Positions 1 to 64,000 of a DNA stretch of 64,000 bases are shown here, piece by piece. The DNA is taken from positions 62,001-126,000 of the forward strand of contig NZ_SPQT01000011.1 of NCBI RefSeq assembly GCF_004571025.1, read 5' to 3'. This DNA comes from Bradyrhizobium niftali (lineage in GTDB: Bacteria > Pseudomonadota > Alphaproteobacteria > Rhizobiales > Xanthobacteraceae). How positions within the stretch are numbered: the first letter of the stretch is position 1; each line of letters starts with the position of its first letter. The notes below the pieces were generated by a model that saw only the letters and a list, made by a program, of their open reading frames with translations, had not been told where the DNA came from and made no database searches. Both the position numbers and the translations under genes were made by a program.

Positions 1-778
1 CGCGCTTCGGCCGCGCGGGGCCTTCCAGCGGCGCCGGCACATACCAGGGGTCGCGCACGTCGCGGGCCGCCATGGCCGCGAGCGAAATCCTGATGTCGTT
101 GACGGTGCGCGCCAGGGGGCCGGACACCGCCATGATCTGCGGGCCGATCGGACGCTCCGGCAGCGCCGGATTGAAGGCGGGGATGCGGCCGAGGGTCGGG
201 CGCAGGCCGTGCACGCCGCAGGCATAGGCGGGATAGCGGATCGAGCCGGCGATGTCGGTGCCATGGGCGATGTGGCCGATGCCGGCCGCGACCGCCGAGC
301 CGGCGCCGCCGGACGAGCCGCCCGGCGTCAACGCGGCATCGCGGGGGTTCTTGGTGTCGCCATGAACCAGGTTGGTGGTGAACCAGCGATAGGAGAAGGC
401 CGGGCAATTGGTGCGGCCGAGCAGGATCGCGCCGGCTTTGCGGAAATTGGCGACCACCGGGTTGTCCTCCCGCGCGATCAGGTCGCGCTGGAGTTTTAGG
501 CCGTTGGTGGTGGCAAAGCCCTCCTGGTCGACATTGGCCTTGATGGTGACGGGCACACCGGCCAGCACGCCGGGGTCCTCGCCCCGGCTAATTGCGGTAT
601 CGACGGCGTCGGCCTGCTTGAGCACGTCCTCCGGCCGGTGGTCGATCACGGCGTTAAGCTTTGGATTGACGGCGTCCAGGCGGTCGAGGCCGGCCTTGGC
701 CGCCTCCCTGGCGGACACCTTTTTGGCCTTGACGAGGGTGGCGAGGTCGGCGGCCGACAGGCGCCAGAGATCTTGCAT
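1..778 (-). CDS. Amidase signature-family hydrolase, partial (C-terminus beyond window start)
   Basis: The minus-strand frame stays open from an ATG at 776-778 to the left edge, giving 259 residues. Seen: the three parts of the amidase-signature Ser-cisSer-Lys triad, namely Lys80 in VTIKANV, the glycine/serine loop GGSSGG near 153-158, and the nucleophile Ser179 in GTDIAGSIRYP. Family members hydrolyse amides (GatA, indoleacetamide or acylamide hydrolases). The substrate cannot be told from this fragment; the usual GGS before IR is AGS here. The gene is followed on its 5' side by repeat R1. Family assignment is firm; the specific function is not. Confidence 0.85.
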   Translation of the reverse strand, partial: MQDLWRLSAADLATLVKAKKVSAREAAKAGLDRLDAVNPKLNAVIDHRPEDVLKQADAVDTAISRGEDPGVLAGVPVTIKANVDQEGFATTNGLKLQRDLIAREDNPVVANFRKAGAILLGRTNCPAFSYRWFTTNLVHGDTKNPRDAALTPGGSSGGAGSAVAAGIGHIAHGTDIAGSIRYPAYACGVHGLRPTLGRIPAFNPALPERPIGPQIMAVSGPLARTVNDIRISLAAMAARDVRDPWYVPAPLEGPARPKR

Positions 779-873
779 GACTTGCTCCGTATGACCGGCG
801 TCTTTTAGCGCCGGGAACGCGGCAAAGCCATGCGGATTTCGCAGGGGCGAAGGGCGGTTGTGGCTCGGATTGC

Positions 874-961
874 CGTCATTGCGAGGAGCCCTAGCGACGA
901 AGCAATCCAGACTGCCTCCGCAGAGAGACTCTGGATTGCTTCGCTGCGCTCGCAATGACGG
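874..961. repeat. Palindromic intergenic repeat, family R1, full copy
   Basis: A long imperfect inverted repeat: the left arm begins CGTCATTGCGAGG and continues to GAAGCAATCCAGA, and the right arm reads TCTGGATTGCTTCG then CGCAATGACGG. The same element recurs at 15808-15893 and 54547-54625, with a half copy at 58856-58888. It fills the gap between the amidase and the DUF6894 gene. It may act as a hairpin terminator or be a mobile REP/MITE-like sequence. Confidence 0.85.
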
Positions 962-979
962 TGGAGGGAGCCGGGGGCC

Positions 980-1237
980 TCAATGCCTGGTCGCGGACTG
1001 AACCGGCATGTCCAGCAACGCCTCGGTGAAGGGGAACTCCAGCACGACCTCGCCGTCGACGTCGGTGACCTCGATGACCGCCTCCATCAACGCCGGCTGG
1101 GTCCCCTCCGATTTCAGGACCTCCAGGATCATCTGGCGGGCGACCTCCCAGGCGCGATCGGGGTTGCGCAGGTCCTCGCCGTCGGGATCCACGATCAGTT
1201 CGTCGCCAATACGGGTGTTGAAGAAGTATCTGGGCAT
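980..1237 (-). CDS. Small DUF6894-type protein
   Basis: The product is 85 residues from an ATG at 1235-1237 preceded by GAGG. An in-frame TTG at 1249 is less likely because relatives begin MPRYFF, as this one does. The acidic protein has the pattern of the DUF6894 family common in Bradyrhizobium and Methylobacterium: an N-terminal MPRYFFNTRIGDELIVDPDG, then a helix (RAWEVARQMILEVL), then a C-terminal strand pair. The family's function is unknown. No signal peptide or membrane segment is seen. Neighbours give no functional clue. Confidence 0.75.
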   Translation of the reverse strand: MPRYFFNTRIGDELIVDPDGEDLRNPDRAWEVARQMILEVLKSEGTQPALMEAVIEVTDVDGEVVLEFPFTEALLDMPVQSATRH

Positions 1238-1501
1238 GCCTCGATCCAATGGGGTCGCCTGTAGCCGATTGGAAGCCGTTCCATCCTCACAACTGGTTTA
1301 TCCGGGACAGGGATCACGACCTATCGGCTATTTTTCTTATGTCATTGGCTCATCTTTAAGGCCGCAATACGCTCTCTTTGCAGTGCACCAATTCCGGCGG
1401 CCTACTACTTAGGTCGGGAAAATTTCACTGGCGAACTTTTCCCCCCGCAGTAGTTTAGCCCGTGGGCGGATACGTCCGAATTCATAAAAATGGAGAGCCA
1501 A

Positions 1502-1582
1502 ATGGCCTGGAAAGCCCCGAAGATCGTCGAAGTGCCCTGCGGCATGGAAATCAACATGTATGTGAGCGCCACCCGCAAGTAA
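1502..1582 (+). CDS. pqqA: PQQ precursor peptide PqqA
   Basis: A 26-residue peptide that is the ribosomal substrate for pyrroloquinoline quinone synthesis. Seen: Glu16 and Tyr20 in the E-x-x-x-Y arrangement (EINMY) that PqqE crosslinks, and a short basic tail ending ATRK. GGAGAG at 1492-1497 is a good ribosome binding site for the ATG at 1502. An in-frame ATG at 1490 would add four residues but lacks such a site. pqqB follows 148 bp later, with a hairpin in between. Confidence 0.95.
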   Translation: MAWKAPKIVEVPCGMEINMYVSATRK

Positions 1583-1645
1583 GCGGTTGGTGAGTTTGCG
1601 TTCTGCGCAGGTGGTTCTTTCGGTCGAGCACTCTCGGTTGCGCTG

Positions 1646-1674
1646 TCTTCCGGTCACGATGCGTTTCCGGAAGA
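1646..1674 (+). promoter_or_regulatory. Hairpin between pqqA and pqqB
   Basis: TCTTCCGG (1646-1653) and CCGGAAGA (1667-1674) are perfect complements separated by 13 nt; a G-U pair and a T-A pair extend the stem outward. It lies 63 bp after the pqqA stop and 56 bp before the pqqB start. It could stabilise the pqqA message or partly terminate transcription, giving more peptide than enzyme. The hairpin is seen; its role is inferred. Confidence 0.55.
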
Positions 1675-1730
1675 TAGATTTTGTGTCGACCTGAGATCCA
1701 CCTCGCGACGTTGCCTCCAGGAGACGGATC

Positions 1731-2660
1731 ATGCTTCGCGTCGTCGTCCTGGGCGCCGGGGCCGGCGGCGGAGTGCCGCAATGGAACTGCGGCTGCGAAG
1801 GTTGCCGCGCGGCCCGTGCCATCGGCGATGAGCTCTTGCGAACCCAGGCCTCGGTCGCCTTCAGCGGCGACGGCGAGCATTGGTTCCTGATCAACGCCTC
1901 TCCCGATCTTCGCCAGCAATTGAATGCCACGCCGCAACTGCACCCCAAGGCGGGGGCGCTGCGTCATACGCCGGTCGCGGGCGTGATCCTGACCAATGGC
2001 GAGGTCGATGCCGTGGCGGGGCTGCTGTCGATGCGCGAGGGCTCGCCCTTCACGATCTATGCGCATGAGAAGGTGCTGGCGATCCTCAGCGCCAACAGCA
2101 TCTTCAACGTGCTGAGCGAGAAGAACGTGCGGCGCCAGCCGATCGCCATCGGCGAGCCGTTCGAGCCGCGGCTGCCAGACGGTGCGCGGTCCGGGATCGA
2201 GGTGCTGCCCTTCGCGGTGCCGGGCAAGTCGGCCTGGTATCTGGAAGGCAAGGCGCATCCGGGCGGCGAGACCGGCGACGGCGATACGCTGGGCCTGAAG
2301 ATCACCGACAAGACGACCGGCAAGTGCTTCTACTTCATCGCCGCCTGCGCCGAAGTGACCGACGCGCTCAAGGCCGAGATCGACGGCGCCGCGCTGGTGT
2401 TCTTCGACGGCACGGTCTGGCAGGACGACGAGATGATCAGGGCCGGGCTCGGCTACAAGACCGGCAAGAGCATGGGACACGTCGCGATGTCCGGCGACGA
2501 CGGCGCGATCGCGCGGCTGGCCGATCTCGATATCGACAGGAAGCTGTTTCTGCATATCAATAACTCGAATCCGGCGCTGCTGCCCGCTTCACCCGAGCGG
2601 AAAGCGGCCGAGCAGGCGGGCTGGCAGATACCCGCGGACGGAACGGAGATCGTGCTGTGA
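1731..2660 (+). CDS. pqqB: PQQ biosynthesis protein PqqB
   Basis: 309 residues, normal for PqqB, a metallo-beta-lactamase-fold protein. Seen: the N-terminal VVLGAGAGGGVPQWNCGCEG segment with the family's Cys residues, the INASPDLRQQ strand, and the C-terminal HINNSNP segment typical of the family. PqqB has been implicated in oxygen-dependent hydroxylation of the Glu-Tyr intermediate before PqqC; older work proposed export. The start has an AGGAGACGG ribosome binding site. Its stop overlaps the GTG start of pqqC by 4 nt, so translation is probably coupled. Confidence 0.95.
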   Translation: MLRVVVLGAGAGGGVPQWNCGCEGCRAARAIGDELLRTQASVAFSGDGEHWFLINASPDLRQQLNATPQLHPKAGALRHTPVAGVILTNGEVDAVAGLLSMREGSPFTIYAHEKVLAILSANSIFNVLSEKNVRRQPIAIGEPFEPRLPDGARSGIEVLPFAVPGKSAWYLEGKAHPGGETGDGDTLGLKITDKTTGKCFYFIAACAEVTDALKAEIDGAALVFFDGTVWQDDEMIRAGLGYKTGKSMGHVAMSGDDGAIARLADLDIDRKLFLHINNSNPALLPASPERKAAEQAGWQIPADGTEIVL

Positions 2661-3436
2661 ATGCCGCATCACTAACTGGAATGACCGCGCTCTCGATCGG
2701 CAAGGACATCAGGCTCAACTCGGCCGAGGAGCTTGAGGCGACGCTGCGCCACATCGGGGCGACGCGCTATCACAGCCTGCATCCGTTCCATAAGCTGCTG
2801 CACGGCGGCAAGCTGAACAAGGGCCAGGTGCAGGCCTGGGCGCTGAACCGCTACTATTACCAGAGCACGATCCCGATCAAGGACGCGGTGGTGATCTCGC
2901 GCTTCCGCGACCGCGCCACGCGCCTGGAATGGCGCCACCGCATCGAGGACCATGACGGCGATGTCGGCTCCGAAGGCGGCATCGAGCGCTGGCTGAAGCT
3001 GACCGAAGGGCTCGGGCTCGACACCGCCTATGTGGAATCGACCGAAGGCATTCTCCCCGCCACGCGCTTCGCGGTGGAGGCCTATGTGCACTACTGCCGC
3101 GAGAAGAGCCCGCTGGAGGCGATCGCCTCCTCGCTCACGGAACTGTTCGCGCCGAACCTGCACGAAGAGCGGATCGCCGGCATGCTGGAGCACTATGACT
3201 TCGTCAATCCCGACATCATGAGCTACTTCAAGCGGCGCCTGGCGCAGGCACCGCGCGATGCCGGCTTCGCGCTCGACTATGTCAAGGCGCATGCCACGAC
3301 GCCGGAACAGCGCGCGCAGGTGTGCAACGCACTGATCTTCAAGACCAACGTGCTGTGGGTGCAGCTGGATGCGCTCCAGCACGCCTATGTCGAGGGCCAC
3401 ATTCCGCCGGGCGCTTTCGTGCCCAAGGCGAGCTGA
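2657..3436 (+). CDS. pqqC: Pyrroloquinoline-quinone synthase PqqC
   Basis: 259 residues. PqqC is the cofactorless oxidase that performs the final ring closure and eight-electron oxidation to PQQ. The all-helical TENA/THI-4 fold is recognisable from HSLHPFHKLLHGGKLNKGQV, RYYYQSTIPIKDA and the histidine-rich RHRIEDHDGD segment. The GTG start at 2657 overlaps the pqqB stop (GTGA); an ATG at 2681 would shorten it by eight residues. pqqD follows 12 bp downstream. Confidence 0.95.
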   Translation: MNAASLTGMTALSIGKDIRLNSAEELEATLRHIGATRYHSLHPFHKLLHGGKLNKGQVQAWALNRYYYQSTIPIKDAVVISRFRDRATRLEWRHRIEDHDGDVGSEGGIERWLKLTEGLGLDTAYVESTEGILPATRFAVEAYVHYCREKSPLEAIASSLTELFAPNLHEERIAGMLEHYDFVNPDIMSYFKRRLAQAPRDAGFALDYVKAHATTPEQRAQVCNALIFKTNVLWVQLDALQHAYVEGHIPPGAFVPKAS

Positions 3437-3448
3437 AGAGGAACCGTC

Positions 3449-3760
3449 ATGGCCGGGCCGCGTCATATCAGTGTCAGCGAGGCCAGCCGCCCCGTGCTGC
3501 CGCGGCATGCCAAGCTGAAATACGACGAGACGCGCAAAGTCTGGGTGATCCTGGCGCCGGAGCGCGTGCTGGCGCCGGACGAGATCGCGGTCGAGGTCTT
3601 GCAGCTCTGCAATGGCGAGCGTAGCGTCGGCGACGTCTCCGACCAGCTGGCGGCGAAATACGCCGCGCCGCGCGAGGCGATCCTGACCGACGTCATCGCC
3701 ATGCTCCAGGATCTCGCCGACAAGGGCTTCCTCACCGAGGCCCGGGAGAAGACGTCATGA
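3449..3760 (+). CDS. pqqD: PqqA-binding chaperone PqqD
   Basis: 103 residues. PqqD is the RiPP recognition element that binds PqqA and presents it to the radical SAM enzyme PqqE. The winged-helix fold is visible as HAKLKYDETRKVWVILAPER, then VLQLCNGERSVGDVSDQLA, then a final helix ending DLADKGFLTEA. It is a separate gene here rather than fused to pqqC as in Methylobacterium. The stop overlaps the pqqE start by 4 nt (ATGA), consistent with stoichiometric co-expression of the D-E pair. Confidence 0.95.
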   Translation: MAGPRHISVSEASRPVLPRHAKLKYDETRKVWVILAPERVLAPDEIAVEVLQLCNGERSVGDVSDQLAAKYAAPREAILTDVIAMLQDLADKGFLTEAREKTS

Positions 3761-4956
3761 GCGATGTGCTCGGCAGTCCCACCGTTCCGCCCGACGCCAG
3801 CGACAGCCTCGCGGTGCTGGAGAAGCAGCGCTCGACGGCCGAGACCTTTGGCATTCCGCTCGCCGTGCTGCTCGAGATCACGCATCGCTGCCCGCTGCAA
3901 TGTCCCTATTGCTCCAACCCGGTCGAGCTCGACCGCTCCGGCAAGGAGCTGACCACCGAGGAATGGAAGAAGGTGCTGAGCGAGCTCGCCGAGATCGGCG
4001 TGCTCCAGGTGCATTTCTCCGGCGGCGAGCCGACGGCGCGGAAGGACCTCGTCGAGCTGGTCAAGCATGCCAGCGACGTCGGCCTCTACACCAACCTCAT
4101 CACCTCGGCCGTGCTGCTGACGCGCGAGAGGCTGAGCGAGCTGGCGGATGCCGGGCTCTGTCACGTGCAGATCAGCTTCCAGGGCGTCGAGGAGGCCCCC
4201 GCCGATCGCGTCGCCGGGTACAGAGGCGGCCACCGCAAGAAGCTCGAAGTGGCAAAATGGACGCGCGAGCTCGATCTGCCGCTCACCGTGAATGCGGTGA
4301 TGCACCGGCAGAACCTGCACCAGCTCCCCGACATCATCCAGATGTCGATCGATCTCGACGCCGACCGGCTCGAGGTCGCCAACGTGCAATATTACGGCTG
4401 GGCGCTGAAGAACCGCGCCGCCTTGATGCCGACGGTGGCGCAGCTCGACGAGTGCACCCGCATCGTCGAGGAAGCACGCGAACGGCTCAAGGGCCGGCTT
4501 TCGATCGATTACGTCGTGCCGGATTATTACGCGCTGCGGCCGAAGAAGTGCATGGGCGGCTGGGGCCGGCAGTTCTTCAACATCTCGCCGGCCGGCAAGG
4601 TGCTGCCCTGCCACGCCGCCGAGAGCATCACCGGGCTCGACTTCGAATCCGTGCGCTCCAACCATTCGATCGCCTGGATCTGGCAGAACTCCGACGCCTT
4701 CAACCGCTATCGCGGCACCGGCTGGATGAAGGAGCCCTGCAAGTCCTGCGAATTCCGCGAGATCGATTTCGGCGGCTGCCGCTGCCAGGCCTTCGCGCTG
4801 ACCGGTGATGCCGCCAACACCGATCCCGCCTGCGCGCTGTCGCCGCTGCACGAGACCATCTTCAAGCAGGCCGAGCGCGAGGCCGAGGGCGAGACCAACC
4901 GCTTCCTCTACCGCAACTTTGCCGGTGGCACCCTGGAATCCGAGAATGGCGCCTGA
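3757..4956 (+). CDS. pqqE: PQQ radical SAM peptide cyclase PqqE
   Basis: 399 residues. PqqE forms the carbon-carbon bond between Glu16 and Tyr20 of PqqA. The radical SAM cluster motif CPLQCPYC supplies Cys45, Cys49 and Cys52, followed by the glycine-rich SGGEPTARKDL. The C-terminal SPASM region has its cysteines at KKCMGGWG, GKVLPCHAAE, CKSCEFREIDFGGCRCQA and DPAC. Length and motifs are complete. Its last 11 nt overlap the downstream hydrolase gene. Confidence 0.96.
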   Translation: MSDVLGSPTVPPDASDSLAVLEKQRSTAETFGIPLAVLLEITHRCPLQCPYCSNPVELDRSGKELTTEEWKKVLSELAEIGVLQVHFSGGEPTARKDLVELVKHASDVGLYTNLITSAVLLTRERLSELADAGLCHVQISFQGVEEAPADRVAGYRGGHRKKLEVAKWTRELDLPLTVNAVMHRQNLHQLPDIIQMSIDLDADRLEVANVQYYGWALKNRAALMPTVAQLDECTRIVEEARERLKGRLSIDYVVPDYYALRPKKCMGGWGRQFFNISPAGKVLPCHAAESITGLDFESVRSNHSIAWIWQNSDAFNRYRGTGWMKEPCKSCEFREIDFGGCRCQAFALTGDAANTDPACALSPLHETIFKQAEREAEGETNRFLYRNFAGGTLESENGA

Positions 4957-5932
4957 CGCCGACGCCGCCAGTTCGGTCAAACGCGCCGATCCCTTTGCGC
5001 CGCTGACCTCCGAGATGCTCGACGTCGGCGACGGCCACGAGCTCTATGTCGAGAGCGTCGGCCGCACCGACGGCATTCCCGCGATCTACCTCCATGGCGG
5101 GCCCGGCAGCGGCTGCCAGCCGGATCATCGCCGCCTGTTCGATCCCGACCGCTTCTGCGCCGTGCTGTTCGACCAGCGCGGCTGCGGCCGCAGCCGGCCG
5201 AAGGGCTCGCGCGCGCACAACACCACGGCGCATCTGATCGCGGACATGGAAAAGATCCGCGAAAAGTTCGGCTTCGAACGCTGGATCGTGGTCGGCGGCT
5301 CCTGGGGCGCGACGCTGGCGCTGGCGTATGCAGAGGCGCATCCCGAGCGCGTCCGCGGCATCGCGCTACGCGCGACCTTCCTGGGCACGCGGGCGGAAGT
5401 CGAAGCCGGCTTCACCGTGCGCCTGCCGCAGTTCTATCCGGCGCTGCATGAAGATTTTCTCAGCGTGCTGCCGCCCGAGGAGCGGGAGCGGCCGGTGGAC
5501 GCCTATTGGCGCCGCATCCTCGACGCCGATCCGGCCGTGCACGGTCCGGCGGCGCGGGCCTGGCACGATACCGAGCGCGCCCTGTCCGAGCACAAGCCCG
5601 CAAGGACGCGGCTCGACCTCGCCTCGTTGAACGTCTGGCGCACGTTGCCGGCGACGCCGTTCATGGAAGCGCATTACTTCGTCAACGACAGCTTCATGAC
5701 CGCAAACCAGCTGCTGCAGAATGCGGAGAGGCTCGCCGGCATTCCCGGCATCATCGTGCAGGGCCGCTACGATCTGTTGTGTCCTCCTGAGACATCCGAG
5801 CGGCTGACGAAAGTCTGGCCGGGTTCCGAGATTCGCATCGTGGAAGAAGCCGGGCATTCGCTCTATGATGCCGGCGTGAGGGACGCGGTCATGAAGTCGA
5901 TCGCCGACCTCGCTTCGAAGACCGCGCGATGA
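4946..5932 (+). CDS. Prolyl aminopeptidase-type alpha/beta hydrolase
   Basis: 328 residues from the ATG at 4946; the frame is open further upstream, but that part is pqqE in another frame. The family signature is clear: oxyanion segment YLHGGPGSGC, the DQRGCGRS segment, nucleophile elbow GGSWGATLAL, and probable Asp in GRYDLLCPP and His in EEAGHSLYD. Proline iminopeptidases release N-terminal proline from peptides. The 11-nt overlap with pqqE puts it in the pqq operon. No pqqF/pqqG-like protease is in the window, so a part in trimming PqqA is a reasonable but unproven idea. A general peptidase is equally possible. Confidence 0.85.
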   Translation: MAPDADAASSVKRADPFAPLTSEMLDVGDGHELYVESVGRTDGIPAIYLHGGPGSGCQPDHRRLFDPDRFCAVLFDQRGCGRSRPKGSRAHNTTAHLIADMEKIREKFGFERWIVVGGSWGATLALAYAEAHPERVRGIALRATFLGTRAEVEAGFTVRLPQFYPALHEDFLSVLPPEERERPVDAYWRRILDADPAVHGPAARAWHDTERALSEHKPARTRLDLASLNVWRTLPATPFMEAHYFVNDSFMTANQLLQNAERLAGIPGIIVQGRYDLLCPPETSERLTKVWPGSEIRIVEEAGHSLYDAGVRDAVMKSIADLASKTAR

Positions 5933-5945
5933 GAGGACAAGAAAA

Positions 5946-6623
5946 ATGCCGCTCGCCGGGAAAGGCATGCTGCTGACGTCGATGAATATCGACGCGGCCG
6001 ATGAGGCCGATTTCAACCGCTGGTACGACCGCGAGCATCTGGAAGAGCGTGTCGCGATCGAGGGATTCCTGGAAGCACGGCGCTATGTCGCGCACGCCGC
6101 CAATCCCAGATATCTCTGCCTCTATTCGACCGCGACGCTCGACGTGCTCGACAGCCCCCCTTACAAGGCGCGGCTCGCGAGCCCGACCGACTGGTCGCGG
6201 CAGACCATGGCGCGTTTCAAGGACATGCTGCGCGTCGTCGCGCGCGTCACCATCAGCAACGGCACCGGACGCGGAGCTGCACTCGGCGTGGTGCGGCTGC
6301 GGCCGACGCCGGGCAACGCCGCGCCATGGCGTGATGCACTGCAAGAAAAGCTGACGCCGGAAAAGCGCGACGGCATCATCTCGATGCATCTGCTCGAGAG
6401 CGAGCCGGAATTGTCGGGTGCAACGGCGGATATCCCGGCCGTGCGCAACGAAGGTGCACGCGACTGGTTCGTGCTGATCGACGGCACGCATGTCGGCGCG
6501 GTCTCGGCTGTCATTGCCGAACGCTTCACCGGCCCCGCCGCATCGCCCTTCCCGCTTCCCGTCTCCGTCGGTACCTACGCGCTGATGTGGGACCTTGCGA
6601 AGTGCGACATCGCGCACCGCTAA
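5946..6623 (+). CDS. Unknown protein with two putative ferredoxin-like (Dabb/EthD-like) halves
   Basis: 225 residues, not recognised by name. The N-terminal half has the pattern FNRWYDREHLEERVAIEGF then ARRYV, seen in dimeric alpha-beta barrel proteins related to EthD. The C-terminal half repeats the logic (strand GVVRLRPTPG, helix APWRDALQEKL, strand IISMHLLESEPE), suggesting an internal duplication. No signal peptide or transmembrane segment is seen. It starts 13 bp after the hydrolase, so it is probably the last gene of the pqq transcript. Its function is unknown. Confidence 0.65.
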   Translation: MPLAGKGMLLTSMNIDAADEADFNRWYDREHLEERVAIEGFLEARRYVAHAANPRYLCLYSTATLDVLDSPPYKARLASPTDWSRQTMARFKDMLRVVARVTISNGTGRGAALGVVRLRPTPGNAAPWRDALQEKLTPEKRDGIISMHLLESEPELSGATADIPAVRNEGARDWFVLIDGTHVGAVSAVIAERFTGPAASPFPLPVSVGTYALMWDLAKCDIAHR

Positions 6624-6660
6624 CGCGCCTACATGCACCGCAACATATTGCACCGCCACA

Positions 6661-6695
6661 TGCGTGCGCGCAGCCGTTAATGCTGTGCGCGCGCA
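6661..6695. terminator. GC-rich hairpin after the pqq operon, possible terminator
   Basis: A 14-bp stem (6661-6674 with 6682-6695, two G-U pairs) with a 7-nt loop lies 38 bp past the last gene. No T-tract follows, so intrinsic termination is uncertain. Confidence 0.4.
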
Positions 6696-6725
6696 GCTCC
6701 CATGAAAGCGGGTGATCCCCCAAAT

Positions 6726-6754
6726 TTGCCGTTGTACTTCGGACCGGTTCTAAT
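6726..6754 (+). promoter_or_regulatory. Candidate sigma-70 promoter of the 2-oxoacid oxidoreductase operon
   Basis: TTGCCG (6726-6731), a 17-nt spacer and TCTAAT (6749-6754) match the housekeeping consensus at 4/6 and 5/6 positions. The -10 is 107 bp upstream of the 6861 start. Confidence 0.4.
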
Positions 6755-6764
6755 AAGCTAACTC

Positions 6765-6776
6765 AATGACGTCATT
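6765..6776. promoter_or_regulatory. Perfect 12-bp palindrome, candidate operator
   Basis: AATGACGTCATT is a perfect palindrome starting 10 bp after the candidate -10. The symmetry extends to 16 of 18 bases. The position suits a repressor site near the transcript start. The regulator is unknown. Confidence 0.4.
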
Positions 6777-6860
6777 CAGAAACCAGATCGACGCGCGTTA
6801 GCGTTCGCCAAGCTCAAGAAAAGGCCGCGGGGTCTTTGGGCCTGCGCGGACAGGGTAGGA

Positions 6861-8660
6861 ATGAAACCGACCGATATCGCGGCCCCCGACTACTTTCACA
6901 AAGTGGTCGATTGCCAGTGGGCCTGTCCTGCGCACACCCCGGTTCCCGAATATATCCGACTGATCGCACAAGGCCGCTACAGCGACGCCTACATGATCAA
7001 TTGGCAATCGAACGTGTTTCCCGGAATTCTGGGACGCACCTGCGATCGTCCATGCGAGCCGGCGTGCCGGCGCGGCCGCGTCGAGGAAACACCGGTCGCG
7101 ATCTGCCGCCTCAAGCGCGTCGCAGCCGACTTCAAGGACGACATCACGCAGCGCCTGCCGCGCCCTTCATCGAAGAACGGCAAGCGCGTCGCGCTGGTCG
7201 GCGGCGGTCCGGCCTCGCTGACGGTGGCGCGTGATCTGGCGCCGCTCGGCTATCACTGCACCGTGTTCGATGCCGATCCGGAAGCCGGTGGCATGATGCG
7301 CTCGCAGATCCCGAAATTCCGCCTGCCCAATTCGGTGATCGACGAGGAGACCGGCTACATCCTCAATCTCGGCGTCGACTTCAAAGGCGGTCACCGCATC
7401 GAGAGCATGAAGGCGCTGCTCGCGGAGAAATACGACGCGATCTTCGTCGGCTCCGGCGCGCCGCGCGGCCGCGAGCTCGACATTCCCGGCCGGAAGGAGG
7501 CCGCCGCCAACATCCATATCGGCATCGAGTGGCTGTCCTCGGTCTCGTTCGGCCACATCGACAAGATCGGCAAACGCGTGATCGTGCTCGGCGGCGGCAA
7601 CACCGCGATGGATTGCTGCCGAACCGCGCGCCGCCTCGGCGGCGAGAAAGTCACGGTGATCGTGCGCTCCGGCTTCGAGGAGATGAAGGCCTCGCCCTGG
7701 GAGAAGGAGGACGCGATCCACGAGGATATTCCGATCCTCAACTACATGGTGCCGGTGGCATTCAAGCATGTCGCCGGCAAGCTCATCGGCGTCACCTTCC
7801 AGCACGTCAAAGCCGAATTCGACGCCAAAGGCCGCCGCAATCTGGTGCCTTCGGGCGACCCCGATCAGACCATTCCCTGCGACGACGTGCTGGTCGCGGT
7901 CGGCCAGGAGAACGCCTTCCCCTGGATCGAGCAGGACTGCGGCATCGAATTCGACAAATGGCACATGCCCAAGGTCGACCCCAAGACCTTCGCCTCGACC
8001 AACCCGAAAGTATTCTTCGGCGGCGACGCCGCCTTCGGTCCCAAGAACATCATCTGGGCGGTCGCGCACGGCCACGACGCCGCGCTGTCGATCCACAAGC
8101 TGCTGTCGGGCGAGGACATCACCGAGCGGCCGCTGCCGGAGGTGCATGTCTCGTCGCAGAAGATGGGCATCCACGAATGGAGCTATGACAACGACATCTC
8201 CGTCGACAAGCGCTTCAAGGTGCCGCATCGCGACAAGGTGATCGCGCTGAAGGACATCCGCACCGAGGTCGAGCTCGGCTACGACGTCAAGCTCGCGCTC
8301 GGCGAAGCCCATCGCTGCCTGAACTGCGACGTACAGACCGTGTTCTCGACTTCGCTCTGCATCGAGTGCGACGCCTGCGTCGACATCTGCCCGATGGACT
8401 GCATCTCCTTCACGGAGAATGGCGAGGAAGCCGATCTGCGCCAGCGCCTGAAGGCGCCGTCGCTGCATCCCGACCAGGACCTCTACGTGTCCTCCGATCT
8501 CAAGACCGGGCGCGTGATGGTGAAGGACGAAGATGTCTGCCTGCATTGCGGGCTGTGCGCCGAGCGCTGTCCCACCGGAGCCTGGGACATGCAGAAGTAT
8601 TTGATCGAAATGACTTACGCAGGTTCAGCATGTCCGACAAAAAGCCGATCAGCAGCGTAA
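6861..8660 (+). CDS. GltD-like FAD/NAD(P) oxidoreductase with C-terminal 2[4Fe-4S] ferredoxin domain
   Basis: 599 residues. The N-terminus has the GltD-type cysteine region (QWACPAHTPVPEYI, then RTCDRPCEPACRRG). The first Rossmann fold is ALVGGGPASLTVA near residue 113 for FAD, and the second is VIVLGGGNTAMDCC near 240 for NAD(P). The tail carries two ferredoxin motifs, CIECDACVDICP near 500 and CLHCGLCAERCP near 560. It overlaps korA by 31 nt, so it is probably the electron-transfer partner that passes electrons between the KorAB iron-sulfur centre or ferredoxin and NAD(P). Annotation as a glutamate synthase subunit would be misleading: no gltB is nearby. Confidence 0.85.
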   Translation: MKPTDIAAPDYFHKVVDCQWACPAHTPVPEYIRLIAQGRYSDAYMINWQSNVFPGILGRTCDRPCEPACRRGRVEETPVAICRLKRVAADFKDDITQRLPRPSSKNGKRVALVGGGPASLTVARDLAPLGYHCTVFDADPEAGGMMRSQIPKFRLPNSVIDEETGYILNLGVDFKGGHRIESMKALLAEKYDAIFVGSGAPRGRELDIPGRKEAAANIHIGIEWLSSVSFGHIDKIGKRVIVLGGGNTAMDCCRTARRLGGEKVTVIVRSGFEEMKASPWEKEDAIHEDIPILNYMVPVAFKHVAGKLIGVTFQHVKAEFDAKGRRNLVPSGDPDQTIPCDDVLVAVGQENAFPWIEQDCGIEFDKWHMPKVDPKTFASTNPKVFFGGDAAFGPKNIIWAVAHGHDAALSIHKLLSGEDITERPLPEVHVSSQKMGIHEWSYDNDISVDKRFKVPHRDKVIALKDIRTEVELGYDVKLALGEAHRCLNCDVQTVFSTSLCIECDACVDICPMDCISFTENGEEADLRQRLKAPSLHPDQDLYVSSDLKTGRVMVKDEDVCLHCGLCAERCPTGAWDMQKYLIEMTYAGSACPTKSRSAA

Positions 8661-10477
8661 ACGACTTCGTCGTCCGCTTCGCCAACGTCAACGGATCGGG
8701 CTCGGCCAGCGCCAACGAGATGTTCGCGCGCGCGATCCTGCGCCATGGCGTGCCGGTCTCCCCGCGCAACATCTTCCCTTCCAACATCCAGGGCCTGCCG
8801 ACCTGGTACGAGGTGCGGGTGACCGAAGACGGCCATCTCGGCGCCCGCGGCGGCGTCGACATGATGGTGGCGATGAACCCGCAGACCTGGGACAAGGACG
8901 TCGCCGGCATCGAGCCCGGCGGCTATCTGTTCTACGATTCCACCAAGCCGATGCCGTCGACGAAATTCCGCGACGACATCACCGTGATCGGCGTGCCGCT
9001 CACCGCGATCACCAACTCGACCTACACCGATCCGCGCCAGCGCCAGCTGTTCAAGAACATCATCTATCTCGGCGCGCTCTCTGCCCTGCTCGACATGGAC
9101 CCGAAGCTGATCGAGCAGCTGATCGGCGAGCAGTACAAGGGCAAGGAGAAGCTGCTCTCCTCCAACGTCCACGCGCTGCATCTCGGCCGCGACTGGGCGC
9201 TCCAGAACCTGAAATGCCCGATCGGGCTGCGGGTGAGGAAGTCCGACAAGGTCGGCGACAGCATCTTCATCGAGGGCAACAGCGCCGCCGCGCTCGGCGC
9301 CGTCTATGGCGGCGCCACCGTGTGCGCCTGGTATCCGATCACGCCCTCCTCGTCGGTGGCGGAAGCCTTCACCGCCCATTGCAAGAAGTACCGGCACGAC
9401 CCCGAGACGGGCAAGGCGAAATACGCCATCGTGCAGGGCGAGGACGAGCTGGCCTCGATCGGCATCGTGATCGGCGCGTCCTGGAACGGCGCCCGCGCCT
9501 TCACCGCGACCTCCGGCCCCGGCATTTCCTTGATGACGGAGTTCATCGGCCTTTCATATTTTGCCGAGATCCCCGCGGTGATCATGAACATCCAGCGCGC
9601 CGGGCCCTCCACGGGCATGCCGACCCGCACCCAGCAATGCGACATCATCGCCTGCGCCTATGCCTCGCATGGCGACACCAAGCATGTGCTGCTGTTCCCG
9701 GAGGATCCGGCGGAGGCCTTCGAGTTCGCGGCCGCCGCCTTCGATCTCGCCGAGCGGCTCCAGACCACGATCTTCCTGATGCTCGATCTCGATATCGGCA
9801 TGAATCACCGTCTCTGCCGTCCGCTGAAGTGGGACGATGCCCGGCAATATGACCGCGGCAAGATCATGACCGCGGAGATGCTGGAGGAAGGCCGCGACTT
9901 CGGCCGCTATCTCGACGTCGACGGCGACGGCATCCCCTACCGCACCTATCCCGGCACGCATCCGACCAAGGGCTCCTATTTTACCCGCGGTACTTCCCGG
10001 GATCGCTATGCGCGATATTCCGAGGAAGGCCCGGTCTATGCCGACAACATGCAGCGCCTGGTGCGCAAGTTCGAGACCGCGCAGGACCTCGTGCCGCGGC
10101 CGCTCCAGGCCAATGCGGAACGGCCGACCAAATACGGCGTGATCTATTTCGGCTCGACCTCGCCGGCGATGGACGAGGCGATCGGCCTGCTCGAAGCGCG
10201 CGGCCACCAGCTCGATCGCCTGCGCATCCGCGCCTTCCCGTTCCATTCGAGCGTGGCGAGCTTCCTCGCCGAGCACGATTTCGTCTACGTGGTCGAGCAG
10301 AACCGCGATGCCCAGTTGCGGCAACTCATCGTCAACGAGAACGGCATCGACCCCGTCCGCCTCGTGCCGATCGTGCATTACGACGGCACGCCGATCACCG
10401 CCCGCTTCATCGCAAAAGCCATTGGCGACCACCAGGATCACCTCAAGGTGACGCCGCTCCGCAAGGCCGTGTCATGA
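8630..10477 (+). CDS. korA: 2-oxoacid:ferredoxin oxidoreductase, fused gamma-alpha subunit (KorA-type)
   Basis: 615 residues from the ATG at 8630; the upstream open frame belongs to the previous gene. Domain order: gamma domain (NVNGSGSASANEMFARAI at 22-39, RGGVDMMVAMN), then the pyrimidine-binding alpha domain (ALGAVYGGATVCAWYPITPS, QGEDELASIGIVIGASWNG, TSGPGISLMTE), then a C-terminal transketolase-C-like domain. This is the arrangement of KorA/OorA-type 2-oxoglutarate oxidoreductases, which oxidise 2-oxoacids to acyl-CoA with ferredoxin reduction. 2-oxoglutarate is the likeliest substrate, inferred from family resemblance. The korA symbol is by family only. Confidence 0.85.
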   Translation: MSDKKPISSVNDFVVRFANVNGSGSASANEMFARAILRHGVPVSPRNIFPSNIQGLPTWYEVRVTEDGHLGARGGVDMMVAMNPQTWDKDVAGIEPGGYLFYDSTKPMPSTKFRDDITVIGVPLTAITNSTYTDPRQRQLFKNIIYLGALSALLDMDPKLIEQLIGEQYKGKEKLLSSNVHALHLGRDWALQNLKCPIGLRVRKSDKVGDSIFIEGNSAAALGAVYGGATVCAWYPITPSSSVAEAFTAHCKKYRHDPETGKAKYAIVQGEDELASIGIVIGASWNGARAFTATSGPGISLMTEFIGLSYFAEIPAVIMNIQRAGPSTGMPTRTQQCDIIACAYASHGDTKHVLLFPEDPAEAFEFAAAAFDLAERLQTTIFLMLDLDIGMNHRLCRPLKWDDARQYDRGKIMTAEMLEEGRDFGRYLDVDGDGIPYRTYPGTHPTKGSYFTRGTSRDRYARYSEEGPVYADNMQRLVRKFETAQDLVPRPLQANAERPTKYGVIYFGSTSPAMDEAIGLLEARGHQLDRLRIRAFPFHSSVASFLAEHDFVYVVEQNRDAQLRQLIVNENGIDPVRLVPIVHYDGTPITARFIAKAIGDHQDHLKVTPLRKAVS

Positions 10478-10498
10478 CCTACGCCTTGCTCTCTCTTC

Positions 10499-10584
10499 CG
10501 TCATGCCCGGCCTTGTGCCGGGCATCCACGACTTCCTTTTCCTCGGCCAAGACGTGGATGGCCGGGTCAAGCCCGGTCATGACG
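10499..10584. repeat. Palindromic repeat, family R2, at the korA/korB junction
   Basis: An inverted repeat starting CGTCATGCCCGGCCTTG and ending CAAGCCCGGTCATGACG, matching 54656-54739. It sits between the korA stop (10477) and the korB start (10608), where the other junctions of this operon overlap or nearly touch. Confidence 0.85.
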
Positions 10585-10607
10585 GGCTTGGGATCGCAGG
10601 TGCTCGC

Positions 10608-11663
10608 ATGACTTATATTGCCAAGCCGAAATTCCATCATCCCGGCCTCAAGAAGAACGAGCTCGGCTACACGCATCGCGACTACGAGGGCAAGATCTCG
10701 ACGCTGTGCGCCGGCTGCGGCCACGATTCGATCACGGCCTCGATCATCGAGGCCTGCTATGAGCTCTCGATCGAGCCGCACCGGGTGGCGAAGATCTCCG
10801 GGATCGGCTGCTCGTCGAAGACGCCGGACTATTTCCTCGGCAATTCGCACGGCTTCAACTCCGTGCACGGGCGCATGCCGTCGGTGCTGACCGGCGCCAA
10901 TCTCGCCAACCGCGACCTGATCTATCTCGGCGTGTCCGGCGACGGCGATTCCGCCTCGATCGGCTTCGGCCAGTTCGCGCACTCGATCCGGCGCGGCGTC
11001 AACATGACCTATATCGTCGAGAACAACGGCGTCTACGGCCTGACCAAGGGACAGTTCTCGGCGACCGCCGACCGCGGCTCGAAGTCCAAGAAGGGCGTGA
11101 CCAACACCGACAACGCCATCGACCTCGTCGCGATCGCGCTGCAACTGGGCGCAACCTTCGTGGCGCGCTCGTTCTCCGGCGACAAGACCCAGCTCGTGCC
11201 GCTGATCGCGGCCGCGATCCGCCACAAGGGCGCATCCTTCATCGACGTCATCAGCCCCTGCATCGCCTTCAACAACCATGCCGGCTCGACCAAGAGCTTC
11301 GACTATGTCCGCGAGCACAACGACGCGGTGAACCGGCTCGACGTGCTGGTCGGCCGCGACCCGATCGCGGTCGACTACGCGCCGGGCACGGTGCAATTGG
11401 TCGAGCAGCACGACGGCAGCAAGATCGCGCTGCGCAAGATCGACGCCGACTACGATCCGCATGACCGGCTCGGCGCCCAGACCTTCCTCCAGAAGCACGC
11501 CGCCAAGGGGCAGATCGTCACCGGCCTGCTCTATGTCGACCCCGATGCCGACGACCTGCACGCGCATCTCAACACGGTCGAGACGCCGCTCAACACGCTG
11601 GAAGCGGACACGCTGTGCCCGGGCTCGGCGGCGCTGGACAAGTTCAACGCCAGCATGCGGTGA
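10608..11663 (+). CDS. korB: 2-oxoacid:ferredoxin oxidoreductase beta subunit (KorB-type)
   Basis: 351 residues from the ATG at 10608; earlier in-frame starts lie inside repeat R2. This is the thiamine-diphosphate subunit. Seen: CAGCGHDS (36-43 region) and GIGCSSKTPDY with cysteines for the [4Fe-4S] cluster, and the ThDP/Mg motif GDGDSASIGFGQFAHSIRRG followed by ENNGVYGLTKGQ. Length is typical. With KorA and the flavoprotein it forms a complete enzyme. ATG also occurs across the korA stop (10474) but that frame ends at 10611. Confidence 0.87.
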   Translation: MTYIAKPKFHHPGLKKNELGYTHRDYEGKISTLCAGCGHDSITASIIEACYELSIEPHRVAKISGIGCSSKTPDYFLGNSHGFNSVHGRMPSVLTGANLANRDLIYLGVSGDGDSASIGFGQFAHSIRRGVNMTYIVENNGVYGLTKGQFSATADRGSKSKKGVTNTDNAIDLVAIALQLGATFVARSFSGDKTQLVPLIAAAIRHKGASFIDVISPCIAFNNHAGSTKSFDYVREHNDAVNRLDVLVGRDPIAVDYAPGTVQLVEQHDGSKIALRKIDADYDPHDRLGAQTFLQKHAAKGQIVTGLLYVDPDADDLHAHLNTVETPLNTLEADTLCPGSAALDKFNASMR

Positions 11664-12110
11664 TCATTTGCCGCGCTGAGGCGGAGGCCTGACGCGCACG
11701 GTGATCTTCTCCGACACGACAGGCGGCTCGAACGGATAGTGCTTGGCGTCGCCCAGCACCAGTTGAAGGGTATGGGTCCCGGGCGGAAGCTCGAGAAATG
11801 TTTCGGTCTGCCCCGCCCCGAAATGCAGATGCGACTTGTCCTGCGGGATCGGCTCCTTCGGATCGATGGGGTCGCTGACGTCGACCAGCAAATGATGATG
11901 GCCGGCGTTCTGGTAGTCGTCGCCGGCATGCGTCACGCCCATGTTGCGCAAGCCGAACCGGACCAGGAAACCGGCGCGCACCTTCTGCCCGTCATAAGGG
12001 GTGATGAAATAAACCTTTGCGTCCTTTGGAGCAGCCTTACCCTGCGAGAAGGCCACGCCCGGGAGCAATGCGAGCACCGCCGACAGCGCAACGCAGCGAA
12101 GGATTTGCAT
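11664..12110 (-). CDS. Exported DUF4399 protein
   Basis: 148 residues from the ATG at 12108-12110. The N-terminus is a clear signal peptide (MQILRCVALSAVLALLPGVAFSQG). The mature part is a beta-rich DUF4399 domain with conserved histidine patches (NAGHHHLLVD, SHLHFGAGQTE, HTLQLVLGDAKHYPF), which could bind metal, though this is inference. It lies 17 bp after the cyclase-FGE fusion gene in the same direction, so the two are probably co-transcribed. The stop codon abuts the korB stop, making a convergent pair with no spacer. The family's function is unknown. Confidence 0.82.
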   Translation of the reverse strand: MQILRCVALSAVLALLPGVAFSQGKAAPKDAKVYFITPYDGQKVRAGFLVRFGLRNMGVTHAGDDYQNAGHHHLLVDVSDPIDPKEPIPQDKSHLHFGAGQTETFLELPPGTHTLQLVLGDAKHYPFEPPVVSEKITVRVRPPPQRGK

Positions 12111-12127
12111 CAAATCTACTCCTGCAC

Positions 12128-13672
12128 TCAGGGACTGAGCGCGACCCGGAACCCATGCGTCGGGTAACGAACGTTGGTATCGTAGCCGTCGCGGTTGGAT
12201 GGCCGCACGTATCTCGAATCGTTCTTCCAGGAGCCCGAGCGCAGGACGTGCGAACTGCAGTCCCCACCGCTCCATGCCGAACCATCATTGGGCGCGCCTT
12301 GATAAGTCCTGTGCCAGCAATCGGCGACCCACTGATCGACGCCGCCGCCCATGTCGTAGAGTCCGAATGGATTGGGTTTGAAGCTACCGACCTTCGCCGG
12401 CTGCTCGGCGGCTGCGTCACCGCAATCCTTGCACCCGGCCATGCCCGGCTGGAGCTTGTCGCCCCACCAATATTTGGTCTGCGTTCCGCCGCGCGCCGCA
12501 TATTCCCATTCCGCTTCGCTCGGAAGCCGGTACGACTTCTTCGTCGCCTGCGCGAGCCAGCCAGCATATTGCTGTGCATCGGTCCAGCTTACATTCGTGA
12601 CGGGGGCGTCGTCCTTCCCGATCGCTGTAAAGCCACACGCCTTTGCAGCGGCGCATTCGTTCCACTCCCGCACCGTCACAGGGTATTTGCCGATCGAGAA
12701 TGGCTTGATCGCGACCTGGTGAACAGGGCGCTCGGTCGGATCATCGTTGCTTCCCATCGCGAAGCTGCCGCCGCGAACGACGATCATTTCGGGCTCGCTG
12801 GCGGGCGTCGGCGATTGGCTGGGCGTCGGCGTCGGTGCCGGTGCCGGTGCCGGCGGCGCAGGTGAAGCCAACGAGGGCGACGGTTGTGGCGTCGGCACGG
12901 CCGCTTCGCGCGCCGGAGGCTGCGGGACAGGAGAAGCGACCGGAGCGGCAGTCGGCGTGGCGGCCTGCTCGCTTCCCTTGCCGGGCGGCTGCGCCAGGAG
13001 ATACCAGAGCACGCCGGCGGCGCTGACCAGCAACGTCAAGCCGAGGAGAAAGATCAAGGTATTCTCGCGCCGGCCTCGCGTCCCGCCGACGGCATCTGCG
13101 TCGGGCAGCACGCGATAGATGCGCACGGGGTCGGTGATGTTCTTCACCTTGCGGTCGCCAAGGGACTCGTAGCCGCACACCACCTTGTGCTTGATCTGCT
13201 CGTAGATCGCGCCCGAGATGAAGACCTGACCGGGCTGGGCAATGCCTTCGATACGCGTGGCGATGTTGACGCCATCGCCGTAAACGTCGTCCGGCTCGAT
13301 GATGACATCACCCAGATTGACGCCAATTCGGTACTCGATCCGGGAGTCCTTCGGAAGCGAGGCATTGCGGCCGACGAGATTCTGCTGGATGACGATGCTG
13401 CAGCGAACGGCCTCAACAGGGCTATCGAAAATAGCGATGAAGCCGTCGCCCGTCGTCTTCACCAGGCTTCCATGGTGCTCGACGATACTGGGCTCGATGA
13501 GGTCCCGCTCGATCCGCTTGACGCGGACATGCGTGCCCTCCTCGTCGGCCTGCATCAAGCGGCTGTAGGACGCGATGTCGCCGACAATGATTGCAGCGAG
13601 ACGACGAGGCATTGCGCCGTGCGGAGGCGGCTCGTTCTGATTCCCGGATCTGAAGTTGCGAATTTCGCCCAT
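12128..13672 (-). CDS. Class III nucleotidyl cyclase fused to a formylglycine-generating-enzyme-like domain
   Basis: 514 residues from the ATG at 13670-13672; a TTG 18 nt upstream is possible. Residues about 20-190 form a CHD-type cyclase domain: RRLAAIIVGDIASYSRL with the first metal Asp, KTTGDGFIAIF with the second, and DDVYGDGVNIATRIEG carrying the base-contacting Asp and the transition-state Asn/Arg, so the site looks intact and adenylate-type. A single membrane helix follows (NTLIFLLGLTLLVSAAGVLW), then a long Pro/Ala linker. The C-terminal 220 residues are a sulfatase-modifying-factor (FGE) domain with GGSFAMGSNDDPTERPVHQV, RLPSEAEWEYAARGG and RGYDTN-like sugar-lectin features. The cyclase would be cytoplasmic and the FGE domain periplasmic. 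Confidence 0.85.
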   Translation of the reverse strand: MGEIRNFRSGNQNEPPPHGAMPRRLAAIIVGDIASYSRLMQADEEGTHVRVKRIERDLIEPSIVEHHGSLVKTTGDGFIAIFDSPVEAVRCSIVIQQNLVGRNASLPKDSRIEYRIGVNLGDVIIEPDDVYGDGVNIATRIEGIAQPGQVFISGAIYEQIKHKVVCGYESLGDRKVKNITDPVRIYRVLPDADAVGGTRGRRENTLIFLLGLTLLVSAAGVLWYLLAQPPGKGSEQAATPTAAPVASPVPQPPAREAAVPTPQPSPSLASPAPPAPAPAPTPTPSQSPTPASEPEMIVVRGGSFAMGSNDDPTERPVHQVAIKPFSIGKYPVTVREWNECAAAKACGFTAIGKDDAPVTNVSWTDAQQYAGWLAQATKKSYRLPSEAEWEYAARGGTQTKYWWGDKLQPGMAGCKDCGDAAAEQPAKVGSFKPNPFGLYDMGGGVDQWVADCWHRTYQGAPNDGSAWSGGDCSSHVLRSGSWKNDSRYVRPSNRDGYDTNVRYPTHGFRVALSP

Positions 13673-13690
13673 TGCGCGGGGACTCCACAA

Positions 13691-13897
13691 ACTTACAAAG
13701 GCGGCCCCAGCCTACGACTTCGAGAAGCAATCGTCTGTGAAGGCTATCACATTGACAAACTGGGACAATGTCGAAGGACTCGCGACATCGAGTTCCAGGG
13801 AGCGAGGACCTTGAACCCTTCTGGTCCAACCAGCGACTAAAGCGCCGCTCTCAGGGCGACGAAGTCCGCCACTGGTTCAGCCAAGACACATCGGGCT
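13691..13897. other. Intergenic, nothing recognised
   Basis: About 200 bp between two minus-strand genes. No repeat family member, clear promoter hexamers or open frame of note was seen. The promoter of the cyclase-FGE gene must lie here or just upstream. Confidence 0.4.
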
Positions 13898-14479
13898 TTA
13901 ATGGACAGGCTCGGGCTCGGGTGCGGCGCGACCCGAATATGCCAACCGGCCGGCCGTCCAGTATTGCTTGCAGGTCTCGAACAGCGTTTCGCCGTCCATG
14001 GTCAGGCCGCCCGTGACGAGCACGCCGTCCGCGCCAATGGGCTTGTTCAGCAGCGACAAGACGTGCTTCAGAAAGCCGCCTTCGAACCGCTCGGCAAGAA
14101 GAGGATCGACCTGAAGAACGACGATCCTCTGGCTGCGATACCGAAAGATCGATATGTCCCTCACCGATCTCCACGAGATGGTGTCATCGGCGATCCTGGT
14201 GTCGCGAATGCCGACACGGGTGATGAAGAGGACCGGCTCCCTGGCGGAGATCAACGTCCAGAGCGTCTTGCAGGTGGCCAGGCCGAAAAACACGATGCCG
14301 AAATAGCTGAGCGCGATCTGGATCGTGGCGATGTCCTTGCCATAGTGCAAGCTGAATGCGAGCGCGCCGCACAACAGCGTCGCCAGCAGGCCGGCTCCCA
14401 GCAACTTGAACAGCCGCGCAAGGGAATAGCCGATCGCAAGGTTGGGCAAGTTCTGACTTATGGACATTTTGACCGCCAC
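13898..14479 (-). CDS. Two-helix membrane protein, STM3941-like, paralogue A
   Basis: 193 residues. Two hydrophobic helices (about 22-45 and 52-72) are followed by a soluble domain reading VLFITRVGIRDTRIADDTIS, then WRSVRDISIFRYRSQRIVVL, then VLVTGGLTMDGETLFETCKQY. The pattern (membrane hairpin, then a PH-like domain with a Gly-Ile-Arg-Asp strand and a Trp) resembles the STM3941 family of unknown function. The gene at 22734-23393 has the same layout and shares FG and GIRD-LRI/TRI core segments. The start ATG at 14479 and an internal ATG at 14467 are both possible. Confidence 0.6.
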   Translation of the reverse strand: MAVKMSISQNLPNLAIGYSLARLFKLLGAGLLATLLCGALAFSLHYGKDIATIQIALSYFGIVFFGLATCKTLWTLISAREPVLFITRVGIRDTRIADDTISWRSVRDISIFRYRSQRIVVLQVDPLLAERFEGGFLKHVLSLLNKPIGADGVLVTGGLTMDGETLFETCKQYWTAGRLAYSGRAAPEPEPVH

Positions 14480-14671
14480 CAGTCATCTGCAACAACCAGG
14501 GGTTCTCAGCACCCCTCCTTCCAAATTGTTAAAGCGGGAACCTTGCGCGAGGCTGTCCGCAAGGCGCGGCCAGGAACGCTTGAACGCAACGCTTTCCGCC
14601 CGCGACTAACGGCCAATCGGCCCTGATCGTCCCGCCGCGGGCCATCAACGGCTCACGCGTTCGGTGCGACC

Positions 14672-15295
14672 ATGAAGCTTGCCCTCGTCCTGCCGCTTGT
14701 CCTTACCGCGTTCACCGGCGTCGCCCACGCCGATGAGGCCGATAAGGTCCGGGAAACCACAAAGGCCGAAGCCGACGCCTTCATGGGCCGCATCTATGCG
14801 GGGACGCCGGGTGACAAGGCCTATGCCTGCTTCGTTCGCCGCTACGATGCCGAGCATCTGGCGCGGCATCCCAAGCAGAAGGTCGCGTCGATGAAGCTGC
14901 TGATCTCCGCGGAGACCGACAAGGAGGACAAGCAACTCCACAATTCCTTCCGCCTGGGCTTCCGGTATCGCCATCGCAGCGGCGACTTCGACTCCAGCGG
15001 GTCGTGCGGCAGCCCCGCGGTGCTCCTCAGTCAGGGCGACGAAGTCCGTCTCGGCTGCGGCGTGGACTGCGAAGGCGGCGGGATCGAGGTGGCGCTGTCC
15101 AAGGACAACAAGTCCGCCATCATTCGGCTCGAGCAGGTCAGGGTCTGGCAGAACAACAAGCCGGATGACGAGGCCGAGCAATCGCTGGTCGCCGGCGCCG
15201 ACGACAAGATCTTCCGCCTCGACCGCACCGACAACAGCGAGTGCGCCTCGCTGGTGACCGACCGCAAGGAACTCGCCGCGCTGCGCCACAAGTGA
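14672..15295 (+). CDS. Exported protein of unknown function
   Basis: 207 residues with a clear cleavable signal peptide (MKLALVLPLVLTAFTGVAHA, then DEADK). The mature protein is charged with at least four cysteines (YACFVRR, GSCGS, LGCGVDCEGG, ECASL), compatible with periplasmic disulfides. I do not recognise a family. It precedes the DsrE-like gene by 41 bp in the same direction and may be co-transcribed. Confidence 0.65.
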   Translation: MKLALVLPLVLTAFTGVAHADEADKVRETTKAEADAFMGRIYAGTPGDKAYACFVRRYDAEHLARHPKQKVASMKLLISAETDKEDKQLHNSFRLGFRYRHRSGDFDSSGSCGSPAVLLSQGDEVRLGCGVDCEGGGIEVALSKDNKSAIIRLEQVRVWQNNKPDDEAEQSLVAGADDKIFRLDRTDNSECASLVTDRKELAALRHK

Positions 15296-15336
15296 TATGG
15301 GTCCGGCAAATTCGGGCGCAGCCGAGGGAGATCGCC

Positions 15337-15786
15337 ATGAACCGCCGGAACATCCTGTGGAGTGCCGTTTCAGCGCTAGGTGCGGCGCTCGGCGCCTCCC
15401 GCGCACAGGCCGCGACCGAGGCTCCGCCGTCGAACAAGCTCAAGGTCGTCTACCATCTCAGCGACGCCGAGAAGGTCAATTTCGTGCTCGGCAACATCCA
15501 GAACCACATCGACGGCGTCGGCGGCCCCGAGCACGTCACGATCGCGCTGGTGATTCACGGGCCGGCGCTGAAGGCGTTTCACTGGGCGCAGGCCAACCCC
15601 GATATCAGCAAGCGCGTTGGCGACTTCTCCAAGGACGGCGTCGAGCTCGCCGCCTGCGGCAACACGATGAAGGCGCAGAACGTCACGCTGACGGATCTGC
15701 TGCCGGGCTTCGTCAGCGCGGAGAAAGGCGGCGTGGTCCGCCTGGCCGAGCTGCAGTCGCAGGGCTATCTGTATTTGCGGCCGTAG
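15337..15786 (+). CDS. Exported DsrE-family protein
   Basis: 149 residues from the ATG at 15337, preceded by GAGGGAG. The N-terminus MNRRNILWSAVSALGAALG, ending at RAQA, has a twin-arginine and could be a Tat signal. The mature part is DsrE/DsrF-like: VVYHLSDAEKVNFVLGNIQNH, IALVIHGPALKAF, and ELAACGNTMKAQNVTLTDLL with the conserved single Cys. Such periplasmic proteins are often linked with sulfur transfer, but the specific role is unknown. Repeat R1 follows 22 bp after the stop. Confidence 0.8.
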   Translation: MNRRNILWSAVSALGAALGASRAQAATEAPPSNKLKVVYHLSDAEKVNFVLGNIQNHIDGVGGPEHVTIALVIHGPALKAFHWAQANPDISKRVGDFSKDGVELAACGNTMKAQNVTLTDLLPGFVSAEKGGVVRLAELQSQGYLYLRP

Positions 15787-15807
15787 CGTTGCGGCAGGCG
15801 TCGTCCC

Positions 15808-15893
15808 CGTCATTGCGAGCGCAGCGAAGCAATCCAGAATCCCTCCGCGGGGGGACTCTGGATTGCTTCGTCGCTTCGCTCCTCGCAATGACG
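15808..15893. repeat. Palindromic repeat, family R1, full copy
   Basis: Same arms as the 874-961 element: CGTCATTGCGAGCG to GCAATCCAGA on the left and TCTGGATTGCTTCG to CGCAATGACG on the right. It lies just upstream of the ArsR promoter and could end the transcript from the DsrE gene. Confidence 0.85.
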
Positions 15894-15937
15894 GTGGAGA
15901 CCGTCGCACGGGCGAGCGCCACATCCTCCCATCGCGC

Positions 15938-15966
15938 TTGACTTACCCATAACTCTACGGTTATGA
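15938..15966 (+). promoter_or_regulatory. Sigma-70-type promoter of the arsR operon
   Basis: TTGACT (15938-15943), exactly 17 nt, then TTATGA (15961-15966). This is the best housekeeping-type promoter in the window and lies 33 bp upstream of the ArsR start. The first palindrome sits between and on the -10. Confidence 0.7.
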
Positions 15967-15991
15967 ATTAACCCATAACTTCCCGGTTATG
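15948..15991. promoter_or_regulatory. Tandem palindromic operator for the ArsR-type regulator
   Basis: Two copies of CATAAC-N6-GTTATG, at 15948-15965 and 15974-15991, spaced 26 bp start to start with near-identical flanks (ACC before, A after). The first overlaps the spacer and -10, the second the probable transcript start. This is a standard layout for autorepression by a winged-helix dimer. Binding by the adjacent regulator is inferred. Confidence 0.7.
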
Positions 15992-15999
15992 GAAATCGC

Positions 16000-16323
16000 A
16001 TGTCCGCCGCCCACGATCTCCTGTTCAGGACGCTCGCCGATCCGACCCGGCGGGCGATCTTCGAACGGTTGTGCCGCGAGGGCGAGCAGACGGTCGGGGC
16101 ACTGACGGCACGGTCCGGCGTTTCCCAGCCGGCGGTCTCGAAACATCTCGGCGCGCTGAAGCAGGCCGGCCTCGTCCGCGACCGCCATGAAGGACGCCAG
16201 ACCCATTACAGCGCGCAGCCCGGTGCGCTCAATCCGCTGGTCGACTGGACCAGCCAGATGGCCGGATTCTGGCAGAACCGGCTCGACGCGCTCGACGATC
16301 TCCTGAAGAGGATGGACCAATGA
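16000..16323 (+). CDS. ArsR-family transcriptional regulator
   Basis: 107 residues. Winged helix-turn-helix: LADPTRRAIFERLCREGEQT, recognition segment GVSQPAVSKHLGALKQAGLV, and wing RHEGRQTHYS. No CxC metal site near the recognition helix, so it is not an arsenic/metal sensor of the classical kind. It belongs to the subgroup paired with SRPBCC proteins. Its stop overlaps the next start by 4 nt. Likely represses its own operon through the tandem palindromes just upstream. Confidence 0.92.
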   Translation: MSAAHDLLFRTLADPTRRAIFERLCREGEQTVGALTARSGVSQPAVSKHLGALKQAGLVRDRHEGRQTHYSAQPGALNPLVDWTSQMAGFWQNRLDALDDLLKRMDQ

Positions 16324-16751
16324 CCGAGACCTCAAGCGAGACCCGCTCCGTCGTCATCGAGCGCGAATTTGCCTTTCCGGCCGAGCGGATCTGGCGCGCG
16401 CTGACACAGCCGCATCTGATCGAGGAATGGCTGATGAAGAACGACTTCAAGCCATCGGTCGGCCATCGCTTCAACCTTCGCGGCGAATGGGGCGGCGTGC
16501 TGGACTGCGAGGTGCTCACCATCGAGCCGCAGAAGACGCTCGCCTACACCTGGAATTTCGCGCATGAGGACGCGGCGTTCGACCTGAAAAGCGTCGTCAC
16601 CTTCACGCTGACACCGACAAGCGCAGGCACGCATCTGCGCGTCGAGCAGGCGGGCTTCAGCCCGACGCAGAAACAGGCCTATGGCGGCGCGCATGCCGGC
16701 TGGAAACAGTTTCTCACCAAGCTGGACGAGCTGCTGGCGCGACCGGATTGA
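16320..16751 (+). CDS. SRPBCC (AHSA1-type) domain protein
   Basis: 143 residues. The START/SRPBCC helix-grip fold is visible: ERIWRALTQPHLIEEWLM near the N-terminus, CEVLTIEPQKTLAYTWNF in the middle, and the long C-terminal helix GGAHAGWKQFLTKLDELL. Such proteins bind hydrophobic ligands in a deep pocket and are very often encoded with an ArsR regulator, as here. The ligand is unknown. Translationally coupled to arsR (ATGA). Confidence 0.9.
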   Translation: MTETSSETRSVVIEREFAFPAERIWRALTQPHLIEEWLMKNDFKPSVGHRFNLRGEWGGVLDCEVLTIEPQKTLAYTWNFAHEDAAFDLKSVVTFTLTPTSAGTHLRVEQAGFSPTQKQAYGGAHAGWKQFLTKLDELLARPD

Positions 16752-16794
16752 GCCGGCGGCGCGCATCCATCCGATCATTTCAGAGGAGGTCTCG

Positions 16795-17013
16795 TTGAAC
16801 ATGTGGATACGACAAATCCATCGCTGGCTGTCCATCGCCTTCACGCTCGCCGTCATCGCGAACATCGTCGCGATGACCATGCAGCTCCAGGCCGTGTGGA
16901 TCGGCTTCCTGGCGCTTGTCCCGCTGATCCCGCTGCTTGCGACCGGGCTGTATCTGTTTGCGCTGCCCTATCTTGACCGGCGCGGCGGCATGCAGCGCGA
17001 GGCGAGGTCATGA
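16795..17013 (+). CDS. Small two-helix membrane protein
   Basis: 72 residues if the TTG at 16795 is used; AGGAGG (16784-16789) is 5 nt from the TTG but 11 nt from the ATG at 16801, which favours the TTG. Two hydrophobic segments (about 12-31 and 36-58) around a short polar turn, an N-terminal MNMWIRQIHRW and a basic tail. No family recognised with confidence. It is in the arsR operon and overlaps the DUF1801 gene by 4 nt. Confidence 0.7.
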   Translation: MNMWIRQIHRWLSIAFTLAVIANIVAMTMQLQAVWIGFLALVPLIPLLATGLYLFALPYLDRRGGMQREARS

Positions 17014-17450
17014 AGAAGGCGGTCGCGGTGAAGAAGACCGGCGCGAAGGACGCGGACGGAGCGGCGTCCAAGTTGATCGACGGCAGGATCAGGGAGCTCG
17101 GCGACTGGCGCGGCGAGATGCTCGGGCGGATTCGCGCCCTGATCAAGGACGCCGACCCCGACGTGGTCGAGGAATGGAAGTGGCGCGGCGTACCCGTGTG
17201 GGAGCACGACGGCATCATCTGCACCGGCGAGACCTACAAGGCCGTCGTGAAGCTGACCTTTGCCAAGGGTGCGGCCCTCGATGACCCGGCCGGCCTGTTC
17301 AATTCCAGCCTCGACGGCAATGTGCGGCGCGCGATCGATATCCGCGAGGGCGAGAAGATCAACGAGAAAGCGCTGAAGGCGCTGATCCTCGCGGCCGTGG
17401 AGCTGAATGTGTCGAAGACCAAGAAGAAGCCGGCCAAGCGTTCTGCATAG
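17010..17450 (+). CDS. DUF1801 domain protein
   Basis: 146 residues. A basic N-terminal stretch is followed by the DUF1801 (YdhG-like) core: WRGEMLGRIRALIKDADPDV, EEWKWRGVPVWEHDGIICTG, YKAVVKLTFAKGAALDDP and a final helix KALKALILAAVE. A lysine-rich tail ends KKKPAKRSA. The family is common beside ArsR/SRPBCC genes; its function is unknown. Last gene of the arsR operon; repeat R3 follows. Confidence 0.87.
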   Translation: MKKAVAVKKTGAKDADGAASKLIDGRIRELGDWRGEMLGRIRALIKDADPDVVEEWKWRGVPVWEHDGIICTGETYKAVVKLTFAKGAALDDPAGLFNSSLDGNVRRAIDIREGEKINEKALKALILAAVELNVSKTKKKPAKRSA

Positions 17451-17476
17451 AACAGCAGGCAGCCACAGACCTCTTC

Positions 17477-17616
17477 CTTCTCCCCTTGTGGGAGAAGGTG
17501 GCGCGAAGCGCCGGATGAGGGGTATCTATCGACACGGGAAAGCGCGGAGAGATACCCCTCACCCCAGTGAGCTTGTGTCTGCCGGCGTCGCTGCCCTCTC
17601 CCACAAGGGGCGAGGG
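17477..17616. repeat. Palindromic repeat, family R3
   Basis: The left arm CTTCTCCCCTTGTGGGAG and right arm CTCTCCCACAAGGGGCGAGG face each other across about 100 nt, with inner arms GATGAGGGGTATC and GATACCCCTCACC also pairing. The related element is at 31251-31396. It fills the gap between the convergent DUF1801 and spoVR genes. Confidence 0.8.
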
Positions 17617-17662
17617 CACACCAACGCGCATCTCGCCGCATTGCTACACATAGACGGCCGCC

Positions 17663-19198
17663 TCAGGCCGCCGCCGGGATCGGGCGCGGGCTCACGACAT
17701 ATTCGCGCAGGACCTTGTCGTTGGCATCGACCTCGATCAGCGAGACGTCGTAGGTCCAGAGGTCCGCCAGATGCTGGAGCACGCGCTTGGCGTCGGTCTC
17801 GTTGAGCTGTGCGCCCTTGATGACGTGGTGATGCAGGATCAGCCGGCGGTCGCCGGAGAGATCGACGTCGACCACCTCGATATTGGCGTCGATGTAGCCA
17901 ACATCGTGCTGCCGCGCCAGCTCGCGCCGCACCCGGCGGAAGCCGCGCTCGTCGTGGATGGCATCGACGCGGATGCCGGCACGCTCCTCGGGGTCGTCGT
18001 GCAGATGGAACATGCGCAGCTGCCGCATCAGCTTCGGGCTGAGGAACTGGCCGATGAAGCTCTCGTCGCGGTAGTTGGCCCAGACGTCGCGCAGCACGCC
18101 CATCACGTCGTTCTTGCCGGCGATGTCAGGGAACCACTCGCGGTCCTCGTCCGACGGGCTGGTGACGATGCGCTCGATGTCCTGCATCATGGCGAAGCCG
18201 AGCGCATAGGGATTGAAGCCGGAGAAGCGCGGATCGTCGAATTCGGGCTGGAACACCACATTGGTGTGCGATCCCAGGAATTCGAGGAAGTTGCCGTCGG
18301 TGATGCGGCCCTGTTGGTGCAGCTTGGTCATGATGCGATAGTGGACGTAGGTCGCCGTCCCCTCGTTCATCACCTTGGTCTGGCTCTGCGGATAGAAATA
18401 TTGCGCGATGTGGCGGACGATGCGCAGCAATTCGCGCTGCCAGGGTGCCAGCCGCGGCGCGCTCTTCTCCAGGAAGTAGAGCAGGTTTTCCTGCGGCAGG
18501 CCGAGCAGCTTGCGGCGCCGCTCGACGCTGAGCGCGGAGCGGCTCTTGCTCTTTCCTGCCGGCACGGTGCGCCAGAGGTCGTTGAAGACCTCCTCCTCGT
18601 GCTGGCGGCGTCGCCCTGCCCGCTTCTCCTCGGCGCGCAGGTCGAGCTTCTTCTTGCCGGGATAGCGGTCGATGCCGTGCGACATCAGCGCGTGCGCGGC
18701 ATCGAGCGTACGCTCGACCTCGGCGCGGCCGAAGCGCTCCTCGCATTGCATGACGTAGTTCTTGGCGAAATCGAGATAGTCCAGGATGCCGTCGGCGTCT
18801 GTCCACTGCTTGAACAGATAGTTGTTCTTGAAGAAGTGATTGTGGCCGAAGGCGGCGTGCGCGATCACCAGCGTCTGCATCGTCGCCGTGTTCTCCTCCA
18901 TCAGGTAGGAGATGCAGGGCGAGGAGTTGATCACGATCTCGTAGGCGAGGCCCATCAGGCCCTTGCGGTAGGAAGCCTCGTGATAGGCGAAGTGCTTGCC
19001 GAAGGACCAGTGCTTGTAGAACAGGGGCATGCCGACCGACGAGTAGGCATCCAGCATCTGCTCGGCGGTGATGACCTCGATCTGGTTCGGATAGACGTCG
19101 AGCCCGAGATCGTTCTTCGCCACCTCCTCACAGGCATCGGTGATGCGCTGCAAGGTGTGGAAGTCCCAATCCGCGCCCTCGAACAATCTTTCCGTCAT
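17663..19198 (-). CDS. spoVR: SpoVR/YcgB-family protein
   Basis: 511 residues, starting MTERLFEGADWDFHTLQRI; the long open frame before this ATG is the yeaH gene in another frame. Family hallmarks seen: YPNQIEVITAEQMLDAYSS, the acidic/His-rich HWSFGKHFAYHE, ISYLMEENTATMQTLVIAHA, GHNHFFKNNY, and EGTATYVHYRIM. Known to occur in the conserved prkA-yeaH-spoVR trio associated with starvation and stress. Biochemical role unsettled. Its ATG overlaps the yeaH stop by 4 nt. Confidence 0.93.
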   Translation of the reverse strand: MTERLFEGADWDFHTLQRITDACEEVAKNDLGLDVYPNQIEVITAEQMLDAYSSVGMPLFYKHWSFGKHFAYHEASYRKGLMGLAYEIVINSSPCISYLMEENTATMQTLVIAHAAFGHNHFFKNNYLFKQWTDADGILDYLDFAKNYVMQCEERFGRAEVERTLDAAHALMSHGIDRYPGKKKLDLRAEEKRAGRRRQHEEEVFNDLWRTVPAGKSKSRSALSVERRRKLLGLPQENLLYFLEKSAPRLAPWQRELLRIVRHIAQYFYPQSQTKVMNEGTATYVHYRIMTKLHQQGRITDGNFLEFLGSHTNVVFQPEFDDPRFSGFNPYALGFAMMQDIERIVTSPSDEDREWFPDIAGKNDVMGVLRDVWANYRDESFIGQFLSPKLMRQLRMFHLHDDPEERAGIRVDAIHDERGFRRVRRELARQHDVGYIDANIEVVDVDLSGDRRLILHHHVIKGAQLNETDAKRVLQHLADLWTYDVSLIEVDANDKVLREYVVSPRPIPAAA

Positions 19199-20478
19199 GG
19201 AGCGGCTTTCTCCTGAGAGGTTTCGCGGCGCTGGAACAGGTCGTGGAACACCGGGAAGATCTCGCTGCGCTCGCTGACCTTGCGCATCGAGAGCGGTGCG
19301 CCGCTGTTGCGCAGGCGCTCGTAGAGGGTCCAGAGTGAGGAGTCGGAGAGATCGAAGGCGCTGCCGCCGGACTCGCCGACCTCGAGATAGGCAAAGAACT
19401 GGCAGACCGGCAGGATCTTGTCGGTCAGCAGCATGCCCGTAAGCTCGCCGTCGGAATAGGAATTGTCGCCGTCGGAGGCTTGCGCCGCGTAGATATTCCA
19501 GTCCGACGGATTGAAGCGCTCGCGCACGATCTCGTGCATCGCCTGGAGCGCGCTGGAGACCAGCGTGCCGCCGGAGGCCGGACCGTAGAAGAAGGTCTGC
19601 TCGTCCACCTCCTCGGCGCGGTCGGTGTGGCGGATGAAGACGATCTCGACATGCTTGTAGCGGCGCTTCAGGAACACGTAGAGCAGCATGTAGAAGCGCT
19701 TGGCGAGATCCTTCATGTGCTCGGACATCGAGCCGGAGACGTCCATCAGGCAGAACATCACCGCCTGCGCGACCGGCTTCGGCACCGTCTCGAAGCGGCG
19801 GTAGCGGATGTCGAGCGGGTCGATGAACGGAATCCGCTTCGTCTTCGCCTTCAGCCTTTCCAACTCGGCGAGAAGCACCACGCGCTCGTCCTCGTCGGTG
19901 CATGCGGCGATTGCGGCTTCGAGCTCTTCGATCTCCTCCTTGCGGGGACGCTTGAGCGCAATGCGGCGGGCGAGCGCGAGCTTCACCGTCCGGCTCACCG
20001 AGATGTTGGCGGGCGAGCCCGACGTGGTGTAGCCGGCGCGCTGGATGCCCTCGCTCTCGGTCTGCGCGATCTTGCGCTTGGCAAGATCCGGCAGCTCGAG
20101 GTCGTCGAGGAAGAGATCGACGAACTCGTCGCGGCTCAACACGAAGCGGAAGGCGTCCTCGCTGTCGCCTTCGCCGGGACCGGAATCCTTGGCGCTGCCC
20201 TGGCCGGAACGCTGGAGATAGTCGCCTTCGACGAACTTCTTGTTCCCGGGCAACACCATGTCGCGCGTTCCGCCTTCGCGGCGGAAACGCGGCTCATGCA
20301 TCCCGTCGAGCGGAATCGTGACCTCACCACCCTCCAGGACGTCCTTGATGTCGCGTTCCTGCGAGGTCTTCTTGACGGCGCCCTGCACCAGGGATTTGGC
20401 CCGACGCAAGAACCGCTGGCGGTTCTCAAGACTCTTGCCGCCTGGATTCAGGCGCCTGTCAATAATGTGAATGGGCAC
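19195..20478 (-). CDS. yeaH: YeaH/YhbH (DUF444) protein with a VWA domain
   Basis: 427 residues from a GTG at 20478. The N-terminal part has the family start (IIDRRLNPGGKSLENRQRFL) and a charged middle region. The C-terminal VWA-like domain contains CLMDVSGSMSEHMKDLAKRF (MIDAS-type DxSxS near 244-248), IVFIRHTDRAEEVDE, and ASDGDNSYSDG. Second gene of the prkA operon, 13 bp after prkA. Thought to act with the PrkA kinase in stress adaptation; the direct function is unknown. Confidence 0.93.
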   Translation of the reverse strand: MPIHIIDRRLNPGGKSLENRQRFLRRAKSLVQGAVKKTSQERDIKDVLEGGEVTIPLDGMHEPRFRREGGTRDMVLPGNKKFVEGDYLQRSGQGSAKDSGPGEGDSEDAFRFVLSRDEFVDLFLDDLELPDLAKRKIAQTESEGIQRAGYTTSGSPANISVSRTVKLALARRIALKRPRKEEIEELEAAIAACTDEDERVVLLAELERLKAKTKRIPFIDPLDIRYRRFETVPKPVAQAVMFCLMDVSGSMSEHMKDLAKRFYMLLYVFLKRRYKHVEIVFIRHTDRAEEVDEQTFFYGPASGGTLVSSALQAMHEIVRERFNPSDWNIYAAQASDGDNSYSDGELTGMLLTDKILPVCQFFAYLEVGESGGSAFDLSDSSLWTLYERLRNSGAPLSMRKVSERSEIFPVFHDLFQRRETSQEKAAP

Positions 20479-20491
20479 TTTTCCATCCGCC

Positions 20492-22435
20492 TCAACCGGC
20501 CTGCTTCACACGCATGTACCATTCGACGAGCCGGCGAACCTGACGCTCGGTGTAGCCGCGCTCCACCATGCGTGCGACGAACTCGCCGTGCTTCTTCTCC
20601 GTCTCGCCGTCCTTCTTCGACCCGAAGGAGATGACCGGAAGCAGGTCCTCGACCTGAGAGAATATCCGCTTTTCGATCACATCGCGAATCTTCTCGTAGG
20701 AGGTCCAGGTCGGATTCTTGCCCCCGTTCTGGGCCCGCGACCGTAACGAGAATTTGACGACCTCGTTGCGGAAGTCCTTGGGGTTGGCGATGCCCGCCGG
20801 CTTCTCGATTTTGGTCAGTTCCTGGTTCAACAATTCGCGATCCAGGAGCTGTCCCGTATCGGGATCCTTGAAGTCCTGATCCTCGATCCAGGCATCGGCA
20901 TAATCGACGTAGCGATCGAACAGGTTCTGGCCGTAATCCGAGTAGGATTCGAGATAGGCCTTCTGGATCTCGTTTCCGATGAACTCGGCATACCGCGGCG
21001 CAAGGTCCGCCTTGATGAACTCGAGATACCGCTTCTCGACCTCCTCCGGCAGCTGCTCGCGCTTGATCGACTGCTCCAGCGCGTACATCAGATGCACGGC
21101 GTCGGCGGCGACTTCCTGCGGATCGTGGTTGAACGTTGCGGCCAGGATCTTGAAGGCAAAGCGCGTGGAGACGCCGTCCATGCCCTCGTCGACGCCGGCG
21201 GCATCGCGATATTCCTGGACACTGCGCGCCTTCGGATCGGATTCCTTCAGGCTCTCGCCGTCGTAGACCCGCATCTTGCCAAATATGGTGGAATTCTCGT
21301 GCTTGCGCAGGCGCGACATCACCGAGAACCGCGCCATCGTCTCCAGCGTCGACGGCGCACACGGCGCCGAGGCCAGCTCGGAGCCCTGGATCAGCTTCTC
21401 GTAGATCTTCTGCTCTTCCGTGACCCGCAGGACATAGGGCACCTTGATCACGCAGATGCGGTCGATGAAGGCTTCGTTGTTCTTGTTGGCCTTGAAGCTC
21501 GCCCACTCCGCCTCGTTGGAGTGCGCGAGGATGACGCCGGTGAACGGGATCGCGCCGATGTTCTCGGTGCCGATGTAGTTGCCTTCCTGCGTCGCCGTGA
21601 GCAGCGGGTGCAGCATCTTGATCGGCGCCTTGAACATTTCGACGAACTCGAGCACGCCCTGGTTGGCGCGGTTGAGGCCGCCGGAATAGCTGTAGGCGTC
21701 GGGATCGTTCTGCGCGTAGGTCTCGAGCTTGCGGATATCGACCTTGCCGACCAGCGAGGAGATGTCCTGGTTGTTCTCGTCACCGGGCTCGGTCTTGGCG
21801 ATCGCGATCTGGCGCAGCCGCGACGGCTGGATTTTTGCGACCCGGAACTGGGAAATGTCGCCGCCGAAGGCCTCCAGCCGCTTGTAGCACCACGGGCTCA
21901 TCAACCCGGTGAGGCGCCGGCGCGGAATGCCGTATTTCTCCTCCAGCATCGGCCCGAGCTGATCGGGATCGAACAGGCTGAGCGGGCTCTCGAACACAGG
22001 CGAGAGTTCGTCGCCGGCCTTGAGCACGTAGATCGGATGCACTTCCATCAGCGACTTCAGCCGCTCTGCAAGCGAGGATTTGCCGCCGCCAACCGGGCCG
22101 AGCAGATAGAGGATCTGCTTGCGCTCTTCGAGCCCCTGCGCCGCGTGCCGGAAGAAACCAACGATGCGCTCGATGGTTTCTTCCATGCCGTAGAAGCCGG
22201 CGAAGGCCGGATAGGTGCGGATGGTACGGTTCAAAAAAATACGGCCAAGGCGTGGGTCCTTGGCCGTGTCGATTGTCTGAGGCTCACCGATCGCTGCTAG
22301 CAGTCGCTCGGCCGCGTTCGCGTATTTCATGGGATCGCTTCGACACGATTCCAGGTATTCCGCCATCGACATGTCGAGCTGGCTTCTCGCCTCGAACGAC
22401 CGAGCGAAAGCGTTGAATAGAGAATCGTTGTACAT
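20492..22435 (-). CDS. prkA: PrkA/YeaG serine protein kinase
   Basis: 647 residues, full length. The AAA-type N-terminal domain has the Walker A motif GPVGGGKS at 113-120. The C-terminal PrkA domain includes the family's GNEIQKAYLESYSDYGQNLFDRYVDYADAWI-like segment, given here only in part (DYGQNLFDRYVDYAD). The ATG at 22435 follows GGAGAGGG. The family phosphorylates serine targets and is induced in stationary phase and nitrogen stress. An EcfG-type promoter lies 35 bp upstream. Confidence 0.95.
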   Translation of the reverse strand: MYNDSLFNAFARSFEARSQLDMSMAEYLESCRSDPMKYANAAERLLAAIGEPQTIDTAKDPRLGRIFLNRTIRTYPAFAGFYGMEETIERIVGFFRHAAQGLEERKQILYLLGPVGGGKSSLAERLKSLMEVHPIYVLKAGDELSPVFESPLSLFDPDQLGPMLEEKYGIPRRRLTGLMSPWCYKRLEAFGGDISQFRVAKIQPSRLRQIAIAKTEPGDENNQDISSLVGKVDIRKLETYAQNDPDAYSYSGGLNRANQGVLEFVEMFKAPIKMLHPLLTATQEGNYIGTENIGAIPFTGVILAHSNEAEWASFKANKNNEAFIDRICVIKVPYVLRVTEEQKIYEKLIQGSELASAPCAPSTLETMARFSVMSRLRKHENSTIFGKMRVYDGESLKESDPKARSVQEYRDAAGVDEGMDGVSTRFAFKILAATFNHDPQEVAADAVHLMYALEQSIKREQLPEEVEKRYLEFIKADLAPRYAEFIGNEIQKAYLESYSDYGQNLFDRYVDYADAWIEDQDFKDPDTGQLLDRELLNQELTKIEKPAGIANPKDFRNEVVKFSLRSRAQNGGKNPTWTSYEKIRDVIEKRIFSQVEDLLPVISFGSKKDGETEKKHGEFVARMVERGYTERQVRRLVEWYMRVKQAG

Positions 22436-22469
22436 GATCCCTCTCCGCGTGAGTTCCGCTACAAGCTGA

Positions 22470-22495
22470 AACGAAAGCAGTTACCGGACCGTTCC
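22470..22495 (-). promoter_or_regulatory. Sigma-EcfG-type promoter of prkA-yeaH-spoVR
   Basis: Read on the minus strand: GGAAC (22495-22491), exactly 17 nt, CGTT (22473-22470). This equals the general-stress-response consensus of alphaproteobacteria (GGAAC-N16/17-CGTT). The -10 ends 35 bp before the prkA ATG, a natural leader length. Confidence 0.75.
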
Positions 22496-22591
22496 TCAGG
22501 CCGTCTCGAATCAGCGTGAGCACATGACGATCATTGGACACCCGGGGGCCGACTTCACGCAACGCACAACGTAGGCAACTGGGTGAGTTAC

Positions 22592-22611
22592 GAACAGGCA
22601 CCTGCCTGTTC
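22592..22611. promoter_or_regulatory. Perfect 9+2+9 palindrome upstream of prkA
   Basis: GAACAGGCA-CC-TGCCTGTTC, arms perfectly complementary, about 160 bp upstream of the prkA start. A close imperfect copy with the same left flank (GGCAACT nearby) occurs in the malQ/glgE intergenic region at 35985-36003. Confidence 0.55.
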
Positions 22612-22733
22612 TTTATGCGAATCTAGGTATATCTTCGCTCATTTCCAGAAAATGTCACTCGGCCGCAACATCCGGGCATTACCGGGGATCGGCCTATCCG
22701 GCGGTGCAGCATAGCCGTCAGCCGGCGGCAGCT

Positions 22734-23393
22734 TTATGACGCTTGTACGGCCAAGCCTTGCGAGAGCGGACCTGAGTCTGGCGCACCTTGATCGCGGTCC
22801 CGCCGCAATGCGGTGCGTGAGTAGCTGGCAGCATGACAGTCACGGCAGGCGCGCAGCAATGTGTCAAAACCGATCGCCAGTCCGTCGCGGCGGACGACGA
22901 TGCGACCGTCCTGCGCGCCGCGCGACATCGATCGGATCCTGGCGCGGATGCCGGCGAGCTGCCGCGGCAAGGCCAGCGTCGGCGTCGGCACGATCATCCT
23001 GTGGCTGCGCCGCTGCTCGGTCGAAACCTCCGCAATCGACTCCCACGGAAGAAATTCATTGCCGATGCGGAGATCGCGGATGCCAGCGGGGGTGACGATC
23101 ACCACCGGCCCGCGTTCGGCGGGGAGCATCCAGATCAGCCGGCTGGTGACCACGCCGAACAGCGCGACGCCGGCATAGCCGACCGTCGTGTCGTAGTCGC
23201 CCAAGCCGCCCCAGTCGAAGGCAAGGCTGGCGCCGAACAGGGTCATCGCAAAGCCCGCCGCGACCAGCAGCCGCAGATATGTCGCGCACGGATTGATGTC
23301 GAGATCGTAGGCCGCGTCGATGCTTACGGCCGGCGCGACCGATTGCGGACCGTTGGCAAGGGCGAGCGGTGGGCGGTCAGGATGTGCGTGCAT
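22734..23393 (-). CDS. Two-helix membrane protein, STM3941-like, paralogue B
   Basis: 219 residues from the ATG at 23391-23393; the frame is open upstream to 23564, so a longer product cannot be excluded. Two hydrophobic helices (LRLLVAAGFAMTLFGASLAF and VGYAGVALFGVVTSRLIWML) lead into VVIVTPAGIRDLRIGNEFLP, then WESIAEVS. This is the same layout as the protein at 13898-14479, with matching FG..TS/TC..WxL and GIRDxRI positions. The C-terminal tail is longer and arginine-rich. Function unknown. Confidence 0.6.
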   Translation of the reverse strand: MHAHPDRPPLALANGPQSVAPAVSIDAAYDLDINPCATYLRLLVAAGFAMTLFGASLAFDWGGLGDYDTTVGYAGVALFGVVTSRLIWMLPAERGPVVIVTPAGIRDLRIGNEFLPWESIAEVSTEQRRSHRMIVPTPTLALPRQLAGIRARIRSMSRGAQDGRIVVRRDGLAIGFDTLLRACRDCHAASYSRTALRRDRDQGAPDSGPLSQGLAVQAS

Positions 23394-23703
23394 GCTTTCC
23401 CCAGCATGGTCGTTCGCAAGCGGGCGACGAAGCATCAGGCGGATCGGAATCCGCTGGTGGCACTCTGTGCAGCGGCCGGCGGACGTTGCGCAACGAGGCC
23501 TCGGCCGAACCTCCCCGGCCAACGACTTTTCACGCAACAAAGCCACAACCGCCTGGATCGCCATGATCGCGACGGAGTTACACTGAGGGTATGACGCCTA
23601 CACCCTTGATTGGTTCCCTCCCGGGAGCATGTTAGCTAGAGGATAGCGCGTCAGGACCGGCGCGGAAACCCCTCGCCCGCAGGCTTGGAGATAAATAAGC
23701 ATC
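23394..23703. other. Divergent intergenic region upstream of tal-pgi
   Basis: 310 bp between divergent genes. The first 170 bp could encode an N-terminal extension of the minus-strand gene. Nearer tal-pgi there is a CTCCCGGGAG palindrome (23618-23627). A TTGATT at 23607 has no convincing -10 partner. GGAG before the ATG is the ribosome binding site. No repeat family member is present. Confidence 0.4.
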
Positions 23704-26553
23704 ATGAATCCCGTCAAAGAACTGGAAAAGCACGGACAAGCCGTCTGGCTGGACTTCCTGGCCCGCGGCTTCATCGCCAAGGGCGACCTCAAGCGGCTGA
23801 TCGACACCGACGGCGTCAAGGGCGTCACCTCCAATCCGTCGATTTTCGAGAAGGCGATCGGCAGTTCGGACGAGTACGACGCTCCGATCGGCAAGGCGCT
23901 GAAGCGCGGCGACCGGAGCGTGGCCGACCTGTTCGAAGCCGTCGCGGTCGAAGACATCCAGAACGCCGCCGACGTGCTCCGCCCGGTCTATGACCGCCTC
24001 AAGGGAGGCGACGGCTATGTCAGCCTGGAGGTCTCGCCCTATCTCGCGATGGACACCGCCGGCACGGTCGCCGAGGCACGGCGGCTCTGGAAGGACGTCA
24101 ACCGCAAGAACCTGATGGTGAAGGTGCCGGCGACGCCGGAAGGCCTGCCGGCGATCGAGACGCTGATCGGCGAGGGCATCAGCATCAACATCACGCTGCT
24201 GTTCTCGAAGGCGGTCTACCTCCAGGTCGCGGAGGCCTATCTCGCCGGCCTCGAGAAATACGTCGCGGGCGGCGGCGATCCCTCGCATGTCGCGAGCGTG
24301 GCGAGCTTCTTCGTCAGCCGCATCGATTCGGTGGTCGACAAGCAGCTCGACGAGAAGATCGCGCGCGCCAACGACCCCAGCGAGAAGGAACGGCTCGCCG
24401 CGCTGAAGGGCAAGGTCGCCATCGCCAACGCCAAGGTCGCCTACCAGGATTACAAGCGCCTGTTCTCCGGTCCCCACTGGGACAAGCTCGCCGCCAGGGG
24501 CGCCAAGCCGCAGCGCATGCTGTGGGCCTCGACCGGCACCAAGAACAAGGACTACAGCGACGTCCTCTATGTCGAGGAACTGATCGGCCCCGACACCATC
24601 AACACCGTGCCGCCGGCGACGCTGGACGCGTTCCGCGACCACGGCAAGCCGCGCGACAGCCTGGAAGAGAATGTCGACGACGCAAGGCGTGTGCTGGAAG
24701 AGCTGGAGCGCTCCGGCGTCTCGCTCGACGCGATCACCGAGGAGCTGGTCAAGGACGGCGTCAAGCAGTTCGCCGACGCCGCCGACAAGCTCTACGGCGC
24801 CGTCGCCCACAAGCGCGCCACCGTGCTCGGGCCTGCGATCGACCACCAGCAGCTCTCGCTCGGCGACGGGCTCGGCAAGGCGGTGGCGAAGAGCACCGAG
24901 GAATGGCGCGCGTCAGCCAAGATCCGCAGGCTCTGGCAGCGCGACAAGTCGGTCTGGACCGGTGCCGACGAGGACAAATGGCTCGGCTGGCTCGACAGCG
25001 CCGCCAAGGCTGATGTCGCCGACTACGAGGACTATGCCAGCCGCGTGAAGGGCCAGAAATTCTCCGATGCCGTCGTGCTCGGCATGGGCGGATCGAGCCT
25101 CGGGCCCGAGGTGCTGGCCGAGACCTTTGCGCGAAAGTCAGGCTTCCCGAAGCTGCATGTGCTCGATTCCACCGATCCGGCGCAGGTGCGGGCGATGGAA
25201 GCGAAGATCGACATCGCCAACACGGTGTTCATCGTATCCAGCAAGTCCGGCGGCACCACCGAGCCGAATGCGATGAAGGACTATTTCCACGAACGCGTCG
25301 CGCAGGCGGTCGGCCCCAAGGTGAAGACCGGCCACCGCTTCATCGCGGTGACCGATCCCGGCTCGTCGCTGGAGAAGTCGGCCAAGAAGCTGAATTACGC
25401 CCGCGTCTTCCATGGCGAGCCCTCGATCGGCGGCCGCTATTCGGTGCTCTCGCCGTTCGGCCTGGTGCCGGCGGCAACCGCAGGCATCGACGTCAAGACC
25501 TTCGTCAAGCATGCGCTCGCGATGGCCCGCTCCTGCGGGCCGGACGTGCCGCCGAGTGAGAATCCCGGCGTGCAGCTCGGCCTCGCCATGGGCCTCGCCG
25601 GCCTCGAAGGCCGCGACAAGGTGACGATCCTGTCGTCGAAGAAGATCGCCGATTTCGGCGCCTGGGCCGAGCAGCTGATCGCGGAATCGACCGGCAAGGA
25701 AGGCAAGGGCCTGATCCCGATCGACGGCGAGCCGCTGGGCGAAACCGCGACTTACGGCAACGACCGCTTCTTCATCGACATCCGTACCGAGGGCGAAGCG
25801 GACGCCGCCCATGACTCGAAGCTTGCCGCGATCGAAGCGGCCGGCCATCCCGTCGTGCGCATCGTCATGAAGTCGATCGACCATCTCGGCCAGGAGTTCT
25901 TCCGCTTCGAGATGGCAACGGCGGTGGCGGGCAGCATCCTCGGCATCAACCCGTTCGACCAGCCGGACGTGGAAGCGGCCAAGATCAAGACCCGCGAGCT
26001 CACCGCGTCGTTCGAGAAGACCGGCGCGCTGCCGGCGGAGCAGCCGGTGGTCAGCACGGACGAGGCCGATCTCTACACCGACGAGGCCAACGCCACGGCG
26101 CTGCGCGCCGCCGGCGCCAACGGCGACCTCACCTCATGGCTGAAGGCGCATCTCTCCCGCTCCGGCCATGGCGATTATGTCGCCCTGCTCGGCTACATCG
26201 CGCGCGACAAGGCCACCATCGACGCGCTGCAGGCGATGCGGCTCGAGGTGCGCGAGAAACGCCATGTCGCGACCTGCGCCGAGTTCGGGCCGCGCTTCCT
26301 GCACTCGACCGGCCAAGCCTACAAGGGCGGGCCGGACAGTGGCGTGTTCCTCCAGATCACCGCAGATGATGCCAAGGACCTGGCCGTGCCGGGCCAGAAG
26401 GCCAGCTTCGGCGTGATCAAGGCGGCGCAGGCGCGCGGCGATTTCGACGTGCTGACCGAGCGCGGGCGGCGCGCATTGCGCGTCCACCTGAAGGGCGGGC
26501 TCAAGAAAGGTCTCGCGGCGCTCAATGCGGCGCTTAACGACGCGCTGAATTAA
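23704..26553 (+). CDS. tal-pgi: Bifunctional transaldolase / glucose-6-phosphate isomerase
   Basis: 949 residues. Residues 1 to about 370 are transaldolase: [13 protein letters not shown] near the start, the Schiff-base Lys140 in [11 protein letters not shown], and [12 protein letters not shown]. Residues about 400-949 are phosphoglucose isomerase: [31 protein letters not shown], and a C-terminal [19 protein letters not shown]. The fusion joins two enzymes of hexose-pentose interconversion and heads an operon with gnd, zwf, pgl and gntK; gnd starts 13 bp later. Both active sites look intact. Confidence 0.95.
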
Positions 26554-26566
26554 GGGAATCTCTCAG

Positions 26567-27565
26567 ATGCAACTCGGCATGATCGGCCTCGGCCGGATGG
26601 GCGGCAACATCGTTCGCCGCCTGATGCGCCACGGCCATTCGACCGTGGTCTATGACAAGGACGCCAAGGCCGTCGCCGGCCTTGCCGCAGACGGCGCGGT
26701 GGGCTCGGCGACGCTGGAGGAGTTCATCGCAAAGCTCGAACGGCCGCGCACGGCCTGGGTGATGCTGCCGGCGGGGCGCATCACCGAGGCGACGATCGAC
26801 ACGATCGCGGGCGTGATGCAGGAAGGCGACGTCATCATCGACGGCGGCAACACCTTCTGGCAGGACGACGTCCGCCGCGGCAAGGCGCTGAAGGCACGCG
26901 GCATCCACTATGTCGACGTCGGCACCTCCGGCGGCGTCTGGGGTCTCGACCGCGGCTATTGCATGATGATCGGCGGCGAGAAGCAGGTGGTCGACCGGCT
27001 CGATCCGATCTTCGCCGCGCTCGCCCCCGGTGCCGGCGACATTCCGCGCACGGACGGACGTGAGGGGCGCGATCCCCGCATCGAGCAGGGCTACATCCAC
27101 GCCGGTCCCGTCGGCGCCGGCCACTTCGTCAAGATGATCCACAACGGCATCGAATACGGCCTGATGCAGGCTTATGCCGAAGGGTTCGACATCCTCAAGA
27201 ACGCCAACATCGATGCCTTGCCGGCGGATCATCGCTACGATTTCGATCTCGCCGACATCGCAGAAGTCTGGCGGCGCGGCAGCGTGATCCCGTCCTGGCT
27301 GCTCGACCTCACCTCGACGGCACTCGCCGACAGCCCGCAGCTTTCGGAATATTCCGGCTTCGTGGAGGATTCCGGCGAAGGCCGCTGGACCGTCAATGCG
27401 GCGATCGACGAGGCGGTGCCGGCCGAAGTTTTGACCGCGGCGCTCTACACACGCTTCCGTTCCCGCAAGGAACACACCTTTGCCGAAAAAATTCTCTCCG
27501 CGATGCGCGCGGGTTTCGGCGGCCACAAGGAGCCGAAGCAGCCGGGCGCTTCGAAGCCCAAGTAA
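26567..27565 (+). CDS. gnd: 6-phosphogluconate dehydrogenase, decarboxylating (short GndA type)
   Basis: 332 residues, the short form also seen in Gram-positive YqeC and other alphaproteobacteria rather than the 470-residue form. Seen: Rossmann motif [13 protein letters not shown] at 6-18, IIDGGNTFW, the substrate loop [20 protein letters not shown], and the catalytic helix [16 protein letters not shown]. It oxidises 6-phosphogluconate to ribulose-5-phosphate. The cofactor preference cannot be stated from this reading; Asp30 after the second strand hints at NAD. In operon with tal-pgi and zwf. Confidence 0.94.
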
Positions 27566-27605
27566 AAGCCGAAGTAACAGGTAACAGAGCGAAGGCCGAT
27601 CATTC

Positions 27606-29117
27606 GTGACAAAAGACCCGCAAGCAAAGCGCAAGCCGGAAAATTGCGCCTTCGTCATCTTTGGCGTGACCGGAGACCTTACTCATCGCCTGGTGATGCC
27701 CTCGCTCTACAATCTGGCGGCCGAGCACCTGTTACCGGAAAAATTCTGCGTCGTCGGCGTGGCCCGCAAGGGCCAGTCGGATGACGAGCTGCGCGACAGC
27801 CTGTTGAAGGGCCTGCGCCAGTTCGCGACCCGGCCCGTGGACGACGACATCGCCCAGAAGCTGCTGCAATGCCTGACCTTCGTCGAAGCCGACCCGAAGG
27901 ACCCGCCGTCCTTCGACCGCTTGCGTGAGCATCTGGATTCGCTGGAATGCGCGCAGGACACCGGCGGCAACCGGCTGTTCTATCTCGCGACCCCGCCCGC
28001 CGCGTTCGCGCCGACCGCGCGCGAGCTCGGCCGCACCGGCATGATGAAGGAGAACGGCGCCTGGCGACGCCTCGTGATCGAAAAGCCGTTCGGCACCGAT
28101 CTCGTCTCGGCGCGCGCGCTGAACGCCGAGCTGCTGAAGATCATGGACGAGCACCAGATCTACCGGATCGATCACTATCTCGGCAAGGAGACGGTGCAGA
28201 ACATCCTGGTGCTGCGCTTCGCCAACGGCATGTTCGAGCCGATCTGGAATCGCAACCATATCGACCACATCCAGATCACGGTGGAGGAGAAGCTCGGCGT
28301 CGGCCATCGCGGCGGCTTCTACGATGCCACCGGCGCGCTGCGCGACATGGTGCCGAACCACCTGTTCCAGTTGATGTCGCTGGTCGCGATGGAGCCCCCC
28401 GCCCGGTTCGACGCGCATTCCGTGCGCTCCGAGAAGGCTGACGTGCTCACCTCGATCCAGCAGCCAAGCCGTGAAGAGGCGCTGAAAAATTCGGTGCGCG
28501 CGCAATATCTCGCCGGCCGCATCGGCGACGACGCGATCACGGACTATCGCAAGACCGAGGACGTCAAGCCCGGCAGCACCACCGAGACCTTTGTCGCGCT
28601 CAAGCTGATGATCGACAATTGGCGCTGGGCCGGCGTGCCGTTTTACTTGCGCACCGGCAAGGCACTGGGCCACAAGCGGACGGAAGTGGCGATCAAGTTC
28701 AAGCAGGCGCCGCTGTCGATGTTCTCGGGCACGGACGTCGACCGCCTGTCGCAGAACTTCCTCACCATCGGCATCGCGCCGACCGAGACCATCGAGCTTC
28801 AGTTCAACGCCAAGATCCCGGGGCCGAGCATCACCATCGACGGCGTCGAGATGAAGTTCCGCTACGGCGACTATTTCCGCGTCGATCCCTCGACCGGCTA
28901 CGAGACGCTGATCTACGACTGCATGATCGGCGACAACATCCTGTTCCAGCGCGCCGACGGCATCGAGGCCGGATGGCAGGCGGTGCAGCCGTTCCTGGAC
29001 GCCTGGAAGAGCGAGGGCACCAACGGCATCGAGACCTATGAAGCCGGCAGCGACGGCCCCGCCTGCGCAGATGAGCTGCTCCGGCGCGACGGACGAAGCT
29101 GGCGGAAGTTTTCGTGA
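27606..29117 (+). CDS. zwf: Glucose-6-phosphate 1-dehydrogenase
   Basis: 503 residues. NAD(P) site FGVTGDLTHRLVMPSLYNL near 19-37, substrate/active-site motif RIDHYLGKETVQNILVLRFA near 187-206, and the catalytic-domain GHRGGFYDATGALRDMVPNH. The start is a GTG at 27606 with GAAGG upstream; no nearby in-frame ATG gives the family N-terminus. First step of the oxidative pentose-phosphate and Entner-Doudoroff routes. Its stop overlaps the pgl ATG by 1 nt. Confidence 0.95.
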   Translation: MTKDPQAKRKPENCAFVIFGVTGDLTHRLVMPSLYNLAAEHLLPEKFCVVGVARKGQSDDELRDSLLKGLRQFATRPVDDDIAQKLLQCLTFVEADPKDPPSFDRLREHLDSLECAQDTGGNRLFYLATPPAAFAPTARELGRTGMMKENGAWRRLVIEKPFGTDLVSARALNAELLKIMDEHQIYRIDHYLGKETVQNILVLRFANGMFEPIWNRNHIDHIQITVEEKLGVGHRGGFYDATGALRDMVPNHLFQLMSLVAMEPPARFDAHSVRSEKADVLTSIQQPSREEALKNSVRAQYLAGRIGDDAITDYRKTEDVKPGSTTETFVALKLMIDNWRWAGVPFYLRTGKALGHKRTEVAIKFKQAPLSMFSGTDVDRLSQNFLTIGIAPTETIELQFNAKIPGPSITIDGVEMKFRYGDYFRVDPSTGYETLIYDCMIGDNILFQRADGIEAGWQAVQPFLDAWKSEGTNGIETYEAGSDGPACADELLRRDGRSWRKFS

Positions 29118-29866
29118 TGGCGGCGGCCGGCCAGCCGGAGCTGATCGTCGCAGCCGACGCCGAGGCCCTTGCGCAAGCCGCGGCCGAACGGGTCATGGCG
29201 CGGATTGCGGCCAACGCGGGGCGAATCGCGATCTGCCTCACCGGCGGCTCCAGCCCGAAGAAGCTCTATCAGCTGCTCGGCGGCGATGCCTGGCGCGGAA
29301 AAATCCCGTGGGATCGCGTGCACTGGTTCATCGGCGACGAGCGCTTCGTGCCTGAGAGCGATCCCCTCAACAACATGGCGGTGGCGCGCGCGGCCTTTCT
29401 CGATCGCAACGCGCCCTCCGGCCATATCCACCCGATCCCGACCGCGGCCGAAAGCCCGGATCAAAGCGCCGAGACCTATGCGCGCGAGCTGCAGGCGTTC
29501 TACGGTTCGGGAAGCCTCGATCCGGCCCGGCCGCTGTTCGACCTGGTTCTGATGGGCGCCGGCCCGGACGGCCACACCGCTTCGCTGTTTCCCGGCTATC
29601 CCGAGATCGAGGAAATGCAGCGCTGGGTCGTCGGGGTGCCAAAGGCCAATGTGGCCCCCTTCGTGCCGCGGGTCTCCCTCACCCTGCCCGTCCTTGCATC
29701 CTGCCGCGAAATGCTGTTCGAGATTGCGGGACATGACAAGCAGCCGATCTTGACGCGCCTCCTCAATGGCGAGACTCTGCCGGCTGTACGCGCGCGCTCG
29801 AATGGTGAGACCGTCTGGCTGGTCGACCAGGCCGCGCTTCCGGAGGAAATTCGTGGGCCGCGTTGA
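29117..29866 (+). CDS. pgl: 6-phosphogluconolactonase
   Basis: 249 residues; the ATG at 29117 is preferred, although GTG at 29114 is in frame. Seen: LTGGSSPKKLYQLLGGD, WDRVHWFIGDERFVPESDPLNN, and MGAGPDGHTASLFPG with the catalytic His region. It hydrolyses 6-phosphogluconolactone. It sits between zwf and gntK, overlapping both, so the oxidative branch is one translational unit. Confidence 0.95.
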   Translation: MAAAGQPELIVAADAEALAQAAAERVMARIAANAGRIAICLTGGSSPKKLYQLLGGDAWRGKIPWDRVHWFIGDERFVPESDPLNNMAVARAAFLDRNAPSGHIHPIPTAAESPDQSAETYARELQAFYGSGSLDPARPLFDLVLMGAGPDGHTASLFPGYPEIEEMQRWVVGVPKANVAPFVPRVSLTLPVLASCREMLFEIAGHDKQPILTRLLNGETLPAVRARSNGETVWLVDQAALPEEIRGPR

Positions 29867-30395
29867 AGCACCTTGTGCGTTGATCGTGATGGGCGTGTCG
29901 GGCTCGGGCAAGAGCACGGTTGCGGAGGCGCTGGGCGAGCGGCTCGGCTGGCGCTTCGAGGACGGCGACAGCTTTCACCCCGCCGGCAATGTCGAGAAGA
30001 TGAAGGCCGGCCATCCGCTCACCGACGAGGACCGCTGGCCCTGGCTCAATGCCATCGCCGACGAGATCGAACGGGTCTGCAGGAGCGGCCAGCACGTCAT
30101 CATCGCCTGCTCGGCGCTGAAGCACACCTATCGTGACGTGCTGCTGCGGGGGCGCGACGACGTCCGCTTCGTCTTCCTGAAGGGCACGAAGGAGCTGATC
30201 GCCGAACGGCTCGCACACCGCAAGGGCCATTTCATGCCGCCAGGGCTGCTGACCAGCCAGTTCAACACGCTGGAAGCCCCGGAGGCGAGCGAGCACGTCA
30301 TCACCGTCTCGATCGACGAAACCGTCGAGGCGATCGTAGACGGCGTCGTGCGGCAATTGAAACTGGGCGGCGCAATACCCAAGGTCCTGCCATGA
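29853..30395 (+). CDS. gntK: Gluconokinase
   Basis: 180 residues from a GTG at 29853, chosen because GGAGG lies 6 nt upstream (29842-29846) and family N-termini start close to the P-loop. Walker A is GVSGSGKST at 14-22; then FEDGDSFHPAGNVEKMKAGH, CSALKHTYRDVLL, and the lid segment RLAHRKGHFMPPGLLTSQF. It phosphorylates gluconate to 6-phosphogluconate, feeding gnd. With PQQ synthesis in the same window, periplasmic glucose oxidation to gluconate would supply the substrate, though no glucose dehydrogenase gene is seen here. Confidence 0.94.
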   Translation: MGRVEAPCALIVMGVSGSGKSTVAEALGERLGWRFEDGDSFHPAGNVEKMKAGHPLTDEDRWPWLNAIADEIERVCRSGQHVIIACSALKHTYRDVLLRGRDDVRFVFLKGTKELIAERLAHRKGHFMPPGLLTSQFNTLEAPEASEHVITVSIDETVEAIVDGVVRQLKLGGAIPKVLP

Positions 30396-31204
30396 CGCAA
30401 ATCTCTCTCGTGGTGTCCGACGTCGACGGCACGCTGCTGACCAAGGACAAGACGCTGACGGAACGTGCGAGATCCGCCGTGCAGCGGCTGCACCAGGCCG
30501 GCATCGGCTTCACCATCACCTCCAGCCGTCCCGCCATCGGCATGCGCTTCCTGATCGAGCCGCTCGCGCTGTGGCTGCCGGTCGGCCCGTTCAACGGCTC
30601 CTCGATCGTCGATCCCGAGATGAGGCCGGTCGAGCAGCACCTCATCCCCGCAGCGGCCGCCGAGCGGTCCTTGCAGATCCTCCGGGATTTCGGCGCCGAC
30701 ATCTGGCTGTTCACCACCGACAAATGGCTGATCGACAACCCCAGTGGCAAATACGTCGCCCATGAGCAGCACACCATCCGCTCCGCCCCGACCATCGTGA
30801 CGGATTTCTCGCCGTACCTTGCGAGCGCCTGCAAGATCGTCGGCGCCAGCGCCGACGCTGCGGGCCTCGAGCGTTGCGAGAAGGCGATGCAGGAGGCGCT
30901 CGGCAGCGAAGCGACCGCGGTGCGCTCGCAGACCTATTATCTCGACATCACCCCGCCCGGCTTCAACAAGGGCACCTTCGTCGAGGCGATGGCCAAGCGC
31001 CTCGGCATCGCGACCGACGCGGTCGCCACCATCGGCGACATGCAGAACGACCTTGCGATGTTCCGCGTCAGCGGCGTCTCGATCGCCATGGGCAATGCCA
31101 CCGACGACGTCAAGGACCAGGCCACCCACGTCACCGCAACCAACGAGCAGGACGGTTTTGCCGAGGCGATGGAGATGATCTTGAAGCGGAATGGGGTCGG
31201 CTAG
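30392..31204 (+). CDS. Cof-type HAD-IIB sugar phosphatase
   Basis: 270 residues. Motif I DVDGTLL at 10-16 with nucleophile Asp10 and acid Asp12, motif II as TITSSRP, Lys motif III in the C2 cap-core region (FNKGTFVEAMAKRLGI), motif IV IGDMQNDLAMF. Such proteins dephosphorylate sugar phosphates or phosphoglycolate-like molecules. It overlaps gntK by 4 nt and is the last gene of the pentose-phosphate block. The true substrate is not evident. Confidence 0.9.
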   Translation: MTQISLVVSDVDGTLLTKDKTLTERARSAVQRLHQAGIGFTITSSRPAIGMRFLIEPLALWLPVGPFNGSSIVDPEMRPVEQHLIPAAAAERSLQILRDFGADIWLFTTDKWLIDNPSGKYVAHEQHTIRSAPTIVTDFSPYLASACKIVGASADAAGLERCEKAMQEALGSEATAVRSQTYYLDITPPGFNKGTFVEAMAKRLGIATDAVATIGDMQNDLAMFRVSGVSIAMGNATDDVKDQATHVTATNEQDGFAEAMEMILKRNGVG

Positions 31205-31250
31205 GGCCTGATGGGATGAGACTCGACGAACGCCCCAACGAAGGTGCGTT

Positions 31251-31396
31251 CCCTCCCTTGTGGGGGAGGGTTAGGGAGAGGGGTAGCCCAGGAAAAGGTG
31301 CCGGTTGTTGATGATGCATCAAGAGCTGGTGCGCGATGGAAAGAATCCCCGTGTGGTACCCCCCTCCCTGCCCCTCCCCCACAAGGGGGGAGGGAA
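31251..31396. repeat. Palindromic repeat, family R3, divergent copy
   Basis: The left arm CCCTCCCTTGTGGGGGAGGG and right arm CCCCTCCCCCACAAGGGGGG flank about 100 nt of unrelated DNA. Similar to 17477-17616. It separates the HAD gene from the PhyH-like gene, whose start is 24 bp past the right arm. Confidence 0.75.
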
Positions 31397-31419
31397 CGGA
31401 AAGAGAGTGCCGTTGGAAA

Positions 31420-32091
31420 ATGAAACATCTAGTTTTTCCAGATGATGGCGCACGGCTATTCCGGCAGGCGCTGGCATCCGATCAATTGCGCCAGCTGACG
31501 TCAATCTTGTCTCATTTGCCGCCCGATCACGCCGGACTGAGGCTGAGAGGCGTTGAGGGTCTTGCGCGCTTCCTTGCCGCGGCTGGACCTATCGGAAGCT
31601 GCGCTAGGTCGGTGCTTGGAGAGGCCTGTCATCCGGTCAGAGCCATCCTGTTCGACAAGACGGCCGCGACGAACTGGGCGCTGGGCTGGCACCAGGATCG
31701 CACCATCGCCGTGAAAGCGCGGATCCCTGTCGACGGTTTCGAAACCTGGAGCGTCAAGAGCGGCATGCAGCATGTCGAGCCACCCTTTGCGTTGCTCTCG
31801 GGCATGGTGACCCTGCGGGTTCACATCGATCCGGTCCCGGCAAGCAATGCGCCGCTGTTGATCGCGCCCGGGTCGCATAAGCTCGGACGGATTCCCGAGG
31901 AGGATGTGAAAGACGTCGTCAGGCGTTGCGGTACGGTTGCATGCCTGGCTGATCCTGGCGACATCTGGCTGTATGCGACGCCCATTCTCCATGCATCGGA
32001 CGCGGCGACCACGCCGATGCATCGCCGCGTTTTGCAGGTGGATTTTGCCGTTGGCGAGCTTCCCGGCGGTTTGGAGTGGCTCGGGGTCTAG
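31420..32091 (+). CDS. Phytanoyl-CoA dioxygenase (PhyH)-like protein
   Basis: 223 residues from the ATG at 31420; the open frame before it is repeat R3. A non-haem iron/2-oxoglutarate dioxygenase layout is visible: His91 and Asp93 in GWHQDRT, distal His191 in PILHASDAA, and Arg near 202 in MHRRVLQVDF. GSHKLGRIP is the usual segment after the core strand. It is somewhat shorter than typical PhyH. Substrate unknown. The ribosome binding site is weak (TTGGAAA). It is convergent with the GH15 gene, 13 bp apart. Confidence 0.72.
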   Translation: MKHLVFPDDGARLFRQALASDQLRQLTSILSHLPPDHAGLRLRGVEGLARFLAAAGPIGSCARSVLGEACHPVRAILFDKTAATNWALGWHQDRTIAVKARIPVDGFETWSVKSGMQHVEPPFALLSGMVTLRVHIDPVPASNAPLLIAPGSHKLGRIPEEDVKDVVRRCGTVACLADPGDIWLYATPILHASDAATTPMHRRVLQVDFAVGELPGGLEWLGV

Positions 32092-32104
32092 AAAAGGGCC
32101 GTCA

Positions 32105-33907
32105 CTACTTCGCCCGCTGCATCGCCGGCTTCTCGCTGCCCTGCCTTGCCGCCGACAGGTTATGCGCGGTGTTGATCAGCGCGATGTGGGTCAGCGCCTG
32201 TGGGAAGTTGCCGGTCTGGCGGCCCGCCACGGAGTCGTATTCCTCGGCCAACAGGCCGACGTCGTTGGCAAGGGCGGCCACGCGGTCGAACAGCGCCTGC
32301 GCCGTGCCGAGATCGCCCGACAGCACATGGGCATCGGCGAGCCAGAGGGTGCAGGCCAGGAACGCGCCCTCGATCGGCTGCTTTTCCTCGGACACTTCGC
32401 GCGGATCGTGCCGCAGCACGAAGCCGTCGCGCATCAGGTGCTTTTCGACGGCCGCGATGGTGCCGCGGATGCGCGGGTCCTCCGCCGGCAGGAAGCCGAC
32501 CGCCGGCAGCAGCAGCACGCTGGCGTCGAGCAGCTTTGAGCCGTAGGACTCGACGAAGGCGTTTTCCTCAGCATCGAAGCCTTTGTTGCAGACGTCGCGA
32601 TGAATGGCCTCGCGCAGCGCGCGCCAATGTAGCAGCGGCGCCTTGAAGCCAAAGGTCTCGGCGCTCTTGATGCCGCGGTCGAAGGCGACCCAGGTCATGA
32701 CCTTGGAGAACACGTAGTGCTTCGGCTCACCGCGCCGTTCCCAGATGCCGTTGTCGGGATGGTCCCAGACCTCGGCGAGATGGTTGAGCACGGCGCATTC
32801 CAGCGCCCAGCTCTCGTCATCGAGCTTCAGCTTCGCCATGCGCGACTGGTGGAAGGCGTCGATCAGCTCGCCGTAGACGTCGAGCTGGAGCTGTGCATGC
32901 GCGGCATTGCCGATGCGCACCGGCTTGGCGCCCTCATAGCCGTCGAGCCAGCCCGCCTCCCATTCCAGCAGCCGCCGCTGGCCCCAGATGCCGTACATGA
33001 TCTGCATGTTCGCCGGCGAGCCGGCGGCGGCGCGCAAGAGCCAATTGTGCCAGGCCGAGGCTTCCTCGGTGTAACCCGAGTTCATCAGCGCCAGCAGCGT
33101 GAAGGTGGCATCGCGCAGCCAGCAGAAGCGGTAGTCCCAGTTCCTGCTGCCGCCAAGCTTCTCGGGCAGCGAGGTCGTGGGCGCCGCGACGATGCCGCCG
33201 GTCGGGTCGAAGGTCAGCGCCTTCAGCGTGATCAGCGAGCGCATGATGAGATCGTGATACTCGCCGTCCCGCGTGCAGCGGCTGCACCAGTCCTGCCAGA
33301 ATTTTTCGGTCTCCTGGAGCGCGATCTCCGGGTCGATCGGCGCGGGCGGATCGAGATGCGAGGGGCCGTAGGTCAGCACGAACGGCACGGTCTCGCCGGC
33401 CTTCACCTCGAATTCGGCGACCGTCGTCAGGTCCTCGCCCCGGGTCTCGATCGGCGTGCGCAGCACGGTCATGTCCTGGCCGGCGACCGCAAGCAGCGAG
33501 CCGTCCTTGCAACGGCGCACCCAGGGAATATCGACGCCGAAGCCGAAGCGGATCACGAGCTCCATCCGCAGCTTCACCGTGCCGCTGACGCCGCGCACCA
33601 GCCGCACGATGTCTGACGCCTTGCCGCGCGGCGGCATGAAGTCGATCAATTCGACAATGCCGCTCCTGGTCTCAAACCGCGTCTCGAGGATGAGAGTGTT
33701 GCCGAGGTAGCGGCGCGATGTGCGGGTCGCCTCCTCGCCCGGCGCGATCAGCCAGCGGCCGTTCCTGCGCGTGCCGAGGATTGCGGCAAAGCAGGCATCG
33801 GAATCGAACGCGGGCCAGCACAGCCAGTCGATCGAGCCGTTGCGCCCCACCAGCGCAGCGGTCTCGCAATCGCCGATCAGCGCATAGTCCTCGATCCTCT
33901 GAGACAA
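32105..33907 (-). CDS. Glycoside hydrolase family 15 (glucoamylase/trehalase-type)
   Basis: 600 residues. An N-terminal beta-sandwich domain (IEDYALIGDCETAALVGRNG, IDWLCWPAFDSDACFA) precedes the (alpha/alpha)6 barrel. Likely catalytic Glu residues are in DNGIWERRG and LLAEEYD. SRNWDYRFCWLRDATFTL is the family's substrate-site segment. Related proteins include glucoamylases and the GH15 trehalases of actinobacteria; which one this is cannot be decided from sequence reading. It lies 30 bp after malQ, so a joint role in glucan or trehalose breakdown is likely. No signal peptide: cytoplasmic. Confidence 0.88.
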   Translation of the reverse strand: MSQRIEDYALIGDCETAALVGRNGSIDWLCWPAFDSDACFAAILGTRRNGRWLIAPGEEATRTSRRYLGNTLILETRFETRSGIVELIDFMPPRGKASDIVRLVRGVSGTVKLRMELVIRFGFGVDIPWVRRCKDGSLLAVAGQDMTVLRTPIETRGEDLTTVAEFEVKAGETVPFVLTYGPSHLDPPAPIDPEIALQETEKFWQDWCSRCTRDGEYHDLIMRSLITLKALTFDPTGGIVAAPTTSLPEKLGGSRNWDYRFCWLRDATFTLLALMNSGYTEEASAWHNWLLRAAAGSPANMQIMYGIWGQRRLLEWEAGWLDGYEGAKPVRIGNAAHAQLQLDVYGELIDAFHQSRMAKLKLDDESWALECAVLNHLAEVWDHPDNGIWERRGEPKHYVFSKVMTWVAFDRGIKSAETFGFKAPLLHWRALREAIHRDVCNKGFDAEENAFVESYGSKLLDASVLLLPAVGFLPAEDPRIRGTIAAVEKHLMRDGFVLRHDPREVSEEKQPIEGAFLACTLWLADAHVLSGDLGTAQALFDRVAALANDVGLLAEEYDSVAGRQTGNFPQALTHIALINTAHNLSAARQGSEKPAMQRAK

Positions 33908-33937
33908 TGTTTCCGAGCCCGAGAAATTTCCGGCGCG

Positions 33938-35899
33938 TCAACTCCCGCCGGACAGTGAACGTTCCCGCGTCGCAGCCTTCAAAGCCGCAAGATTAACCTT
34001 GGCGGCGATCTTGTCGAGCGTAACCGGGAGGCGCTGGCGCCAATTCGGGTGTTCGTCGATCGTGCCGGGGATGTTTGGCTGGTCGATCACACCCAAGAGA
34101 TCCTCCATCGACACCGCGAGGAGCCGGGACGGCGTGCGCGACAGGAAGGCGAGCACCGAATAGAGATCGTTGGCGTTGATGCCGTTCTGGCGCAGGATTT
34201 CGTCGAGCGCCCCGAGCGCATCCCAGCGCGCCTGGTCGTTTTCGCCGGGATCGAGCCCGAGCGACAGCTTCATCTTGAGATCGCTGAAGGAGCGCCAACC
34301 CGCATAGGTGCAGAGGTCGTGCGTGTTCAGCGTCACCAGCGCGTTCGGCCGGTAATAGTCGATGTTGCGGAAGTGGCCGGCATCGTCGCGCTCGAACATC
34401 ATGACGAGGTAGGACCAGATGCCGAAATCCTGCATCGTCTCGCGGAAACCTTCCGGCACCGTGCCGAGGTCCTCGCCGATCACGATGCATTTATGGGCCG
34501 CGCTCTCGCGCGCGACCGCGCCCAGCAGCGCCTCGAACGGCATCTGCACATAGGCGCCGTTGTCGGGCTTGAAGCCGCGCGGCACGAGATAAAGCCGCTT
34601 CAGCCCGAGCACGTGATCGATCCGGATGGCGCCGGCATGACGCATCGAGGCGGCCAGCATGTCGGCGAACGGCACGAAGGATTGCGCCTCCAAGCCGCCG
34701 GCGTTGAAGCCGGCAAGGCCCCAGTCCTGGCCGACGGTGTTGAGCACGTCGGGCGGCGCGCCGACAGCGAGATGGCGCGAAATCGCCGTCTGCTCGTTCC
34801 AGGCATCGAAGCCGTTGGACTGCACGCCGACGGCCACATCGAGATAAAGCCCGACCCGCATGCCGAGCTGGCCGGCCAGCTCCTTGGCGGCATGCAATTG
34901 GCTATCGGCGGTCCATTGCACGAATTCGACGAACTCGACCTCGCGCTTGTCAGGACCGTTGCGCAGCTGGGCGCATTTTGCCTCCTCCGGCTGCCGCCAC
35001 TCGGGCGGCCATTCCCACCACGGCCCGGTGAAGCGATGCCGCAGCACCTCGAAGCAGGCAAAGCGGGACAGCAGCGGCGCGCGGTCCGCGCGGAAGGCGT
35101 CGAACTGATTGCGGCGGACACCGCTCGCGCTCCTCACGAAGCTGTTAAAGGCAGCGCGCAAGGCCAGCCATTTCAGCGCCGCCATGTCGGCATAGGGGAC
35201 GCGGTCGCCTTCGCGCAACCGCGCGGCGGTCGCGGCCGCGTCGGGGACGAGGTCTGCGGAAAATTCCGGGATCGCCTCGACGTCGATGTAGAGCGGATTG
35301 AGAAACAGCCGACTGTTCGGTGAATAGGGGCTGCAATCGGCCGGGTGGTCGTCGAACAACACGTGCAGCGGATTGAGGCCGACGCCGTCGGCCCCCAGCT
35401 GTTTTGCGAGCCGGACAAGGTCGGCGAGGTCGGTGAAATCGCCGATGCCCCAGTTGCGGTTCGAGCGGACGCCGTAGAGCTGCACGGCGAGCAGCCAGCC
35501 GCGGTCGAAATCGCCGCCGAAGGCGCGCTCGGGCGCCACGATCATCGGCACCTCTTCGGTCACGCCTTCGGCATCGGTCAGCGTCAAGCGGTGATAGCCG
35601 AGCGGCAGGCCGGCGGGCCAGGCGATGACAGGCTCGCGCGTAGCGCCTTGTGCGATCACATTGCCGTTGCCGGCGATTTTCCATTGCAGCGGCGGCGCGC
35701 CGGTGGCCGCCAATTCCGTCCGCGGATGTCCCAGGGCGCGAACCACAACGGGCCCGCTGACGAAGCGATAGACCCGTTTCTCCGGCAGGGCGTCGAGGAT
35801 GGATTTGAGGGCCACGGGATCGGTGACCCGCAGCTTTCCGAGGGCGTCGACGAATTCGGACTGAACACCCTTGATCTGGGCTTGAGCTAAAAGATCCAT
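33938..35899 (-). CDS. malQ: 4-alpha-glucanotransferase (amylomaltase)
   Basis: 653 residues. Catalytic positions of GH77 are present: nucleophile Asp in AIRIDHVLGLKRLYLVPRG, acid/base Glu in IGEDLGTVPEGFRE, and Asp in NTHDLCTYAGW. The N-terminus has the extra domains common in proteobacterial MalQ (FVSGPVVVRALGHPRTELAA onward), and NWGIGDFTDLADLV marks the barrel. It transfers maltodextrin segments between glucans. Divergent from the glgE-like gene across 204 bp and followed by the GH15 gene. Confidence 0.94.
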   Translation of the reverse strand: MDLLAQAQIKGVQSEFVDALGKLRVTDPVALKSILDALPEKRVYRFVSGPVVVRALGHPRTELAATGAPPLQWKIAGNGNVIAQGATREPVIAWPAGLPLGYHRLTLTDAEGVTEEVPMIVAPERAFGGDFDRGWLLAVQLYGVRSNRNWGIGDFTDLADLVRLAKQLGADGVGLNPLHVLFDDHPADCSPYSPNSRLFLNPLYIDVEAIPEFSADLVPDAAATAARLREGDRVPYADMAALKWLALRAAFNSFVRSASGVRRNQFDAFRADRAPLLSRFACFEVLRHRFTGPWWEWPPEWRQPEEAKCAQLRNGPDKREVEFVEFVQWTADSQLHAAKELAGQLGMRVGLYLDVAVGVQSNGFDAWNEQTAISRHLAVGAPPDVLNTVGQDWGLAGFNAGGLEAQSFVPFADMLAASMRHAGAIRIDHVLGLKRLYLVPRGFKPDNGAYVQMPFEALLGAVARESAAHKCIVIGEDLGTVPEGFRETMQDFGIWSYLVMMFERDDAGHFRNIDYYRPNALVTLNTHDLCTYAGWRSFSDLKMKLSLGLDPGENDQARWDALGALDEILRQNGINANDLYSVLAFLSRTPSRLLAVSMEDLLGVIDQPNIPGTIDEHPNWRQRLPVTLDKIAAKVNLAALKAATRERSLSGGS

Positions 35900-35977
35900 T
35901 CGGCACGCAGCTTGCAGGCCATTGTTTGGCCGGGGGCGGGGATTTTAACGAGGTGGCGGAAGACGTTAGTCAGGGGC

Positions 35978-36003
35978 AACTCACGAACAGGGCCTGCCGT
36001 TCC
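35978..36003 (-). promoter_or_regulatory. Weak EcfG-like promoter candidate for malQ
   Basis: On the minus strand GGAAC (36003-35999), 17 nt, AGTT (35981-35978): one mismatch to the consensus. It overlaps the imperfect copy (35985-36003) of the palindrome found upstream of prkA. Confidence 0.35.
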
Positions 36004-36103
36004 CAGGGGGAACTAATGACACACAAGCGGCTTTCTATATAGGTATCAAGCGTAGGTTCCCGGCAAGGGAAACGGGCCCTGCTTTCTTGTCAATGGCATC
36101 ACC

Positions 36104-38050
36104 GTGAACAAGACAATTCAAACTGTCGAAAGTGCCGCAGCCGGCAGCGCTTTCCTCATCGAAGACGTCTATCCCTTGATCGACGGCGGCCGTTTCGCCG
36201 TGAAGCGGATCGCGGGCGAGCGCGTCGAGGTGTGGGCCGACATCTACCGCGACGGCGAGGCCGTGATCGGCGCCGCGCTGATCTGGCGACGCGAGCAGGA
36301 CCGGGAATGGCGGAGCGAGCCGATGATCCATCACGGCAATGACCGTTGGTCCGGCGCGTTCACGCCCGTCGAGCCCGGCCAATATGTCTACGCGATCGAA
36401 GCCTGGACCGACGAGTTCGCGACCTGGTCTCACGCGGTCGCGCGCAAGCAACTGTCCGGCGCCGATGTCAGCCTCGACGCCATCGAGGGCGCCGGGCTCC
36501 TGACCAAGGCGCATGGCGCGCGGCAAGACGCCGCGGCGGTGATCGTCAGACAATGCGAGGACTATCTTCAGACCGGCGATGTCACCCCGCTGCTTTCAAC
36601 CGAGCTCGGCAACGCAATGGCCGAGAGCCAGTCGCGGCCCGACCTCACCCGCTCGCCGCCGTTCCCGCTGATCGCCGACCGCGACAAGGCGCGCTTTGGC
36701 GCCTGGTATCAGATGATGCCGCGCAGCCAGAGCCGGGTCCCCGGCCGGCACGGCACGCTGCGCGACTGCATCGCGCGCGTGCCCGATATCGCCGCGATGG
36801 GCTTTGACGTGCTCTACTTCACGCCGGTCCACCCGATCGGACATCACAGGCGCAAGGGCCGCAACAATTCACCCGTCGCCACCGAGGGCGAACCCGGCTC
36901 GCCCTATGCGATCGGCGCCGCCGAGGGCGGACACGACGCGCTGCATCCCGAGCTCGGCACCATCGAGGATTTCCGCGCGCTGGTCGCGACCTGCCTCGAA
37001 TACGGCCTCGAGCTCGCGCTCGACTTCGCCGTGCAATGCTCGCCGGACCATCCCTGGCTGAGGCAGCATCCGGAATGGTTCAAGTGGCGGCCCGACCGTT
37101 CGGTACGGACGGCGGATGGCCCCTATTCGGACATCGTCATCCCCGATTTCGCCTCCGTCGACCGGGCCGGGCTGTGGAACGCGTTCCGCGACGCCATGCT
37201 GTTCTGGATCGACCATGGTGTCACCATGTTCGCCATCGACAATCACGATACCGCGCCGCTTCCATTCTGGGAGTGGCTGATCCGCGACATCCGCCGCCGG
37301 CATCCCGAGGTGATCCTGTTCTCCAAGACGTTTGCACGGCCGAAACTGATGAAAGGCCTCGCCAAGCTCGGCTTCGCGCAGTCCTTCACCTATTTCCCCT
37401 GGCGCACCTCGAGGTGGGAGCTGGAGCAATATCTCGGCGAGCTGACGCGTTATCCCGAACGCGACTTCTATCGCCCGAACCTGTTCGCGAACACGCCCGA
37501 CCTGCTGCCCTATCATCTGCAGAACGGCGAAGCCTGGGCCTTCAAGTCACGGCTCGCGCTGGCCGCGACGCTGTCGGGCAATTACGGAATCTATAGCGGC
37601 TTCGAATTGCTCGAGCACGAAGCCGTCCCCGGCCATGAGGAATATCTCGATTCCGAGAAATACCAGATCAAGCAGCGCGACTGGGACAAGCCCGGCAACA
37701 TCAAGCCTTACATCGCCGGGCTCAACCGCATCCGCAACGACAATGCGGCGCTCCAGCAGACGGCGAACTTGCGGTTTCTCGGCATCGAGGACGGCGAGAC
37801 AATCGCCTTCGTCAAGGAAGCGACCGACCCGGTCAACACCGTCGTCGCCGCCATCGCACTCTCGCGCCATGTGCGCGAATTCTGGTTGCCGCTCGGCGAC
37901 CTCACCATCGACGTCGGCGGCGAGCGCCGCCACGTCACCGCCCTCGAAAATCTCCTCACCGGCGAACAGTCCCGCATCGAATGGGGCGGGATCAGGTTGC
38001 GTATCGATCCCGACCGCGATCCGGCTTTGCTGTTCCGCTGCCTGGCGTAA
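36104..38050 (+). CDS. glgE: GlgE-like GH13 protein with altered active site
   Basis: 648 residues from a GTG start. Overall it aligns with GlgE, the maltose-1-phosphate maltosyltransferase: N-terminal DUF3416-type domain, HPIGHHRRKGRNN, SPYAIGAAEGGHDALHPELGT-like segment, LALDFAVQCSPDHPWLRQHP, FWEWLIRDIRRRHPEV, KLGFAQSFTYFPWR, NTPDLLPYHLQ. However, where GlgE has FRVDNPHTKP this protein has FAIDNHDTAP (nucleophile Asp379 kept, invariant Arg replaced by Ala377). Where GlgE has AEAFTRPK it has SKTFARPK (Lys408 in place of the acid/base Glu). The Asp-to-Glu spacing of 29 residues is preserved, so the alignment is secure. The KKYQDIY phosphate-binding loop is also replaced. It heads the treS-pep2/glgB cluster. 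It may be inactive, regulatory or altered in chemistry. The symbol is by homology only. Confidence 0.8.
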   Translation: MNKTIQTVESAAAGSAFLIEDVYPLIDGGRFAVKRIAGERVEVWADIYRDGEAVIGAALIWRREQDREWRSEPMIHHGNDRWSGAFTPVEPGQYVYAIEAWTDEFATWSHAVARKQLSGADVSLDAIEGAGLLTKAHGARQDAAAVIVRQCEDYLQTGDVTPLLSTELGNAMAESQSRPDLTRSPPFPLIADRDKARFGAWYQMMPRSQSRVPGRHGTLRDCIARVPDIAAMGFDVLYFTPVHPIGHHRRKGRNNSPVATEGEPGSPYAIGAAEGGHDALHPELGTIEDFRALVATCLEYGLELALDFAVQCSPDHPWLRQHPEWFKWRPDRSVRTADGPYSDIVIPDFASVDRAGLWNAFRDAMLFWIDHGVTMFAIDNHDTAPLPFWEWLIRDIRRRHPEVILFSKTFARPKLMKGLAKLGFAQSFTYFPWRTSRWELEQYLGELTRYPERDFYRPNLFANTPDLLPYHLQNGEAWAFKSRLALAATLSGNYGIYSGFELLEHEAVPGHEEYLDSEKYQIKQRDWDKPGNIKPYIAGLNRIRNDNAALQQTANLRFLGIEDGETIAFVKEATDPVNTVVAAIALSRHVREFWLPLGDLTIDVGGERRHVTALENLLTGEQSRIEWGGIRLRIDPDRDPALLFRCLA

Positions 38051-38062
38051 AGGCTGAGCGCC

Positions 38063-41000
38063 ATGAATGTTCTGTCTTCCGTCGACACCAAGAAGATTGA
38101 GGCTGCCGAGGTCGTGGATGAGCTCTGGTACAAGGACGCCATCATCTACCAGCTCCACGTCAAGGCGTTTGCCGACAGCAACCATGACGGCATCGGCGAC
38201 TTCGCCGGCCTGACCGAGAAGCTGCCCTATCTCCAGGAGCTCGGCGTCACCGCGCTGTGGCTGCTGCCGTTCTATCCTTCGCCCGGGCGCGACGACGGCT
38301 ACGACATCGCGGATTACGGCTCGGTCAATCCCGATTTCGGGACGATGAAGGACTTCAAGCGCTTCATCCAGGAAGCGCAGAAGCGCGGCTTGCGCGTCAT
38401 CACCGAGCTCGTCGTCAACCACACCTCGGACCAGCACAAATGGTTCAAGCGCGCACGCCGCAGCCATCCGGGCTCGAGCGCCCGAAATTGGTATGTCTGG
38501 AGCGACACCGACCAGAAATACCAGGGCACGCGCATCATCTTCACCGACACGGAAAAGTCGAACTGGACCTGGGATCACGAGGCCGGCGCCTTCTACTGGC
38601 ACCGTTTCTTCTCGCACCAGCCGGACCTCAATTTCGACAATCCGCGCGTGGTCAGCGCCCTCATCCAGGTGATGAAGCGCTGGCTGGACGCCGGCGTCGA
38701 CGGCTTCCGGCTGGATGCCATTCCATATCTCTGCGAGCGCGAGGGCACCTCGAACGAGAACCTCCCGGAGACGCATGCGATCATCAAGCGTCTGCGCCAG
38801 GAGCTGGATTCCTACTCCAAGGGCAAGCTGCTGCTGGCCGAGGCCAATCAATGGCCGGAGGACGTGCAGGAATATTTCGGCCGTGGCGACGAATGCCACA
38901 TGGCCTACCATTTCCCGCTGATGCCGCGCATCTACATGGCGATCGCGCAGGAGGACCGCTTCCCGATCACCGACATCCTGCGCCAGACGCCGGACATTCC
39001 GGCAAGCTGCCAATGGGCGCTGTTCCTGCGCAACCACGACGAGCTGACGCTGGAAATGGTCACCGACGTCGAGCGCGACTATCTCTGGACCACCTACGCC
39101 AACGACCCCCGCGCCCGCATCAATGTCGGCATCCGCCGGCGCCTCGCGCCGCTGATGGACAATGACCGCCGCAAGATCGAGCTGATGAACTCGCTCCTGC
39201 TGTCGTTCCCCGGCACGCCGATCATCTATTACGGCGACGAGATCGGCATGGGCGACAACATCTATCTAGGCGACCGCAATGGCGTGCGCACGCCGATGCA
39301 GTGGAGCCCGGACCGCAACGGCGGCTTCTCGCGCTGCGACCCGGCCCGTCTCTACGCGCCGCTGATCATGGATCCGGTCTACGGCTATGAATCGGTGAAC
39401 GTGGAGGCGCAGTCGCGCAGCCTGTCGTCGCTGCTCAGCGCCACCAAGCGGCTGATCTCGGTGCGCAAGTCGACGCTCGCCTTCGGCCGCGGCACCATGA
39501 CCTTCATCCGCCCCGCCAACCGCGCCGTGCTGGCCTATGTCCGGCAATATGGCGACGAGGTGATCCTCTGCGTCGCCAACCTCTCGCGGGCGGCGCAGGC
39601 GACCGAGCTCGACCTGACGCCGTGGAAGGACCGCATCCCGCAGGAGATGCTCGGCCGCACCCGCTTCCCGGCAATCGGCGAGCTGCCCTACATGATCACG
39701 CTGGGGCCGTACGGCTTCTACTGGTTCCAGCTCATGGAGCGCGACAAGTCCGAGCCGGTGACGTCGCGAGCGGTGCCGGAGTTCGAGACGCTGGTCGTAC
39801 CGGTGAATTCGAACTGGGTTTCTCTCGCCCGCGAGCGCGGTGTTTTCGAACGCGACGTGCTGCCGGGATTCTTGTCACGGACGAGATGGTATCCCGAGCA
39901 TAATCCCAAGCAAATCGAGACCGCGCTGACCTCGGCGGTGCCGTTCTGCGACATCGGTGACAACCGGCCCTGGATCGCGTTCTTCGAGACCAAGCAGGAA
40001 GACGGGGCGACACGCTACGTGATGCCGTTACAGATCGAGTGGGTGCGCTTCGACCGCGAGCGCTTCAATCCGAGGGCGCTCGCCGCCGTGCGCCAGGGTG
40101 CGCGCGAGGGCACGCTGCTCGACGTCGCGACCGACCAGATCTTCATCGGCCTGTTCCTGCGCAACCTGTCGCAGAACCTGGTGGTGGAAGAGAACAATCT
40201 GCGGCTCGAGTTCAAGGCGACCAGCCGGTTCGCCGATTACACCATCAAGGAGCCAGAACGCATCCGCGCGATCGAGCAGTCGAACAGCACTGCGCTGGTC
40301 GACAACCAATACGTCGCCAAGATCTATCGCCAGCTCGAAGGAGGCACCAATCCCGAGATCGAGATCGGCCGCTACCTCACCGAGATCGCTCGCTTTGCCA
40401 ATACGCCGGCGCTGCTCGGCAGCGTCGAGCTGGTCGAGGGCGATCAGCGCAGCACGCTCGGCGTGCTGCACGCCTATGTCGAGAACCAGGGCGACGGCTG
40501 GGCGGTGACCACGGGCTATCTCGACCGCTATATCGACGAGCAGCGCGTCTTCCGGGCGGACGAAGCGCCGCGCGAGACCCAGGAGCAGGCGCCCTACCTG
40601 CACTTCATCGCGCAGATCGGCCGGCGCCTCGCCGAGCTGCATGTCGCGCTGGCTGCGGCAACGCCCGATGAACTCGCTCCGGAGCCGATCGGCTCCGCCC
40701 ATGTCAAACACTGGGTCTCCGACCTCAAGGCACGCGCCGAGCGGGTTTTCGAGCGACTGGCCGACAGCCGCGACGGCCTGCGGGAAGCGGACCGGCCGCT
40801 GATCGACCAGCTCACGGCAGTGCGCTCGAGCCTGCCCGACCGCCTGAATGCGCTCTTGCCATCCGACATCGACGGGTTGAACATCCGTCATCATGGCGAC
40901 TTCCGGCTCGGGCAAATTCTGATCGTGAAGGACGATATTTTCATCATCGACTTCGACGGCGATCCGCGTCTGCCGCTGGCCGACAGGCGGCGCAAGGCGC

Positions 41001-41356
41001 CGGCCGCCCGCGACGTCGCCGGCCTGATCCGCTCGATCCATCTTTCGGTTAACGCGGCGCTTGGCCGAGCCCTTTCAGGAGGTACCGACGAGCAGAGCCG
41101 GCTTGTGGCCGCGCTCGCCGAATGGCGCGTGCGCGCCACCACGACCTTCCTGTCCGCCTATCGCGAGGCCGTGACCGATCGGCGATTGTGGCCGGAAGCT
41201 CCGCAGTCCGCGGAAGGCCTGTTAAGGTTTTTCCTGCTTGATCAAGCGTTCGACGAAGTAGAGTACGAGCTGTCCCACCGACCTGAGGGGCTCCATGCGC
41301 CGCTGACCGGACTGCTTCGCATTCTGTCCAATGCCGAGAGCGAAGCCCATGCCTAA
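38063..41356 (+). CDS. treS: Trehalose synthase (maltose alpha-glucosyltransferase) fused to maltokinase
   Basis: 1097 residues. Residues 1 to about 560 are a GH13 TreS: nucleophile Asp218 in [10 protein letters not shown], acid/base Glu260 in [12 protein letters not shown], Asp326 in [10 protein letters not shown]. Residues about 590-1097 are a Pep2-type maltokinase with Lys in [12 protein letters not shown], the catalytic loop [14 protein letters not shown] and metal site IIDFDGDP. Together they convert trehalose to maltose and then to maltose-1-phosphate, the GlgE donor. Both active sites look complete, in contrast to the GlgE-like gene 12 bp upstream. It overlaps glgB by 8 nt. Confidence 0.96.
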
Positions 41357-43496
41357 ACTACCAGCCGAGGCCTACGCGATCATCGAGGGCCGCCACGCCG
41401 ACCCCTTCCACTATCTCGGGCTGCACCCCGAGGGCGGCAAGAGCGTGGTGCGCGCCTTTCTGCCCGAGGCCTCCAATGTCGAGGCGGTCGGCGAGCACGG
41501 CGAGGTCGCCAGGCTCGACCGCGTCCACGACGCAGGCCTGTTCGTCGGCGCCTTGCCGAACGGCTCGAAGCACTACCAGCTGCGCGCCAAATTCGGCGAC
41601 AACGTCGTCGAGTTCGAGGACGCCTACCGCTTTCCGCCGATCCTGACCGATTTCGACCTCTATCTGCTCGGCGAAGGCACCCATCAGCGCCTCTACGACA
41701 AGCTCGGCGCGCATCCGATGCGGCTCGAAGGCATCGACGGCATCGGCTTCGTCGTGCTGGCGCCGAATGCGCGTCGCGTGTCGGTGGTCGGCGACTTCAA
41801 TTTCTGGGACGGTCGGCGCCATCCCATGCGGGTGCGCGGTGCCGGCTATTGGGAATTGTTCATTCCGCATGCGAAGAACGGCGATCACTACAAGTTCGAG
41901 GTCATCGGCCCGCATGGCCATCTGCTGCCGCTGAAATCCGACCCGCTGGCGTTTGCGAGCGAGGTGCGGCCGAAGACGGCCTCCATCGTGTTCGACGAGG
42001 CGCACCTGCCGCGGCCGCGCCCGGCGCCTGATGGCATCAATGCGCTGTCGGCGCCGATGTCGATCTACGAGGTCCATCTCGGCTCGTGGCGGCGCAAGGG
42101 CGACAATGAATGGCTCACCTACCGTGAGCTGGCCGAGCAGCTGCCGGCCTATGCCCGCGACATGGGCTTCACTCATCTCGAATTCCTCCCCGTCAGCGAG
42201 CACCCGTTCGACGGCTCCTGGGGTTATCAGCCGACCGGCCTCTATGCGCCGACCAGCCGGTTCGGCACGCCGGAGGATTTTGCCGCGCTGGTCGACGCCT
42301 GCCACCGCGAAGGCATCGCCGTGCTGCTCGACTGGGTGCCCGGTCACTTCCCGGACGATCCGCACGGGCTCGGCAGCTTCGACGGCACCTCGCTCTACGA
42401 GCACGCCAACCCGCTCCAGGGCCGGCACCTCGACTGGGGCACGCTGATCTACAATTACGGCCGCACCGAAGTGACGAACTTCCTGGTGTCGAACGCGCTG
42501 TTCTGGCTGGAGCGCTACGCGATCGACGGCCTGCGCGTCGATGCCGTCGCGTCCATGCTCTATCTCGACTACAGCCGTCCGCCCGGCGCCTGGATTCCGA
42601 ACCAGTATGGCGGACGGGAGAACATCGAGGCGATCGATTTCCTGCGCCGCTTCAACACCGAACTGTTCGCCCGCTTTCCGCAGGCCACCACGGCGGCAGA
42701 AGAATCCACGGCATGGCCGCAGGTCTCGCGCCCGGTCGAATTCGGCGGGCTCGGCTTCGGCTACAAGTGGAACATGGGCTGGATGCACGACACGCTGAAC
42801 TACATCAGCAAGGATCCCATTCACCGCAAGCATCATCACGGTGAGATCCTGTTCGGCCTGCACTACGCCTTCTCGGAAAACTTCATCCTGCCGCTGTCGC
42901 ATGACGAGGTCGTGCACGGCAAGCGCTCGATCCTCGGCCGCATGCCCGGCGACGAATGGCAGCGCTTTGCGAATCTGCGCGCCTATTACAGCTTCATGTT
43001 CGGCCATCCCGGCAAGAAGCTGCTGTTCATGGGCGCCGAGATCGCGCAAAGCGGCGAATGGAATCACGACCGGTCGCTCGACTGGCACCTGCTCGAATAC
43101 AAGTATCATTCCGGCATCCAGGCGCTGATCCGCGATCTCAACCGGCTCTATCGCGCGGTGCCGGCGCTGCATCAGATGGACTGCGACCAGGCCGGTTTCG
43201 AATGGCTGATCACCGATGACGCCAACCGCAACGTGTTCGCCTGGCTGCGCAAGGGGATCGACGCGCACGCGCGCTGTCTGGTGATCGTCAACTTCTCCCC
43301 CAACGTCTATCGCAACTATCGCGTTCGCGTGCCGTTTGCCGGCAAGTGGAAAGAGGTACTCAACTCGGACTCCGCCCATTATGGCGGCAGCAATGTCGGG
43401 AACATCGGCGAGGTTCATGCCGTTGACGGCAAGACGCCCGAGCTCCGCCTCACCATCCCGCCGCTCGCCGCGATCTTCCTCGTTCCGGAAAGCTGA
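41349..43496 (+). CDS. glgB: 1,4-alpha-glucan branching enzyme
   Basis: 715 residues from the ATG at 41349 (an ATG at 41331 is also in frame). Domains: N-terminal glgB-type module ([15 protein letters not shown]), CBM48 ([19 protein letters not shown]), GH13 barrel and C-terminal beta domain. Catalytic residues: Asp398 in [17 protein letters not shown], Glu451 in [10 protein letters not shown], and HD in [12 protein letters not shown]. It makes alpha-1,6 branches. It overlaps treS and is 3 bp from glgX, so one operon. Confidence 0.97.
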
Positions 43497-43499
43497 CCG

Positions 43500-45578
43500 A
43501 TGCGCCTGACTGCTGGATCGCCCGCACGCCTCGGCGCAAGCTGGGACGGACGCGGCACCAACTTTGCGCTGTTCTCGGCCAACGCACAGAAGGTCGAGCT
43601 CTGCCTGTTCGACACGCAGGGCCGCCGCGAGCTCGAGCGCATCGAATTGCCGGAAAGGACCGAGGACGTCTGGCACGGCTATCTCAACGACGTCTCGCCG
43701 GGCCAGCTCTACGGCTATCGCGTGCACGGCCCCTACGAGCCCGAGCACGGCCACCGCTTCAACGCCAACAAGCTGCTGCTCGATCCCTATGCCAAGCGGC
43801 TCGCCGGACGGCTGGTCTGGAGCGATGCGCATTTCGCCTACCGTACCGGCAGCCCGCGCGAGGACCTGTCGTTCGACCGGCGCGACAATGCGCGCGGCAT
43901 GCCTAAAGCCGTCGTGGTCGACGAGACCTTCAACTGGGGCCGGCGCGAGATCCGCCCCAACATCGCATGGGAAGACACGATCATCTATGAGGCCCACGTC
44001 AAGGGCCTGACGCAGAAGCGCGACGACGTTCCGCCGAATTTGCGCGGCACCTATGGCGGCCTGTCATCGCCGGCAATGATCGAGCACCTGAGGAAGCTTG
44101 GCGTCACCACGGTCGAGCTGCTGCCGATCCACAGCTTCGTCGACGATCGCATATTGGTCGAGAAGAAGCTCGCCAATTACTGGGGCTACAACACGCTGTC
44201 CTTCTTCGCACCCGAGGCGCGCTACGCCCAGGACAACGCGCTCGATTCCTTCCGCACCACGGTCGCGCGCCTGCACGATGCCGGCATCGAGGTGATGCTC
44301 GACGTCGTCTACAACCACACCGCCGAGGGCAACCATCTCGGCCCGACGCTGTGCTACCGCGGCATCGACAACGCCTCCTATTACTGGCTGAACCGCGAGA
44401 ACCCGCGCTATTACGACGATTTCACCGGCTGCGGCTCGTCGGTGAACCTCACCCATCCGCGCGTGCTGCAGATGGTGATGGATTCCCTGCGCTACTGGGT
44501 CGAGGTCTGTCATGTCGACGGCTTCCGCTTCGACCTCGCCACCACGCTCGCACGCGGGCCGAACGGTTTTGATCGCGGCATCTCGTTCCTGACCGCGATC
44601 CGGCAGGATCCGGTGCTGGCAGCCGTCAAGCTCGTCGCCGAGCCCTGGGACCTCGGCCTCGGCGGCTACCAGGTCGGCGCGTTCCCCTCGCAATGGTCGG
44701 AGTGGAACGACCGCTATCGCAGCGCCATGCGCCGCTACTGGAGCGGCGAAGGCAGCCTGATCGGCGACATCTCCAGCCGCATGACTGCATCATCCGACCT
44801 GTTCAACCACGACGGCCGGCGGCCGCGCGCCAGCATCAACCACATCACCGTGCATGACGGTTTCCCGCTGGCCGACCTGTTCAGCTACAACGAGAAGCAC
44901 AACGAGGCCAATGGCGAGGACAATCGCGACGGCTCCAACGACAACCACAGCAACAATTGCGGTGTCGAAGGGCCGACCGACGATCCCGCGATTCTCGGCT
45001 TGCGCCGCCAGCTTCGCAAGAACGTGCTGGCCTGCCTGATGCTGGCGCAGGGCGTTCCCCTGCTTCTCGCCGGCGACGAGGTCGGCAATTCGCAATCCGG
45101 CAACAACAACGCCTATTGCCAGGACAACGAGGTCGGCTGGGTCGGCTGGGGCAATCTCGGCAAGGACGGCGACGACATGGTCGATTTCGTCGCCGATCTC
45201 GCCGACATCCGCCGCCGCTTCTCGCAGCTTCGCAGCCATCGCTGGCTCGACGGCCGGCCCAAGGACGGCCTCTCCTACGGCGCATTGTGGCTGACGCCTG
45301 CCGGGGAAGAAATGACGGAGAACGACTGGAAATTCCCGGAAGGGCGGTTCCTCTCCTATGTGATGGGGCCGATGGAACCGGGCGGCGCCGCGATCTTTAT
45401 CGTCCTGAACGCCGCCCCCGAAGAAATCGCATTCAAATTGCCCAAGATGACCGAATACAAGAGCTGGCAGCAGATCCTCAACACGACCGATGCCAAGCTG
45501 AACACGATCGACTTCCCGCCAGGGAGCGACAGCAAGGCACCGCCGCGCTCCGTGCTCGCCTTTGCGGGGGCGCTATGA
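43500..45578 (+). CDS. glgX: Glycogen debranching enzyme
   Basis: 692 residues. CBM48-like N-terminus ([20 protein letters not shown]), then the isoamylase-type GH13 domain: [15 protein letters not shown], nucleophile Asp in [13 protein letters not shown], acid/base Glu in [14 protein letters not shown], and Asp in [20 protein letters not shown]. It cleaves alpha-1,6 branches of glycogen, preparing linear chains for TreY. Its stop overlaps treZ by 4 nt (ATGA). Confidence 0.96.
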
Positions 45579-47326
45579 GGCCATCCTTCGGCGCGAGGCC
45601 GACCAAGGACGGCGTGTCGTTCCGCCTGTGGGCTCCCGGCGCGCGACGCGTCGATCTTCTGCTCGACCGAAGGCACGCGATGCAGCGCCGGCAGGACGGC
45701 TGGTATGTGGCCGAGATCGCCGGCCTGACCGCCGGCAGTCCCTACAAATTCAGGATCGACGACGAGATCGACGTGCCCGATCCGGCCTCCGCCTTCCAGC
45801 CCGAGGACGTGTTCGGCCCGAGCGAGGTGATCGATCATGACGCCTTCGCCTGGCGCGCGCGCGACTGGCGTGGCCGTCCATGGGAAGAGACGGTGTTGAT
45901 CGAGAGCCATGTCGGCACCTTCACGCGGGAGGGTACCTACCGCGCCATGATCGACAGGCTCGATCATCTCACAGCAACCGGCATCACGGCGTTTGAACTG
46001 ATGCCGCTGGCCGATTTCGCCGGCCGCCGTGGCTGGGGCTATGACGGCGTGTTGTGGTATGCGCCCGACAGCGCCTATGGCCGTCCCGAAGACCTGAAGT
46101 CGCTGATCGACGAGGCGCATCTGCGCGGGCTGATGGTGTTCCTCGACGTCGTCTACAATCATTTCGGCCCCGAAGGGAATTACCTCGGCCGCTATGCGCC
46201 GAGCTTCTTCACCGACGCGCACACGCCCTGGGGCAGCGCCATCGACTATCGCGTGCCGCAGGCGCGGGCCTTTGCGGTCGAGAACGCGCTGTCCTGGCTC
46301 GGCGACTATCGTTTCGACGGCCTGCGGCTCGATGCCGCCAACCACATCATGGCAATGCCCGGCGAGCAGTCGATGCTGCAAGACCTCAGCGTCGCCGCCG
46401 GCGAGCTTGCCAAGGCCACGGGACGGCACATCCATCTCGTGCTGGAGAACGGCGACAACCGCGCCAGCCTGCTCGACGCCGCGCAGGAGCCGCCGAACGG
46501 CAAATATCGCGCGCAGTGGAACGACGACTATCACCACGTCTGGCATGTGATGCTGACCGGCGAGCTCGCCGGTTATTACGCCGACTACCAGACGCCGCGC
46601 ATGGATCTCGCACGCGCGCTCGCCTCGGGCTTCGTCTACCAGGGCGAGATCTCGGAGTTCTGGGGCAAGAAGCCGCGCGGCGAGCCGAGCCGCGAGCTGC
46701 CGCCGGCGACCTTCGTCAACTTCCTGCAAAACCACGACCAGATCGGCAACCGTCCGCTCGGCGACCGCCTCGAAAGCCTGGCATCACCGCGGCAGATCGA
46801 AGCCGCGCTCGCGGTCACGCTGCTGGCGCCGATGGTGCCGATGCTGTTTCAGGGCGAGGAATGGGGCTCGAAGGTCCCCTTCCCGTTCTTTTGCGACTTC
46901 CAGGGCGGGCTGGCCGACGCCGTGCGCAAGGGACGCAGGCAGGAATATGCCTGGGCTTACGAGAAATACGGCGACGAGGTGCCCGACCCGCTCGATCCGG
47001 CAACACCCTTGTCGGCCGTGCTCGATTGGAGCGGCCGCACGCCGGAGCAGGACGCACGACTTGCGCTGGTGCGTGACCTGCTCGCGCTCCGCCGCAAGGA
47101 GATCATGCCGCGACTGAAAGGCGCGAGCTTCGGCGACGCCGAGGCGGCCGACAGCGGCCTGCTCCGCGCGCATTGGCGCATGGGTGACGGCACGACGTTG
47201 CGCCTCCTCGCCAATCTCTCGGATCACGAGATCATTTCCACTGACAGCGCGGGCACGCCGATCTGGGGCGGCGCGGCCGGCGATCGGCTTCCGCCCTGGT
47301 CGGTGGTCTGGCGCCTCGGAGGTTGA
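45575..47326 (+). CDS. treZ: Malto-oligosyltrehalose trehalohydrolase
   Basis: 583 residues from the ATG overlapping the glgX stop; the long upstream open frame is glgX in another frame. Seen: N-terminal domain SFRLWAPGARRVDLLL, ESHVGTFTREGTYRAM, VYNHFGPEGNYLG, nucleophile Asp in DGLRLDAANHIM, Glu in HLVLENGDNRA, and NHDQIGNR. It releases trehalose from maltooligosyltrehalose made by TreY, the next gene. The segment after the catalytic Glu (NGDNRAS) is slightly unlike the commoner END-ND form. Confidence 0.93.
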   Translation: MRPSFGARPTKDGVSFRLWAPGARRVDLLLDRRHAMQRRQDGWYVAEIAGLTAGSPYKFRIDDEIDVPDPASAFQPEDVFGPSEVIDHDAFAWRARDWRGRPWEETVLIESHVGTFTREGTYRAMIDRLDHLTATGITAFELMPLADFAGRRGWGYDGVLWYAPDSAYGRPEDLKSLIDEAHLRGLMVFLDVVYNHFGPEGNYLGRYAPSFFTDAHTPWGSAIDYRVPQARAFAVENALSWLGDYRFDGLRLDAANHIMAMPGEQSMLQDLSVAAGELAKATGRHIHLVLENGDNRASLLDAAQEPPNGKYRAQWNDDYHHVWHVMLTGELAGYYADYQTPRMDLARALASGFVYQGEISEFWGKKPRGEPSRELPPATFVNFLQNHDQIGNRPLGDRLESLASPRQIEAALAVTLLAPMVPMLFQGEEWGSKVPFPFFCDFQGGLADAVRKGRRQEYAWAYEKYGDEVPDPLDPATPLSAVLDWSGRTPEQDARLALVRDLLALRRKEIMPRLKGASFGDAEAADSGLLRAHWRMGDGTTLRLLANLSDHEIISTDSAGTPIWGGAAGDRLPPWSVVWRLGG

Positions 47327-47327
47327 C

Positions 47328-50114
47328 ATGCCTCCGGCCATTCCTCTCGCGACCTACCGGCTTCAGCTCACCGCCGATTTCGACTTCAACAAGGCTGCCG
47401 CGGTGGTGCCCTATCTCAAATCGCTCGGAATCACGCACCTCTATGCCTCGCCGGTGATGAAGGCGCGCAAGGGCTCGACGCACGGCTACGACACCGTCGA
47501 TCACAGCCAGTTCAATCCGGAGCTCGGCGGCGAGGCCGGCTTTGCGCGGCTGAGCGAGGCTCTCAGGCAGAACGACCTAGGCCTCATCATCGACTTCGTG
47601 CCGAACCATGTCGGCGTGCATTTTGCCGACAATCCCTGGTGGCTGGACGTGCTGGAATGGGGACCGACCTCGCCGCACGCGGTCGCCTTCGATATCGACT
47701 GGGATCTGCTGCCCCACCGCGCCCGCGGCGGCGTGCTGCTGCCGATCCTCGGCTCGTCCTATGGCGAGGCGCTGGAGCGCGGCGACATCGAGCTGCGCTA
47801 CGATGCCGGGGAAGGCAGCCTTTCCGCCTGGTATTTCGAGCATCGCCTGCCGATCGCCCCGGAGCGCTATGGCGAAATGCTGCGGATGTTCGTGAAGGAA
47901 GCCGATGCCGCCGAGACGGAGGCCGGCAAGCGCCTGCTTTCGCTCGCGGCCCGCTACACCGGGCTGCGCCGGCCCAACCGCAAGGAAGCCCCCGGCTTCA
48001 AGGCGGAGCTGAAGGAGATCGCGGGCGCGGCCGACATCATCGCGCGCGGCCTCGCCGCCTATCGTGCGGCCAAGGACCGTCCGGCGCAGACGCTGGCGCT
48101 GCATCATCTGCTGGAACGCCAGCACTACAAGCTCGGCCACTGGCGGCTCGCCTCCAGCGACATCAACTACCGCCGCTTCTTCGACGTCAACGGGCTCGCC
48201 GGCCTGCGCGTCGAGGACCCCGGCACGTTCGCTGCCACGCATCGGCTGGTGAAGCAGCTCGTTGCCGACGGCAAGCTGCACGGCATCCGTCTCGATCACG
48301 TCGACGGCCTGCGCGATCCCGCCCAGTACTGCCAGCGGCTGCGCCGGCTGGTGCGCGACGCGCAAGGCAACACCAAGCCGTTCTACACCGTGATCGAAAA
48401 GATCCTGTGCGAGCACGAGCGCCTGCCGCAATTCGCCGGCGTCCAGGGCACCACCGGCTATGAATGGATGAACGTCATCACGCAAGTGCTGGTCGACGCC
48501 AAGGGGCTGGAAGCGCTGGACGAGACCTGGCGGCAAGTCAGCAATCGCCCACCGCGGCTTGCACCTTACGTCAAGGAGGCCAAGCGGCGCGTGCTGGAGA
48601 CGCTGCTCACCAGCGAATTCATCGTGCTGACGCGCCTGCTCGCGCGCATCGCCAACGGGCATTACTCGACCCGCGACTTCTCGGCCGACAGCCTGCGGCA
48701 GGCGCTCGAGCTCTACGTGCTGCATTTCCCGGTCTATCGCACCTATCTCACGACAAGCGCGCCGGCCGCGCACGATCGCAAGCTGATCGACGACACCATC
48801 GCGCGTGCCCGTGCCGAGTGGTTCGCCGCCGACGAGGGCATTTTCGACTTCCTGCGCGATGCCCTGACCATGGACCTGCTCAAGCCCGGCCGGCCCCCGC
48901 ACAGCGCCCCACGCGTGCGCCGCTTCGCGCTGAAGGTGCAGCAATTCACCGGGCCGGTGATGGCGAAATCGCTGGAGGACACCGCGTTCTACCAATTCCA
49001 CCGGCTGCTTGCGCTGAACGAGGTCGGCGGCGATCCCGCCAGCACCGGCCTTACCATTCCCGCCTTCCACGAGGCCATGCGAGCGCGTGCCAGGGAGTGG
49101 CCGCAAGGGATGACGGCAACCGCCACCCACGACACCAAGCGCGGCGAGGACGCCCGCGCCAGGATCGCAGCACTCAGCGAAATCCCCGGCGAATGGACCA
49201 GCGCGGTTTCACGCTGGAAAGTGCTGAACGCGCCGCACCTCGCACTCCACGGCAATCTGCGCGCGCCATCGGCAACGTTCGAATACATGCTCTACCAGAC
49301 CCTGCTTGGCGCCTGGCCGCTGCAGAGCCCAGCGGATGCGGGTTTCGTGGAGCGCATCCAGGCCTACGCGCTGAAGGCCGCGCGCGAGGGCAAGGAAGAG
49401 ACGAGCTGGCTCAATCCCCACGAGATCTACGAGACCGGACTACGAGACTTCGTCGCGAAGATCCTCGATCCTGCGCAGTCGGGCGAATTCCTGGGGGCAC
49501 TGCAAACCCTGGCGCGCCGCGTCGCGCTGCTCGGCGCGTTGAACTCGCTGAGCCAGCTCACCCTCAAGGCAACGCTGCCGGGCGTCCCGGACTTCTACCA
49601 GGGCACCGAATTCTGGGATCTGTCGCTGGTCGATCCCGACAACCGCCGTGCGGTGGATTTTTCCGCGCGGGATACGGCGCTGGGTTCGCTGTCCGGTCCG
49701 GACTGGAGCAGCCTGATCAAGGCCTGGCCGGATGGCCGCATCAAGCTGGCCTGGACGCGGCACCTTCTCAAGCTGCGCAACGAGCTCGCCGGCGTTTTTG
49801 CGCAAGGCGACTACCAGTCGCTGGAGGTCCATGGCGCGCATGCCGATCATGTCATCGCTTTCGCCCGTCGCCACGACCGCGCTGCGGCGATCGTCGTGGT
49901 TGGGCGGCTGTTCGCGCCATTCACGCAAGGCGGCCGGGAATGGCCCGCACTCGAAGGTTTTGACGCCACCATCGACATCACCGGCTACACCGCGCCGGGA
50001 CTTGCGGGCAACGAACTGCCGGTCGCGCAGGCTTTCCGCGATTTTCCTGCGGCCGTCATCGAGGCCCGCACTGCGGGCGCCATCAGGCCTGCGCGGCAGC
50101 GCGTGCGCGCCTGA
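47328..50114 (+). CDS. treY: Malto-oligosyltrehalose synthase
   Basis: 928 residues from the ATG at 47328, with GGAGG at 47318-47322. Family start ATYRLQLTADFDFNKAAAVV, YASPVMKARKGSTHGYDTVD, DFVPNHVGVHFADNPWWLDV, nucleophile Asp in GIRLDHVDGLRDP, Glu in FYTVIEKILCEHERLP, and late GVPDFYQGTEFWDLSLVDPDNRR. It converts the reducing end of maltodextrins to a trehalosyl end. Last gene of the six-gene plus-strand cluster, convergent with the PHA-type gene only 3 bp away. Confidence 0.96.
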   Translation: MPPAIPLATYRLQLTADFDFNKAAAVVPYLKSLGITHLYASPVMKARKGSTHGYDTVDHSQFNPELGGEAGFARLSEALRQNDLGLIIDFVPNHVGVHFADNPWWLDVLEWGPTSPHAVAFDIDWDLLPHRARGGVLLPILGSSYGEALERGDIELRYDAGEGSLSAWYFEHRLPIAPERYGEMLRMFVKEADAAETEAGKRLLSLAARYTGLRRPNRKEAPGFKAELKEIAGAADIIARGLAAYRAAKDRPAQTLALHHLLERQHYKLGHWRLASSDINYRRFFDVNGLAGLRVEDPGTFAATHRLVKQLVADGKLHGIRLDHVDGLRDPAQYCQRLRRLVRDAQGNTKPFYTVIEKILCEHERLPQFAGVQGTTGYEWMNVITQVLVDAKGLEALDETWRQVSNRPPRLAPYVKEAKRRVLETLLTSEFIVLTRLLARIANGHYSTRDFSADSLRQALELYVLHFPVYRTYLTTSAPAAHDRKLIDDTIARARAEWFAADEGIFDFLRDALTMDLLKPGRPPHSAPRVRRFALKVQQFTGPVMAKSLEDTAFYQFHRLLALNEVGGDPASTGLTIPAFHEAMRARAREWPQGMTATATHDTKRGEDARARIAALSEIPGEWTSAVSRWKVLNAPHLALHGNLRAPSATFEYMLYQTLLGAWPLQSPADAGFVERIQAYALKAAREGKEETSWLNPHEIYETGLRDFVAKILDPAQSGEFLGALQTLARRVALLGALNSLSQLTLKATLPGVPDFYQGTEFWDLSLVDPDNRRAVDFSARDTALGSLSGPDWSSLIKAWPDGRIKLAWTRHLLKLRNELAGVFAQGDYQSLEVHGAHADHVIAFARRHDRAAAIVVVGRLFAPFTQGGREWPALEGFDATIDITGYTAPGLAGNELPVAQAFRDFPAAVIEARTAGAIRPARQRVRA

Positions 50115-50117
50115 AAC

Positions 50118-50435
50118 TCACTTTCTCTCGTCCTTGGTCAGCAGCAACTGCCCGCGCTTGCGGATGGTCGCCTGCGCCATCTCGGCAAAGCGCTGCAACA
50201 GCCAGGGCAGCACGACCTGCACCTTGACCTGGTCGTCGGAGACGTCGACCTGGCCGGTGGCAATCTGCCCGAGCGCACGGATGCGAAAACTCATGCTGTC
50301 GCCGCTCCAGCGCTCCTCCTCGACCTGCATCACGGGAATGCTCGCCGCCGCGCGGCCAAGCCCGGTCTTGAGCCGGCGCACCGCTTCCTCGCGGCCGAGA
50401 CGATGGGGAATTGAAACGACAAGCGGTGCTGACAT
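50118..50435 (-). CDS. Polyhydroxyalkanoic acid system (PHA_gran_rgn-like) protein
   Basis: 105 residues. Begins MSAPLVVSIPHRLGREEAVRR and continues MSFRIRALGQIATGQVDV, VVLPWLLQRFAEMAQATIRK; this matches my recollection of the small PHA-granule-associated family found near phasins. Soluble, no signal peptide. Role in PHA storage is inferred from family only, as no pha gene is in the window. Confidence 0.7.
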   Translation of the reverse strand: MSAPLVVSIPHRLGREEAVRRLKTGLGRAAASIPVMQVEEERWSGDSMSFRIRALGQIATGQVDVSDDQVKVQVVLPWLLQRFAEMAQATIRKRGQLLLTKDERK

Positions 50436-50530
50436 GGCCTTGCCCTGCGCTGATTGAATCTCACTTCATCATGCCGGCCCGAGCGGCAAAGGTTCCATGC
50501 AACTTGCACCTGTCGCCCCGTTTCACAACC

Positions 50531-50555
50531 GGAACTTTAAAACCTGCGGCAAGTT
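50531..50555 (+). promoter_or_regulatory. Weak EcfG-like promoter candidate for the DUF3309 gene
   Basis: GGAAC (50531-50535), 16 nt, AGTT (50552-50555): one mismatch to GGAAC-N16-CGTT, 60 bp upstream of the small gene's ATG. Confidence 0.35.
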
Positions 50556-50615
50556 GCCCCCGCACCAAGGGACAGGTGCAACGACCCTTTCAACAAAGGG
50601 CTGGAGGAGACTAGC

Positions 50616-50780
50616 ATGTCTATCGGTACGATCATTCTGATCATTTTGGTCATCGCCCTGCTCGGCGGCTTCAGCGGCATCGGCGGCGGACCGTTCTACG
50701 GCACCGGCTATTACGGCGGCGGCGGCCTCGGGCTCGTCATCGTCATCCTGCTGATCCTGCTGCTGCTGGGACGGATCTAG
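50616..50780 (+). CDS. DUF3309 family membrane microprotein
   Basis: 54 residues. ATG at 50616 with GGAGGAG upstream (50602-50609 region). The N-terminus is hydrophobic (IGTIILIILVIALLGGF), the middle is Gly/Tyr-rich (GGGPFYGTGYYGGGG), and the C-terminus is a second membrane segment (LGLVIVILLILLLLGRI). This is the DUF3309 pattern: very short membrane proteins, abundant in rhizobia, function unknown. A possible stress-type promoter precedes it. Confidence 0.85.
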   Translation: MSIGTIILIILVIALLGGFSGIGGGPFYGTGYYGGGGLGLVIVILLILLLLGRI

Positions 50781-50795
50781 CCACGCAACGGTCTT

Positions 50796-50884
50796 GTAGG
50801 ATGGGTTAGCCGCGAGGCGTAACCCACCTCTTTGGTTTCCGCGGAAACAGAAGTGGTGGGTTACGCTACGCTAACCCACCCTAC
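50796..50884. repeat. Palindromic repeat, family R4, running into the ligD stop codon
   Basis: The left arm GTAGGATGGGTTAGC and GTAACCCACC face the right arm GGTGGGTTAC and GCTAACCCACCCTAC. It occupies the space between the convergent DUF3309 and ligD genes, and its last four bases include the complement of the ligD TAG stop. Confidence 0.85.
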
Positions 50885-53538
50885 TTCACCTTCCCCGCGA
50901 GCTTCTTCATCGCGGCCTTGATCGACGCGGCCGCATCGTCATAGCCCTCCCACGCTTTCGAACGCGCCAGCAGGCCCGGCACCGTCCGCACCGTATATCG
51001 CTTCGGATCGAGATCGCCCTTCACCTGCGCCCAGGTCACCGGCATCGACACGGTTGCGCCGTCGCGGGCGCGGGGCGATAGCGGGGCCACCGCCGTCGAC
51101 AGGCGGTCATTGCGCAGATAGTCCAGAAAGATCTTTCCGTTGCGCAGCTTCTTGGACATGTTGAGCAGATAGCGCTCGGGATCGTCATCCGCCATCCACT
51201 GGCAGACACCTTGCGCGAACGCCTTGGCCTCCTTCCAGCTCACCTTGTCGCGCGCGCCGTGGAGCAGCGGCACCACCACGTGAATGCCCTTGCCGCCGGT
51301 GGTCTTGCAGAAGCTGTCCATGCCGACGTCGGTGAGCCGCTGCCGCATCTCCTTCGCGGCCTCGACGACGTCGGCGAAATCGACATCCGGCGCGGGGTCG
51401 AGATCGAACACCAGCCGTCCCGGCGTATCATAGGCGTTAGGGGCACAGTTCCAGGGATGCAGCTCGAGGCCGCCGATCTGCGCGACCGCGGCAAGTCCCT
51501 CGACGCGATCGATCTGCAAATACGGCTTGCGATCGCCGGAAACCTTGGCGAGCTCGAGCAGGTTCGAGGTGCCCTGCATGGCATGGCGCTGGAAGAATGT
51601 CTCGCCGCCGATGCCGTCGGGCGCGCGCAGGATCGAGCAGGGGCGCCCTTTCAGGTGCACGATCATCCAGCCGCCGACCGCCTCGAAATAGCGCGCAAGA
51701 TCAAGCTTCGTGACGCCGTCGCCGCCGTCCGGCCACAGCTCCTTGTCCGGCTTCGAGATCACGACGCCCATGACCTCGGCGGCTGCATCTTTCTTCTTTC
51801 CGGCCTTCACCGGAGCGCGCTTTCCGGCAGAAGGCCTGGCAAGCTCGGTATCGGCGGGCGTTTCCGCCTCGACCTCCTCGGCCGGCTTGTCCTGCCGCAG
51901 CCCCTTGAAGGCGGCCTGACGAATGTTGCCGTCGGCCGTGAAGCCGGCGAATTCGATTTCGGCGACGAGTTCAGGCTTCAGCCAGTGCACGTCCCGGGTC
52001 TTCTTCGGCGCGTTCTTGCCGCCGAACGGGCTGTCCTTGGCCTCCATGGCCTTAAGGGACGGCATGATGCGCTTGACCGTGTCGACGCCGAAACCGGTAC
52101 CGACCATGCCGACGAAGGCGAGGTGATCGCCACGATGCACACCGGCCATCAGCGAGCGGAATTTGCCGTTGGTGGTCTTCCAGCCGCCGATCACGACCTC
52201 ATGCCCGGCCCGGCATTTTGCCTTGATCCAGCTCTCCGTCCGCCCCGATCGGTACGGCGCGTCCAGCTTCTTCGACACCACGCCTTCAAGCTCGAGCTTG
52301 CAGGCCGATTGCAGCACGGCGTCGCCGCCGCTCTCGAAATGCTCGACATAGCGGATCTGGTTCGATTTCCGCTTGCGCTGCTCCAGCAATTCCTTGAGCC
52401 GCGCCTTGCGCTCCCCGAGCGGAAGGCGACGATAGTCGCGGCTATCGGCGAACAGGAGATCGAAGGCAAAGAAGATGAGGTCCTCGGTCTTGCCATCCGA
52501 CAGCGCGGCCTGGAGCGAGGAAAAGTTCGGCGCGCCGTTGTGGTCGAGCGCGACGATCTCGCCGTCGATCATGGCCTCCGGCAGCGCGTTCGCCTCCTTC
52601 GCGATGGAGGCGAACTTGTCGGTCCAGTCGAGACCCTTGCGAGTCTTCAGCGTCGCCTTGCCGTCCTCGATACGGAGCTGGACGCGGTAGCCGTCGAACT
52701 TGATCTCGTGGCACCAGCCGTCGCCGGCCGGCGGACGCTCGACCGGCGTGCAGAGCTGCGGCGCGACGAAATCCGGCATCTCCGAGACCGTTTTGGCATT
52801 CGCAGCGGTCGTGGCTCTCTTCTTTGCAGCCTTGCCGGCCTTCAACGCCGCGCGTGGCGCCGGCGCGACGGTCCGCCCCTTCGTCTCCTCGACGCGGTTG
52901 GACTGCCACACCGCATCGGCCTTGCTCTTGGTGCCCTTCGCCAGCATGAACGGCTTTGGCGCGCGGCCTTTGCCTTCGGCGATCTGCGCCATTGCGCGGC
53001 CGGAGGCGACCGACTTGTCCTCGGCAAGGATGTCCTCGCTCTCACGGGCATATTCGTCGCGATGCTTGATCAGCAGCCAGTTGGTGCGCTTGCCGCCATC
53101 GCGATCGTTGCGCATGCGGACCAGCACCCAGCTTCCGTGCAGCTTCTCGCCGTGCAGCGTGAACTTCAGGTCGCCTTTCTTGAAGCCACGTTCGGGGTCC
53201 TCGGTCTCCCAGGTGCCGCGGTCCCACAGCATGACCGTGCCGCCGCCATATTGCCCTTCCGGAATCGTTCCTTCGAAATCGCCATAGTCGAGCGGATGGT
53301 CCTCGACCTCGACCGCCAGCCGCTTGTCGTGCGGATCGAGCGAGGGCCCCTTCGTCACCGCCCAGGACTTGAAGACGCCATCGAACTCGAGCCGGAAATC
53401 GTAGTGCAGCCGGGTGGCGTCATGCTTCTGGATCACGAAACGCCGCTGTTTCGAGGAGGCAACCGCGGCCTCGCCGGAGGGCTCGGGCGTCTTCTCGAAG
53501 TCCCGCTTCTGCCGATAGGTGGAGAGTTTTCGCAGCAC
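50881..53538 (-). CDS. ligD: Multifunctional ATP-dependent DNA ligase LigD
   Basis: 885 residues with three modules. Residues about 30-190: 3'-phosphoesterase ([40 protein letters not shown]). About 250-570: ligase with adenylated Lys280 in [13 protein letters not shown] and motif segments DGEIVALD and [15 protein letters not shown]. About 620-885: polymerase/primase with the metal-binding [24 protein letters not shown]. The order PE-ligase-polymerase is common in proteobacteria. It seals double-strand breaks with Ku, encoded divergently 116 bp away. Confidence 0.95.
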
Positions 53539-53654
53539 GACCGGTCCCGCATTTCTTTCGGCTTCGAGCCTATCACGGCAAAAGTCCCACCCGGAACCAA
53601 AACCCGACGGGCCGGTTGGAGTTCCAAAATGCCTTGAAAACGCTGGAGAACGGA

Positions 53655-54539
53655 ATGGCCCCCCGTGCCTATTGGAAGGGAACGTTGAAGCTGTCGCTGG
53701 TCAATTGCCCGGTCGTGCTCTATCCCGCAACGACCGCCGCCGAGAAGACCCGGTTTCACATGATCAATCGCGAGACGGGCAATCGCCTCAAGCAGCAAAT
53801 GATCGATTCGGAAACCGGCGACGTCGTCGAAGATGGCGAGAAGGCCCGCGGCTACGAGCTGCGCAAGGGCAAATATGTCGAGATCGAGAAGGAGGAGCTC
53901 GAGGCGGTCCAGATCGAGAGCAACCACACCATCGACATCGAGAGCTTCGTCCCCCGGGACGAGATCGACAAGCGCTATCTCAATCACCCCTACTACGTCG
54001 CCCCTGACGGCAAGGCCGCGCTCGACGCCTTCGCCGTGATCCGCGATGCCATGAAGGACGAGGAGCGCGTGGCGCTCGCAAAAATCGTGCTTACCAACCG
54101 CGAGCACATCATCGCGATCGAGCCGCTCGGCAAGGGCCTGCTCGGCACCACGCTACGCTTCCCTTATGAGCTCCGCGACGAAGACCAGTTCTTCGACGAC
54201 ATCAAGAGCCCGAAGATCACCAAGGACATGGTCGAGCTCGCCGGTCACATCCTGCACACCAAGGCCGCGCATTTCGATCCGAGCAAGTTCAAGGACGAAT
54301 ACGAGACCGCGCTGAAGGCGCTGGTGAAGCGGAAGGCGAGCGGCAAAACAATCGAGCCGCCGGAGCCGGAGGAGCGGCCTAGCAATGTCGTCAGCCTGAT
54401 GGATGCGCTGAAGCAGAGCCTGAAGGGGCGCGGGGGAGGACGGACGTCGGCCAAACAGCATGGGCGGCGGACGACAGGACGGCATCGCAGCGCGAAGAAG
54501 ACGCATAGGTCTGCGGCAAGGCATCGCAAGGCGAGCTAA
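53655..54539 (+). CDS. ku: Non-homologous end-joining protein Ku
   Basis: 294 residues from the ATG at 53655, starting [20 protein letters not shown] as Ku proteins do (the frame is open 39 nt further). Ku core: [65 protein letters not shown]. The C-terminus is a strongly basic tail ([20 protein letters not shown]) likely to thread DNA and assist LigD. The DNA-end-binding homodimer partners with the divergent ligD. Confidence 0.95.
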
Positions 54540-54546
54540 TTGCTCG

Positions 54547-54625
54547 GTCATTGCGAGCGCAGCGAAGCAATCCAGAATCTTTCCGCGGAGTCAGCCTGGA
54601 TTGCTTCGCTCCGCTCGCAATGACG
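54547..54625. repeat. Palindromic repeat, family R1, full copy
   Basis: GTCATTGCGAGCGCAGCG to AATCCAGAAT on the left; CTGGATTGCTTCGCTCCG to CGCAATGACG on the right. It starts 8 bp after the ku stop and could terminate that transcript. Confidence 0.85.
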
Positions 54626-54655
54626 ATGTTGATGCAGGCTCGCCACAATATCAGT

Positions 54656-54739
54656 CGTCATGCCCGGGCTTGTCCCGGGTGTCCACGTCTATCCCGCGCG
54701 CAGAGAGCGCGGATGGCCGGGTCGAGCCCGGCCATGACG
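54656..54739. repeat. Palindromic repeat, family R2
   Basis: CGTCATGCCCGGGCTTG then GGGTGTCCACG on the left; GGATGGCCGGGTCGAGCCC then GGCCATGACGA on the right. It matches the element at the korA/korB junction. R1 and R2 stand side by side between the convergent ku and kdpE genes. Confidence 0.85.
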
Positions 54740-54780
54740 AGTGTGCCCCAAGCGAGCCCCGCGCATTGCTGCTCGACCGC

Positions 54781-55470
54781 CTAATCCCCCGCCTTCAGGC
54801 GGTACCCGATCCCCGTCTCCGTCAGCACATATTGCGGACGTTCCGGATCGGCTTCGATCTTCTGGCGAAGCTGGCGGACATAGACGCGCAGATATTGCGC
54901 GTCGGTCAGCTCGTCCCAGAGCTCCTTGAGCAGGAAGCGGTGGGTCAGCACTTTGCCGGCGTGCTGGACCAGCACGCGCAGGAGATCGTACTCCTTCGGC
55001 GACAACTTCACCTCGCGCTCGCCGACCTTGACGATGCGGCGGACGAGATCAACGGAGAGGTCGCCGGTGCGAAACACCGGGCGCTCGCCCTGGACCTGGA
55101 GCTGGTGCCGCAGCGCGGCGCGAAGACGCGCCAGCAGCTCGTCCATGCCGAACGGCTTGGTCAGGTAGTCGTCAGCGCCGAGATCGAGCGCCTGCACCTT
55201 GCCGGCCTCGTCGCCCCGGCTCGACAGCACCACGATCGGGACGGCTTCGTTGCGGGCCCGGATGGTGCGGAGCAGCTCGTGGCCCTGGATGTCGGGCAGG
55301 CCGAGATCGAGGATGATCAATGCAGGCTCCTCGGTGAGCTTTTCCAGCGCAATCTTGCCGTTCGACGCTTCCAGGATCTCATAGCCCTGCGTCGTCAACC
55401 CCATCCGCAGCAATTTGCGGATCGGGGGTTCGTCGTCGATGACCAGAACCTTGATCGGGGCGGCACTCAT
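54781..55470 (-). CDS. kdpE: KDP operon response regulator KdpE
   Basis: 229 residues. Receiver domain: acidic pocket Asp12-Asp13 in VIDDEPP, phosphoacceptor Asp55 in IILDLGLPD, switch Thr/Ser in VVLSSRGDEAGKV, Lys in DYLTKPFGMDEL. C-terminal OmpR-type winged helix ending YVRQLRQKIEADPERPQYVL and GIGYRLKAGD. Activates kdp transcription under potassium limitation. Its ATG overlaps the kdpD stop by 4 nt. Confidence 0.96.
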   Translation of the reverse strand: MSAAPIKVLVIDDEPPIRKLLRMGLTTQGYEILEASNGKIALEKLTEEPALIILDLGLPDIQGHELLRTIRARNEAVPIVVLSSRGDEAGKVQALDLGADDYLTKPFGMDELLARLRAALRHQLQVQGERPVFRTGDLSVDLVRRIVKVGEREVKLSPKEYDLLRVLVQHAGKVLTHRFLLKELWDELTDAQYLRVYVRQLRQKIEADPERPQYVLTETGIGYRLKAGD

Positions 55471-58190
55471 GCGGCGGTATCCAATGCGTGGGTCTGTGCC
55501 GGAACGGGCAGACGGATGGTGAGGACCGCGCCGCTCCGGTCGCTGCGGTTGGCGGCCGAGATCGTGCCGTGCATTGCCTCGACGAAACCACGGGAAATGG
55601 CGAGCCCGAGCCCGGTGCCGGGACGGACGTGATCGCCCTTCTGCACGCGATAGAACTTGTCGAACACGCTCTCGACCTCGTCCGGCGGAATACCGCTCCC
55701 CTCGTCGGCGATCTGGAGCACCACTTGATCTCGCTCGCGCTGGCTCTTGATGGAGATCGTCGTCTCTGCCGGCGAATACTTCGCGGCGTTGTCGAGCAGG
55801 TTGAACAGCACCTGCTCGAACAGCACGGCGTCGAGCTGGAGCATCGGCAGATCGGCGGCCAGCACCAGCTCAATCTTGTGCGCGGTCAGGATCTTGGCTG
55901 CCCGCCGGAGCGCGCTGCCGACGATCTCGCCGAGATCGTGCAGCGCCGTGTTGGGCACGATGGCGCCGGATTCGAGTTTCGTCATGTCGAGCAGATTGGC
56001 GATGAAACGGTTGAGCCGCTCGGATTCGTCGATCACGGTCGCCAGCAGGTCGCGCTTCTCGGTGTCGGACAGCGCGCCGGCAAGATCGCGCATGGTGGAG
56101 GCCGCCCCCAACACGGAGGCGAGCGGCGTCTTCAAATCATGCGAGATCGAGGTCAGCAGCGCCGAGCGCAGCCGCTCGGATTCGACGGTGCGCTTGACGC
56201 GGTCCATGTCCTCGACCAGCAGCACGCGCTCGATCGCGAGAGCGCCCTGGTCAACCAGCGCATCCAGCAGCCGGCGCTGGTCCGGCGTCAGCAGCGGGCC
56301 GGTACGGTCGTTGTCGATGCCGATCACCCCGATCGGGCCGCGTCCGGTGCGCATCGGCAGGAACAGCCGTTTCGCACCCGGCAGCGTATCGGAGCCGCGG
56401 CCGGCCGGGCGATCATTGCTCCAGGCCCAGTTCGCGGCGGCAAGGTCCGCCTGATCGAGCTGGTCCTCCGGCGGATAGCCGGACTTCACCGTGAGCAGCC
56501 CGTCCTCCGGCAACAACAGCACCACGCGAACCTTCAGCATCAGCGCGATCTGATAGGCGGTCGCCCACAAGACATCGTCGAGCGTGGCCGTGCCGGCGAG
56601 CTTGCGGCTGAACGCATAAAGCTGCTCGGTGGTCCTGATGCGGCCGATCGCGGTGTCGGCCTGTGTGCGCACGCGCGCGGCGACGTTTGAGACGATCATC
56701 GCCACCAGCATGAACAGGACAAAGGCGGCGACGTTGGTCGGATCGGTGATCGTGAAGGTGTAGATCGGCGGCAGGAAGAAGAAATTATAGGACAGCGACG
56801 CTGCGACCGTGGCAAGCAGCGACGGCCAGAGGCCATAGCGGACCGCGACCGCCACCACCGCCGTGAGCAGCACGAGGTCCACGTTCTCGATGCCGAACCG
56901 GGGCTGGATCAGTTCGGCTGCGCCGAGACCGATCAGCACGATGCCGAGCGATTTCAGATAGGGCAGCGGGTTGAACGGCTCCGTCCGCGCCGCGGTCTGC
57001 ACCGCGGTCTTGGGCACCGCCTCGCCCGGCACATCGTCGCCGGCGATGACATGAACCGTGATGTTGCCGGCACGGCGCACCAGGTCATGCACGACGGAGC
57101 CGCGCGTGATCTCGAACCAGCGCGAGCGCGTCGACTTGCCGATCACGATCTGGGTGACGTTGTTGCCTTGTGCGAAATTGACGACGTCGTCGGCGATGCG
57201 GCGGCCGACGGCAGGAATCGTCAACGCCTCGCCGCCCAGCGATTCCGCCAGCCGCAGCGTGTCCGCGAGCCGGTCGCGCTCCTCGTCGGAAAGCTGGAGC
57301 GAGCGCCGGGTCTCGATCGAGACTGCGGTGAATGGCGCGTGCAGCCGGTCGGCCAGCCGCTTGGTATAACGCACGAGGCCAGCGGCGCGCGGGTCCTCGC
57401 TGACGCAGACGAGAATTCGCTCGCCCGCGGCCCAGGGGCCGGCGATGGCGTTCGCCTGCATGTGGGTGAGGAGCTGCTCGTCGACCCGCTCGGCCGTCCG
57501 CCGCAGCGCGAGTTCGCGCAACGCGGTGAGATTGCCCGGCGAGAAGTAGTGTTCCAGCGCCCGCTCGGCCTGCTTCGGGACGTAGACCTTGCCCTCCCTC
57601 AGCCGCTGGATCAGATCGTCGGGCGTGAGGTCGATCAGCTCGATCGCATCGGCGCGGTCGAAGATCGAATCCGGCACCGTCTCGCGCACCCGGACATGGG
57701 TGATCTGGGCGACGACGTCGTTCAGGCTCTCGATGTGCTGGATGTTGACCGCAGTATAGACGTCGATGCCGTGGGAGAGCAGCTCTTCGACGTCGAGATA
57801 GCGCTTGGGATGGCGGCTGCCGGCGGCGTTGGTGTGCGCGAGCTCGTCGACCAGCGCGATTTGCGGCCGTCGTGCGATCACGGCGTCGAGGTCCATCTCC
57901 TCGATCGTCTGGCCGCGGTAGTCGAGCCTCTTGCGCGGGACCACTTCGAGCCCCCGCACCAGCGCCTCGGTCTCGGCGCGGCCATGGGTCTCGACGAACC
58001 CGACCACGACGTCGATGCCGGCCTTGCGCTTGGCATGGGCGCTCTGAAGCATCTCGTAGGTCTTGCCGACGCCGGGGGCGGCGCCGACGAAGATCTTCAG
58101 CTTGCCGCTCGCGCTCTCCTCCCGGCGCGCTGTTTCCAGCAGCGCCTCGGGGGACGGACGTTGTTCGGGATCGCGGCGCTGCTGAATCAT
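55467..58190 (-). CDS. kdpD: Potassium sensor histidine kinase KdpD
   Basis: 907 residues from the ATG at 58188-58190 (an earlier in-frame start would add 19 residues). N-terminal KdpD domain with the ATP-binding GAAPGVGKTYEML, then a universal-stress-protein domain around 230-370 (ILVCVSEDPRAAGLVRY), four membrane helices around 400-500, a GAF-type domain, and the kinase core with His684 in SISHDLKTPLAS and ATP lid GTGLGLAISRGFV. Complete. It senses potassium/turgor and phosphorylates KdpE. Confidence 0.96.
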   Translation of the reverse strand: MIQQRRDPEQRPSPEALLETARREESASGKLKIFVGAAPGVGKTYEMLQSAHAKRKAGIDVVVGFVETHGRAETEALVRGLEVVPRKRLDYRGQTIEEMDLDAVIARRPQIALVDELAHTNAAGSRHPKRYLDVEELLSHGIDVYTAVNIQHIESLNDVVAQITHVRVRETVPDSIFDRADAIELIDLTPDDLIQRLREGKVYVPKQAERALEHYFSPGNLTALRELALRRTAERVDEQLLTHMQANAIAGPWAAGERILVCVSEDPRAAGLVRYTKRLADRLHAPFTAVSIETRRSLQLSDEERDRLADTLRLAESLGGEALTIPAVGRRIADDVVNFAQGNNVTQIVIGKSTRSRWFEITRGSVVHDLVRRAGNITVHVIAGDDVPGEAVPKTAVQTAARTEPFNPLPYLKSLGIVLIGLGAAELIQPRFGIENVDLVLLTAVVAVAVRYGLWPSLLATVAASLSYNFFFLPPIYTFTITDPTNVAAFVLFMLVAMIVSNVAARVRTQADTAIGRIRTTEQLYAFSRKLAGTATLDDVLWATAYQIALMLKVRVVLLLPEDGLLTVKSGYPPEDQLDQADLAAANWAWSNDRPAGRGSDTLPGAKRLFLPMRTGRGPIGVIGIDNDRTGPLLTPDQRRLLDALVDQGALAIERVLLVEDMDRVKRTVESERLRSALLTSISHDLKTPLASVLGAASTMRDLAGALSDTEKRDLLATVIDESERLNRFIANLLDMTKLESGAIVPNTALHDLGEIVGSALRRAAKILTAHKIELVLAADLPMLQLDAVLFEQVLFNLLDNAAKYSPAETTISIKSQRERDQVVLQIADEGSGIPPDEVESVFDKFYRVQKGDHVRPGTGLGLAISRGFVEAMHGTISAANRSDRSGAVLTIRLPVPAQTHALDTAA

Positions 58191-58230
58191 CAGGCCAATA
58201 TAATCATCCTGATATTCCCGGCCTAGAGCG

Positions 58231-58836
58231 CTACTTCGCGGACGCACGATCCAGAGCGAGGTTCAGGGCAAGAACGTTAACCCGGGGTTCGCCGAGGAGG
58301 CCGAGCAGACGGCCCTGGGTGTTGGAGGCAACAAGCTGCCTGAGCTGGTCCTCCGATATTTTCCGCGCCTTGGCCACGCGGGGCACCTGGAACTGCGCCG
58401 CTTCCGGGGAAATGTCGGGGTCAAGGCCGCTGGCCGAGGTGGTGACGAGGTCGACCGGCACCGCCGCGTTCGGATTCTCGCCCTTAAGCTTGTCCACGTC
58501 CTCCTTGAGCCGGTCGGCCAGCGCCTTGCTGGTCGGGCCGAGGTTGGAGCCGCCCGAGTTGGCGGCGTTGTAGGGCGCAGACACCGTCTTGGTCGAATCA
58601 TTCGGGTCCGGCGCCAGCGTCGCCGACGGGCGGCCGTGGAAGTACTTGTCGTCCTTGAACTCCTGCCCGATCAGGGCGGAGCCGACCATCTTGCCATCCT
58701 TCTCGATCAGGCTGCCCTGCGCCTGCGCGGGGAAGATCGCACCGGCAATGGCGGTCATCGCGAGCGGATAGGCCAGGCCCGTGATGGCGGTGAGCACCAG
58801 CAGAAGCACGATGGCGGGGCGGATTTCTCTGAGCAT
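58231..58836 (-). CDS. kdpC: Potassium-transporting ATPase KdpC subunit
   Basis: 201 residues. One N-terminal membrane helix ([20 protein letters not shown]), then the soluble domain with [47 protein letters not shown] and [20 protein letters not shown]. Stabilises the KdpFABC complex. Separated from kdpB by 200 bp that carry two repeat elements, unlike the tight spacing elsewhere in the operon. Confidence 0.96.
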
Positions 58837-58855
58837 ATGTTTCTCCTATTTCTTT

Positions 58856-58888
58856 CGTCATTGCGAGCGAAGCGAAGCAATCCAGACG
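58856..58888. repeat. Half copy of repeat R1 inside the kdp operon
   Basis: CGTCATTGCGAGCGAAGCG through GCAATCCAGA without the matching right arm. It is directly followed by repeat R5, which may have replaced the other half. Confidence 0.75.
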
Positions 58889-58893
58889 CTAGA

Positions 58894-58998
58894 CCCTCAC
58901 CCTGAGGAGCCGCGCTTGCGCGGCGTCTCGAAGGGCGAGGCCACCAGCCGGGCCTTCATCCTTCGAGACGCGCGTTCCGCGCTCCTCAGGATGAGGGA
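58894..58998. repeat. Palindromic repeat, family R5, inside the kdp operon
   Basis: CCTCACCCTGAGGAGC and GCGTCTCGAAGG on the left pair with CCTTCGAGACGCGCG and GCTCCTCAGGATGAGG on the right. It lies between kdpB and kdpC in the transcribed region. Confidence 0.8.
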
Positions 58999-59036
58999 CT
59001 GGCAGTCCCGACCGCCTCGTCACTTGCGTTGACATT

Positions 59037-61154
59037 TCAAGCCAGGTGTAAAGCGACGACGACGAGGTCGATCGCCTTGATGCCGATGAAGGGAATGACG
59101 ATGCCGCCAAGGCCGTAAATCAGCAGGTTGCGACGAAGCAATGCGCCGGCCCCGACTGCACGATAGGCAACGCCCTTCAGCGCAAGCGGGATCAGCGCGA
59201 TGATGATCAACGCGTTGAAGATGATCGCCGACAGGATGGCGCTCTGCGGGCTCGACAGGTTCATGACGTTGAGCACGTTGAGCTGCGGGTAGAACGCCAA
59301 AAACATCGCCGGGATGATCGCAAAGTATTTTGCGACGTCATTGGCGATCGAGAAGGTCGTCAGCGCGCCGCGCGTCATCAGGAGCTGCTTGCCGATCTCG
59401 ACCACCTCGATCAGCTTGGTCGGGTTGGAGTCGAGGTCGACCATGTTGCCGGCCTCGCGGGCCGCCTGGGTGCCGGTGTTCATGGCGACGCCGACATCGG
59501 CCTGCGCAAGCGCCGGCGCGTCATTGGTGCCGTCGCCGCACATGGCGACCAGTTTGCCCTTGGCCTGCTCGTCGCGGATCAGCTTGAGCTTGTCCTCGGG
59601 GGTTGCCTGCGCCAGGAAGTCGTCGACGCCGGCCTCCGCCGCGATCGCCGCCGCCGTCATCGGGTTGTCGCCGGTGATCATGATGGTGCGGATGCCCATG
59701 CGGCGCAGCTCGGCAAAGCGCTCGCGGATGCCGCCCTTGACGATGTCCTTGAGCTGGATGACGCCGAGCAGCTTGCCGTCCCTGGCAACCGCAAGCGGAG
59801 TACCGCCTGCCTTGGCAATGTCGTCCGCAATGGTCTGGACCTCGCGTCCGAGATCCGACAGCGCCGCCGGCTGGATGGCCCGTGCGGTATTGCCGGAAGC
59901 GACCGCCAGCGGCGCACCGCCGCCGACATAGTTGAGCATGGCATCGACCGCGCCCTTGCGCACCGACGAGCCGCCGGCATCGACGCCGCTCATGCGGGTC
60001 TGCGCCGTGAACGGAATGAAGGTGGCTCCCAGCTCGGCCATGTCGCGGCCGCGGATGCCGTATTTCTCCTTCGCCAGCACGACGATGGAACGGCCTTCCG
60101 GGGTCTCGTCGGCGAGCGAGGCGAGCTGGGCTGCGTCGGCCAGCTCCTGCTCGGTCACGCCGCGCACCGGACGGAACGCCGTGGCCTGGCGATTGCCGAG
60201 CGTGATCGTTCCGGTCTTGTCGAGCAGCAGCGTGTCGACGTCGCCGGCCGCCTCGACGGCGCGACCGGACATCGCCAGCACGTTGAAGCGCACCAGGCGG
60301 TCCATGCCCGCAATGCCGATCGCCGACAGCAGTGCACCGATCGTGGTCGGGATCAGCGTCACGAACAGCGCGACCAGCACGATCACCGAGATCGAGCCGC
60401 CGGCATAGGCCGCATAGCTCGGAATGGTGACGGTGGCGAACACGAAGATGATGGTGAGGCCGGCAAGCAGGATGTTGAGCGCGATCTCGTTCGGAGTCTT
60501 CTGCCGCTCGGCGCCCTCGACCAGCTTGATCATGCGATCGATGAAGGTCGAGCCCTGGGCTGCCGTGATACGGACGCGGATCCAGTCGGACAGCACCTGC
60601 GTGCCGCCGGTGACCGCCGAGCGGTCGCCGCCGGACTCGCGAATGACGGGCGCGGATTCGCCGGTGATGGCGGCCTCGTTGACGGAGGCAACGCCCTCGA
60701 TCACCTCGCCGTCCGAGGGAATGGTGTCCCCCGCTTCGACCAGCACGATGTCGCCGACCTTCAGGCTCGTGCCCGGCACGAGTTTGAAGGCCTGGCCAGC
60801 GCCGGTGAGCAGCTTGGCCTGACTCTCGGTGCGGGTCTTGCGCAGCGACTCGGCCTGCGCCTTGCCGCGGCCTTCGGCCACCGCTTCGGCGAGATTGGCG
60901 AACAGCACCGTGAACCAGAGCCAGAGGATGATCTGGAAGGTGAAGCCGAGGTTCTCCCCGCCGGTGACGAGGTCGCGCAGGAAGATCACCGTGGTGAGCG
61001 CGGCCACGATCTCGACCACGAACATCACCGGGTTCTTGATCATCAGTCGCGGATCGAGCTTGGTGAAGGCAGCGCCGATGGCGGGCACCACGATCTTCGG
61101 ATCCAGCATCGCCGAAACCGGCATGCGTTTGTTGGACTTAAGGACAGGTTCCAT
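59037..61154 (-). CDS. kdpB: Potassium-transporting ATPase KdpB subunit
   Basis: 705 residues. P-type ATPase features: phosphorylated Asp312 in [13 protein letters not shown], the TGES loop at 164-167, [15 protein letters not shown], and [20 protein letters not shown]. It hydrolyses ATP to drive potassium through KdpA. The Ser of TGES, which is the inhibitory phosphorylation site in E. coli, is present (Ser167). 24 bp after kdpA. Confidence 0.97.
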
Positions 61155-61178
61155 GGACGTAACTCCGAAAGGGCTCGA

Positions 61179-62882
61179 TCAGAAGACGTTGCCGGCGTTC
61201 ATCGCGAGGTGCTCGACGATCGGGCCGAGTGCGAGTGCCGGGAAGAAGGTCAGGCCGCCGATGATCAGGATCACGCCGACGACCAGGCCGACGAACAGCC
61301 CGCCCGTGGTCGGGAAGGTGCCCGCCGACGGCGGGATCGATTTCTTGGAGGCCAGCGAGCCAGCAATTGCCATCGCCGGAACGATCATGAAGAAGCGGCC
61401 CACGAACATCGCGCTTGCGAGCGTGAGGTTGTAGAAGAACGTGTTGCCGGTGAGGCCCGCAAACGCCGAGCCGTTGTTGCCGGTCGCCGACGTGAAGGCG
61501 TAGAGCACCTCGGTGAAGCCGTGCGGGCCGGCATTCGCCATCGAGGCAACCGCCGCCGGATAGACCACGCCGACCGCGGTCCAGCCGAGATACATCAGCG
61601 GCAGCACCAGGATCGCGAGCATCGCCATTTTCACTTCGCGCGCCTCGATCTTCTTGCCGACATATTCCGGCGTGCGGCCGACCATCAGGCCCGCGACGAA
61701 GATCGCGAGCACGACGAACAGCAGCATGCCGTAGAGGCCGGCGCCGACGCCGCCGATGATGATCTCACCGAGCTGCATGTTGATCAGCGGGATCATGCCG
61801 CCAAGCGCGGTGAAGCTGTCATGCATGGCATTGACGGCACCGCAGGAGGCGGCCGTCGTGATCACGGCGAACAGCGAGGACGCGACGATGCCGAAGCGGA
61901 CCTCCTTGCCCTCCATGTTGCCGCCGGTCAGGCCGAGCGCATGCATGGTCGAGGTGCCGTTGGCTTCCGCCCAGTAGGTGACGGCGACGCCCGCGACGAA
62001 CAGCACGCCCATCACGGCGAGGATCGCCCAGCCCTGGCGCTGGTTGCCGACCATGCGGCCGAACACGTTGGTGAGTGCGGCACCGAGCGCGAAGATCGAC
62101 AGCATCTGCACGAAGTTCGACAGCGCGGTCGGGTTCTCGAAGGGATGCGCGGCGTTAGCGTTGAAGAAGCCGCCGCCATTGGTGCCGAGCATCTTGATCG
62201 CAACCTGCGAGGCGACCGGGCCGACCGCGATGGTCTGCTTGGCGCCCTCGAGCGTGGTGGCCTCGACATAGTCGCCGAGCGTCTGCGGCATGCCCTGCGA
62301 GATGAGGAACAGCGTGTAGACGACGCAGATCGGCAGCAGGACATAGAGCGTGCAGCGAGTGACATCGACCCAGAAATTGCCGATCGTGCGCACCGAGGCG
62401 CGCGAGAAGCCGCGGATCAGCGCCACCGCGAGCGCGATACCGGTTGCCGCCGACAGGAAGTTCTGGTGCGTCAGGCCGAGCATCTGCACGAGGTAAGATA
62501 TTGTGCTCTCGCCGCCGTAGTTCTGCCAGTTGGTGTTGGTGATGAAGGAGATCGCGGTGTTGAAGGAGAGGTCTTCGGCGACCGCGCCCTGGCCTGCCGG
62601 ATTGAAGGGCAGGATCGCCTGCAATCGCATCACGCCGTAAATGATGAGGAAGCCGCCGACATGGAACAGCAGCATGGAGACCGTATAGGTCAGCCAATGC
62701 TGCTCGCGCCTCTCGTCGACGCCGGAGAACCAGTAGATGCCGGCCTCGATCGGGCGCAGCACCGGCGACAGGAACGTTCGCTCCCCGTTGAACACGCGCG
62801 TCATGTACCAGCCGAGCGGCTTGGTCAGCGCGACGATTATGACGCAGAAAAGAATGATCTGGAGCCAACCGATCACAGTCAT
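61179..62882 (-). CDS. kdpA: Potassium-transporting ATPase KdpA subunit
   Basis: 567 residues with about ten membrane helices. Selectivity-filter loops are recognisable: [56 protein letters not shown] and [17 protein letters not shown]. Potassium channel-like subunit of the Kdp pump. AAGGA precedes the ATG. Confidence 0.97.
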
Positions 62883-62886
62883 GGCA

Positions 62887-62991
62887 TTAATCCTTCAGGC
62901 ATTGTGTCCGGCGCAAGAGCGGCAGGAGCAGCGCAAGCAGGCCGGCGACGAGCACGGCGTCGGCCAGCAGCAATTCGACAAGCAGCAGCAC
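62887..62991 (-). CDS. Possible 34-residue hydrophobic microprotein between kdpF and kdpA
   Basis: A GTG-started frame of 35 codons begins 3 nt after the kdpF stop and ends 4 nt before the kdpA ATG. It reads as one membrane helix ([20 protein letters not shown]) with a short basic tail ([10 protein letters not shown]). The start has only a weak GAGCGG upstream. The perfect fit between two genes is suggestive, but chance in GC-rich DNA is a real alternative. Confidence 0.35.
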
Positions 62992-62994
62992 GGG

Positions 62995-63084
62995 TCAGAA
63001 CCGCTCGGGCCGCAGCAGCGCGTAGGTGAGATACATCAGCAGGCCGAACGAAACGGCACCGGCGAGCGTATAATCGAAGATCAT
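62995..63084 (-). CDS. kdpF: Potassium-transporting ATPase KdpF subunit
   Basis: 29 residues: one membrane helix, MIFDYTLAGAVSFGLLMYLT, ending YALLRPERF, which is the classic KdpF C-terminus. Small stabilising subunit of the Kdp complex. Too short for most gene finders. 11 bp after the upstream small ORF. Confidence 0.93.
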   Translation of the reverse strand: MIFDYTLAGAVSFGLLMYLTYALLRPERF

Positions 63085-63095
63085 GGTCCGCTCCA

Positions 63096-63179
63096 TCAAA
63101 GCCGTTCGCAGGCGTAGGTGTAGCCGATCGCAAGCGCGAAGAAGCCGAAGCCCAGCGCCAGCATCAGAATGTCCATCAT
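63096..63179 (-). CDS. Small membrane peptide upstream of kdpF
   Basis: 27 residues (26 if the second ATG is used): one membrane helix in MMDILMLALGFGFFALAIGY, ending TYACERL. The ribosome binding site GAGGAG lies 7-8 nt upstream. It is the first gene of the kdp transcript. The aromatic-rich helix and CERL end differ from KdpF. Similar tiny ORFs occur, as far as I recall, before kdpF in other alphaproteobacteria, usually unnamed. Confidence 0.7.
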   Translation of the reverse strand: MMDILMLALGFGFFALAIGYTYACERL

Positions 63180-63344
63180 GGGAATTCTCCTCGTTGCGCT
63201 CTGTCTCTGAGGCAACCATGTCTCTGTTTCCGGCAGGCAGCTGCGATGGATCAAGCACAACGCATGTCCCGCAGCGCCCGGCCGGAACTTTCACCGCGCT
63301 GAAGTGCCACTCGGGACATAGGTTTTCGAGATGAGGGCTATGGC

Positions 63345-63366
63345 AAAGTTATAGGAATCTCATAAA
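63345..63366 (-). promoter_or_regulatory. AT-rich patch, possible KdpE-box/promoter
   Basis: On the minus strand TTTATGAGATTCC then TATAACTTT, an unusually AT-rich 22 bp, 165 bp upstream of the first kdp ORF. It loosely resembles the TTTATA-rich KdpE site of E. coli. Weak evidence. Confidence 0.3.
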
Positions 63367-63400
63367 GAGGCGGCGGCGTACGGCGCGGCCCAGCATCAGC

Positions 63401-63562
63401 CGTCGTCCCGGCCAAGCGCTGCGCTCGGCAGCGCGTAGCGCTGTCCCGAAGCAAAGCGCAGATCCGGGACCCATAGCCACAAGGAGTGGTTTGGCGATGA
63501 CTCGTGGTTACTGGCTTGGCGCCACAACTTCTTCCTTGGGGTATGGGTTCGCCGGGACGACG
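63401..63562. repeat. Palindromic repeat, family R6
   Basis: Outer arms CGTCGTCCCGGC (63401-63412) and GCCGGGACGACG (63551-63562) are perfect complements; inner segments GGACCCATAGCCAC and GTATGGGTT are partly complementary. The rest of the 63180-63717 gap holds the kdp promoter area and no gene that I can support. Confidence 0.7.
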
Positions 63563-63717
63563 AGTCGAGAAATTGGCGCGGCCCGTGCACCTCATTGATC
63601 GCGGCACTTATGAAATCCCTATATCTCCTGCCCCCTCCTCATCTCGTTTTCAAATGCCGCTTTGGCCATCTTGGAGACGCCGGCCGACTGACCGACGCCA
63701 ACTCCGGGAGGCCTGAC

Positions 63718-64000
63718 ATGACCGCTGCTCTTCGATGCTATGACCCGCCCTCGCTCTGCGAGCGCTTGCGCAATGCGCATGCGATGACACGCCCGGTGAT
63801 GCTCGATATCATCGACAAGGCCTGCCGGCGCTTCCCCTCCCTCGGACAGAGCGAGCGTAGCGCACGCGTCATGCGCCTCGTCGATGCCGAAGCCTGGGCC
63901 GATGCCGCGCTGGCGTTGATGGAGCTCGAGCTGCCGCTGTGGCAGGTCCGCCGCATAGCCTATGACGAAGGCGAATGGTACTGCGCCCTCTCGCGCGAAC
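63718..64000 (+). CDS. Unrecognised protein, partial (runs off the right edge)
   Basis: An ATG at 63718 with GGGAGG at 63706-63711 opens a frame that continues to the window end, 94 residues. It begins MTAALRCYDPPSLCERLRNA and includes VMLDIIDKACRRFPSLGQ, ALALMELELPLWQVRRIAYD and EGEWYCALSRE. Predicted soluble and mostly helical. It resembles hypothetical proteins I associate with Bradyrhizobium, with no known function. Confidence 0.75.
   Translation, partial: MTAALRCYDPPSLCERLRNAHAMTRPVMLDIIDKACRRFPSLGQSERSARVMRLVDAEAWADAALALMELELPLWQVRRIAYDEGEWYCALSRE

Follow-up and report, generated by a model that had tools for sequence, protein, structure and literature searches.

The GlgE orthologue encoded in the window, by which we mean the whole 64,000-nucleotide stretch of Bradyrhizobium niftali DNA that was analysed, lacks the invariant Arg and the acid/base Glu of GH13 enzymes, and this altered protein, here named GlgE*, is a clade trait of Bradyrhizobium (bacteria of legume nodules and soil) with a single origin. 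The maltokinase (Pep2) encoded next to it, as part of a fusion with TreS, is altered in the same loci. We consider it probable that the maltose-1-phosphate branch has been switched off chemically with its proteins kept; with less confidence, we propose that GlgE* is a non-catalytic, sugar-holding subunit that docks to a partner.

Organisation of the locus

The gene glgE* heads a tight run that continues with treS-pep2, glgB, glgX and treZ, and malQ and a GH15 gene lie upstream on the divergent side (Table 1). Only 12 bases separate the end of glgE* from the start of treS-pep2, whose own end is overlapped by glgB, and the treZ and glgX genes overlap as well. The genome containing the window is 9.8 Mb in size. 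The GH15 gene was found at the same place in all 77 long altered loci, and its product may be a trehalase or glucoamylase belonging to the same cycle. At 36009-36034, ending 70 bases upstream of the glgE* start, stands GGAAC-N17-CTTT, which resembles an EcfG stress promoter with one mismatch in the second box. The window contains three matches to the strict EcfG pattern, a number not above chance (1.68 expected), and none of them lies before glgE*. Control of treS by EcfG in B. diazoefficiens is recounted in PMC8092242.

Table 1 Features of the glgE* locus (positions in the window; counts refer to altered and canonical loci as defined in the text)
Feature	Position	Strand	Remarks
GH15 protein, trehalase-like N-terminal domain	32105..33907	-	adjoins malQ
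malQ, divergent neighbour	33938..35899	-	
glgE*, catalytically altered GlgE orthologue	36104..38050	+	648 aa, GTG start; PF11896, 179.8 bits
glgE* codons 217-240, with barrel helix 219-231	36752..36823	+	hardly varies in the clade but does so in canonical Bradyrhizobium GlgE
glgE* codons 281-327, with barrel helix 287-299	36944..37084	+	constraint gained likewise
glgE* codons 335-346, loop	37106..37141	+	changed, mostly shortened; AENPPKKYEDI in canonical GlgE
glgE* codon 377, GH13 invariant Arg to Ala	37232..37234	+	altered: Ala 103, Thr 2 of 105; canonical: Arg 60/60
glgE* codon 379, nucleophile Asp, kept in the window	37238..37240	+	Asp in 102/105 altered loci
glgE* codons 381-382, Pro-His to His-Asp	37244..37249	+	His-Asp 105/105 altered; Pro-His 60/60 canonical
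glgE* codon 408, acid/base Glu to Lys	37325..37327	+	Lys 105/105 altered; Glu 60/60 canonical
glgE* codon 466, transition-state Asp, kept	37499..37501	+	88/88 distinct proteins
treS-pep2 fusion	38063..41356	+	1097 aa; catalytic residues of TreS half complete
Pep2 (maltokinase) half, altered active site	39773..41326	+	TIGR02457, 663.1 bits
treS-pep2 codon 948, His307 to Arg	40904..40906	+	Arg 76/76 altered; His 52/52 canonical
treS-pep2 codons 965-967, EGE of DFEGE to DGD	40955..40963	+	Asp965 76/76 altered; canonical: Glu 46/52, Asp 6 (second lineage)
treS-pep2 codon 994, Tyr353 to Leu in the window	41042..41044	+	Tyr 0/76 altered; 52/52 canonical
treS-pep2 codons 1061-1064, Lys413 to Gln, Tyr416 to Asp	41243..41254	+	
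treS-pep2 codon 1076, Trp428 to Gly	41288..41290	+	altered: Gly 75, Ala 1 of 76; Trp 52/52 canonical
glgB, branching enzyme	41331..43496	+	
glgX, debranching enzyme	43500..45578	+	
treZ-like gene	45575..47326	+	named from position and domains

Fold and alignment of GlgE*

Positions 37220-37345 read VTMFAIDNHDTAPLPFWEWLIRDIRRRHPEVILFSKTFARPK within the open 648-aa frame, and the motifs and residue numbers (Ala377, Asp379 and Lys408) that the earlier note on this DNA had given for this segment are correct. Residues 18-643 of GlgE* align by phmmer with solved GlgE chains, best with 5vsj (E 9.5e-145) and closely after with 3zss (7.4e-144). FAIDNHDTAP is paired with FRVDNPHTKP and SKTFARPK with AEAFTRPA. 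The spacing of 29 between Asp379 and Lys408, which equals that of Asp394 and Glu423 in S. coelicolor, agrees with the earlier judgement that misalignment is unlikely; misalignment of the motifs was rejected, there being no gap between them. The phosphate loop, described before as replaced near TADGPYSDIV, is indeed different, TADGP---YSDIV being aligned under AENPPKKYQDIY.

The conservation of the remaining fold, also claimed earlier, was borne out by this full-length alignment and by a predicted model. Both the GlgE N/S domain (PF11896, residues 18-193) and the GH13 barrel are present in full length, PF00128 scoring 22.4 bits, barely above its cut-off of 22. The model matches solved GlgE in Foldseek (E 6.7e-70, TM 0.79) and superposes on 4cn4 with a Z score of 43.0 and an rmsd of 5.3 A over 624 residues. 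Its mean pLDDT is 84.4, compared to 86.5 for the canonical protein L165; the insert loops are weak in both models, so nothing was inferred from model confidence.

Distribution and origin of the altered GlgE

A search of 60 genomes of the genus gave a match in 47; the match is a full-length GlgE in 46 of these and no more than a weak amylase-type one in G020. When the 46 proteins were aligned at columns 377, 379 and 408, as the earlier note had proposed, the change proved to be shared by 28 (the window genome and 27 others) and 18 were canonical. A scan of named species, limited to the best 80 of 275 relatives, gave 78 altered proteins and two canonical ones (L165 and L167). Once the window and its copies, L001 and L002, are set aside, the altered set comprises 105 loci (the 27, and the 78 found among the best 80 of 275 relatives), which encode 88 distinct proteins, 17 being common to both sources.

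A hundred further places were fetched from family, order and phylum searches, 40 of them from the family and 60 from the order and phylum. The set of 60 canonical loci combines 18 from the genus search, 40 from the family search and the two named ones. The Arg/Asp/Glu triad is also complete in each of the 60 additional GlgE obtained from the order and phylum, and residue loss as a common GlgE trait is not supported. Overall, 120 of 120 canonical loci read carry Arg, Asp and Glu at the 377, 379 and 408 columns. The counts do not extend to 213 plasmid records with a relative, to the remaining listed loci of the family, of which G122 and G144 belong to the same genus (87-89% identical), or to part of the order and phylum listings.

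When 30 altered rows, the window being one, were placed in a tree with the 60 canonical loci, the altered set formed one clade (SH-aLRT 100) with canonical L165 as its sister (SH-aLRT 99). Both results hold after omission of the trait columns, residues 330-352, 374-390 and 400-416. A sequencing error whose correction would restore Arg and Glu, which the earlier note had raised, is excluded as the source of Lys408 because at least 105 further loci carry this residue. A literature search, covering mainly titles and abstract openings and few subscription papers, returned no GlgE without catalytic residues and no such change in Bradyrhizobium.

Two side observations concern other GlgE genes. L168 (G365), a Bradyrhizobium GlgE with canonical catalytic motifs in an open frame of 578 aa, matches only from query residue 112, and its N domain seems to be lost or out of frame. 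One family genome (G158) holds two canonical copies, L081 and L083, on different contigs.

Catalytic and sugar-binding residues in the clade

His381, Asp382, Ala384 and Lys408 are fixed in 105 of 105 altered loci and no intermediates were seen; the two rows with Thr377 are identical proteins. The nucleophile is retained in 86 of the 88 distinct altered proteins and replaced in three loci, by Val in L015 (from the one-contig genome G008) and by Ala in L132, named B. diazoefficiens SZCCT0138, and L021, whose proteins are identical. It would seem dispensable in GlgE*. Since the L015 and L132 lineages are sisters (99), its loss may have been one event followed by drift at that codon.

According to PMC5076824, the His of the Pro-His pair in S. 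coelicolor GlgE contacts the +1 sugar, and PMC4663749 places an Asn contacting the donor phosphate in the canonical AENPPKKYEDI loop. Among the three phosphate contacts (Asn371, Tyr376 and Asn414 in M. thermoresistibile numbering), the Tyr and the second Asn are present in every one of the 88 distinct proteins, and it is the loop carrying the first Asn that has changed. The contacts to bound maltose listed in PMC4663749 are mostly kept: Lys251, Asp343, Asp466, Lys519 and Tyr520 in all 88, Gln311 in 87, Asn254 in 86 and Ser266 in 83, residue 266 having been equated with Ser298/Val279 through the phmmer alignment. The acceptor contacts Trp433 and Arg434 are found in 88 and 83 proteins. Erosion of sugar contacts (S266C in five proteins, a changed R434 in five, N254D in two and Q311H in one) is seen mostly in the branches L026-L029, L159 and L161-L163.

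The acid/base mutant E423A of S. coelicolor GlgE is catalytically compromised and holds malto-octaose over subsites -2 to +6 (PMC5076824). Based on this behaviour and on the maltose contacts mostly kept in GlgE*, the latter is, on balance, likely to bind maltodextrin.

Purifying selection and shifted constraint

All 105 altered frames are uninterrupted and 646-654 aa long, a count to be read with both searches favouring full-length matches. Within the altered clade the dN/dS of glgE* is 0.153 (1196 pairs in range of 1200 sampled), near the values at the same loci for malQ (0.110), treS-pep2 (0.132) and the GH15 gene (0.135) and about twice those of glgB (0.070) and glgX (0.072). The higher dN/dS of the canonical sets was left unused, as it partly reflects dS saturation. 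GlgE* evolves under purifying selection. With catalytic residues lost and the gene under such selection, GlgE* is best read as a GH13 pseudoenzyme of the ISA2 kind, a GlgE orthologue that should not be filed as a maltosyltransferase.

The position of constraint has shifted. The altered clade was compared to 12 canonical Bradyrhizobium proteins in 25-residue windows with 2000 shuffles. Windows that start at residues 402-413, which surround the old acid/base and reach behind it, show up to 6.6-fold more variation in the clade, 99% of shuffles staying below 4.17, and those on helices 219-231 and 287-299 drop to 0.15, only 1% of shuffles falling below 0.24. Leu298, Glu299 and Tyr300 are fixed or nearly so in the clade, widely variable in the canonical proteins, and look like a contact surface. 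Constraint at the DNA level is not supported as the cause: synonymous divergence over these helices is ordinary rather than low, so the constraint acts on the protein. It may reflect stability and not an interface.

Alteration of the fused maltokinase

A full treS-pep2 gene was readable at 76 altered loci and 52 canonical ones, and Pep2 residues were numbered after M. vanbaalenii Mak through alignment to 4u94. The earlier note had described the active sites of TreS-Pep2 as complete. This is right for TreS, whose catalytic residues are intact in 128 of 128 readable loci, but not for Pep2, which has lost otherwise invariant residues in 76 of 76 altered loci. This loss alongside that of GlgE is the larger point beyond the first reading. 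The alteration accompanies the altered GlgE at every readable locus, and no canonical GlgE locus (0/52) shows it at His307, Tyr353 or Trp428 (Table 1). Lys413 is retained in four of 76 altered loci as against 52 of 52 canonical ones, and Tyr416 in none (Asp 53, Asn 9, Glu 6, His 5, others 3) as against 51 of 52. In the outgroup kinases, readable at 52 of 60 loci, HGDxHLGQ, DFEGEP, Tyr416 and Trp428 are present in all 52, and Lys413 in 50 with Arg in two. Kept in the altered loci are the base Asp305 and the Mg-binding Asp322 (both 76/76), and Tyr420 (residue 1068) in 73 of 76. The Pep2 half is less conserved (0.159, versus 0.222 in ten canonical proteins) than the very conserved TreS half (0.028, versus 0.077 in the same number).

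In M. vanbaalenii Mak, changes of Lys413, Tyr416 or Tyr420 practically abolish activity, and His307 lines the pocket (PMC4306142). With Lys413 and Tyr416 among the lost residues, the earlier expectation that TreS-Pep2 would make maltose-1-phosphate is doubtful; judging by the loss of these substrate residues, the compound is probably no longer made in the altered clade. With exactly one TreS_Cterm gene in each, none of the 28 altered genomes showed a spare maltokinase of this family. As a build-up of maltose-1-phosphate kills mycobacteria (PMC4663749), loss of the kinase would remove the toxicity expected from a dead GlgE.

At L046 and L047 (G052 and G054), the gene after GlgE is a shorter TreS_Cterm frame, of 611 and 537 aa respectively, instead of a TreS-Pep2 fusion; both genomes have a second, fusion-sized TreS_Cterm gene elsewhere.

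Other GlgE copies and the GlgC-GlgA route

The earlier note had also allowed for another GlgE doing the work. This is not supported: the window genome has a single GlgE_dom_N_S match, and no second full-length GlgE was found across the 28 altered genomes.

The search for glgC covered 58 genus genomes; the other two of the 60, G033 and G035, are of low quality and without GlgE and were left out. Of the 28 altered genomes, 27 have a glgC above the family cut-off, and in the window genome the gene adjoins glgA. In the 28th, G055, glgC is split over two reading frames (G055:C1:116383-117514) through either a sequencing error or a real break. Elsewhere it occurs in six of six genomes of a second lineage (see below), in two of 12 other genomes with canonical GlgE (G051 and G054) and in three of 12 without GlgE. 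No glgC above the cut-off was found in the genomes of canonical L165 (a metagenome draft) and L167, and it was present for four altered loci. Because glgA alone is nearly universal (57 of 58 genomes), glgC is the informative gene. Fisher values treat the genomes as independent, though they are related, and serve as a guide only. The simplest story, drawn from a correlation among related genomes, is that the ADP-glucose route made the maltose-1-phosphate branch redundant.

A second lineage with partial changes

Six genomes (G003, G004, G010, G042, G044 and G049; loci L040-L045) keep the GlgE triad intact. Their kinase P-loop is changed from EQSNST to DQPHST and DFEGE to DFDGG, and the GlgE phosphate loop from AENPPKKYED to AEHPPQRWDD or near. 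Two of the kinase residues that PMC4306142 describes as critical are Ser136 and the Asn137 equivalent. These loci form their own clade (100), which L165 separates from the altered one, and are a partial parallel case.

Proposed role of GlgE*

That GlgE* has lost maltosyltransferase activity and that little or no maltose-1-phosphate is made appears very likely from the residues concerned. In our proposal, the loss of the catalytic Arg, the acid/base Glu, the +1 His and the phosphate loop, joined in two sister lineages by that of the nucleophile, would have ended catalysis by GlgE*. The fused maltokinase would have failed with His307, Tyr353, Tyr416, Trp428 and mostly Lys413, leaving TreS intact, in genomes that also carry glgC and glgA of the classical route. 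The sugar subsites of GlgE*, largely kept, would still bind maltose or the ends of glucan, and its two almost invariant outer barrel helices would dock to a partner. We give even chances to docking on TreS-Pep2* or GlgB through these helices so as to tune or place them; TreS-Pep2* is the likeliest partner, followed by GlgB. The best reading of GlgE* is a non-catalytic, maltodextrin-binding scaffold or sensor around TreS. Since both GlgE* and Pep2* have been kept under selection despite the loss of key catalytic residues, we suggest that they are enzymes turned into structural or sensing parts. More tentatively, the kinase and GlgE may have lost their chemistry together and been kept as a sugar-sensing assembly that controls the active TreS after the GlgC-GlgA takeover, with the second lineage partway. 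Several points count against this explanation as a whole: Asp305, Asp322 and Tyr420 are largely kept in the kinase, Pep2 of the window scores 663 bits as TreS_Cterm, above its canonical relatives, sugar contacts erode in part of the clade, and glgC also occurs in two of 12 unaltered canonical genomes.

Among the three options of the earlier note, the pseudoenzyme fits best. Changed chemistry, with His381, Asp382 and Lys408 forming a new site for maltose, trehalose or maltodextrin, is unlikely. The fixation of the new residues in all 105 loci and the nucleophile kept in most proteins speak for it, as does the conservation of 16 donor-site columns, which far exceeds that of barrel columns drawn at random (mean entropy 0.052 versus 0.327; a fraction of 0.0006 of 10000 random sets was as low). 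It is weakened by the two sister lineages that lost the nucleophile, and the loops round the old active site are the part most relaxed relative to canonical GlgE. We also know of no GH13 enzyme that works with the residues of GlgE*.

Somewhat less probable still is that GlgE* is a vestige of a pathway replaced by GlgC-GlgA, its gene lingering as the first of a tight operon. The co-occurrence with glgC, the further loss of sugar contacts in some branches and the decay of Pep2 at the same loci would all be expected of a vestige; uninterrupted frames at every locus, a dN/dS of about 0.15 and two helices that gained constraint would not, and polarity alone would not keep the protein sequence. A slow maltosyltransferase activity, using the Asp379 nucleophile with the substrate phosphate or Lys408 as base, is very improbable even though the majority of species retain Asp379, the stabiliser Asp466 and most contacts to maltose, as the Arg, the phosphate loop and the +1 His are also lost, the donor is probably not made, and mutation of Glu423 lowers the activity of S. 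coelicolor GlgE (PMC5076824).

Homology would name these proteins maltosyltransferase and maltokinase, and a pathway that probably does not run would thereby enter the metabolic models of many Bradyrhizobium symbionts. The clade offers a natural experiment: two sequential enzymes changed, the change arose once, and a close canonical sister and a partial parallel case are available for comparison. It allows a direct test of why dead enzymes are retained. As recounted in PMC8092242, a treS mutant of B. diazoefficiens has more trehalose and less maltose, for which reason TreS was proposed to break down trehalose. The altered GlgE and Pep2 may bear on this phenotype, the link to that strain's own glgE being putative.

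Relation to known systems

GlgE* shares domain order, fold and most maltose contacts with the GlgE of S. coelicolor, M. tuberculosis and M. thermoresistibile, and precedes treS-pep2 and glgB as GlgE does in most canonical loci. It differs in Arg to Ala, Glu to Lys, Pro-His to His-Asp, the changed phosphate loop and, in two lineages, the lost nucleophile. By analogy, the best precedent for its role would be plant ISA2, a GH13 protein with six of eight key residues changed that is found in complexes with ISA1 and has been proposed to serve it as a non-catalytic, glucan-holding partner (PMC3958451 and PMC12510319). Both are conserved GH13 glucan enzymes by descent that have lost most key active-site residues, the complexes being those seen for ISA2 in these sources. 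ISA2, however, has an active paralogue, whereas GlgE* is the sole GlgE found in its genome and the preceding pathway enzyme is altered too. The entry title of M. smegmatis 5jy7 describes an assembly of TreS and maltokinase, which are fused in Bradyrhizobium; this title names no GlgE, and the 5jy7 kinase has HGDLHLGQ and DFEGE, unlike altered Pep2. The structure matches of the GlgE* model include entry 7df1, the CD98 heavy chain, a GH13-like protein that has no enzyme role and acts as a partner chain. CD98 heavy chain belongs to an unrelated lineage and, unlike GlgE*, to a membrane transport context.
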